Origin: a virus | Reading direction: 5' to 3' (one strand) | IMG/VR virus record: IMGVR_UViG_3300028189_000042 | Coordinates: 1 to 30,515 of that record | DNA: 30,515 bases | Part shown: one piece after another, positions 1 through 30,515 of the stretch | Numbering within the stretch: the stretch's first letter is position 1 | How the letters are laid out: every line of letters starts with the position of its first letter | Program-made: the position numbers and the translations under genes | Notes under the pieces: generated by a model | Told to the model about the DNA's origin: nothing | What the model saw: the letters and a program-made list of their open reading frames with translations, nothing else | The model's database searches: none

Positions 1-438
1 ATTATTGCAAGATACGATCCTGAAACAGAATCCCCAGAAATTAATAGTCGTAAGTATGCTTTTTTTGAGCATATTTTTGATAGGTTTTGTAGAGAAAATA
101 AAATTGATTATAAAAGAATACTGAGAATGAATTTAAACTTCACTTCTCATTTCGATTCTGAATTTTTTGGTCAACCTCACGCAGACCACGATATCCCACA
201 CCAAACGATGGTTATGTACCTTTATGGAAATTCTGGGAATACAGTTTTATTTGATGGAAAATATACTCCTAATAGTGGAGAATTAACTTACACTAAAGAA
301 AACTTAAAAGTGGCAAAAGAAGTTGAACCGGAAGTCGGAAAGGTTATTTCTTTTGATGGGATGACGTTTCATACTATACGACCACCTAAAATTAATACTT
401 CTAGAATTATCTGCGTATTGACATATGAGTTAAAATAA
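1..438 (+). CDS. 2OG-Fe(II) oxygenase, 5'-truncated by the window edge
   Basis: The reading frame is open from the first base (codon 1 at position 1) to a TAA at 436-438, so the true start lies outside the window; the ATG at 127 is internal. The visible 145 residues carry the C-terminal jelly-roll of a 2-oxoglutarate/Fe(II) dioxygenase of the prolyl-hydroxylase type. There is an HxD iron-binding pair in QPHADHD, a strand resembling 'YLYGNSGNTVLFDG', a distal histidine in FDGMTFHTIRPP and an arginine in TSRI suited to bind the 2OG carboxylate. The HAD (not HAG/HxG) motif argues for a hydroxylase rather than a non-haem halogenase. Family members use O2 and 2OG to hydroxylate proteins or small molecules; the substrate here is unknown. 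The gene overlaps the halogenase start by one base (TAATG), suggesting coupled translation. Such oxygenases are common in T4-like marine phages. Confidence 0.82.
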   Translation: MIARYDPETESPEINSRKYAFFEHIFDRFCRENKIDYKRILRMNLNFTSHFDSEFFGQPHADHDIPHQTMVMYLYGNSGNTVLFDGKYTPNSGELTYTKENLKVAKEVEPEVGKVISFDGMTFHTIRPPKINTSRIICVLTYELK

Positions 439-1904
439 TGAAAAATATATTGGTAGTGGGTAGTGGGTCTGCTGGATTAATCGCAGCAACTATCCTAAAG
501 AAAAGGTTAAACGTACAAGTAGACGTATTATCATCTAGTGGTCTAGACATCATTGGTGTCGGTGAAGGATCAACTACTGAGTTCTTTGAATATATGAAAT
601 TCATCGGGATTACCGATAGTGATATAATTAAAAATTGCGGTGCGACTTATAAGTCTGGAATAATGTTTGAGGGTTGGAACGATAAGAAAGATTTTTTACA
701 TACTGCTTCCGTAGATTTTTTTAGCACTTGGGGGCAATATTATCACGCAATGGCAAAGCAAATATCCGACGAATCAGATTTTGTATGCCCTCAACATTTC
801 TATAATAATGCATTAGACGAACAATACGTGTTTGATAATATTCGTAGAGTAAAACATCACCCACAAATAACACAATACCATTTCGATAGTTATAAACTTA
901 ATAAATTTTTAATAGACATATCTAAAGGTATGGGAATTAATTTTATAGATGATAAGATACAAAAAGTTAATCTATCAGATGATGGTAATATAAAAACGTT
1001 AATGGGTGAAGTTGATGAGTACGACTACGATTTTTATATTGACGCAACTGGGTTTAAGAAAATACTAATAGGTGAAATGGGCGCTGAGTGGAAATCGTAT
1101 GGCAAGTATCTTAAAATGAATTCTGCCATAACGTTTGAAACTGAGCAAGAAGATAATTATAATATTTGGACACTATCAAAAGCAATGGATGCTGGGTGGT
1201 TGTTTAGAATACCAGTACAAGGTAGGTATGGTAATGGTTATATCTTTGATGATAATTATATCGATGAAGAGCAAGCAAAGGTAGAAGTTGAAAAATATTT
1301 CGGCAAAGAAATAAAGGTAGGAAAGAAATTCAAATTCGATCCTGGATGTTTAGATAAATCGTGGATAAAAAATTGTTGTGCGATCGGTTTGAGTAGTTCT
1401 TTTATAGAACCCTTAGAAGCGACATCTATTGGGTCTAGCATACAGCAGACATTTATGCTGATGCAGAAATTGCCAAATTATAATGAGGTGGTTATAGAAA
1501 GTTATAATAAGTCTTTTGATTCTTTAATGGAAAACCTAAGAGATTTTGTCGTTATGCATTATGTGACAAATAAAACAAATACTCAATTTTGGAAAGACGT
1601 TTCAAAATTAGAATTACCAAAAACTTTAAAAGATAGGTTAGAATTGTGGAAACATAAAATGCCAGTAAGTGAAGATATGATTGAGGAATCTGATTATACC
1701 CTATTTAAAGAATATCATTATATAATAGTTATGCATGGTTTGGGGTTGTTCGACACGAAATCTATCACTGAAGAATTTAATATGCATTCCGACGAATTGA
1801 AAGAGGATGCTATTAAAGTGGTAGATCGTTTAGTCGAAATGGAAAAGACGACTCACCTAATGAAGCATATTGATGCTATCAATTTAATATCAAATGCGAG
1901 ATGA
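438..1904 (+). CDS. flavin-dependent (tryptophan-type) halogenase
   Basis: The 488-residue product matches the flavin-dependent tryptophan halogenase family (PrnA/RebH-like). Visible signatures are the FAD-binding GSGSAG at residues 8-13, GVGEGST at 40-46, and a lysine (K72, in ATYKSGI) at the place of the catalytic lysine that carries the hypohalous intermediate. A FIEPLEATS segment around 322-330 contains the glutamate (E327) equivalent to PrnA Glu346. The WxWxIP signature is degenerate: residues 253-259 read GWLFRIP, with Phe for the second Trp. Family members use FADH2, O2 and halide to halogenate aromatic substrates, and need a reductase, not visible here. A cyanophage member (VirX1 from Syn10) has been reported to be an iodinating enzyme, so the substrate should not be assumed to be tryptophan. 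It shares TAATG with the oxygenase and ATGA with the downstream methyltransferase; no separate ribosome site is visible. Confidence 0.9.
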   Translation: MKNILVVGSGSAGLIAATILKKRLNVQVDVLSSSGLDIIGVGEGSTTEFFEYMKFIGITDSDIIKNCGATYKSGIMFEGWNDKKDFLHTASVDFFSTWGQYYHAMAKQISDESDFVCPQHFYNNALDEQYVFDNIRRVKHHPQITQYHFDSYKLNKFLIDISKGMGINFIDDKIQKVNLSDDGNIKTLMGEVDEYDYDFYIDATGFKKILIGEMGAEWKSYGKYLKMNSAITFETEQEDNYNIWTLSKAMDAGWLFRIPVQGRYGNGYIFDDNYIDEEQAKVEVEKYFGKEIKVGKKFKFDPGCLDKSWIKNCCAIGLSSSFIEPLEATSIGSSIQQTFMLMQKLPNYNEVVIESYNKSFDSLMENLRDFVVMHYVTNKTNTQFWKDVSKLELPKTLKDRLELWKHKMPVSEDMIEESDYTLFKEYHYIIVMHGLGLFDTKSITEEFNMHSDELKEDAIKVVDRLVEMEKTTHLMKHIDAINLISNAR

Positions 1905-3250
1905 AAATAATAAAACTCGACAAAGAGTTATTTGAATATTATGATAATCATTCAGTTGGCGGAATTCCTTTACTAAACGAAAAAGAATTCAAATACGTTA
2001 CAGACACATACGGTAAAGATCTAGCAAGATCCACGTTAGCAAATTATATTGCTAATTCCGATACGCAATACCCAATAACAGGAACTGACCACGTAGGAAT
2101 GATTAAAACTTTTCATAAGTTGAGGATGTCAGATTATTCTAAAACCTTAACTCCATCCGATGAATTGAATCCTGATGATATAGTAGAAAAGCACGAATAC
2201 AAATATACATTTAAGGACTATGGTTTGGGGTTGATTGATGCCCATTCAATTTTTAATCCTGCTAGTGGGTACTTCATGAACAAAGAAAGAATTGAATGTT
2301 CAGTCCCTACTCGTTTATCGCCTGCCGATATTTGGAGAAGCACTAATCCTAAAGATACTTGGGATTGTTTTGGTGCGTTGTGGCGTGGCGTCAATAAGTG
2401 TCATTATGACGATGATGGTAAAGTAATTAGTGGTGAAATAAATATACAAAGTTATTTGGTTGCCATGAGACTTGGTTCTTATGTAGCAACCCAATTCAAA
2501 CCTAACGTAGCACGTTCAGTATATGAAATGACCAAAGCGGATAAAGTATTAGATACTTCTATGGGTTGGGGAGATAGGATGTGTGGTTTTATGGCATCTA
2601 ATGCTAAAGAGTATATCGGTTGCGATCCTAATCCTAATACATTTAAGATATATAAGACTATGGCAGTTGAGTATTCAAAACTTATTGGTGATAAAATTTT
2701 AGACATTGTTGATGAAGAACATTATTATAAACAGATTGGTACTAAAAAGGTATTAACTTTTTATAGAAGTGGCGCTGAGGATATACCTTGGGAAGATATT
2801 AATGAGATAGATTGTGCCTTTACATCACCACCATACTTTTCTACAGAGTTATACAATGAGGGTGGTGAACATGAAGATGATCAATCATGGTCTAAGTTTA
2901 GTGAATATAATTCTTGGAGAGATAACTTCTATTTACCAGTTTCTAAAAATAGTTTTAATGCCCTAAGTGATAGGGGGTTTTTAATGATTAATATAATGGA
3001 TCCTACTATTAAAGGTGAACGATATTATTCGTGTGACGAATTAGTAGATTCTTTAAAGGATAATTTTATAGGGCAAATTGGCATGAGGATTATGCAAAGA
3101 CCTCACGGTAAAAGTAAATTTACCCCAGAAGAATTAAGAGAATATTTAAAGAAAACCTATATGGAAAATGTATGGGTGTTTAGTAAGGGCAACGGTTTGG
3201 ATCTATTCAGGGATGCCAGAACAAGTACATTAGAAAGTTTTTTTAATTAA
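1901..3250 (+). CDS. SAM-dependent methyltransferase with SPPY motif (probable DNA methylase)
   Basis: The 449-residue protein has an N-terminal region of about 200 residues that I do not recognise, then a class I methyltransferase fold. A SAM-binding motif I lies at 218-225 (DTSMGWGD), an acidic/proline segment CDPNP at 241-245, and the catalytic motif TSPPY at 308-312. SPPY-type motifs are typical of amino-methyltransferases acting on N4-cytosine or N6-adenine in DNA. A C-terminal ENVWVFSKGN strand is also usual for the family. It overlaps the halogenase by four bases (ATGA), the third member of a tightly coupled trio. It could protect phage DNA from restriction or methylate another substrate; no cognate restriction enzyme is present. 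The next element downstream is a promoter, so the transcription unit probably ends near here, though I see no clear terminator hairpin. Confidence 0.8.
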   Translation: MKIIKLDKELFEYYDNHSVGGIPLLNEKEFKYVTDTYGKDLARSTLANYIANSDTQYPITGTDHVGMIKTFHKLRMSDYSKTLTPSDELNPDDIVEKHEYKYTFKDYGLGLIDAHSIFNPASGYFMNKERIECSVPTRLSPADIWRSTNPKDTWDCFGALWRGVNKCHYDDDGKVISGEINIQSYLVAMRLGSYVATQFKPNVARSVYEMTKADKVLDTSMGWGDRMCGFMASNAKEYIGCDPNPNTFKIYKTMAVEYSKLIGDKILDIVDEEHYYKQIGTKKVLTFYRSGAEDIPWEDINEIDCAFTSPPYFSTELYNEGGEHEDDQSWSKFSEYNSWRDNFYLPVSKNSFNALSDRGFLMINIMDPTIKGERYYSCDELVDSLKDNFIGQIGMRIMQRPHGKSKFTPEELREYLKKTYMENVWVFSKGNGLDLFRDARTSTLESFFN

Positions 3251-3253
3251 AAC

Positions 3254-3282
3254 TTTACTTTATGGTATAATTATGGTATAAT
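3254..3282 (+). promoter_or_regulatory. sigma70-type promoter of the gp33-gp59 operon
   Basis: TTTACT at 3254-3259 and TATAAT at 3277-3282 are separated by exactly 17 bases, followed by AAAGG. The -10 lies just after a second, overlapping TATAAT at 3266-3271. A nearly identical element sits before gp32. This fits a host RNA polymerase (early or middle) promoter. Confidence 0.75.
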
Positions 3283-3311
3283 AAAGGTACACAACAATAA
3301 AAGGAGAGGTT

Positions 3312-3356
3312 ATGTTATTTAAAAATATTAAGAAAGGTGAGCAAAATCGATGCTAG
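3312..3356 (+). CDS. possible 14-residue leader peptide before gp33
   Basis: An ATG at 3312 directly follows a strong Shine-Dalgarno run (AAGGAGAGG, 3301-3309) and opens a 14-codon frame (MLFKNIKKGEQNRC) that ends at TAG 3354-3356, overlapping the gp33 start at 3350. gp33 has its own AAGGTGAG (3334-3341). The peptide may only couple or tune translation of gp33; nothing else supports it as a functional protein. Confidence 0.35.
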   Translation: MLFKNIKKGEQNRC

Positions 3357-3571
3357 AAGTTTTAAATAAAGAAAAGTTTTCTTTGATAGTCGAAAAGATT
3401 GTCATTGAAAAACGTATATTATACATGGATGCAATCTGTTGGTGGTGTGAAGAAAACGAAATGGAAATTGAAATAGCGTCTAAACTAATTAGTCCTCTTA
3501 TCAAAGCAAAGATAGAAGTTGAAGCGCAAGCATTAAACTTCCTACCTAAGTGTGCTAAGTTGCCTATATGA
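3350..3571 (+). CDS. 33: late-promoter transcription accessory protein gp33
   Basis: The 73-residue protein aligns by eye with the central and C-terminal part of T4 gp33. Shared features are a hydrophobic start with an IVEK segment, then Y-x-(D/E)-A followed by an EEN turn, and a helix with K-I-x-x-E-A leading to N-x-L. In T4, gp33 bridges RNA polymerase, the sigma-like gp55 and the sliding clamp to activate late promoters. It is shorter than T4 gp33 (112 residues), lacking the N-terminal extension and the clamp-binding DFLL tail, so clamp contact must use another sequence or protein. The position immediately before gp59 and gp32 is the same as in T4. It has its own AAGGTGAG ribosome site and overlaps gp59 by ATGA. 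The presence of TATAAATA late promoters in this window is consistent with this function. Confidence 0.8.
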   Translation: MLEVLNKEKFSLIVEKIVIEKRILYMDAICWWCEENEMEIEIASKLISPLIKAKIEVEAQALNFLPKCAKLPI

Positions 3572-4173
3572 ATTTGACCATGGATGGGTTTGATACATAT
3601 AAAACATACTTGGCACTCAAGCAACACTTCAAAAGTAAAAGTTATGACTTCTTTAAGTATAACGGCAAAGTAAGAGCAAGTGCTACATCATATGAAACTC
3701 GTAAAGACAAATACTTTTTCGAGAAAGCAAGTAAGAAGTTTAAGCATGAGGAATTCATTGATTATATCGTTGCTAACATTTCCCGTAATAGTGACTCGTG
3801 GATAGGAAATTTATTACAAGAAAACAACCAAACCAATTATAAGAAATGGCAAAAGGTAACTGAGTCACTGACTTATACGTTCAAAGAAGATATGAATGTG
3901 ATATGCGATTATGAAGAAGATTTCAATAAGGTGTTTGAGATGAAAGACAACAAACATCCACTTCTGTTTAGGTTATACTCAATGAATAAAATATCATTAG
4001 AAACTACTGTGATACTTGATGACATCTTAAACTATAAATCTCTTTGGTATAAATACAACGATACAATTTTAAATGATTTTGTGTTTAAGATGGAGAAGTA
4101 CAAACCCTTTCTTCATAATAGGACACAAGTGAATAAGACAAAATACAAAAATATAATAAAAGAATTCTACTAA
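3568..4173 (+). CDS. 59: loader of replicative helicase, gp59
   Basis: The 201-residue product is close to T4 gp59 (217 residues). Recognisable blocks are TYKTYLALKQH near residues 10-20, the basic/aromatic RKDKYFFEK around 45-53, NSDSWIGN near 75-82 and a C-terminal set of aromatic-rich helices. In T4 this protein binds forked DNA and gp32, and loads the gp41 helicase at replication and recombination intermediates. The start overlaps the gp33 stop (ATGA), so the two are translationally coupled; a second Met at residue 5 is a less likely start. Its stop is followed within four bases by the gp32 promoter. The identification is firm from both sequence and the 33-59-32 gene order. Confidence 0.92.
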   Translation: MNLTMDGFDTYKTYLALKQHFKSKSYDFFKYNGKVRASATSYETRKDKYFFEKASKKFKHEEFIDYIVANISRNSDSWIGNLLQENNQTNYKKWQKVTESLTYTFKEDMNVICDYEEDFNKVFEMKDNKHPLLFRLYSMNKISLETTVILDDILNYKSLWYKYNDTILNDFVFKMEKYKPFLHNRTQVNKTKYKNIIKEFY

Positions 4174-4176
4174 AAC

Positions 4177-4205
4177 TTTACTTTTGGGTCGAGTTATAGT
4201 ATAAT
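4177..4205 (+). promoter_or_regulatory. sigma70-type promoter of gp32
   Basis: TTTACT at 4177-4182 and TATAAT at 4200-4205 are again 17 bases apart, preceded by AAAAC and followed by AAAGA. This is the same architecture as the element at 3254-3282. The expected leader (from about 4212 to 4264) is nearly all A and T, apart from the GGAG ribosome site at 4254-4257. Such a leader would suit cooperative binding of gp32 to its own mRNA, as in T4, but no pseudoknot is evident by eye. Confidence 0.75.
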
Positions 4206-4264
4206 AAAGACTACATGATGAATAATGTGAATAAAAATAATACAATAAAATACGGAGTAAAAAT

Positions 4265-5149
4265 ATGGGTGATTTCGCCAGTTTAAAAAAATCGAGAGGT
4301 TCCTCTCTAAGTAAGTTAATCAAAGAGTCTGAAAAATTACAGACAAAATCATTTCAACCAGACCAACGTTTGTGGAAACCTGACGTTGACAAATCAGGTA
4401 ATGGTTATGCTGTTATTCGTTTTATGCCAGAACCAAGTGGTGAGGATTTGCCATACGTTCGCATGTTCGACCACGGTTTTCAAGGTCCAGGTGGTTGGTA
4501 TATCGAAAACTCTTTAACATCAATCGGTGAAAAAGATCCACTAGGAGAGTATAATACTACCCTATGGAACAATGGCACTGATGCTGGTAAAGACCAAGCA
4601 CGTAAGCAAAAACGTAGATTAAAATACTTTGCTAACATCTATGTGGTTAAAGATCCAGGCAATCCTGCTAACGAAGGAAAAGTTTTCTTATATCAATTTG
4701 GTAAGAAGATCTTTGATAAGTTAAATGAAGCAATGAATCCGGAGTTTGAAGATGAAAATCCAGTAAACCCTTTTGATTTTTGGGATGGTGCTGACTTTAA
4801 ACTGAAGATTAGAAACCTTGATGGGTTTAGAAACTACGACAAGTCTGACTTTGATGCACCAAGTGCGTTACTTGATGGTGACGATGCTGGATTAGAAAAG
4901 GTATATGAATCTCTTTACTCTTTACAAGAGTTCTTAGATCCTAAAAACTTTAAATCTTATGCTGAGTTAGAAACGAAGTTAAACCGAGTTCTTGGAGTAA
5001 CAGGTATTGCACCTAAAACTACTGCTGAAGATTTCGATAAAGCAGAAGATACTACTGAATCTCCTTTCGTTGAAGAAAAGAAAGAACCAGTAATGGCGAC
5101 GGATGATGAGGATTTATCGTTTTTCGATAAACTTGCAAACGAGGACTAA
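4265..5149 (+). CDS. 32: single-stranded DNA-binding protein gp32
   Basis: The 294-residue protein matches T4 gp32. It has a basic N-terminal cooperativity segment (LKKSRGSSLSKL near 7-18), a central OB-fold core with MFDHGF and WYIENS, a lysine/arginine block (ARKQKRRLKYFANIYVV) and a long acidic tail ending DDEDLSFFDKLANED. In T4 it coats single-stranded DNA and its acidic tail recruits gp59 and other replication proteins. The protein has no cysteine at all: the zinc-binding cysteines of T4 gp32 are absent, although the histidine region (DHGF) remains. The zinc subdomain must therefore fold without metal, as seems usual in marine T4-like phages. It has its own promoter and a GGAG site; a rho-independent terminator follows. 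Confidence 0.93.
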   Translation: MGDFASLKKSRGSSLSKLIKESEKLQTKSFQPDQRLWKPDVDKSGNGYAVIRFMPEPSGEDLPYVRMFDHGFQGPGGWYIENSLTSIGEKDPLGEYNTTLWNNGTDAGKDQARKQKRRLKYFANIYVVKDPGNPANEGKVFLYQFGKKIFDKLNEAMNPEFEDENPVNPFDFWDGADFKLKIRNLDGFRNYDKSDFDAPSALLDGDDAGLEKVYESLYSLQEFLDPKNFKSYAELETKLNRVLGVTGIAPKTTAEDFDKAEDTTESPFVEEKKEPVMATDDEDLSFFDKLANED

Positions 5150-5171
5150 ACTAAAATAGTTTAATTTGATT

Positions 5172-5195
5172 AGGACACTTTGGTGTCCTTTTTTT
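5172..5195 (+). terminator. rho-independent terminator after gp32
   Basis: A 7-bp perfect stem (AGGACAC at 5172-5178 with GTGTCCT at 5183-5189) with loop TTTG is followed by six T residues (5190-5195). It closes the 33-59-32 module just before the groES ribosome site. Confidence 0.9.
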
Positions 5196-5209
5196 ATAGG
5201 AGAAATAAA

Positions 5210-5485
5210 ATGGATTTAAAACCATTACACGATAGAGTTATCGTTAAAGTAGAAGAAACTGAAAACACAACTGAGTCTGGGTTAATCTTAACTCAAACTG
5301 CTCAAGACAAATCTAATAGAGGTATGGTAGTTGCTGTTGGTCCAGGTAAGTATGAGTATGGTGCTTGGATTGAGATGACTGTTAAAGCAGGTGATACCGT
5401 TATGTTTGAATTAGCACAAGCAACAAATATGGAATCTGACTATATGGTTATGCGTGAGTCAAACATCATTGCTGTTATTGGTTAA
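5210..5485 (+). CDS. groES: co-chaperonin GroES (Cpn10)
   Basis: The 91-residue protein begins MDLKPLHDRVIVKVEE, the canonical first strand of GroES. It has the mobile loop (ESGLILTQ, residues 22-29) with a hydrophobic triplet suited to contact GroEL, then RGMVVAVGPGKY, AGDTVMFE and a closing strand ESNIIAVIG. The start at 5210 is chosen because AGGAGA (5198-5203) stands 6 bases upstream; the ATG at 5180 would place the terminator inside the gene. GroES caps host GroEL; T4 encodes a functional replacement, gp31, to fold its major capsid protein. This phage seems to carry a true GroES homologue instead, but whether capsid folding is its job is inference. It lies between the replication module and the tail operon, and its stop overlaps the convergent stop of the ATP-grasp gene (TTAA, 5482-5485). 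Confidence 0.93.
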   Translation: MDLKPLHDRVIVKVEETENTTESGLILTQTAQDKSNRGMVVAVGPGKYEYGAWIEMTVKAGDTVMFELAQATNMESDYMVMRESNIIAVIG

Positions 5486-6807
5486 GACAAAGTATATTTC
5501 AACTCTGGGTCAATAATAAGACTGTTGTTAATCATAAATTCTTTATTACAAAGGACATCAGTCTTTTTAATCCTATTGTCTAAGGTGAATTGAATATTCT
5601 TATGGATAATATCATTAAACTTAACATCTAAAAGAATAACAGGTCGTTCTTCTGAATGACTGTTACCACCAGTTATGATACTCTTCATTTCAACCACTGG
5701 TGCTCTATAAATTTTACCTCTAAACTTCCACGTAACTTTTTTATTATCATCAGATAATTTAATATCATCACCGTGAATAACAGATGCTTGGGAACTATTA
5801 CCAGTGTCCATTTTACTATCTAATTTAGCACCAAATAGTGGGAAGAAGAAATGTTCCTTAACACCAATAGTAATTTTAGGTAAATTCCAATTCTCTTTAT
5901 TAGAGATGTATTCAACCACCACCTTATTAAGATTGGTACCAGTTGTACCTTCAATTCCTTCTGTGCCTGCAGATGAGTTTACTTCGATAACAAGAGGATT
6001 ACCATTGTTAGGAATAAAATCAACACCAGTCCAATATCCACCCACTGCCTTTGCTGCATTGAGAACCGTTTCTTTTTCTTTCTCTGATAACTCATATTTC
6101 TCTGTTGTCGCACCTTGGGAATAATTAGAACGGAAGTCTTTCTTAGGAACGTTCCGTCTCATAGTTCCGATAATCTCATCATTAAGAACCATAACTCTTA
6201 CATCAAATTCAGACTTAATAAATTCTTGTAATAACAAGTCTACATTCTCATCCATTTTATATAGTAATTGAACCAATGCTTCTAATGATTGTAAAGACTC
6301 AACCATCATTACACCCACACCTTGAGTACCACGAAGTGTTTTTAAGATGACTGGGAATTTAGTTTCTAGTTTTTCAAATGCCTTTTCTGCATAGTTTATT
6401 TCTTTATCCTTACCAACAGATATAAGAACAGTTTTGGGTTGTTCAATCTCTGCGGATTTTAAGGTTAAGAATGTTCTATACTTATCAGTACATATCTCAG
6501 TAGTTTCCCTTGAGTTTACACATTGAATGCTTAATTGCTCAATTTGAGATAATAAGTCTAAGTATGAATCTTTAGATGTTATACTTGCACGTGAGGTGAC
6601 GATTGTATCAGACTTATGTATCTTAAAACCTTTATCATCATCAATGTTATGTATTAAATCTACACCATCTTTCTTAGATACATAAGCACCCTCAAGATTT
6701 ACAATATAAGTTTTACCACCCAATTTGGTATTTTCTTTTTCAAGTCGTTCAACGGTATTAAAATTTTTACCATTATCGAGTTCTTTTGTTAGTATTACTA
6801 AATTCAT
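5482..6807 (-). CDS. RimK-like ATP-grasp ligase fused to retropepsin-like (PF05618-type) protease
   Basis: The 441-residue protein has two parts. Residues about 1-305 look like a RimK/glutathione-synthetase ATP-grasp ligase: K156 with glycine-rich LRGTQGVGV (158-166), hinge QEFI (194-197), DVRVMV (202-207), the basic MRRNVPKKDFRSN stretch (216-228), and metal ligands D263, E275 and N277 in GVDFIP...VIEVNSS. Residues about 318-441 match the retropepsin-like family often called 'ATP-dependent zinc protease' (PF05618), with the aspartyl-protease triad D334-T335-G336 followed by S-x-x-I-H-G. RimK-type enzymes add glutamate or other amino acids to protein C-termini or side chains; the peptidase partner is usually a separate neighbouring gene. 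This gene is the last of the minus-strand tail operon, only 2 bases after the tape measure stop, so a virion protein is a plausible substrate (inference). No Shine-Dalgarno is visible. Confidence 0.85.
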   Translation of the reverse strand: MNLVILTKELDNGKNFNTVERLEKENTKLGGKTYIVNLEGAYVSKKDGVDLIHNIDDDKGFKIHKSDTIVTSRASITSKDSYLDLLSQIEQLSIQCVNSRETTEICTDKYRTFLTLKSAEIEQPKTVLISVGKDKEINYAEKAFEKLETKFPVILKTLRGTQGVGVMMVESLQSLEALVQLLYKMDENVDLLLQEFIKSEFDVRVMVLNDEIIGTMRRNVPKKDFRSNYSQGATTEKYELSEKEKETVLNAAKAVGGYWTGVDFIPNNGNPLVIEVNSSAGTEGIEGTTGTNLNKVVVEYISNKENWNLPKITIGVKEHFFFPLFGAKLDSKMDTGNSSQASVIHGDDIKLSDDNKKVTWKFRGKIYRAPVVEMKSIITGGNSHSEERPVILLDVKFNDIIHKNIQFTLDNRIKKTDVLCNKEFMINNSLIIDPELKYTLS

Positions 6808-6809
6808 AA

Positions 6810-8765
6810 TTAATTAAATGCAGGCTGGGCGTTATTTCCAAATCCTGCAGTAGGATCCGTTTTTGTTCTACCAGCAGTTGCTTTTGGCATGATGGCATTA
6901 CTGGTACTACTAACGGTTGTAGATGCGTCAGTCATACTATTATTTGGTGCAGAGATAACTACTGGTGCACTACTCGATTGCGCAACTGCTTTTGATTGAG
7001 CATCTATTGCAGAACCATCACCATTCAACCCAATCATTTTACCAAATCTGCCAAGATCTCTGCCTTGCTTCGCACGACCGATTAATCTTATTCTATCTCT
7101 TGCCTTCAAGCCTCTAATATCTTTGATTTCGTCTTCAGTGAAACCAAGATCAATTAACTCTTGGAATTTCTTATATTCCTTAATATCTTCTTCTGGGTCA
7201 AAATCAATACCAGAATTTCTATTCATTTGTGCTGCACGAATATCAGCATCTCTTTCATATTGGAGAGTATTGCCCATAGCATCTGTGTTGATTAAATTAC
7301 CAAAATCATCAGTATCACCATCAAAGGTTTGAACGCTGGAGAATTTTTGCTTAGGTTTGACTATTGCACGTGCAGCAGATGGTTCTTCTTCATCAAAGAA
7401 ACCTAGTTTTTCTGTTATGAAATTTCTAGGGATTAATGATTTGAAGTCGAAGTTCGCAATACTATCAAACACTTCAGTAAACCATTTGAAGATAGAATCA
7501 ACTGCATCCCGTATGACTTTCATCAAATCAAATTCAGGTGCATCTTCTTCTTTCCAACTAAACAATTCCATAACCCAATCAATTGCTTTACTAATAGGGG
7601 TAAATATTATTGTATCAAAAATCCCACCTTCACCATATATTCCATTGAATAAATCTTTCATTGCACCAATGGGGTCGTCAAACAACTTCATCACCCAATC
7701 AATCGCAGCACTAATACCTTTGAATAGACCGTCCATCATATCAGACCATAGTTTGGAGAATGAAAAGTTTTTAACTGCGTCAGACGTTTCGTCAAACCCC
7801 ATCTTACCGAGTAACCAAGCAATAGCATCTTTAATCATATCAAAAGGTTTCATAAACAACTCATCAACCAATACAGTGATAGTAATTTTAAGACCTTCTA
7901 ATATATTACCATCAGTAAATGATTGTAAAGATTCTTTAATTGCTTTAAAACCCGCAAACATAATACTAATTGGCCAGAACCATCTAGTGGCGAAACCACT
8001 AATCTTTGTAAACAATGCACCGAATGCTTTGAATTGACCACCGATCATTGAGAATGTAGATTTAATACTAGAACCCAATTTTGATATTGTCGTTACTGAT
8101 TTGCTGACACTTGAACCAAGTGCCTTTACTTCCGTGAAGAAAGTTTTGAGTGTTGTTATGAATTTAGAATTTGTTATCTTAGAAACAACACCTGCTAATT
8201 TACCAGCACCAGTCTTTAATACATCAAGGATCTTGGTGTTCCAACCTTTCACAGACTTTACTGCAGCATCTAGACCAGCAGTTATCTTAGCAAATTTACC
8301 TGATGAAGTAATACCAAGCATCTTACCAACTGCTTTAGTAAGTCCTAATGTTAAGTTCGTCAAACCTTTTGTTGCCTTACCAACACCTGATGTCCAAGCA
8401 CCTACTGAACCAGCTGCCAAACCTAATGCCACAGCCAAACCTCCTGCTACTAAACCTATTCCGTCTGAAGATTCTCCATCCTTTCCACCTTTACTTTTAC
8501 CACCACCTTTACTATCAGACTGTGCTGCAAGTTTATTTGCCAACTCTCTTGCATTTTCCGAATCAATACGATTTTTCTCTGCAGTCATTTTCCTAATATC
8601 CGCAAAGATAAAAGTGAGTGACTTTATAGAATCTGATACCGCACCAAGACCAGTAGTGACACTATCATCTAAACGTTTATTAGATTTCTCATTAGCATTT
8701 TTCGATTCTTGAATCGCAGTGACTACTGGTAGGTTTGCGGCTTTTACGTCTTTATCTGTTGGCAT
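6810..8765 (-). CDS. tail tape measure protein (gp29-like)
   Basis: The 651-residue protein has the composition of a tape measure: a helical, Lys/Ser/Asp-rich N-terminus and a Gly/Lys linker (about 85-100). A hydrophobic Gly/Ala stretch (about 102-127), long amphipathic helices, a second hydrophobic segment RWFWPISIMFAGF (261-273), and a disordered Ser/Thr/Ala tail follow. ISAAIDWVMKLF (351-362) recurs 40 residues later as ISKAIDWVMELF (391-402), an internal repeat usual for length-setting proteins. In T4 the tape measure (gp29) sits in the hub and sets tail length; at a typical 1.5 angstrom per helical residue the size fits a T4-like tail. It lies after gp26 and gp51, the hub assembly genes, and its start overlaps gp51 by 14 bases. 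I could not recognise residue-level similarity to T4 gp29, so the name rests on composition and context. Confidence 0.75.
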   Translation of the reverse strand: MPTDKDVKAANLPVVTAIQESKNANEKSNKRLDDSVTTGLGAVSDSIKSLTFIFADIRKMTAEKNRIDSENARELANKLAAQSDSKGGGKSKGGKDGESSDGIGLVAGGLAVALGLAAGSVGAWTSGVGKATKGLTNLTLGLTKAVGKMLGITSSGKFAKITAGLDAAVKSVKGWNTKILDVLKTGAGKLAGVVSKITNSKFITTLKTFFTEVKALGSSVSKSVTTISKLGSSIKSTFSMIGGQFKAFGALFTKISGFATRWFWPISIMFAGFKAIKESLQSFTDGNILEGLKITITVLVDELFMKPFDMIKDAIAWLLGKMGFDETSDAVKNFSFSKLWSDMMDGLFKGISAAIDWVMKLFDDPIGAMKDLFNGIYGEGGIFDTIIFTPISKAIDWVMELFSWKEEDAPEFDLMKVIRDAVDSIFKWFTEVFDSIANFDFKSLIPRNFITEKLGFFDEEEPSAARAIVKPKQKFSSVQTFDGDTDDFGNLINTDAMGNTLQYERDADIRAAQMNRNSGIDFDPEEDIKEYKKFQELIDLGFTEDEIKDIRGLKARDRIRLIGRAKQGRDLGRFGKMIGLNGDGSAIDAQSKAVAQSSSAPVVISAPNNSMTDASTTVSSTSNAIMPKATAGRTKTDPTAGFGNNAQPAFN

Positions 8766-8919
8766 TTTGTTCTTCTTGTTCTTCTAAATAGTTCTTTAAA
8801 AATGTAACGTATATATCTCTCTCAAAAGGTATCATATTATCGAGTTCAGTTAAAGAATATTTATGATGTTGCATTAATGCGAAATTCATTTGATACATGT
8901 TCAACAACGAATCATGCAT
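8752..8919 (-). CDS. 51: baseplate hub assembly catalyst gp51
   Basis: A 55-codon gene fills the space between gp26 and the tape measure. Its core YSLTELDNMIPFERDIYV (residues 21-38) is the hallmark of the small gp51-like proteins of T4-like phages (a tyrosine, L/M, aspartate, then P-F/W-ERDIYV). An acidic Glu/Gln tail follows. In T4, gp51 is needed for hub assembly but is not found in the finished hub. The ATG at 8919 starts six bases after the gp26 stop at 8925, and the gene ends inside the tape measure start, a normal operon arrangement and one that resembles the chaperone/tape-measure pairing in other phage tails. It is short enough to be missed by ordinary length cut-offs. Confidence 0.85.
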   Translation of the reverse strand: MHDSLLNMYQMNFALMQHHKYSLTELDNMIPFERDIYVTFLKNYLEEQEEQNANR

Positions 8920-8924
8920 TAATG

Positions 8925-9623
8925 CTACATAAAAAAACTTTGTAATCCCTCAAGTTTAATTGAATCTTTCTCACCACACTCTGGGCAAGTCCATTCAACA
9001 TCATGTGCTAGTTTAGGTATTTCTTTAAAGAAGTTTGTTAATTTTTCAAACTGCTTTTGACTTAATGTTTCTACCCAATCTTTAATTTCTTTTTTTGTAA
9101 ATTCATTATATACGTTATCTTTATCATACACATATTCAATACAACTATTTATTACTTCAAACATCGACTTAGACGTTTGTTCTTCTAATATATGAATGTC
9201 TTTTAATCCTGGATATCTCATCTTAACACCAATAGTATCGTCAAGCATAATCTTTCCGTCTGATATTTCCCCTTGTATATTAATGTCTTCAAGGTCGACT
9301 TCAATGTCCATCTTATGTTTACAATCGTTATCGTTAGTATGACCGATTTTCAACTCAACCACTTCACTAACTGATTTACCTCTTAATCTCAAAAATAAAA
9401 ACTCAATATCAAATGTTGCTAACTTATTAATATCAATGTCTGTAATAATACAAGACTGGATAATATTTTCTGTCGCTTTAGTAATTTCCTTTTGGTCTTT
9501 ACCCTCAAGTGCCATTAGAAGAATCTTTTCTTCCTTTACTAAAAACGGTCTATATTCAACTTCTTGACCAGTTGACGGTATTGTTGTACTAAAGTGTGGT
9601 GTTGCTATACTTGGTAAACCCAT
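8925..9623 (-). CDS. 26: baseplate hub subunit gp26
   Basis: The 232-residue protein has the features of the T4 baseplate protein family (PF12322, gp26). It begins with LPSIATPHF, then STGQEVEYRPFLVKEEKILLMALE (split here as residues 17-40), and has helical middle and C-terminal parts. The C-terminus holds a CPEC pair (C213, C216); together with C101 and H103 it could form a zinc ribbon, which is inference. In T4, gp26 helps build the hub. A good ribosome site (AAAGGAG) precedes the start at 9623. It sits directly upstream of gp51, as in T4 where 26 and 51 are neighbours. Confidence 0.82.
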   Translation of the reverse strand: MGLPSIATPHFSTTIPSTGQEVEYRPFLVKEEKILLMALEGKDQKEITKATENIIQSCIITDIDINKLATFDIEFLFLRLRGKSVSEVVELKIGHTNDNDCKHKMDIEVDLEDINIQGEISDGKIMLDDTIGVKMRYPGLKDIHILEEQTSKSMFEVINSCIEYVYDKDNVYNEFTKKEIKDWVETLSQKQFEKLTNFFKEIPKLAHDVEWTCPECGEKDSIKLEGLQSFFM

Positions 9624-9642
9624 AATATACTCCTTTCATTAT

Positions 9643-10386
9643 TTAAAATTTAAAAATTGATGCGATTTTATTCGCTCCTTTTGTTAATAGACCTTTGTCT
9701 AAATTTGCTAATGTTCCTAATCCCGACTTGCTGGATATATTTCCAAATCCAGGAACTCTTAATGAACCAGATAACCCATTCTTACCCAAATTAAATGAAA
9801 ATCCAGTTCCCAGTCCAGGTTGATTGGAATTGTCTTCTGTAATATACCTATAATTTTTATAAGTGAATGAAACACTAAGTTTCGCTGGTGCAGAGTTTTC
9901 CCATGACATCGCAGTAGGAGAAATGGAAATAGGATATGCTTCTTGTAATACGTGTATTGTTCTTATTCCACCATCAGCACCAAATTGTCTTATTTCAACT
10001 CTACCATTATATTCATCAAAATATTTTACATTAAATTTAGATTTAGTTCTTTTCTGCGCACCCCAAGCTTCATAAGCACCAGTATCAATCATAGCATTTT
10101 GCCACGTTTCAAAATAATCTTTTTCCCTCAAATCTTCACTTAATAAAAATGTGATAGAAGCAGGACTATAAGATTGCTGATATGCCACTTTACTTATCGG
10201 CCCATAATTCGTAAACTTATGGTCAATTGTAGATATACTTCTTCCAGGAAGTTCTACAGTATCTGCTCGGTATTGCATATCCCTTTCCCCTAAAGTATCA
10301 GGGCCAAATAGCCACACTTCAAAATGACTTGAGTCTGCTACACCAGTTTTGTTAATAGATGATATTATTTTTTGAACGTCGAACAT
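9643..10386 (-). CDS. tail-tube-like protein, probable baseplate-tube initiator gp54
   Basis: The 247-residue protein has the tail-tube fold signature shared by gp19, gp48 and gp54. An N-terminal RADTVELPGRSISTID strand (residues about 41-56, the 'LPG' turn), NYGPISKVAY, a TFLLSEDLREKDYFETWQ segment in which a charged strand is followed by an aromatic helix, then SPTAMSWENSAPAKLSVSF are visible. The C-terminal 55 residues are Gly/Ser-rich with no recognised domain. In T4, gp54 polymerises on gp48 and starts the gp19 tube. The major tube protein gp19 is normally encoded next to the sheath gene gp18, which is not here, so gp54 is the better guess. Its start overlaps the upstream gene's stop (TAATG). 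Confidence 0.62.
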   Translation of the reverse strand: MFDVQKIISSINKTGVADSSHFEVWLFGPDTLGERDMQYRADTVELPGRSISTIDHKFTNYGPISKVAYQQSYSPASITFLLSEDLREKDYFETWQNAMIDTGAYEAWGAQKRTKSKFNVKYFDEYNGRVEIRQFGADGGIRTIHVLQEAYPISISPTAMSWENSAPAKLSVSFTYKNYRYITEDNSNQPGLGTGFSFNLGKNGLSGSLRVPGFGNISSKSGLGTLANLDKGLLTKGANKIASIFKF

Positions 10387-10979
10387 TAGATTAATTTCCT
10401 ACTATCTGAGTAAACTTTTTGCGCATTTGCATATTTGAATCTGCTTGTCGGCAACATCAGTGCTATATCCCACTCTGCTGATTCTATTTGCATAAATTTA
10501 GACTTAACATGTCCAGTTAAATAATGTTTAAACGTTGGTTTAAAATAACTCATCTTGCTTGAACTTTGTAATATCTTATATGAGATTTTCAATTTCGTAT
10601 TCTCATCATAACGTTTATTGGATGAAACACTATATAAAGCATCCATCAACTTTGCTCTCATATTAGGTGGCAGATAATGTAAATTGATTCCATAGAATCC
10701 ACCTTCTGCTGGACCAACCATAAAGATTAAAGGGAATGTATCATAATAAGGTAGAGTCTTTTTACCTTTTGGATCATATATAAAATGATACATATTCCCA
10801 ATATCAACACTAGAAGTTTTTTTACTCGCTTTACTGAGTAGTTCGTCAGGTTGCGTTTTAGATCTACTAACCTTTGTTGCCTTTTGCCTAAACCAATCTC
10901 TCGCATCTTTTGTCCGAGCGGGGATCTGTCCGTGCTTAACACCTTTTAATAAAATATCGTCGAATAAACTGCTTGCCAT
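10386..10979 (-). CDS. conserved T4-like virion/assembly protein of uncertain identity (DNA end protector gp2 candidate)
   Basis: The 197-residue protein contains YHFIYDPKGK, LPYYDTFPLIF, GGFYGINLHYLPP and SSAEWD-like blocks (here ESAEWDIALMLP), which I recall from conserved proteins of marine T4-like phages lying near gp4. The location between gp4 and the tube initiator suggests a role in head completion or baseplate assembly. In T4 gene 2 is adjacent to gene 4, so the DNA end protector is one candidate; I cannot confirm it from the sequence. The start (10979) stands four bases downstream of a perfect late promoter on the same strand and has no Shine-Dalgarno site, suggesting a leaderless message. 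Confidence 0.6.
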   Translation of the reverse strand: MASSLFDDILLKGVKHGQIPARTKDARDWFRQKATKVSRSKTQPDELLSKASKKTSSVDIGNMYHFIYDPKGKKTLPYYDTFPLIFMVGPAEGGFYGINLHYLPPNMRAKLMDALYSVSSNKRYDENTKLKISYKILQSSSKMSYFKPTFKHYLTGHVKSKFMQIESAEWDIALMLPTSRFKYANAQKVYSDSRKLI

Positions 10980-10983
10980 ACTA

Positions 10984-10991
10984 TATTTATA
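10984..10991 (-). promoter_or_regulatory. T4-type late promoter (minus strand)
   Basis: A perfect TATAAATA on the minus strand lies in the 7-base gap and adjoining end between gp4 and the 197-residue gene. With the octamer at -13 to -6, as in T4, transcription would start at 10978-10979, the first bases of the ATG. Confidence 0.65.
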
Positions 10992-11421
10992 ATCGTTTGT
11001 TAAACAACTCTTTCTCCGTTAGTATTTGAAATGACCAATCTTTCTTCTTACAATAGTCATTTGCTGCTTCCCATTTTGCTTGATTGACTCCCCACGTCTT
11101 GACTTCGTTCAGATACTTCTTCGTAATACGTTTTTTCTTTATTGGAGGTTTAGTTTGAGCATACGGTTTTATCTCAATAAGATAAACATCACCTTTCTTA
11201 TTCTTCATCCAAATGTCCACAAAGTATCTATGCATTCTTCCGTCTATCGGTGACCTGTATGGTACAACAACCTCTTCTGAATTCCATAAAATTACATCAG
11301 GATTCCTATCCATATAATTAAACACATTCAATTCCCAACTAGATCTATATTGAACACTGCCTACGTTGCCCTTATACTTTTGTGGGTTTTTAACTTTATA
11401 CTTGCCTTGAAGATAATTCAT
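10987..11421 (-). CDS. 4: head completion protein gp4 (gp50), TnsA-like nuclease fold
   Basis: The 144-residue product matches T4 gp4 (150 residues): KYKVKNPQKYKGNV, YRSSWELNVFNYMDRNP, RYFVDIWMKN and IEIKPYAQTKPP are in the same order and spacing. It has the PD-(D/E)xK layout of TnsA-type endonucleases, with E30, D69, E83 and K85 as candidate active-site residues. In T4, gp4/50 is needed to complete heads so that tails can join. Here it is the first gene of the minus-strand tail operon and is divergent from gp48. Its start at 11421 has only a weak GAG-containing ribosome site; a late-promoter-like AATAAATA lies at 11451-11458 on the minus strand. Confidence 0.9.
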   Translation of the reverse strand: MNYLQGKYKVKNPQKYKGNVGSVQYRSSWELNVFNYMDRNPDVILWNSEEVVVPYRSPIDGRMHRYFVDIWMKNKKGDVYLIEIKPYAQTKPPIKKKRITKKYLNEVKTWGVNQAKWEAANDYCKKKDWSFQILTEKELFNKRL

Positions 11422-11432
11422 TCACTCATCGT

Positions 11433-11440
11433 TATAAATA
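11433..11440 (+). promoter_or_regulatory. T4-type late promoter for the baseplate operon
   Basis: A perfect TATAAATA stands 30 bases before the gp48 start, predicting initiation near 11446 and a leader of about 25 bases containing AAGGG (11459-11463). It faces a near-consensus AATAAATA (11451-11458) on the other strand, so both tail operons appear to diverge from this 49-base gap. Confidence 0.75.
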
Positions 11441-11470
11441 ATATATTATCTATTTATTAAGGGCAGTCCT

Positions 11471-12598
11471 ATGGGTCTGATAAACCTCAAACAATTAAAA
11501 TCTTCATCATTCAATCAATTGGGTAAATCCGCAATGGATCAAGTTCCTGGACTTGCTGGTAAGATGAATCTAAATTTTAACGAGAATGGGTTTCAATCTA
11601 TTTCTGGTAATTTTAATAACATTTTAAAGAAAGGTCAAAGAAAGGGTCGAGGCAATACTAAGTTAGGAAGTTTATACGAACCAAACGGAGGAATGTTTAG
11701 CGCACCAATTATGTTCCCACCAGATTTAAGCGATGAGCATTATATGATTTTCAATGTAATGGATCGTAAACGACCTGCCAAAGACGATGTATTAAAAACT
11801 AAAGCAATTAGAAGTGTAATATTACCAGTCCCTTCTTCATTAACTAATGAGCAAGGAGTAAGTTATAGTAATGAAAATTTAGGTGTAGTAGGAAAGATGG
11901 CAGCAGGTGGAATGTCTGCTGGGGATATGCTGACAACTGGTGGTGATATTTTGGAAGAGGTTGGTAGTGGGTTAAAGGGTCTTGCTGGAGCCGCATCAAA
12001 TGCTGTAACTGGTGATAAGAATACTGAAAATCAATCTAGTGGTGGTGGAGGATTCGCAGCAATGACTATGCTTGCCGCTGTCTCAGCATTAGCAAAAACA
12101 AAATTAGGTGGAGCCGCAGGTGGATTACTTGCAATTGGTGGTGGTGAACAAATTATGAAAGGTATCGGTAGCGCCAGAGGCATTGCTAAAAACCCACACA
12201 CTGCAGTTCTATTTGATAATGTCAATTTCAGATCGTTTGCGTTTTCATACGATTTTGTTGCTAGAAATGCAGACGAATCTGCTATAATAAATCATCTTAT
12301 TCAAGTGTTTCAATATTATATGCATCCGTCATCTGCAGAATGGGGTGGTGGCGCATTCTTCTCATACCCAGAAGAATTTCAAATTGAATTTTCAAACCAC
12401 ATTAAACATACTCTTTTTAAAATTAATCGTTGTGTGTTAAAGAGTGTCAATGTAAATTATAATGGATCTAGTATTCCAATATTTTTTGAGGATAGTGGAG
12501 CGCCAGTTCATATTAAATTTACTTTATCGTTCCAAGAAACAGAACTTCTCACGAAAGAAAAATTAACAAACCCTAAATGGAGTGAGGCAATGTACTAA
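11471..12598 (+). CDS. 48: baseplate tail-tube cap gp48
   Basis: The 375-residue protein is similar in size to T4 gp48 (364). It has the pattern of a tube-cap protein: an AIRSVILPVPSSL strand after about 110 residues, a flexible Gly/Ala/Ser-rich middle (about 140-235), and a conserved C-terminal half with FRSFAFSYDFVARNADES, a histidine/tyrosine-rich helix (QVFQYYMHP), a SYPEEFQIEF strand and a final HIKFTLSFQETELLT. These last blocks are the tube-like fold shared with gp54 and gp19. In T4, gp48 caps the hub and wedges so that the tube can start on gp54. It is the first gene after the late promoter, and its stop overlaps gp53 (TAATG). Confidence 0.72.
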   Translation: MGLINLKQLKSSSFNQLGKSAMDQVPGLAGKMNLNFNENGFQSISGNFNNILKKGQRKGRGNTKLGSLYEPNGGMFSAPIMFPPDLSDEHYMIFNVMDRKRPAKDDVLKTKAIRSVILPVPSSLTNEQGVSYSNENLGVVGKMAAGGMSAGDMLTTGGDILEEVGSGLKGLAGAASNAVTGDKNTENQSSGGGGFAAMTMLAAVSALAKTKLGGAAGGLLAIGGGEQIMKGIGSARGIAKNPHTAVLFDNVNFRSFAFSYDFVARNADESAIINHLIQVFQYYMHPSSAEWGGGAFFSYPEEFQIEFSNHIKHTLFKINRCVLKSVNVNYNGSSIPIFFEDSGAPVHIKFTLSFQETELLTKEKLTNPKWSEAMY

Positions 12599-13173
12599 TG
12601 TCAAATTACTTTTCAAATTTCCCAACAACTGACCACGATCTAACTAATATAGGTCAAACGGTTAAACTGACTAATATCCTAAGACGGTTTAAGGTTAAGT
12701 CTTCGGTTAAATCTGGTGTTGATGTGTATTATGAATATGATATACAAGCAGGTGATAGACCTGATACTATTGCTGAAAAGTATTATGGTTCTGCAGCATA
12801 TGCTTGGGTTGTATTACACTTTAACGAAATTTTAGATCCAGTATTTGGCTGGCCTCTTTTCAATTTTGAATTCACTCAATATATTAAAGGAAAGTATGGG
12901 AGTATTTCTTCTGCTCAAGCAACTGTTCATGAATATAGACAAATATTAACTAATAGCAAAGTATTAATCGACGGAAGCAAGGTTGCAAAGAGGTGGGTGG
13001 TTATAGATTTAACAACCTACAACACTCTAGCAGAAGTTGATAAAGAACTTATTACTAAGTATGATTATGAAATTGACGCTAATGATGAAAAAAGAAAAAT
13101 TAAAATTTTAGATAAACGATTCCTTAATCAAATACAAGACGAAGTTGAAGACATTCTTATAAATGGTATCTAA
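12598..13173 (+). CDS. 53: baseplate wedge subunit gp53
   Basis: The 191-residue protein is close in length to T4 gp53 (196). It shares the N-terminal FPTTDHDL start, a YDIQAGDRPDTIAEKYYG segment (48-64) that reads like the LysM-like fold, and AYAWVVLHFNEILDPVFGWPL (68-87) as in gp53. A helical C-terminus follows. gp53 joins adjacent wedges in the T4 baseplate. The start overlaps the gp48 stop, and its stop overlaps the gp27 start, both as TAATG. Confidence 0.85.
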   Translation: MSNYFSNFPTTDHDLTNIGQTVKLTNILRRFKVKSSVKSGVDVYYEYDIQAGDRPDTIAEKYYGSAAYAWVVLHFNEILDPVFGWPLFNFEFTQYIKGKYGSISSAQATVHEYRQILTNSKVLIDGSKVAKRWVVIDLTTYNTLAEVDKELITKYDYEIDANDEKRKIKILDKRFLNQIQDEVEDILINGI

Positions 13174-14492
13174 TGAGTAAAGGATATCAATTTGCAGGTG
13201 ATATAGAAATAGATTCAGTGACATTAACTTCTGTCACTGGAGTAACTCTTGACGTAAAGGAAATGGTAATGGAAATTAATATTTTTCAAAACCTATTTGA
13301 CCATTACTTACAATGCGATATAGCAATCGCAGATTCTCTTAATATGGATAGTGCCATTGGAGGATTCGTTGGTGGTGAAATGTTATACGTTGCGTTTAGG
13401 GAAAGAACCGATCCAAGTCAAAATAAAAAAATACCATTTAAAAAACATATATTTGCTCTATATGAATTAAGCGATAAGAGTAGGATAAATGAAAATACCG
13501 AATCATATATTCTATCAGGAATAAGTGTAGAATCATACTTAACTACTCCGCAAAAAATCAATAGGGCATATGGTACTGGTGGCGGAAATACTATTTCAGG
13601 AATGGCGAAGAGTGTTATAGATGAATTTGTTTATTCGTCTGGAGTTAAAGATTTTTATAGAAAGTCGAAAATAAGAAAGAGCGTGATAGTTGATGAAACT
13701 TCAGGCAAACATAAATTTCTTATTCCATCATTGTCTGTAGATGAAACTTTAGATTTCTTCGCTAACGAAGCCGATTCCGAGGACCATTATCCCCTTTATG
13801 TTTTCTATGAGGATAGTAGAGGATTCAACTTTAGAAATATTTCTCAATTGATTATCGATGCCCCACTAAATTGGACATATACATATTTTATGTCTGGAGC
13901 GAATGACGAAAGTAAAGCGTCAGGTGAAGATAGTGACACGTTTAAAATCATTTCATATAGGGTTTTAAAAAATAATAATATAATAGAAAATACAAGAGGC
14001 GGTCTATTCAAGGCAAAAACGATTAACCTTGATATATTAAAGAAGAAAACCACAGATGCGATATTTGATTATGATAAAGAAGTAGATAATTTTACGACTA
14101 CTCAAGGTGGATCACTTCTAGGTATTGTTCCTGAGAATACATTTCCTATTATCAATCTAGCAACGACAAGAATAAATCATGACCAAGATGGTCTATTCAC
14201 GAAAGAAAAACATTTTCCAAAGAAAATAAATACCATTTTTAATAAAAGACAATCATATAGAAAGCAACTATCAAACGTTATAATGGAAGTAACTATTCCA
14301 GGAGATACTAAAATAGATGTTGGTGGTGTGATTGATTTAGAATTCTATATACATAATGATATTGAATCGGATAAAAATAAATTGGATGCCCAGTTATCTG
14401 GCAGTTATCTAATAACTAAAGTAAGACAACAAATAGGAACTGAAGTATTTTTTACAGTGTTAGAACTGGCAAAAAATAATAGGTTAAATTAA
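13173..14492 (+). CDS. 27: baseplate hub subunit gp27
   Basis: The 439-residue protein resembles the gp27 hub family (391 residues in T4). An N-terminal tail-tube-like beta domain carries MVMEINIFQNLFDHYLQCDIAIADS, followed by ELSDKSRINENTESYILS, SVESYLTTPQKINRAY and a FLIPSLSVDETLDFFANEAD segment. TYTYFMSG then precedes a second half. In T4 gp27 trimers form the ring on which the gp5 spike stands and the tube cap docks. The gene lies between gp53 and the spike genes, as its role would suggest. Confidence 0.75.
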   Translation: MSKGYQFAGDIEIDSVTLTSVTGVTLDVKEMVMEINIFQNLFDHYLQCDIAIADSLNMDSAIGGFVGGEMLYVAFRERTDPSQNKKIPFKKHIFALYELSDKSRINENTESYILSGISVESYLTTPQKINRAYGTGGGNTISGMAKSVIDEFVYSSGVKDFYRKSKIRKSVIVDETSGKHKFLIPSLSVDETLDFFANEADSEDHYPLYVFYEDSRGFNFRNISQLIIDAPLNWTYTYFMSGANDESKASGEDSDTFKIISYRVLKNNNIIENTRGGLFKAKTINLDILKKKTTDAIFDYDKEVDNFTTTQGGSLLGIVPENTFPIINLATTRINHDQDGLFTKEKHFPKKINTIFNKRQSYRKQLSNVIMEVTIPGDTKIDVGGVIDLEFYIHNDIESDKNKLDAQLSGSYLITKVRQQIGTEVFFTVLELAKNNRLN

Positions 14493-14509
14493 ATAAAAGG
14501 AGATATATT

Positions 14510-14698
14510 ATGCCATTACCAGGAAGCAATAGAAACCCAGTGTTTCTACAAGAGATTAAAGAACCTACACACGAAGAACCAAACTACAACAGCATGACTA
14601 AGAAAGCAATTGTTGAGTATGGTAAAGACAACGGTGTAAACTTAGATTCAAAAAGGACTAAGAAGCAATTAATTCAGGAATTAATGCAAGCAATGTAA
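14510..14698 (+). CDS. small protein with SAP/Rho-N-like helical motif, before gp5
   Basis: A 62-codon gene with an excellent AGGAGA ribosome site (14499-14504) and an overlap of its stop with the gp5 start (TAATG). The last 35 residues (from MTKKAIVEYGKDNGVNLD) have a helix-turn-helix-like pattern of the SAP/Rho-N kind (A-I-V-E-Y-G ... L-D-S-K-R-T-K-K-Q-L-I-Q-E-L) that is common in small phage proteins. I do not know the function; the position suggests it serves gp5/gp27 spike assembly or DNA-tail contact. Confidence 0.65.
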   Translation: MPLPGSNRNPVFLQEIKEPTHEEPNYNSMTKKAIVEYGKDNGVNLDSKRTKKQLIQELMQAM

Positions 14699-15636
14699 TG
14701 AGAAACTTTATAGGCAACAATGGTCTCATTTGGTTTGTTGGAGTCGTTGAAGATAGACACGACCCGATAGAACTCGGTCGCGTGCGAGTAAGAGCATTCG
14801 GTTGGCATACTGACGATAAAGCAAAGATCCCTACTGAGGAATTACCTTGGGCAATACCTATGTCTGGAATAGACTCTGCTTCTGTTAGTGGAGTAGGTAA
14901 GTCTCCAACTGGAATGGTAGAAGGAACTTGGGTGTTTGGATTCTTTATGGATGGGAAACGTGCTCAAGAACCTGCTGTTATAGGAACTATTGCTACCATG
15001 CCTTCCGAAAAAGCAGACGTAGTTAAAGGGTTTAACGATCCTAACGGTTTATATCCCAGATACACTGATGAGAGTGATGTAAACAAATTAGCACGTGGAC
15101 TCAAAGAACCGAAGCATATTTCCGATGAAATTAAAAACGACTTCTCTGAAATTAAAGAACCTGCTGAACCATTTGCTGCAAAGTATCCTTACAATCATGT
15201 TACAGAAACTGAGTCTGGTCATATTAAAGAATATGATGACACTGCTGGAAAGGAACGTATTAGGGAGTGGCATAAGACTGGAACGTTTTATGAGATACAT
15301 CCGGATGGAACTAAAGTAGAACACATTGTTAAAGACAATTATCAAATAATTGCTGGAAATAATGCTATCCACGTTAAAGGTAATGTAGATGTCTTCATTG
15401 ATGCAAATACTAATATAACTGTATCTGGAAACTTAACTGCATTAGTTAAAAAGAATGCCGACATTACTATCAATGAAAATTTGACTGCATTGGTAAACAA
15501 GGATGCTAAGATAACGGTTGATGGAAATACCACTCTTAAAGTCGGTAAGAATTTTGATGCAAGTATAGGTGGCACTTGTACGATGAAGAGTGGTGGTAAT
15601 ATGAAATTCACCGCACCTAAGATTGACATCAACTAA
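14698..15636 (+). CDS. 5: baseplate central spike gp5, without a lysozyme domain
   Basis: The 312-residue protein has an N-terminal OB-fold (about 8-100: WFVGVVEDRHDP, RVRVRAFGWHTDD, GTWVFGFFMDG, EPAVIGT), a linker with GLYPRY and DVNKLARG, the PYNHVTETESGHIKEYDDT motif of gp5/VgrG proteins (164-182), and a C-terminal beta-helix of short VxGN/VxKN repeats (about 208-312). T4 gp5 (575 residues) carries a lysozyme between OB-fold and helix; no such domain is present, so this spike is a pure piercing needle. The start overlaps the 62-residue gene, and the end overlaps the PAAR gene. The helix repeats show as imperfect DNA repeats, for example around 15430-15510. Confidence 0.87.
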   Translation: MRNFIGNNGLIWFVGVVEDRHDPIELGRVRVRAFGWHTDDKAKIPTEELPWAIPMSGIDSASVSGVGKSPTGMVEGTWVFGFFMDGKRAQEPAVIGTIATMPSEKADVVKGFNDPNGLYPRYTDESDVNKLARGLKEPKHISDEIKNDFSEIKEPAEPFAAKYPYNHVTETESGHIKEYDDTAGKERIREWHKTGTFYEIHPDGTKVEHIVKDNYQIIAGNNAIHVKGNVDVFIDANTNITVSGNLTALVKKNADITINENLTALVNKDAKITVDGNTTLKVGKNFDASIGGTCTMKSGGNMKFTAPKIDIN

Positions 15637-15935
15637 TGCCTGCTGCAAGTAGACAAGGTGACTCATTAAGTACAGGACATGGTTGTACTGGAGTTACTAC
15701 GTTGGCAACTCCGGGACAAGGTACTGTTTTTATTAATGGTATATTGGCAGCACGAGTGGGAGATTCAACCGTATCTCATACGATTGCTCCACCATTATGC
15801 CCTTCTCACGTTGCAGCAGTTAATGCAGGATCTGGTTCAGTTTTTATAGTTGGACCTGCTGCAGCGAGAGTAGGAGATTCTACTGATGCTGGCGCAATGA
15901 TCAGTGGTTCAAGTAATGTGTTCATCGGTGGATAA
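15636..15935 (+). CDS. PAAR-domain spike tip (gp5.4-like)
   Basis: A 99-residue PAAR protein with two AARVGD motifs (38-43 and 76-81), glycine-rich turns (FINGILAARVG, FIVGPAAARVG) and a candidate zinc site of H15, H48, C55 and H58. In T4, gp5.4 caps the gp5 beta-helix and sharpens the spike. It directly follows gp5 with a TAATG overlap, and gp25 follows with its own late promoter. The length is near the T4 protein (97). Confidence 0.9.
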   Translation: MPAASRQGDSLSTGHGCTGVTTLATPGQGTVFINGILAARVGDSTVSHTIAPPLCPSHVAAVNAGSGSVFIVGPAAARVGDSTDAGAMISGSSNVFIGG

Positions 15936-15939
15936 TAGA

Positions 15940-15947
15940 TATAAATA
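15940..15947 (+). promoter_or_regulatory. T4-type late promoter at gp25
   Basis: A perfect TATAAATA stands five bases before the gp25 ATG (15953). In T4 numbering (-13 to -6) the +1 base is exactly the A of ATG. No Shine-Dalgarno sequence is visible, so the transcript would be leaderless. Confidence 0.65.
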
Positions 15948-15952
15948 ACAAT

Positions 15953-16354
15953 ATGCCAAACATAACCGCACGACAAGAAGAATACACCGATTTAGATTTA
16001 ATCTTTACGGTTAATCCTAATATCAAAGACGTACCCACTAAAAGGGGCGTTAACGCTGTAAGGCAAAGCGTGATGAATATACTCAATACCAATTGGGGTG
16101 AACGCCCATTCAAACCATACTTTGGTGCTAACTTGCGTTCATATCTTTTTGAGAATATGAATAACATTACAGCAGCTGCTATGTCGTCTGCAATTAGAAT
16201 GGCAATAACAAATTACGAACCACGTGTAAAAATTATTAATGTTAATATTAGAACAAAACCAGAAGACAATGCGGTTGATATAACATTAACAGTACAAATT
16301 ATTTCAACAACGGATATATTTGATATTTCAACATCATTAGAGAGACTACGATAA
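15953..16354 (+). CDS. 25: baseplate wedge subunit gp25
   Basis: The 133-residue protein belongs to the GPW/gp25 family. ARQEEYTDLDLIFTVNP, then GVNAVRQSVMNILNTNWGERPFKP and YFGANLRSYLFEN are typical, with the EPR core motif at 89-91 (NYEPRVKI) that anchors the gp6-gp25-gp7 bundle in T4. It is similar in length to T4 gp25 (132) and needs no lysozyme activity, despite the older annotation of the family. The stop overlaps gp6 (TAATG). Its own late promoter is unusual and gives a likely leaderless start. Confidence 0.93.
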   Translation: MPNITARQEEYTDLDLIFTVNPNIKDVPTKRGVNAVRQSVMNILNTNWGERPFKPYFGANLRSYLFENMNNITAAAMSSAIRMAITNYEPRVKIINVNIRTKPEDNAVDITLTVQIISTTDIFDISTSLERLR

Positions 16355-18198
16355 TGGCACAAGATAGAAGAATCAATGCAGCTGAATTAGACTTTGACAC
16401 ATTAAAGTCTAATTTAATAACATATATGAAGGAACAGCCTGGCGCGTTCCAAGACTATAATTTTGAAGGCTCCGCAATGAGTACGATGATTGATGTATTA
16501 TCATATATTACTCATATTAATGCTGTTAACGCTAACTTTGCGTTAAACGAAACATTCCTAGATACTGCACAGTTGAGAGAGAGTGTGGTATCTCATGCTA
16601 AGCTATTATCATATACACCAAGATCTGCTACGCCATCAAGGGCTGTTGTTGATATTGAATTGCTTGCACCATACGTTCCAAGTGGGTCATTAGCGATTGA
16701 TCGTGGTACTAAGTTTACAACTATTATTGATTCGGTTACGTATAACCTTATTGCTTCAGAAACATCAGATGCTATTGTAGCTGATATTAACGGCAAGTTT
16801 ATTTTTAACGATGTTAAATTAGAGCAAGGTACTACTGTAACTCGTCAATATATTTACGACGATAGTGGATTCGAAAAGTATGTTTTAAACAATCCTAATG
16901 TTAATACCGAATCGCTTATCGTAGAAGTATATGAATCAGCAACAAGCACTGATGCTGTCTCCTACGCTAAATCAGTAAATATTACTAACATCAATGGTCA
17001 ATCTGCGGTGTATTTTTTAGAAGAATCGAGAACTGGTTATTATGAAATCAGATTTGGTGATGGCATTATTGGTAAGAAACCATCACCTGGTAATATTATT
17101 AAATTATCTTATACGTCTTTAGATGAGGTGGATATTAATGGCGCTACGGTATTTTCATTAGCAGGTTCTATTGGTGGTAACACCGATGCTAATGTATCAA
17201 CTGTGTCATTAGCAGTTGGCGGTGCACCATTAGAATCATCTGAGTCGGTTAAGTTTAACGCGCCATTAGGATTCGTTGCTCAAAATAGAGCTGTAACACC
17301 TGATGACTATAAAGCTATTATTCAAAACTCATACGGCAATATCGAATCATTGACTGTGTGGGGTGGAGAAGATAATATTCCACCAGATTATGGTAAGGTA
17401 TATATTTCAATTAAGCCGTTAGATGGTGAGTCTTTATCTAAAGAAGATAAAGAAACAATTATAACAAAGTATCTTAAACCTAAGAATGTAGTATCAATAA
17501 CACCAATCTTAGTTGATGCTAAATATACCTACATTGATCTGGAAATCTTCTTTAAGTTTAATCCAAACGTTGCTAATGTAACTTCATCTAAATTAGCGGA
17601 AGGTATTAGAGATATTTTAACTAAATATAATAACACCAATCTTAAGATTTTTGGTGGTGTATTTAGATTCTCAAATCTTCTTAAAGAGATAGATGCTTCA
17701 AATATTGCTATTATATCAAACATTACTCGTATAACAATGCATAAGATATTTACTCCGTCATTAGGCGAAGACAAGTATTATAAGTTTGATTTTAACCAAT
17801 CAATAACTGAAAAGATCGGGCAAACAAACATCATTAAGTCAACACTATTCATGTATAGAGATTCCTTAGCATCTCTTCAAGACTATTATGACACTGAAGA
17901 AAATAAACATATTGTTCAAATTATATCTGATACTGGTAAAATATTAAATGCAAATGTTGGAGTAATTGACAAACACGCAGGTATTGTAGAACTAAACGGG
18001 TTTGCACCACAATCAATTCCAGGCATTGATATTGATTTTATTAAAATAATGACTAAACCTGCTTCATCAGATATATCACCAACGCGAAATGAATTATTAT
18101 CTATCGATGTTACCAATGCTATAATTACCGGTGAAGTTGATACAATGGCAACCGGCGGTACTTCAGCCGGTATTGATTATAACACGGTAAATAACTAA
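16354..18198 (+). CDS. 6: baseplate wedge subunit gp6 (baseplate J-like)
   Basis: The 614-residue protein is the gp6/gpJ family (T4 gp6 660 residues). The N-terminal helix has ELDFDTLKSNLITYMKEQPGA, a SAMSTMIDVLSYITHINAVNANF segment (about 42-64), and the J-like signature APLGFVAQNRAVTPDDYKAII (about 302-322) with LTVWGGEDNIPPDYGKVYIS. A C-terminal domain follows. In T4, gp6 dimers make the inner ring of the baseplate and join neighbouring wedges. Both junctions (with gp25 and with the next gene) are TAATG overlaps. Confidence 0.92.
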   Translation: MAQDRRINAAELDFDTLKSNLITYMKEQPGAFQDYNFEGSAMSTMIDVLSYITHINAVNANFALNETFLDTAQLRESVVSHAKLLSYTPRSATPSRAVVDIELLAPYVPSGSLAIDRGTKFTTIIDSVTYNLIASETSDAIVADINGKFIFNDVKLEQGTTVTRQYIYDDSGFEKYVLNNPNVNTESLIVEVYESATSTDAVSYAKSVNITNINGQSAVYFLEESRTGYYEIRFGDGIIGKKPSPGNIIKLSYTSLDEVDINGATVFSLAGSIGGNTDANVSTVSLAVGGAPLESSESVKFNAPLGFVAQNRAVTPDDYKAIIQNSYGNIESLTVWGGEDNIPPDYGKVYISIKPLDGESLSKEDKETIITKYLKPKNVVSITPILVDAKYTYIDLEIFFKFNPNVANVTSSKLAEGIRDILTKYNNTNLKIFGGVFRFSNLLKEIDASNIAIISNITRITMHKIFTPSLGEDKYYKFDFNQSITEKIGQTNIIKSTLFMYRDSLASLQDYYDTEENKHIVQIISDTGKILNANVGVIDKHAGIVELNGFAPQSIPGIDIDFIKIMTKPASSDISPTRNELLSIDVTNAIITGEVDTMATGGTSAGIDYNTVNN

Positions 18199-19550
18199 TG
18201 AGTTTTAATTTCTCATCATTTGTTAATGACTTAGTACCAGAACATATTAGTACTGAGTATCCAGAGTTAACAAATTTTATTACTGTTTATGCGTTGTATC
18301 TTGAAAAGATTAATAAATCAGGGTTCTACTTAAACCAATTAGACCATCAGCGTGATATTGATTTAATTGAAACTACTCTTCTTAATGAATTACAGAATGA
18401 GATCGGTACACCTATTCCAAGAACATTTGAAGCTGATCCTCATTTATTTTATAAACATCTTGTAGAGTTCTATAGAAGTAGAGGTACACCCGAATCTATT
18501 ACAGCATTCTTTAAATTAATTTATGATGAAGAGGTTGAGATATCATTCCCTAAAGATGAGATGATGATCCCATCAGATGGTAAGTGGCTTAACAGAAAGG
18601 AAGGTATTATAGCTGATAAGTCTAAGTACGCACCATCATTTACTTGGACCATTGCATCAGCATCATATATTATTTTTGAACCTGATGATAATACATTCAT
18701 GGCGCGGTTTGATGACGATGTAGTATTTATTAATGATGTATACACTGAAGCATATGTACAATCAGAGGAAGTAATGACTGGGGGAATGCATGATGATCAT
18801 ATGATGACCAAGCTTGTATTCGAATCTGAGTTACAGGTTGGTGATATAGTTCAAGTTTATAAGCGTGGTGTGTTTGACAATATTGATTCATTCATATCTG
18901 ATAACAGAATCATACAAGATTCACATTTTTGGCAGAAGTTCTCATACGTACTTAAAACTGGTAAAAATATTGATGAGTGGAAGAACGCATTTACACGATT
19001 GATTCATCCAGCCGGGTTCGTATTCTTTGGTGAGATTTTAATCTTTATTCAAGTGTTACTTGATGGGCAACCAAAGAATCAGCCAGGGTTTCAGCGTGAT
19101 GGATTACCGTTTGCAATTAATATCGAAGTGATTAAACGTGATATCAATTTAGATGCATTAACTACATTCGTTGAAAAATCTTACAATTGGCTTAAAGCAT
19201 CAAATAAGCTGTGGGCATACGATCACTTTGATAATCTTAAATTTAAAAACTACTGGCCAATACGTGAATATGCTAATATTACTTTTATAGATGTTATAAA
19301 TAAAAGTATAGGAACACACATTGGTTCAGCACATGGATTACAATTCATGGGTTGGGACGGCCCAGATGGATACACCGAAGCGGGGCATCCATTAAATACT
19401 GCAACACCTGGTAATCCAGTGTGGGGTGATATTTTAAGTCCAAGAATAAGTGGTGGTAGTTCATCTACTACAGGAACAAGCACAGTTTCAGGTGGTAGTT
19501 CATCTACTACAGGCAGTACTACATTATCAGGTGGTAGTTCATCACCATAA
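18198..19550 (+). CDS. gp7/gpI-like baseplate wedge protein with 13-residue C-terminal repeats
   Basis: The 450-residue protein starts FSSFVNDLVPEHISTEYPE, with HLVEFYRSRGTPESITAFF (about 89-108) and a metal-like EISFPKDEMMIPSDGKW strand. These are typical of the marine T4-like structural protein after gp6, which holds the P2 gpI / T4 gp7 place. T4 gp7 is much longer (1032), so this is the minimal wedge component at best; the assignment rests on gene order (W-J-I in P2, 25-6-7 in T4). The end (418-450) is a low-complexity SGGSSSTTG tail, encoded by 39-base repeats. A TATAAATA octamer lies at 19295-19302 inside the gene. Confidence 0.68.
   Translation: MSFNFSSFVNDLVPEHISTEYPELTNFITVYALYLEKINKSGFYLNQLDHQRDIDLIETTLLNELQNEIGTPIPRTFEADPHLFYKHLVEFYRSRGTPESITAFFKLIYDEEVEISFPKDEMMIPSDGKWLNRKEGIIADKSKYAPSFTWTIASASYIIFEPDDNTFMARFDDDVVFINDVYTEAYVQSEEVMTGGMHDDHMMTKLVFESELQVGDIVQVYKRGVFDNIDSFISDNRIIQDSHFWQKFSYVLKTGKNIDEWKNAFTRLIHPAGFVFFGEILIFIQVLLDGQPKNQPGFQRDGLPFAINIEVIKRDINLDALTTFVEKSYNWLKASNKLWAYDHFDNLKFKNYWPIREYANITFIDVINKSIGTHIGSAHGLQFMGWDGPDGYTEAGHPLNTATPGNPVWGDILSPRISGGSSSTTGTSTVSGGSSSTTGSTTLSGGSSSP
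19449..19547 (+). repeat. 39-bp tandem repeat coding the SGGSSSTTG tail
   Basis: The core GGTGGTAGTTCATC recurs at 19452, 19491 and 19530, exactly 39 bases (13 codons) apart; the first two copies are identical for 23 bases. The encoded unit is SGGSSSTTGTSTV, then SGGSSSTTGSTTL, then a partial SGGSSSP before the stop. In-frame period suggests unit gain and loss by slippage. Confidence 0.9.
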
Positions 19551-19566
19551 CAAGGAAATATAAACA

Positions 19567-20931
19567 ATGGCAGCAATAATTACACAAAATTTTAGATTAG
19601 ATACAACACAAAAGTTCGTATCCGGCCTAGGAAATACCACATATTATCTTGGGTTAGGTCGTCCTAATCCGTGGGCAGATGATACGGTTCCACCAATTCC
19701 TAATGAGAATGAGTATACTACTAATAATGCATGGGAAAATATGTATGCATTAAAGAAGTTAGAAGCGGATGATGCAATTTCAGCATGCCCTAGACATCTG
19801 TGGGTTTCTGGCAATAATTATAAATCATACGATGATCGTACCGTAGATCCAGAAGCTGGTGTACCTTATTATGTTATTACTAATAATAATCACGTGTACC
19901 TTTGTTTAAGAAACGGTCCGGGTAATTCTGTAAAATCTCCAGATGATACTGGTGCTGTTGGTGGTATTATCAACTACGAAGTTAATGATGGTTATATTTG
20001 GAAATACTTATATTCAGTATCTACATCTAATGGGTCAAAATTCTTAACAGAATCTTTTATCCCAGTATTAAAACTAGAAAGTAACCCTGGTGCTGGTGCA
20101 GAAACTGCATTGCAAACTCAATGGAGTATCCAAGAGAGTGCTGTTAACGGCGCAATATATAATGTTGTTATTGAAAACGGTGGCTCTGGCTTTACAACAA
20201 TCCCGACATTAACAGTTGAAGGCAATGGCACAGGTTGTGAGGTTGAATGTACAATTGATGTTGCTGGTTCAATTGATACTGTCAGGGTTAAAACAAACTT
20301 TGCAGGTCAAGATTATGGCCATGCAACAATTGTTATTTCTGGCGGCGGTGGTTCTGGTGCGGTAATAAGAGCTATCATCGGTCCAGATAATGGATTCGGA
20401 GCCGACCCTAGAGTTGATTTACGTGCTCACTATGCATGTCTTAATAAGAAATTCTCTGGTACAGAATCCGGTGCTATCGTAGCAGCTGATGACTTTAGAC
20501 AGATTCTATTAGTTAAAGAACCTATTGATCAAAGCACTGATGTCGTTGCATTAGCTAGTATGTATAATACAACACACACTATGATTACCGATCCAGGTCC
20601 TACATACACAGGCGCGTATAGCGCTGATGATATTATTAAAGGATCTAATAGCGGTGCATTAGGTAGAGTTGTTGAAGAAAAGGTTTATGATTCAACAGCT
20701 AACACTTGGTTAATTAGATATTTGCAAAATGAAGATACTGGTTATACACCATTTGAAAATTCTGAAGTGGTTAGAGCTGAAGCAGCTGCTAGTGGTGGAC
20801 AAGATATTGATTCTGTTTCATTACCAGAGGTTAAGCATGGTTCTGGTTCGATGGTATTTATTGAAAATAGAGAACCTGTTAATCGTGGACCAGATCAAAT
20901 AGAAACAATTAGATTAGTAATTGAATTTTAA
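19567..20931 (+). CDS. 8: baseplate wedge subunit gp8 with an inserted beta domain
   Basis: The 454-residue protein matches gp8 of T4-like phages (334 residues in T4): KFVSGLGNTTYYLGLGRPNPWADD (about 17-40), DGYIWKYLYS (141-150), DPRVDLRAHYACLNKKFSG (about 280-298), DDFRQILLVKEP and a C-terminal YIENREPVNRGPDQIETIRLVIEF pattern. The extra length is mostly a glycine-rich beta insertion at about 198-270 (IYNVVIENGGSGFTTIP, then GGGGSGAVIRAIIG), similar to the GSGYT-type repeats found in phage fibres. gp8 forms part of the T4 wedge and anchors gp10. The start has AAGGAAA (19553-19559) upstream. Confidence 0.85.
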   Translation: MAAIITQNFRLDTTQKFVSGLGNTTYYLGLGRPNPWADDTVPPIPNENEYTTNNAWENMYALKKLEADDAISACPRHLWVSGNNYKSYDDRTVDPEAGVPYYVITNNNHVYLCLRNGPGNSVKSPDDTGAVGGIINYEVNDGYIWKYLYSVSTSNGSKFLTESFIPVLKLESNPGAGAETALQTQWSIQESAVNGAIYNVVIENGGSGFTTIPTLTVEGNGTGCEVECTIDVAGSIDTVRVKTNFAGQDYGHATIVISGGGGSGAVIRAIIGPDNGFGADPRVDLRAHYACLNKKFSGTESGAIVAADDFRQILLVKEPIDQSTDVVALASMYNTTHTMITDPGPTYTGAYSADDIIKGSNSGALGRVVEEKVYDSTANTWLIRYLQNEDTGYTPFENSEVVRAEAAASGGQDIDSVSLPEVKHGSGSMVFIENREPVNRGPDQIETIRLVIEF

Positions 20932-20940
20932 GGAATAAAA

Positions 20941-23900
20941 ATGGCAGTTAAATTTAATATTGAACCGTATTGGGATGATTTCGAAAAGCCTACTAGTATT
21001 GATGGGCTATCGCCAAAGGAAAAGTATAATAGAATCCTGTTTAGACCAGGACATGCATTACAAGCCAGAGAGCTTACTCAAATGCAATCAATCTTGTCAA
21101 ATCAGATTGCCGGTATTTCAGATAACGTATTTAAAGATGGTGCTATGGTTATCCCTGGCCACGTATCTATTTACAATAAGATTGATTATATTAAATTGGA
21201 TACTACGTCAGCATCTAATGCGGCTGAGCTTGTAGGTAAAACATTTACAAACGCTGCTGGTGATATTAGAGCTAAGGTTGTATATGCCGCAGAAGCTGAA
21301 GGCGCTGATCCTATAACGATCTTTGTTAACTACACATCTGGTTCGTCCAAGTTTGTTGCTGGATCATTAATAGCAGAAGTGGGTGGTCTTATATCAGCGG
21401 TGGTTGATGGTGGTTTAACTCATATTGGTTACGGTTCACTTATCTCTATTGACGATGGTATATATTATATTAAGAAGAATTTCGTTATTGTTAAGAGCGA
21501 AACTATCATACTTGACAAATACAATTCAGAAATTACTACAGATGTGGGTCTTAAAATCACCGAAGCTATTGTTGGTGCAGCAGAAGATATATCATTAAAT
21601 GATAATGCACAAGAGACTCCTAATGAGTCTGCACCAGGTGCTCATAGATATTCTATTAAGACCAACCTTATTAAACAAGCGATCAATTCTTCAACAGGTA
21701 ATTTTGTATTACTTGTACGACTTGAAAATGGTGTTATTACTAAACATGTAAGAACAACCGACTACTCAATCATTGAAGACACGATGGCGAGAAGAACCTT
21801 TGATGAGAGTGGTAACTATACGGTTAACCCATTCGCATCTTATGTTAAAGATCACACCACAGAATTAACTAAACTAACCTTAGCAATTGGTCCTTCAAAG
21901 GCTTATGTACGTGGTTATGAGATTGAAACTTTAGGTACTACATCACTTAACTTCAATAAAGCACAAGACACTGCATTATATACATCATCATTTACCTCTC
22001 TTCCATTATCAAACTATATTGATTTAACTAGTGTTACTGGTATTCCAGACATTACTGATTTTAGTGAAGTTGATTTAAAGACTTCTGGTGGAATAACTGT
22101 GGGTACATTAAGAGTACGCTCATTTGAAAATATGGGGTCAGGTACTTATAGGGTTCATGTGTTTGATCACCCTGCAGATATTTCAAGCATAGCAACACTT
22201 GAGTCGACTGGATTCTTTACAGGCACAGTATCTTCATACAACTTAGGATTAGATTCTCTTGTATATAAACTACCATTCTCACGGATTAAAACAGCCAACT
22301 CATTAGAAGACGGTGATCCTGGTTATGCAGATGGTTGGAATTACCGATATGAGACTAATAGAGATATGGGTACTGTTTCACCTGACGGATCTGGTGAAGT
22401 AACCTTCAATACAATAAGTAATGAAGGCTTCGAAGGATTTGATTCTTCTAATTGGATTTTAGAAGACGCTGATACAGGCACACTTATTAACTTAACATCG
22501 GGTATGATTAGTTTATCGGGAATGTCTGTAACTATATCAGGACTCGGTAGTTATTCTAATGTTAAGTTGATGGCTCCAGTATCTAGAACTGGTAACCATA
22601 AGACTAAAACATTACAAACCACAACTAAAACCGTATCTGGATTTACAACATCAACTACACTAGACCATTGTGATGGATTAAATTTAGTATCTGTGGTTGA
22701 AGACGGTATTGATGTTACTAATCATTTTGAATTTAATAATGGTCAAACAGCTACACATTATGGGCAAGCATCATTAAGTCTTAAAGCTACATCAACTTAT
22801 ACTGTGGTAAATGACATTGTTATTACATACAGATACTTTGATCATGTTGGCAGTGGAGACTTCTTTACAGTTGACTCATACCCAATTGGTATTGCATCTA
22901 ATCAAATAGCATATCAAGAAATTCCAGACTTTAATGGTAAAGAATTAAGAAGTTCTATCGACTTTAGACCTAGAATGAATGATGCAAACGGTGATCAGTT
23001 TACTGGCACGGGTGCTTCACTTTCTAATTGTCCAAGACCTAATACTACATTCCAAACAGATATTCAATACTACTTAGATCGTATTGATAAAGTATGGATT
23101 GATAAAGATGGTGAGTTTGGTGTTACTGAAGGCGTATCAAGTCTTGCACCACAAGAGCCATCTTCACCTAAAGATGCAATGGTATTATATCATTTATATA
23201 TCCCAGCATTTACTATGAATCCTGATGAGGTCACTATTCAATACATTGATAACAGACGTTATTCAATGAGAGATATTGGTGAATTAGAAAATCGTATTTC
23301 AACTTTAGAGTATTATACATCTCTATCGTTGCTAGAAAGAGAAGCCGATTCAAAACAAATTTTAGATGACGTAACAGCTATTCCAAGATTCAAGTCGGGA
23401 TTCTTAGTTGATTCATTTACTTCAACTATTGTAGGTAGAACTGCATCAGAAGAATATAGAGCAGGTATTAATCGTGATGAGAATTCGCTAAGACCTTTAT
23501 TCAATGAGAATAATACTCCATTAGTATTTGACACGGCTGCATCCGGTGCTGAGAAGCATGGCGATTTAGTATTATTACCTATCACCGAACATGTTGCTCT
23601 TATTGAACAAAGACAGTTCTCTGGTTCTATTAATGTTAATCCATTTAATGTATTTAACTGGAGTGGTACTGTTAAGTTAACACCTAGTTCAGATGAATGG
23701 AAAGATACTGATAGACGCCCTCAAGTTATTATTAATGAAGACGGTGTATTTGATGCAATGAAAACAATTGCTGATCAATCAATATCTACTGGTACTATAT
23801 GGAATTCATGGCAGACTAACTGGTCTGGTCGTTCATCTACATCGAGTAGACGTGGTAGACGTATTGATACTACCACAACAACTACAACGGGTCAGTCTCG

Positions 23901-25929
23901 TTCAGGTGTGTTAAGAACGGTTTCTTCAGAAATTGTTAGAACAAATGTAGGTGATAGAGTTGTAGAAATTAACTTTGCTCCGTTTATTAGATCAAGAATT
24001 ATTAGATTCGAAGCAACTCGAATGAGACCTAACGCAACGGTTTATGCATTCTTAGACGGTGTTGATGTTTCAGCATACGTAAGAGAAATTGCAACAGGCG
24101 CTCCGGCATCATCTCAACCAGCAACAGGTATTAATACTATAACAAGTCATCCAGATGGTGCTACAGCGTTATCTACAGATTCTAATGGATATCTATTAGG
24201 TGAGTTGTGGTTACCTAATAACAATTCTATAAACTTTACTACAGGTGATAAGACATTTGTACTTACCGATTCATCAACTAACGATGATAACGATACTAAC
24301 ACATTTGCGGTAGCATCTTATTCTGCAAGAGGACTTATTGAGACTAAAGAGAATGTGGTTATCTCTACACGTGTACCGCGTATTCAACGTACAAGCGTGT
24401 CAGAATCAAGAGTACTTAGTTCATCAGCATCATCAGTTAGATGGGTTGATCCTTTAGCACAATCGTTCATGGTTGATACCAATGGCGGCGCATTTGTTAC
24501 TTCTCTTGAATTATTCTTCGACACTAAAGATGCTGACATTCCAGTACAAATACAAATTAGAGAGATGGATCAAGGTATTCCTACACAGAAGATTGTTCCT
24601 TTCTCTGATACTACTATAAATGCTGCATCAGTAAATGTAGATGGTACTTCAACACCATTCAATTTTGATTCACCAGTATACTTACAAGACAATATTGAAT
24701 ACTGTTTTGTTATTTTAGCTAACTCTAATGAGTATAAAGTTAATTATGCTGAGATTGGTCAATTCGACGAAAATGGTAATATGATCTCTAAACAACCGTA
24801 CAACGGTGTTATGTTTAAATCACAGAATGCTTCTACATGGACACCTGATCAGAACAAAGACTTAATGTTTGTTTTAAACAGAGCTAAGTTTGATATATCA
24901 GGTTCTTTCGATGTTATTCTTAAAAATGAAGTTGTTCCTAAGAGATATTTACCGGTTGACCCATTTACAACTACAGACAATTCAAATGTTGTATTGGTTA
25001 CTCATAAAAATCACGGGTTTACGTTAGGTGATAAAGTTGTATATGAAGATGCTATTGAAGTTAATGGTATCCCATCATCTGAGATTAATGATGTTTCTGG
25101 GTTTGTTGTATCTGATATTGAACGTGATACATATAAGATCACTACTACATCTCAAGCGACCAGCACTGGTATTGATGGTGGATCTTTAATTCAAGCTCAA
25201 GAAAATCAAGCTTGGAATACAGTTTATCCTTATGTCCAATCTATCACATTACCAAACACAGCAATGTATTGGAAGATCAGAACAACCGATGCTAATGCTG
25301 ATGGTTCATACACACTATTACCAACGTATGAGCCAGTGATTGTTAATGCTAATTATGAAGCACCAACACCTAAGTCTATTTTATCAGAAACCAATAGCAT
25401 CGATAATGCAATTGATTCTTCAATATTCATTAAAGGTATATTCTCCTCTAATAAAGATAACTTAAGTCCTATCATCGATACAGAGAGATCATCAGTATAT
25501 ACTATTTCAAATAGAATTAATAACCCCGCCAACACAGCAAGTGCTGGTTATGATGTTATTGAAGATTATCAAGATGAGACCCACGCAGTTGCAGGTTCTG
25601 CTCTTGCTAAATACGTAACTAAGATTGTTGAATTAGAAGAAAGTTCAAACCAACTTAAGATATTCTTAGATTGTAATAGACCATCATACACAGACATTGA
25701 AGTTTACTATAAGTCATCTACATTGTTAGAAGGATTTGATGATTTGAATTGGGTGCAAATAAACTCAGCTGTTCCATATTCTGATGATCAATTAGATTTT
25801 AAAGAAGTAGAATTTACAGCTAACCCTGCAGCGTTTACTACATTTGCTATCAAGATTGTATTTAAATCACAAAGCACTTCAAAGATTCCAAGTGTTAAGA
25901 AGTTGAGAGCAATTGCTTTAGCGGTATAA
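20941..25929 (+). CDS. giant DUF4815-type virion structural / fibre-attachment protein
   Basis: The 1662-residue protein begins with a DUF4815-like block: NRILFRPGHALQARELTQMQ (30-49), SNQIAGISDNVFKDGAMVIPG, and recurring AYVRGYEIE. The middle has IDNRRYSMRDIGELENRIST and LEYYTSLSLLE, and a low-complexity Arg/Ser/Thr segment (about 962-985, with a run of seven Thr). WVDPLAQSFMVD occurs near 1168, followed by a carbohydrate-binding-like beta region. It follows gp8 with only 9 bases between, and takes the T4 gp9/gp10 position, so it may link wedges and tail fibres. I assign only a structural role. Confidence 0.75.
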   Translation: MAVKFNIEPYWDDFEKPTSIDGLSPKEKYNRILFRPGHALQARELTQMQSILSNQIAGISDNVFKDGAMVIPGHVSIYNKIDYIKLDTTSASNAAELVGKTFTNAAGDIRAKVVYAAEAEGADPITIFVNYTSGSSKFVAGSLIAEVGGLISAVVDGGLTHIGYGSLISIDDGIYYIKKNFVIVKSETIILDKYNSEITTDVGLKITEAIVGAAEDISLNDNAQETPNESAPGAHRYSIKTNLIKQAINSSTGNFVLLVRLENGVITKHVRTTDYSIIEDTMARRTFDESGNYTVNPFASYVKDHTTELTKLTLAIGPSKAYVRGYEIETLGTTSLNFNKAQDTALYTSSFTSLPLSNYIDLTSVTGIPDITDFSEVDLKTSGGITVGTLRVRSFENMGSGTYRVHVFDHPADISSIATLESTGFFTGTVSSYNLGLDSLVYKLPFSRIKTANSLEDGDPGYADGWNYRYETNRDMGTVSPDGSGEVTFNTISNEGFEGFDSSNWILEDADTGTLINLTSGMISLSGMSVTISGLGSYSNVKLMAPVSRTGNHKTKTLQTTTKTVSGFTTSTTLDHCDGLNLVSVVEDGIDVTNHFEFNNGQTATHYGQASLSLKATSTYTVVNDIVITYRYFDHVGSGDFFTVDSYPIGIASNQIAYQEIPDFNGKELRSSIDFRPRMNDANGDQFTGTGASLSNCPRPNTTFQTDIQYYLDRIDKVWIDKDGEFGVTEGVSSLAPQEPSSPKDAMVLYHLYIPAFTMNPDEVTIQYIDNRRYSMRDIGELENRISTLEYYTSLSLLEREADSKQILDDVTAIPRFKSGFLVDSFTSTIVGRTASEEYRAGINRDENSLRPLFNENNTPLVFDTAASGAEKHGDLVLLPITEHVALIEQRQFSGSINVNPFNVFNWSGTVKLTPSSDEWKDTDRRPQVIINEDGVFDAMKTIADQSISTGTIWNSWQTNWSGRSSTSSRRGRRIDTTTTTTTGQSRSGVLRTVSSEIVRTNVGDRVVEINFAPFIRSRIIRFEATRMRPNATVYAFLDGVDVSAYVREIATGAPASSQPATGINTITSHPDGATALSTDSNGYLLGELWLPNNNSINFTTGDKTFVLTDSSTNDDNDTNTFAVASYSARGLIETKENVVISTRVPRIQRTSVSESRVLSSSASSVRWVDPLAQSFMVDTNGGAFVTSLELFFDTKDADIPVQIQIREMDQGIPTQKIVPFSDTTINAASVNVDGTSTPFNFDSPVYLQDNIEYCFVILANSNEYKVNYAEIGQFDENGNMISKQPYNGVMFKSQNASTWTPDQNKDLMFVLNRAKFDISGSFDVILKNEVVPKRYLPVDPFTTTDNSNVVLVTHKNHGFTLGDKVVYEDAIEVNGIPSSEINDVSGFVVSDIERDTYKITTTSQATSTGIDGGSLIQAQENQAWNTVYPYVQSITLPNTAMYWKIRTTDANADGSYTLLPTYEPVIVNANYEAPTPKSILSETNSIDNAIDSSIFIKGIFSSNKDNLSPIIDTERSSVYTISNRINNPANTASAGYDVIEDYQDETHAVAGSALAKYVTKIVELEESSNQLKIFLDCNRPSYTDIEVYYKSSTLLEGFDDLNWVQINSAVPYSDDQLDFKEVEFTANPAAFTTFAIKIVFKSQSTSKIPSVKKLRAIALAV

Positions 25930-26126
25930 TGAAGTTACAGGTAGAAGATAACAACAGCCTGTTTAGAGATACTAATAGCGGCGCTATTATAAATATGAAT
26001 AAGAGCGGAGCTCAAATCTCGAGGGAAGCTAGGCATAGAGTACAACACGATAAAGATAGACTAACTAATTTAGAATCAGATATGTCTGATATTAAAAGTC
26101 TTTTAAAACAATTATTAGAGAAATAA
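25929..26126 (+). CDS. small coiled-coil virion-associated protein
   Basis: A 65-residue protein whose start overlaps the stop of the giant gene (TAATG). The N-terminal half has DNNSLFRDTNSGAIIN, which I recall from small conserved proteins of T4-like marine phages; the C-terminal half (from about 32) is a heptad-like helix (HDKDRLTNLESDMSDIKSLL). A trimeric adaptor or fibre-joining role would fit, but is inference. A TATAAATA octamer at 25988-25995 lies in its middle and may serve the next gene. Confidence 0.7.
   Translation: MKLQVEDNNSLFRDTNSGAIINMNKSGAQISREARHRVQHDKDRLTNLESDMSDIKSLLKQLLEK
25988..25995 (+). promoter_or_regulatory. possible internal late promoter before the fibre gene at 26128
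   Basis: A perfect TATAAATA within the coding sequence, 132 bases before the next start. It could drive the downstream fibre gene, but a chance match is possible in such AT-rich DNA. Confidence 0.35.
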
Positions 26127-26127
26127 T

Positions 26128-27117
26128 ATGGCAATAACAGTATTACAATCAGACACTTTTGATGAGTGGAGAATTAAAACTAATGAAATAGCATCAACAA
26201 TTGCATCAGATTCATTTATTGCAGGACAAATTGCTGACATGGTTAATGGTTCAAACACTGAAAACGGTATCAGCGTTTCATTTGATACTCCAACCGCCAC
26301 ATTAAACTTTGATGTTGATGATTTTACATTATCATTAGGCGGTGATTTATCAGGAAGTGCTGATATTACCAATTTAAACAGTGCAACTTTAAATGCTTCT
26401 ATCAATACTAATTTTGTATCATCGGCTAACACTAGTGGTAATGGTATCAGCGGTTCGGTATCTGCTATCGGTGGAGCCTTTACGGTTTCGTCAAATGCAA
26501 CTGCTTCTGCTAATAGCAATACTATAATGTATAGAAATGCGTCGGGTGATACTAGCGTTAATGATATTACGTGTGTGGATATAATATCTAGTGGTAACAC
26601 CAGCACGCAAAATATATCTGCTGGAGGTACCATTACATCTAGTAGCATTACCGCTAGTAGCAACATTACCGCAGGCGGTGATATAACCGCTAATGGTGGT
26701 GATATGTATGCCACCACATTCCATGGTAATGCATCTACAGCTAATTACGCTGACCTTGCGGAGAACTATAGAGCTGATCAAGAGTATGAAGTTGGTACTG
26801 TATTATCGTTTGGCGGTGGTTGGGAAGTAACTCAATCTAACAATAAAGTTGATACCAGAATTGCAGGTGTTGTATCTACAGAGCCAGCATATCTTATGAA
26901 TGCTGATCAACAAGGAGAGTTTGTTACTCCGGTAGCTTTAATGGGGAGAGTCCCATGTAAAGTTCAAGGTGATATTAGAAAAGGTGATATGCTGGTTTCT
27001 GCTGGCAACGGCAGAGCACGGGTTGTCGATACTCCTCTCATGGGATCTGTCATTGGTAAGGCCTTAGCCGATTCAGATGGCGATAACATTATCGAAGTGG
27101 TAGTTGGAAAACTATAA
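26128..27117 (+). CDS. tail-fibre-like protein with peptidase-G2-like C-terminal domain
   Basis: The 329-residue protein has an N-terminal helix, a Ser/Thr/Asn-rich beta region with short repeats (SSSITASSNITAGGDITANGG near 172-192) and a C-terminal domain from about 205. That domain (YADLAENY, VGTVLSFGGGWEVT, RIAGVVSTEPAYLMN, VALMGRVPCKV, KGDMLVSAGNGRA, GSVIGKALAD) is shared by many phage fibres and resembles the self-cleaving chaperone domain family Peptidase_G2; I cannot place the catalytic residues. Such domains trimerise the fibre and may then cut themselves off. The stop codon is inside the late promoter that follows. Confidence 0.75.
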   Translation: MAITVLQSDTFDEWRIKTNEIASTIASDSFIAGQIADMVNGSNTENGISVSFDTPTATLNFDVDDFTLSLGGDLSGSADITNLNSATLNASINTNFVSSANTSGNGISGSVSAIGGAFTVSSNATASANSNTIMYRNASGDTSVNDITCVDIISSGNTSTQNISAGGTITSSSITASSNITAGGDITANGGDMYATTFHGNASTANYADLAENYRADQEYEVGTVLSFGGGWEVTQSNNKVDTRIAGVVSTEPAYLMNADQQGEFVTPVALMGRVPCKVQGDIRKGDMLVSAGNGRARVVDTPLMGSVIGKALADSDGDNIIEVVVGKL

Positions 27118-27120
27118 ATA
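27113..27120 (+). promoter_or_regulatory. T4-type late promoter at the gene starting 27126
   Basis: A perfect TATAAATA that includes the stop codon of the preceding gene. It stands five bases before the ATG at 27126, so the T4-style +1 is exactly the A of ATG. No Shine-Dalgarno sequence is seen nearby. Confidence 0.65.
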
Positions 27121-27125
27121 ATAGT

Positions 27126-27461
27126 ATGGCAATATATACAAACTTAACAATAGATCAAGGCTCAGATTACATGACTGAGATCACCGTAGAGGACGCAACC
27201 GGAAACGACGCAGATCTTACAGGATTTATTGCATACGGACAAATTAGAAAAACATATTCATCCACAACAAAATATGATTTCATATGTACTATACCATGGC
27301 CAGTACAAGGTATAGTACAAATTAAGTTACCTAATTCGGTAACTAATGTTATGAAACCAGGAAGATATGTTTATGACGTAGAAGTACGTGTTGGAGTTAA
27401 CGGTGATATAACAAGAATCGTTGAAGGCCAATTAGAAATAACACCGGGAGTAACACGATGA
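27126..27461 (+). CDS. Ig-like/BppU-like virion structural protein
   Basis: The 111-residue protein has the pattern of a widespread phage structural protein: NLTIDQGSDYMTEITVED, DLTGFIAYGQIRK, KPGRYVYDVEV and a C-terminal ITRIVEGQLEITPGVTR. These look like a single beta-sandwich that could be an adaptor in fibre assembly, though no function is proven. It begins with a late promoter set for a leaderless start, and its end overlaps the next gene by ATGA. Confidence 0.78.
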   Translation: MAIYTNLTIDQGSDYMTEITVEDATGNDADLTGFIAYGQIRKTYSSTTKYDFICTIPWPVQGIVQIKLPNSVTNVMKPGRYVYDVEVRVGVNGDITRIVEGQLEITPGVTR

Positions 27462-27664
27462 AAGGCAAGATAGGTCTAACTAGAACCATCCAAGCTAAAT
27501 CGGTTACACATATCCCAACAACAAGACTTACAGATCTGGCAGATGTAGATACATCAAACAGAGAAGATGGATCGGTTATACTATGGGACACAGCATCTCA
27601 AACCTTTAAAGTTCAAGGTAAGGTTGAAAACCCAAATGTTAGTATAGTCGGAGGTAGTTTTTAA
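27458..27664 (+). CDS. small virion structural protein (DLADVD motif)
   Basis: A 68-residue protein whose central TRLTDLADVDTSNREDGSV and ILWDTASQTFKV form a motif common in phage tail and capsid-decoration proteins, often as a repeat within longer fibres. It overlaps the preceding gene by ATGA and has no separate ribosome site. Its role is unknown; it may be a small subunit of the same fibre joint. Confidence 0.72.
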   Translation: MKGKIGLTRTIQAKSVTHIPTTRLTDLADVDTSNREDGSVILWDTASQTFKVQGKVENPNVSIVGGSF

Positions 27665-27717
27665 GATGCATATGCATAGTTCAACTGCAAAATTTAATAT
27701 AACCTAAGGAGACATTC

Positions 27718-29436
27718 ATGTCAGGTACAGTAATAATTACTAAGTTTTCGGATAGCACAACAGCTCCGGCAACTAATGCCTTAGTAAAGGCAGAACAAGC
27801 ATATTCATACGCATCAAACAAACTATGGATAGGTAAACTAACTGGAGTGGACGTTACTCCAGTTGCTATTGGTGGTGTATTTTTCACCGACCAACTAAAA
27901 TCAGTTTCAAGTTTATTTGGACAAGTTACGGCTAATCAAGCAATTGTAACCGGTTCAGATAATAAGATTGATTTAATCAATATTGATAATATTACCATCG
28001 ATGGTAATACTATTACAACAACCGATACCAACGGAACATTAATTATTGATCCAAATGGTACCGGTTCAATTAGCTTACATGCTAATACAGATGTTGTAGG
28101 TAACTTAACAGTATCAGGTACAACAACCCTTACTGATCAATTAACAGTAAGCTCATTAAATGTAACTGACTTAACAGACACACGCTTAACATTTGCTGGT
28201 ACTTCAGGCGAATTGATGGATTCAGCCAACTTAACGTGGGCTTCAGATACATTAGTTATCAATGGTGCTGCAACAGTTGATAATGTTAGAGTTGATGGTA
28301 ACACTATATCAGCAACTAATACTGATGGTAGTTTAACACTTACTCCGGCAGGCACAGGCACTGTTGTTGTTAATTCAACAACCGGTTTAATTGTTCCGTC
28401 TGGTTTACTTGGTACAAGACCAACTGCATTAGCATTAGGTAACGCAGCAATTCGATATAACGAAACCACAAATAGATTTGAAGGAACAGTTGCAGGATCT
28501 TGGACTGGTTTAGGTGGTATTGTTGATATCGACCAAGATACATATGTTACTGCTGAACAAAGTACTGATGATGATACATTAAGATTCTACACAGCCGGTG
28601 TTCAAGAAGCTTACATTAACTCTACTGGTTTATATGTAACCGATCAGATTACTACTCCAATTGCTAACACTACTACTGGTAACGTAGGCACATTAAATGT
28701 AGCTACTCAGTTACAAGTTGATGCTGATGCTAACTTTACTGTTGGTATTGATGTTACTGCGGGTGATGTTGATATTACAGACAACTTAAATGTTACAGGT
28801 AACACCGTTATTGGTGGTAACCTAACAGTTAATGGTACTACTACTTCAGTTAACTCAACAGTTACTACATTAAATGATCCTGTAATTAAAGTTGGTGATG
28901 GTTCTACTATTGCTGCTGACTTAATTGATCGTGGTGTTAATTTTGACTATGGTGATGATACAGCGGTTAAGACTGGTTTCTTTGGTTTTGATAATGCAAC
29001 CAATCGTTTCTCTTTCAAGCCTGTTGTTGATACTGCGGATGAAGATTATGTAGCACCTTGGGGTGATGCGCAATTTGGTAACCTATTCTTAAGTGGTGAT
29101 GCAACTGTTCATGATAACCTAGTATTAAGTGCCAATGGTATTGTTACTACGGCAGGTGATTTAACAATTGCTCCTGCAGGTGGTGATACATTCATTACTG
29201 GTACGGCTACAATATCAAGTGACTTAACGGTTTCAGGTAATGTATCATTTAGTAATGATGTTCCTGTAACATCTGGTGGTACAGGCCTGAGTTCATTCAC
29301 TGGTAACGGTGTTATGGTTGCTAATGTTGCTGGTACTGCAATGGCATTTGTTACTGGAACCCAGTATGATATCGTTCAGTTTAATGCTTCAGGCGTACCT
29401 GTTATATCAAATACAATTGATGGTGGTACTTTCTAA
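27718..29436 (+). CDS. tail fibre protein
   Basis: The 572-residue protein starts MSGTVIITKFSDST and is made of beta-helix-like modules. DGNTITTTDTNGTLIIDPNGTG-type modules occur twice (about 97-120 and 195-218). TLNDPVIKVGDGS, the DRGVNFDYGDD motif and GFFGFDNATNRFSFKP lie at about 385-440. The C-terminus closes with GTGLSSFTGNGV and a TQYDIVQFNASGVPV ending, both typical of marine T4-like fibres. A clear AAGGAGA (27707-27713) ribosome site precedes the start, and a terminator follows. Host recognition is the expected role. Confidence 0.82.
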   Translation: MSGTVIITKFSDSTTAPATNALVKAEQAYSYASNKLWIGKLTGVDVTPVAIGGVFFTDQLKSVSSLFGQVTANQAIVTGSDNKIDLINIDNITIDGNTITTTDTNGTLIIDPNGTGSISLHANTDVVGNLTVSGTTTLTDQLTVSSLNVTDLTDTRLTFAGTSGELMDSANLTWASDTLVINGAATVDNVRVDGNTISATNTDGSLTLTPAGTGTVVVNSTTGLIVPSGLLGTRPTALALGNAAIRYNETTNRFEGTVAGSWTGLGGIVDIDQDTYVTAEQSTDDDTLRFYTAGVQEAYINSTGLYVTDQITTPIANTTTGNVGTLNVATQLQVDADANFTVGIDVTAGDVDITDNLNVTGNTVIGGNLTVNGTTTSVNSTVTTLNDPVIKVGDGSTIAADLIDRGVNFDYGDDTAVKTGFFGFDNATNRFSFKPVVDTADEDYVAPWGDAQFGNLFLSGDATVHDNLVLSANGIVTTAGDLTIAPAGGDTFITGTATISSDLTVSGNVSFSNDVPVTSGGTGLSSFTGNGVMVANVAGTAMAFVTGTQYDIVQFNASGVPVISNTIDGGTF

Positions 29437-29470
29437 TCTTTAACTGATTAATAACAAGTGTAAAATAAAA

Positions 29471-29495
29471 AGGAGCGATTAAGCTCCTTTTTTTT
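29471..29495 (+). terminator. rho-independent terminator after the fibre gene
   Basis: AGGAGC (29471-29476) pairs with GCTCCT (29483-29488) around loop GATTAA; adjoining A and T runs extend the stem, and T residues continue to 29495. A late promoter follows at once, so the next fibre is an independent unit. Confidence 0.9.
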
Positions 29496-29497
29496 CG

Positions 29498-29505
29498 TAT
29501 AAATA
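29498..29505 (+). promoter_or_regulatory. T4-type late promoter of the last fibre gene
   Basis: A perfect TATAAATA directly after the terminator; the expected start near 29511 leaves a 37-base leader before the ATG at 29548, with only a weak AGAGAA. Confidence 0.75.
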
Positions 29506-29547
29506 AACCTATAGAGTATATACTTTAAATAACAGAGAACCATACAT

Positions 29548-30515
29548 ATGGCTGGAACAACAGTAAAAATCAAACAGAGTGCTGTCTTAGGTAAAGTACC
29601 TGAAGCATTATCATTAGTACAAGGCGAGCTAGCCTTAAATACCGCAGACCAAAAATTATATTCAAAAGACTCTGCAGGATATGTCTTTGAAATTGGTGGA
29701 GCATCAGGAGCATCAGGTGCTAATGAGATTATTACAACTGATATTATTGCCACGGCATCTCAAACTAGCTTTCCAGTCTTATACAATGTATTATATGATC
29801 ATGTAAATGTATATTATAATGGTCTTAAATTAGCAGAAGTAGATTTTACAGCAACATCAGGAACTAATGTACTTCTTACAGCAGGTGCTCTTGTTGGTGA
29901 TATAGTAACTATTGAGGTTATTAAAGCCATTAATTTAGCTAATGGTTCTAATGTAAATGAATATGAATTCATTGCAACGTTAGGACAAACCACCTTTGTT
30001 GTTCCCGATGGTTATAATAAAGCCGCGGATGACATTGATGTATATGTTAATGGTATTAAACTATTAGCTTCTTTAGACTATACTCATACCAATGGCACTG
30101 ATGTTGTATTAACTGATTCAACCGTGGCCGGTGATGAAGTTGTTATTAAGCATATTAAAATTATTGCTTTGGCCAATGTTGTTAATGTTTCAGGTGAGAA
30201 TGCTTCGGCAATCATACCTACAGGCACTACGGTTCAAAGAGATGTATCACCTGATGCTGGTTACCTAAGATTAAATAATACATTAAATGTTATTGAATTT
30301 TATAATGGGACTACTTGGGTTTCCCTCGGTACCGAAGGTTATACTGATACTAAGATAACTGATCTTATTGCCGCGGCCCCTGCAGCCCTTGATACATTAA
30401 ATGAATTAGCCGCAGCACTTGGTAATGATGATGACTTTGCAACAACTGTTACCAATGCATTAACTGGTAAGGTAGATGACTCACAAGTTTTAACTGATGT
30501 TCCAGCAGGAGCAGT
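29548..30515 (+). CDS. tail fibre protein, 3' end outside the window
   Basis: From the ATG at 29548 the frame is open to the end (322 codons and two bases). The start MAGTTVKIKQSAVLGKVPEA and GELALNTADQKLYSKDS are typical fibre N-termini that attach to a baseplate or another fibre. Two imperfect modules of about 75 residues follow (about 72-146 and 147-212): each has Q-T-x-F, VYxNGxKL, a GT-V-L turn and G-D-x-V. Then a coiled part with AAPAALDTLNELAAALG (about 277-293) and ATTVTNALTGKV follows, the common phage fibre repeat. It has its own late promoter. Confidence 0.85.
   Translation, partial: MAGTTVKIKQSAVLGKVPEALSLVQGELALNTADQKLYSKDSAGYVFEIGGASGASGANEIITTDIIATASQTSFPVLYNVLYDHVNVYYNGLKLAEVDFTATSGTNVLLTAGALVGDIVTIEVIKAINLANGSNVNEYEFIATLGQTTFVVPDGYNKAADDIDVYVNGIKLLASLDYTHTNGTDVVLTDSTVAGDEVVIKHIKIIALANVVNVSGENASAIIPTGTTVQRDVSPDAGYLRLNNTLNVIEFYNGTTWVSLGTEGYTDTKITDLIAAAPAALDTLNELAAALGNDDDFATTVTNALTGKVDDSQVLTDVPAGA

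Follow-up and report, generated by a model that had tools for sequence, protein, structure and literature searches.

The left end of this T4-like marine phage fragment is probably an exchangeable cargo site beside g33-g59-g32, holding an oxygenase and a halogenase as a tailoring pair together with an unrelated methyltransferase. The window, i.e. the whole stretch of DNA that was analysed, is a linear fragment of 30,515 bases and makes up the entire virus record. Its visible cargo, which begins at the contig edge, is three enzyme genes that look intact apart from the first, cut short solely by the contig end. Relatives carry the halogenase ortholog, the oxygenase family and the methyltransferase apart from one another, at this or other positions.

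The gene content is that of a T4-like phage, with a g33-like late regulator, gp59, gp32, baseplate hub and wedge, tail tube, tail-fibre and GroES-like genes, and no tRNA genes were found in the 30.5-kb window. Over the first 8 kb most DNA matches come from marine cyanophages (60-80% identity), the best rows covering gp32. The features at this end are:

1..438, + strand, 2OG-Fe(II) oxygenase (ORF1), 5' end cut by the contig start, visible part 145 aa
436..440, + strand, TAATG stop/start overlap from oxygenase to halogenase, stop TAA 436-438, start ATG 438-440, 1 bp
438..1904, + strand, flavin-dependent (tryptophan-type) halogenase (ORF2), 488 aa
1901..1904, + strand, ATGA start/stop overlap from halogenase to methyltransferase, start ATG 1901-1903, stop TGA 1902-1904, 4 bp
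1901..3250, + strand, SAM-dependent methyltransferase (ORF3), 449 aa, a helical N-terminal part and a Rossmann methyltransferase domain
3254..3282, + strand, promoter-like TTTACT-N17-TATAAT with TG, just past the methyltransferase stop, a lead only
3350..3571, + strand, g33-like late promoter transcriptional regulator, bordering the cargo site
3568..4173, + strand, gp59 helicase loader, the anchor for collecting close relatives
4265..5149, + strand, gp32 single-strand DNA binding protein

A preliminary description of this DNA had reported three tailoring enzymes coupled by TAATG and ATGA overlaps. The three reading frames are consecutive on the plus strand, and the junction letters are exactly as it gave them. 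Its three enzyme classes also agree with Pfam, PHROG and the motifs. A list of 30 window genes compiled by hand gives 27 same-strand neighbour pairs; 12 of these overlap, nine by 1 bp and three by 4 bp, so overlap is background in this genome. Across its viral loci, the methyltransferase family has 4-bp overlaps with several different partners. The overlaps within the trio suggest co-translation, carry little information on a common function, and would reflect tight packing rather than a common pathway. The promoter-like hexamers TTTACT and TATAAT occur again at 4177-4205, ahead of gp32; the total of such sites shows no excess over shuffles.

ORF2 matches the Pfam family Trp_halogenase (PF04820) with an E-value of 3e-92. 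The GxGxxG motif is present as GSGSAG at residues 8-13. The catalytic lysine is K72, equivalent to K79 of PrnA, in a column that is lysine in 140 of 141 aligned halogenases, and the active-site glutamate is E327, in EPLE, in a column that is glutamate in 136 of the 141. The WxWxIP region reads GWLFRIP (253-259), with the first tryptophan, the isoleucine and the proline kept and the second tryptophan changed to phenylalanine; this position holds Phe in 46 of the 141 halogenase relatives and Trp in 90. Flavin halogenases perform electrophilic halogenation, and the ORF2 product would use FADH2, O2 and a halide to halogenate an electron-rich aromatic ring.

Phage halogenases are already known. VirX1 of cyanophage Syn10 (PDB 6qgm) is a viral member of the same Trp_halogenase family and matches residues 2-471 of ORF2 with an E-value of 2.8e-43. 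Its catalytic lysine and glutamate are kept in ORF2, but ORF2 shares no more than about 26% identity with the Syn10/syn9 halogenase genes. According to a review, VirX1 iodinates many substrates. Cyanophage halogenases are reported as auxiliary genes in PMC10452541, PMC3037559 and PMC2984593.

For the truncated ORF1, the 2OG-FeII Pfam matches are below threshold (18.8 and 19 bits, cut-off 27), and PHROG 274 is matched at 8e-18. The iron ligands are H60, D62 and H124 and the 2OG-binding residue is R135, numbered on the visible 145 residues; this HxD...H...R set is invariant in 32 of 32 aligned sequences, the window included. A full-length ortholog, 60% identical, was found in a related contig (L187, 997-1584). 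Judged by its length of 195 aa, ORF1 lacks about 50 residues at the N-terminus. A search of PDB sequences with the oxygenase gave chance-level matches or none. The predicted structure of the ortholog (pLDDT 85.9) has a double-stranded beta-helix fold matching PiuC, PHD2, P4H and AlkB at Z 13-15. The closest folds are a Shewanella putative oxygenase and PiuC (Z 15.4-14.8), followed by the prolyl hydroxylases (Z 14.2) and AlkB (Z 13.5); all these rows span only about 2 Z. Enzymes of this family carry out Fe(IV)-oxo hydroxylation, and the ORF1 product would hydroxylate an unactivated C-H.

This order of folds bears on the idea that the targets of the oxygenase and the halogenase are protein side chains, in a phage adhesin or on the host surface, and that the methyltransferase is unrelated. 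The ortholog model is nearest to the Shewanella oxygenase, PiuC and the prolyl hydroxylases, with AlkB lower, and of seven annotated isolate stretches five have a tail-fibre or adhesin gene at most 7 kb from the halogenase, a raw count without a control. However, the window genes with tail-fibre matches start about 24 kb away, and a spread of about 2 Z separates the folds little. We consider protein or virion modification unlikely. A broader form of it would be that marine phages employ mix-and-match flavin halogenases and 2OG hydroxylases on side chains of their adhesins or of host surface proteins, the window pair being a minimal, freely exchanged version; this we hold to be quite improbable. 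If true, the side-chain reading would be the first case of virus-encoded protein halogenation.

ORF3 matches N6_N4_Mtase (PF01555) with an E-value of 3e-7 and 31.2 bits, above the cut-off of 26.7, and like that family it has SPPY. Motif I, DTSMGWGDR (218-226), is N-terminal to motif IV, TSPPYF (308-313), and motif I and SPPY are invariant or nearly so in 24 aligned sequences. When the AlphaFold model (pLDDT 83.6) was searched against a viral library, the best full-length structural neighbours were an unnamed protein and pithovirus proteins that carry the label of cytosine-N4 or type I DNA methyltransferases. ORF3 differs from the pithovirus proteins with the cytosine-N4-specific label in having its own N-terminal part, and is less than 20% identical to them. 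The PDB fold matches are generic Rossmann methyltransferases, RNA enzymes among them, and the PDB sequence search, with chance-level matches or none, returned no close solved structure. As a guide to the substrate the fold search was set aside, the many unrelated Rossmann matches (O-methyltransferases at Z about 13, Trm11/TrmN at 12.4-12.8) leaving it unfixed. DNA is the likely substrate, with RNA methyltransferases also among the fold matches.

Of 83 mapped loci of the methyltransferase family, 35 have the gp43 DNA polymerase immediately upstream; further neighbours are UvsX, an SbcC/gp46-like gene and a second methyltransferase. Methyltransferases move a methyl group from SAM. ORF3 would be a nucleic-acid amino-methyltransferase separate from the other two enzymes, probably acting on N4 of cytosine or N6 of adenine in DNA and possibly serving restriction evasion.

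The overlap-coupled trio had been read as a single pathway, with co-occurrence across relatives set beforehand as the test. To survey the loci, alignment-based profiles were used, as a single-sequence halogenase scan of viral contigs gave no matches. The methyltransferase is found at 0 of the best 79 halogenase loci, and the halogenase at 0 of the best 80 methyltransferase loci, within the flanks covered; most contigs are fragments, and the median flanks are 7.1/5.6 kb for the halogenase loci and 3.2/3.3 kb for the methyltransferase loci. A search anchored on gp59 returned 80 viral loci, of which seven have a halogenase (tblastn with the window protein), none the methyltransferase and none the two together, in the stretches covered. 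Because these flanks are short, records were also searched whole. The methyltransferase was then present in 1 of 26 (G021), and of 16 methyltransferase records one (G035) had a halogenase, pairs that the flanks had been too short to show. In G021 8.1 kb lies between the methyltransferase (58%) and the halogenase (59%), and this 14.2-kb record gave no 2OG match. In G035 the distance is about 12.7 kb, and the halogenase there is distant (33%). Among isolates, no organism group in the tallies is common to the phage records that match the halogenase (84) and those that match the methyltransferase (21). The literature searches listed no paper with the oxygenase-halogenase-methyltransferase trio as the subject of its title or abstract opening. 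Co-occurrence across relatives is largely absent, seen in G021 and G035 and non-adjacent in both, and the trio does not form a conserved unit; the single pathway was not borne out. As both of these records do carry the two genes, a loose functional link between methyltransferase and halogenase is possible, which argues against complete independence.

The closest relatives show the same separation. We collected 20 virus records with a gp59 71-90% identical and searched them whole. The halogenase is present in five, the ORF1 2OG family in six and both in none; several of the 20 are near-duplicate contigs, so the counts are not independent, and zero joint occurrence given five and six of 20 is not improbable by itself. 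The methyltransferase is present in one, G021, which is among the five with the halogenase. In the window the oxygenase, the halogenase and the methyltransferase are all 5' of g33. In relatives a halogenase ortholog (59%) is found between g33 and gp59 (L177, L179, L190), an ORF1 ortholog (60%) is 5' of g33 (L186, L187), and a different 2OG gene is between g33 and gp59 (L172, L173, L180). One further contig (L176, halogenase 57%) begins inside the halogenase, with gp59 alone visible downstream. These shifting positions around g33 and gp59 form the pattern of an exchangeable cargo site, and since relatives carry the genes apart or alone, they are better described as separately exchanged cargo than as a three-step pathway. 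The sister phages with the halogenase alone or the oxygenase alone at the same site are a natural experiment.

The lack of co-travel also weighs on hypermodification of DNA bases, in which the methyltransferase, the oxygenase and the halogenase would act in turn on phage DNA. The methyltransferase is of the nucleic-acid amino type, the genes sit beside g33, gp59 and gp32, and there are AlkB rows among the fold matches of the oxygenase. Against this, the three genes do not move as a set, PiuC/P4H-type enzymes match the 2OG fold slightly better, and we know of no halogenated base in phage DNA. We regard this explanation as highly improbable.

Under the exchangeable-site reading, the left end of the fragment would be an accessory-gene site adjoining g33-g59-g32, where the oxygenase and the halogenase form part of an oxidative tailoring repertoire that marine phages appear to assemble and swap. 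The methyltransferase is best regarded as a nucleic-acid enzyme apart from these two, which should be seen as exchangeable tailoring members. The two may have a common target class, either a host metabolite or a peptide or protein side chain. The comparison drops the methyltransferase as a misleading clue and keeps the statistically supported company of halogenase and 2OG genes in marine viruses.

To quantify this company, 132 halogenase genes were clustered at 70% identity, giving 95 clusters, and 186 gene families from the same loci were used as controls, in preference to a random-gene control that took one gene per locus although some loci have several halogenases. In a separate count by locus, 198 of 258 phmmer-called 2OG members were retained, the others lacking H.[DE]...H; its upstream/downstream split (34 against 7) was set aside as biased by tie-breaking. 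One 2OG seed without the iron motif (L009, 4376-4690) was excluded. A 2OG gene lies within three genes of 73 of the 95 halogenase clusters, compared with 69 of the 186 control families (Fisher p about 2e-10). It is immediately adjacent on the same strand in 38 of the 95 clusters, compared with 28 of the 186 controls (Fisher p about 6e-6). Oxygenases and halogenases do associate as gene classes in marine viruses. Other recurrent halogenase partners are a carbamoyltransferase, DUF6445, a HAD phosphatase and a gp9/10-like baseplate gene. Single loci have up to five halogenases, and 26 loci have more than one; a halogenase target, if found, would help explain such close-set genes in some marine viruses.

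This association, together with the adjacency and overlap of the genes, is what speaks for one biosynthetic pathway, in which the oxygenase, the halogenase and the methyltransferase act successively on one small molecule. Carbamoyltransferase, HAD phosphatase and 2OG genes cluster around halogenases, and PMC7824862 predicts such a pathway for a 10-gene cyanophage cluster with a halogenase, 2OG enzymes, carbamoyltransferases and a HemK-like methylase. However, the methyltransferase is missing from the best 79 halogenase loci, within the flanks covered, and non-adjacent in the one close record that has it, orthologs of the oxygenase and the halogenase are found apart in close relatives, and ORF3 matches N6_N4_Mtase with SPPY instead of an O- or C-methyltransferase family. 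A common pathway for all three enzymes is in our view rather improbable.

Cyanophage clusters of halogenase and 2OG genes are already published (PMC7824862), and this jumbo-phage study predicted that they are secondary-metabolite or capsule-decoration systems. Clusters of the make-up given there are present in many of the viral contigs analysed here. As in the window, the halogenase of the halogenase/2OGFeDO/carbamoyltransferase cluster in PMC7824862 stands beside 2OG oxygenases in marine T4-like phages. The window differs in showing one 2OG gene and one halogenase, whereas the cluster also has a carbamoyltransferase and its methylase is called HemK-like, unlike ORF3. No carbamoyltransferase was found among the window ORFs scanned, a set cut off on its 5' side by the contig edge at position 1.

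Bacterial relatives of the halogenase were also examined, at 80 loci. The phage partner families are rare there, with DUF6445 at 7 of 80 and the others at 0 to 2. A Shewanella locus (L277) has the order TonB receptor, halogenase, SapC, Cupin_8, halogenase, DUF6445. Such cellular clusters have halogenases of the same family, more distant from that of the window (27-45% among the loci returned), but they are chromosomal and have a TonB receptor and SapC, neither of which was seen in the window. DUF6445 is common to the cellular and the phage clusters.

In PHROG 274, as in many cyanophage records, the family of the truncated gene at the start of the window is named DNA endonuclease V, or denV. 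The members considered here are window 1-438 and those in L004, L006 and L011, three phage loci. The iron motif of 2-oxoglutarate-Fe(II) (2OG) oxygenases is invariant among the members, and the predicted model of one PHROG 274-family protein has a 2OG oxygenase fold. Judging from motif and model, the denV name looks wrong for these members.

Two other families close to phage halogenases, PHROG 2954 (labelled ferrochelatase) and PHROG 1644 (labelled minor coat protein, DUF6445), may be additional 2OG oxygenases, because an HxD...H pattern can be seen in them by eye. Genes near phage halogenases where this pattern was noted by eye:

L005, 1031-1672
L013, 7234-7878
L019, 3598-4347

Five viral contigs (L016, L017, L020, L024, L036) carry four or five halogenase genes each, interspersed with many 2OG genes within about 17 kb. 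Several loci within L019-L043 repeat one gene order: carbamoyltransferase, 2OG, DUF6445, 2OG, halogenase, a 288-aa protein, HAD phosphatase, a small protein and a gp9/10-like baseplate gene. By eye, the 288-aa protein looks SGNH-hydrolase-like.

The contig L252, 13.4 kb long and binned with a bacterial genome (record title Verrucomicrobia bacterium TMED56), also has a 2OG/halogenase cluster of phage type. Its halogenase identity, 45%, is the top value among the loci listed in the scan of bacterial genomes. L252 is probably a virus contig wrongly placed in the bin.

Further features of the window are:

5482-6807, minus strand, fusion of RimK-like ATP-grasp and ATP-dependent zinc protease domains (domain matches)
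3254-3282, promoter-like TTTACT-N17-TATAAT, 5' of g33
4177-4205, promoter-like site with identical hexamers and spacing, 5' of gp32

The zinc protease match is weak; by its domains the fusion is a predicted protein-tailoring enzyme, unusual in a phage.

What the first reader, a model, noticed from the sequence alone, without database searches (positions are those of the whole stretch)
5482..6807. ATP-grasp ligase fused to a retropepsin-like protease inside a phage tail operon
One polypeptide holds a RimK-like amino-acid ligase (K156, D263, E275, N277) and a DTG aspartyl protease (D334-G336, followed by an IHG). In bacteria these families are usually separate neighbouring genes. The join to the tape measure gene (2 bases) and the tail-assembly strand suggest that a virion protein, perhaps the tape measure or a hub protein, is tagged with amino acids and trimmed or processed. 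A writer-and-eraser of protein tagging in a virion is, as far as I know, not established.
Basis: partly seen in the sequence, partly recalled or inferred. Interest (0 to 1): 0.78.

Follow-up and report, generated by a model that had tools for sequence, protein, structure and literature searches.

The report
Phage RimK–RimB protein-tagging fusion enzyme
A marine phage gene encodes one enzyme with two halves, one of a kind that adds glutamate tails to proteins and one of a kind that cuts them off; this fusion was already reported in ocean phages in 2008, and its place beside a tail gene in this window is a local oddity that does not show it modifies the virus particle.

Summary
Window 5482-6807 (minus strand, 441 aa) is a RimK-type ATP-grasp ligase (PF08443, 2.5e-43) fused to a C-terminal PF05618/RimB-type retropepsin domain. 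That domain alone scores 30.9 bits (cut-off 27), and its predicted fold matches RloA/DUF785 crystal structures, then HIV protease. Catalytic residues are invariant in 20 relatives. The fusion is not new: Monier et al. 2008 described RimK with C-terminal DUF785 in T4-like marine phage contigs, and Little et al. 2025 showed that RimB, including the RimB part of a bacterial RimB-RimK hybrid, removes the poly-glutamate that RimK adds to ribosomal protein S6. The virion-tagging inference rests on tail linkage, which is not conserved: 77 of 101 related loci have replication-module neighbours, typically clamp loader-regA-[gene]-DNA polymerase; only this lineage (window plus an identical fragment) has it in the tail operon. 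Most likely it adds and removes glutamate on a host protein, S6 being the leading candidate. Unexpected lead: most relatives, but not this copy, carry an N-terminal peptide matching the mapped T4 capsid-targeting sequence, so in those phages the enzyme may be packaged and injected.

The parts
5482..6807 (-). RimK-RimB fusion gene, 441 aa, ATG start, no N-terminal extension
   Evidence: no in-frame start upstream of the ATG
5905..6489 (-). RimK-like ATP-grasp domain, residues 107-301
   Evidence: PF08443 2.5e-43; TIGR00768 165.7 bits against cut-off 143.4; fold closest to RimK crystal structures
5494..5865 (-). PF05618/RimB-like retropepsin domain, residues 315-438
   Evidence: domain alone 30.9 bits against cut-off 27; profile match to 9g59 at 5.9e-8; fold match to 2pma, 9g58, 9g59, then HIV protease
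5800..5808 (-). DTG catalytic motif, residues 334-336
   Evidence: invariant in 20 relatives, aligned with DTG of RloA2
6810..8765 (-). 651-aa putative tape measure gene, 2 bases upstream; context only
   Evidence: no Pfam match; partial homology to a Melnitz hypothetical protein
5210..5485 (+). GroES-like co-chaperonin gene, convergent, overlapping the 3' end of the fusion gene by 4 bases; context only
   Evidence: PF00166 5.6e-26; sequence read

Best explanation
A phage-encoded RimK-RimB fusion. [quoted passage not shown] the retropepsin half, as a homodimer, cuts poly-glutamate tails and may also stimulate the ligase. The most likely target is the host translation machinery, with ribosomal protein S6 the leading candidate, so that translation is shifted towards phage messages. 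Shown here: two domains, both folds, conserved catalytic residues, replication/regA placement in most relatives. Inferred: glutamate as the added residue, the dimer, a host target, S6 itself. In this lineage the gene lies behind a tail gene, so it is probably expressed late; its biochemical function is inferred to be unchanged.
For: Domain and fold assignments. Invariant catalytic residues of both halves. R388 and R412, which by my mapping of the alignment correspond to poly-Glu-contacting R114 and R137 of RloA (PMC12239564), are invariant. RimB removes glutamates from S6 and a RimB-RimK hybrid is proteolytically active (PMC11957791). Relatives sit beside regA, a translational repressor, and DNA polymerase; 8 of these loci also carry phage ribosomal protein S21, and viral bS21 is known to enter ribosomes (PMC6375957).
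Against: The protein does not reach the S6-specific ligase model (106.6 bits against 331), and the tetrahydromethanopterin ligase model scores higher (134.9, also far under its cut-off of 350). The third poly-Glu contact, the Lys after DTGA, is Ser338 here. The bacterial RimBK hybrid did not glutamylate the S6 tested. The host is unknown and its S6 was not examined. The window copy is not in the conserved context.
Confidence: 0.5

Rival explanations
1. The enzyme tags and trims a virion protein, such as the tape measure or a hub protein.
For: Two-base join to the 651-aa gene and same strand as the tail genes.
Against: The tail position occurs in a single lineage; most relatives have replication-module neighbours. 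No substrate-like glutamate tail was noticed: the 651-aa protein ends ...GFGNNAQPAFN.
Confidence: 0.12
2. The ligase half makes free poly-alpha-glutamate or joins glutamate to a small molecule or a non-ribosomal protein, and the protease half recycles or edits the product.
For: RimB stimulates poly-alpha-glutamate synthesis by RimK, and the hybrid tested did not modify S6 (PMC11957791). Family models for other acceptors score as high as or higher than the S6 model.
Against: All equivalog models are far under cut-off; gene neighbours in relatives point to translation and replication, not to a cofactor pathway.
Confidence: 0.25
3. The protein is a protease-only or degenerate relic: one half has lost activity and the other acts alone.
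For: Lys after DTGA replaced by Ser338; the bacterial hybrid showed protease but no S6 ligase activity; Melnitz and cyanophage RimKs lack the protease half.
Against: Catalytic residues of both halves are invariant across 20 relatives and both folds are confidently predicted.
Confidence: 0.1

Closest known systems
Marine T4-like phage RimK with C-terminal DUF785/PF05618 (Monier et al. 2008, PMC2530865)
   Same: Same two domains in the same order, in T4-like marine phage contigs; the regA/PolB context is shared with the window's relatives
   Different: The window copy lies in the tail operon, beside a putative tape measure gene
RimK and RimB of Pseudomonas (Little et al. 2025, PMC11957791)
   Same: RimK-family ligase and DTG retropepsin acting on poly-glutamate
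   Different: Separate genes in a rim operon; S6 as substrate is shown there and not here
RimBK hybrid of Desulfotalea psychrophila (PMC11957791)
   Same: Ligase and retropepsin in one polypeptide
   Different: Protease domain at the N-terminus; here it is at the C-terminus
Pelagibacter phage Mosig gene Mosig_00005 (QOI68969.1), annotated putative glutathione synthetase
   Same: 42% identical over the full length, both domains
   Different: Between regA and DNA polymerase genes, with a capsid-targeting-like N-terminal extension
Yersinia phage YerA41 protein YerA41_066 (QSM00767.1), annotated structural protein
   Same: 34% identical over residues 59-436, both domains
   Different: Next to ribonucleotide reductase genes; annotated as structural in a phage whose virions were analysed by LC-MS/MS
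Cyanophage 'ribosomal protein S6 glutaminyl transferase' (S-CAM8, S-RIM8, S-RIM12, S-RIM32)
   Same: RimK-like ligase in marine T4-like phages
   Different: Ligase only, 296 aa, about 27% identical, no capsid-targeting-like motif

Membership tests
RimK family alpha-L-glutamate ligase | Match above curated cut-off to PF08443 and TIGR00768 | tested here: met
   148.3 bits against 21; 165.7 against 143.4
RimK family alpha-L-glutamate ligase | ATP-grasp catalytic residues K156, D263, E275, N277 | tested here: met
   invariant in 20 relatives
RimK family alpha-L-glutamate ligase | RimK fold | tested here: met
   Foldseek best matches are RimK structures, TMt 0.82-0.87
S6-specific ligase (NF007764, PRK10446) | Score above the equivalog cut-off | tested here: not met
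   106.6 bits against 331
RimK family alpha-L-glutamate ligase | Ligation of glutamate to a protein C-terminus | not testable with these tools
   needs an enzyme assay
PF05618 / RimB retropepsin | Score above the Pfam cut-off | tested here: met
   domain alone 30.9 bits against 27; whole protein 26.4
PF05618 / RimB retropepsin | DTG motif and retropepsin fold | tested here: met
PF05618 / RimB retropepsin | Poly-Glu-contacting residues shared by RloA and RimB (K46, R114, R137 of RloA) | tested here: inconclusive
   two arginines invariant (R388, R412), the lysine replaced by Ser338; mapping is mine and the text
PF05618 / RimB retropepsin | Homodimer and poly-glutamate cleavage | not testable with these tools
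   single-chain models only; needs an assay
RimBK hybrid (Little et al. 2025) | RimB domain N-terminal to RimK | tested here: not met
   order is reversed here (paper)
Marine phage RimK-DUF785 (Monier et al. 2008) | PF05618 on the C-terminal side of the ATP-grasp domain, in a T4-like marine phage | tested here: met
   paper
Marine phage RimK-DUF785 (Monier et al. 2008) | regA/PolB neighbourhood | tested here: not met
   window copy is in the tail operon; met by L001, L002, L016 and most relatives
T4 capsid-targeted internal protein | N-terminal capsid-targeting sequence in the window protein | tested here: not met
   protein starts MNLVILTKEL
T4 capsid-targeted internal protein | N-terminal capsid-targeting-like sequence in relatives, with T4 IPIII spacing | tested here: met
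   70 of 99 loci, 24 of 38 representatives; background; T4 positions
T4 capsid-targeted internal protein | Cleavage by the prohead protease and presence in the head | not testable with these tools
   needs virion proteomics

The most novel reading that the evidence does not exclude
Across most of this abundant marine phage family the RimK-RimB enzyme is packaged in the capsid by a T4-type capsid-targeting sequence and injected with the DNA, so that host proteins (probably the ribosome) are glutamylated or deglutamylated at the start of infection. The window's lineage would then lack packaging and have the gene in the tail operon instead.
Probability: 0.4. Interest if true: 0.65.

Novelty: new member of a known kind. 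Interest (0 to 1): 0.34.

Why it matters
The fusion itself is known, so the window adds one more member in an unusual place. Whether phages rewrite ribosome glutamylation, and whether they inject the enzyme to do so, can be tested directly.

Tried and rejected
Megablast of 10 kb around the gene against phages found nothing. TATAAATA late-promoter-like sites are no more frequent than chance, so timing of expression could not be settled. The genome-contig scan returned six short contigs of metagenome-assembled genomes, probably phage contigs placed in bacterial bins; not taken as evidence of a cellular origin. Iyer et al. 2009 on ATP-grasp amidoligases is not in the library, so it was not used. 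Considered and rejected: that the capsid-targeting-like motif is a by-product of overlap with regA, since its core residues lie beyond the overlap and non-overlapping loci (L096, L018, L005, L049, L045) keep it. Also rejected: that the C-terminal half is a chance match.

Full report
What is there. Window 5482-6807, minus strand, encodes 441 aa. Residues 107-301 match PF08443 RimK at 2.5e-43 and residues 315-438 match PF05618 at 7e-6. In the whole protein PF05618 is 0.6 bit under its curated cut-off, but the C-terminal domain alone reaches 30.9 bits against 27, and all 20 relatives examined match. A profile of the C-terminal domain finds the retropepsins RloA2 (9g59, 5.9e-8), Lpg0085 (2pma) and RloA (9g58), with the DTG motifs aligned. 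AlphaFold2 models are confident (pLDDT 86 for the protein, 90.6 for the domain). The whole model is closest to RimK, including the RimK-RpsF complex; the domain is closest to 2pma, 9g58 and 9g59 and then to HIV protease. K156, D263, E275, N277 and D334-T335-G336 are invariant in 20 relatives.

The phage. The window is a 30.5 kb virus record of a T4-like myovirus: head closure, DNA end protector, tail tube, gp26-like hub, baseplate wedge and cap proteins, gp32-like SSB and gp59-like loader. Its 1662-aa structural protein is closest to those of Pelagibacter phages Mosig and HTVC008M.

Is the tail link meaningful? The gene starts 2 bases after the stop of a 651-aa gene that is a plausible tape measure by position but has no Pfam match and only partial homology to a Melnitz hypothetical protein. 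Of 101 loci with a homologue, 77 have replication-module neighbours, typically clamp, clamp loader, regA, [gene], DNA polymerase. The closest homologues in other phages, L001 and L002 at 66% identity, have it between regA and DNA polymerase. Only the window and L003, a fragment 100% identical to it, have it in the tail operon. The tail position is thus an oddity of one lineage and gives little support to a tail-protein substrate. Probable co-transcription with the tail genes suggests late expression here, but the late-promoter-like pattern is not above chance.

What it most likely does. [quoted passage not shown] a bacterial RimB-RimK hybrid is proteolytically active, although it did not glutamylate the S6 tested (PMC11957791). 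RloA enzymes of the same fold cleave poly-glutamate (PMC12239564). By my mapping, two of the three poly-Glu contacts shared by RloA and RimB are invariant here (R388, R412) and one is replaced (Ser338). The protein passes the RimK-family cut-off but not that of the S6-specific model, so glutamate ligation is likely while S6 is only the leading candidate. The recurrent neighbour regA, a translational repressor, and phage ribosomal protein S21 in 8 loci favour translation as target; viral bS21 is known to enter ribosomes (PMC6375957). Monier et al. already proposed that phage RimK might act on translation.

An unexpected lead. Most relatives begin with a peptide such as MKAPKFREFITEA, MQVQPFKNYLEEA or MKIPKFNEFLTEQ. 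For T4 internal protein III, residues 4 and 7 govern capsid targeting and residues 8 and 10 processing (PMC9026906). The relatives show [FY]xx[FY][LI]xE, the same spacing; that T4 has Tyr, Phe, Ile and Glu at those positions is from my own knowledge. The motif is in 70 of 99 loci and 24 of 38 dissimilar representatives. Background: the strict form occurs in 6 of 350 other ORFs of the same loci and at 0 of 1439 internal methionines; in Mosig the fusion is the only match among 176 ORFs, against 1 of 656 internal methionines. Loci L022, L048, L059 and L084, which lack the regA context, place the gene among other proteins with such N-termini. Overlap with regA does not explain the motif: its core lies beyond the 14-23 base overlap, and non-overlapping loci keep it. 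A two-domain homologue in Yersinia phage YerA41 is annotated as a structural protein, and that phage's virions were analysed by LC-MS/MS (PMC7354516), though many enzymes were found there too and I could not see the supplementary table. The window protein and its well-supported four-row clade lack the peptide, so the injection model is for the family, not for this copy. The replication-module location of most copies is a point against packaging, since T4 internal proteins are head components.

Novelty. Monier et al. 2008 (PMC2530865) already described T4-like marine phage RimK with C-terminal DUF785/PF05618, and regA and PolB neighbours. The window gene is a new member of that kind with an unusual location. 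I found no report, in the library searched, linking this family to capsid targeting; absence from that library is not proof.

Limits. No activity, substrate, host or expression was tested. The tree has long branches, and gain or loss of the N-terminal peptide is not resolved at its base. The loci returned are the best-scoring 80 of at least 567, so the proportions describe near relatives only. The record covers part of a genome, so a second copy elsewhere cannot be excluded.

Noticed in passing
window 438-1904 (with 1-438 and 1901-3250): Tryptophan-halogenase-like gene (PF04820, 3.1e-92) preceded by a weak 2OG-Fe(II) oxygenase-like ORF and followed by a gene with a DNA-methylase-like C-terminal part; an unusual cluster for a phage.
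   Followed up: partly
window 8752-8919, minus strand: Small ORF of about 55 aa between the gp26-like gene and the putative tape measure gene, read by eye; in Mosig the same place holds a 44-aa 'baseplate hub assembly catalyst'.
   Followed up: no
window 14698-15636: Hub protein matching phrog_430 'baseplate hub subunit and tail lysozyme' is only 312 aa, so the lysozyme part may be missing.
   Followed up: no
L022, L048, L059, L084: Clusters of otherwise unrelated proteins with capsid-targeting-like N-termini (DUF6267, zeta-toxin-like kinase, cytidylyltransferase-like), possibly a set of injected proteins.
   Followed up: partly
L001 5032-6450: UvsX/RecA-like ORF with an in-frame insertion that looks like an intein (CVVAGTEIQTIDG...HNTG).
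   Followed up: no
L017 82-1131 (Melnitz phages): RimK homologue with the capsid-targeting-like N-terminus but no protease domain, in the same regA-polymerase position.
   Followed up: partly
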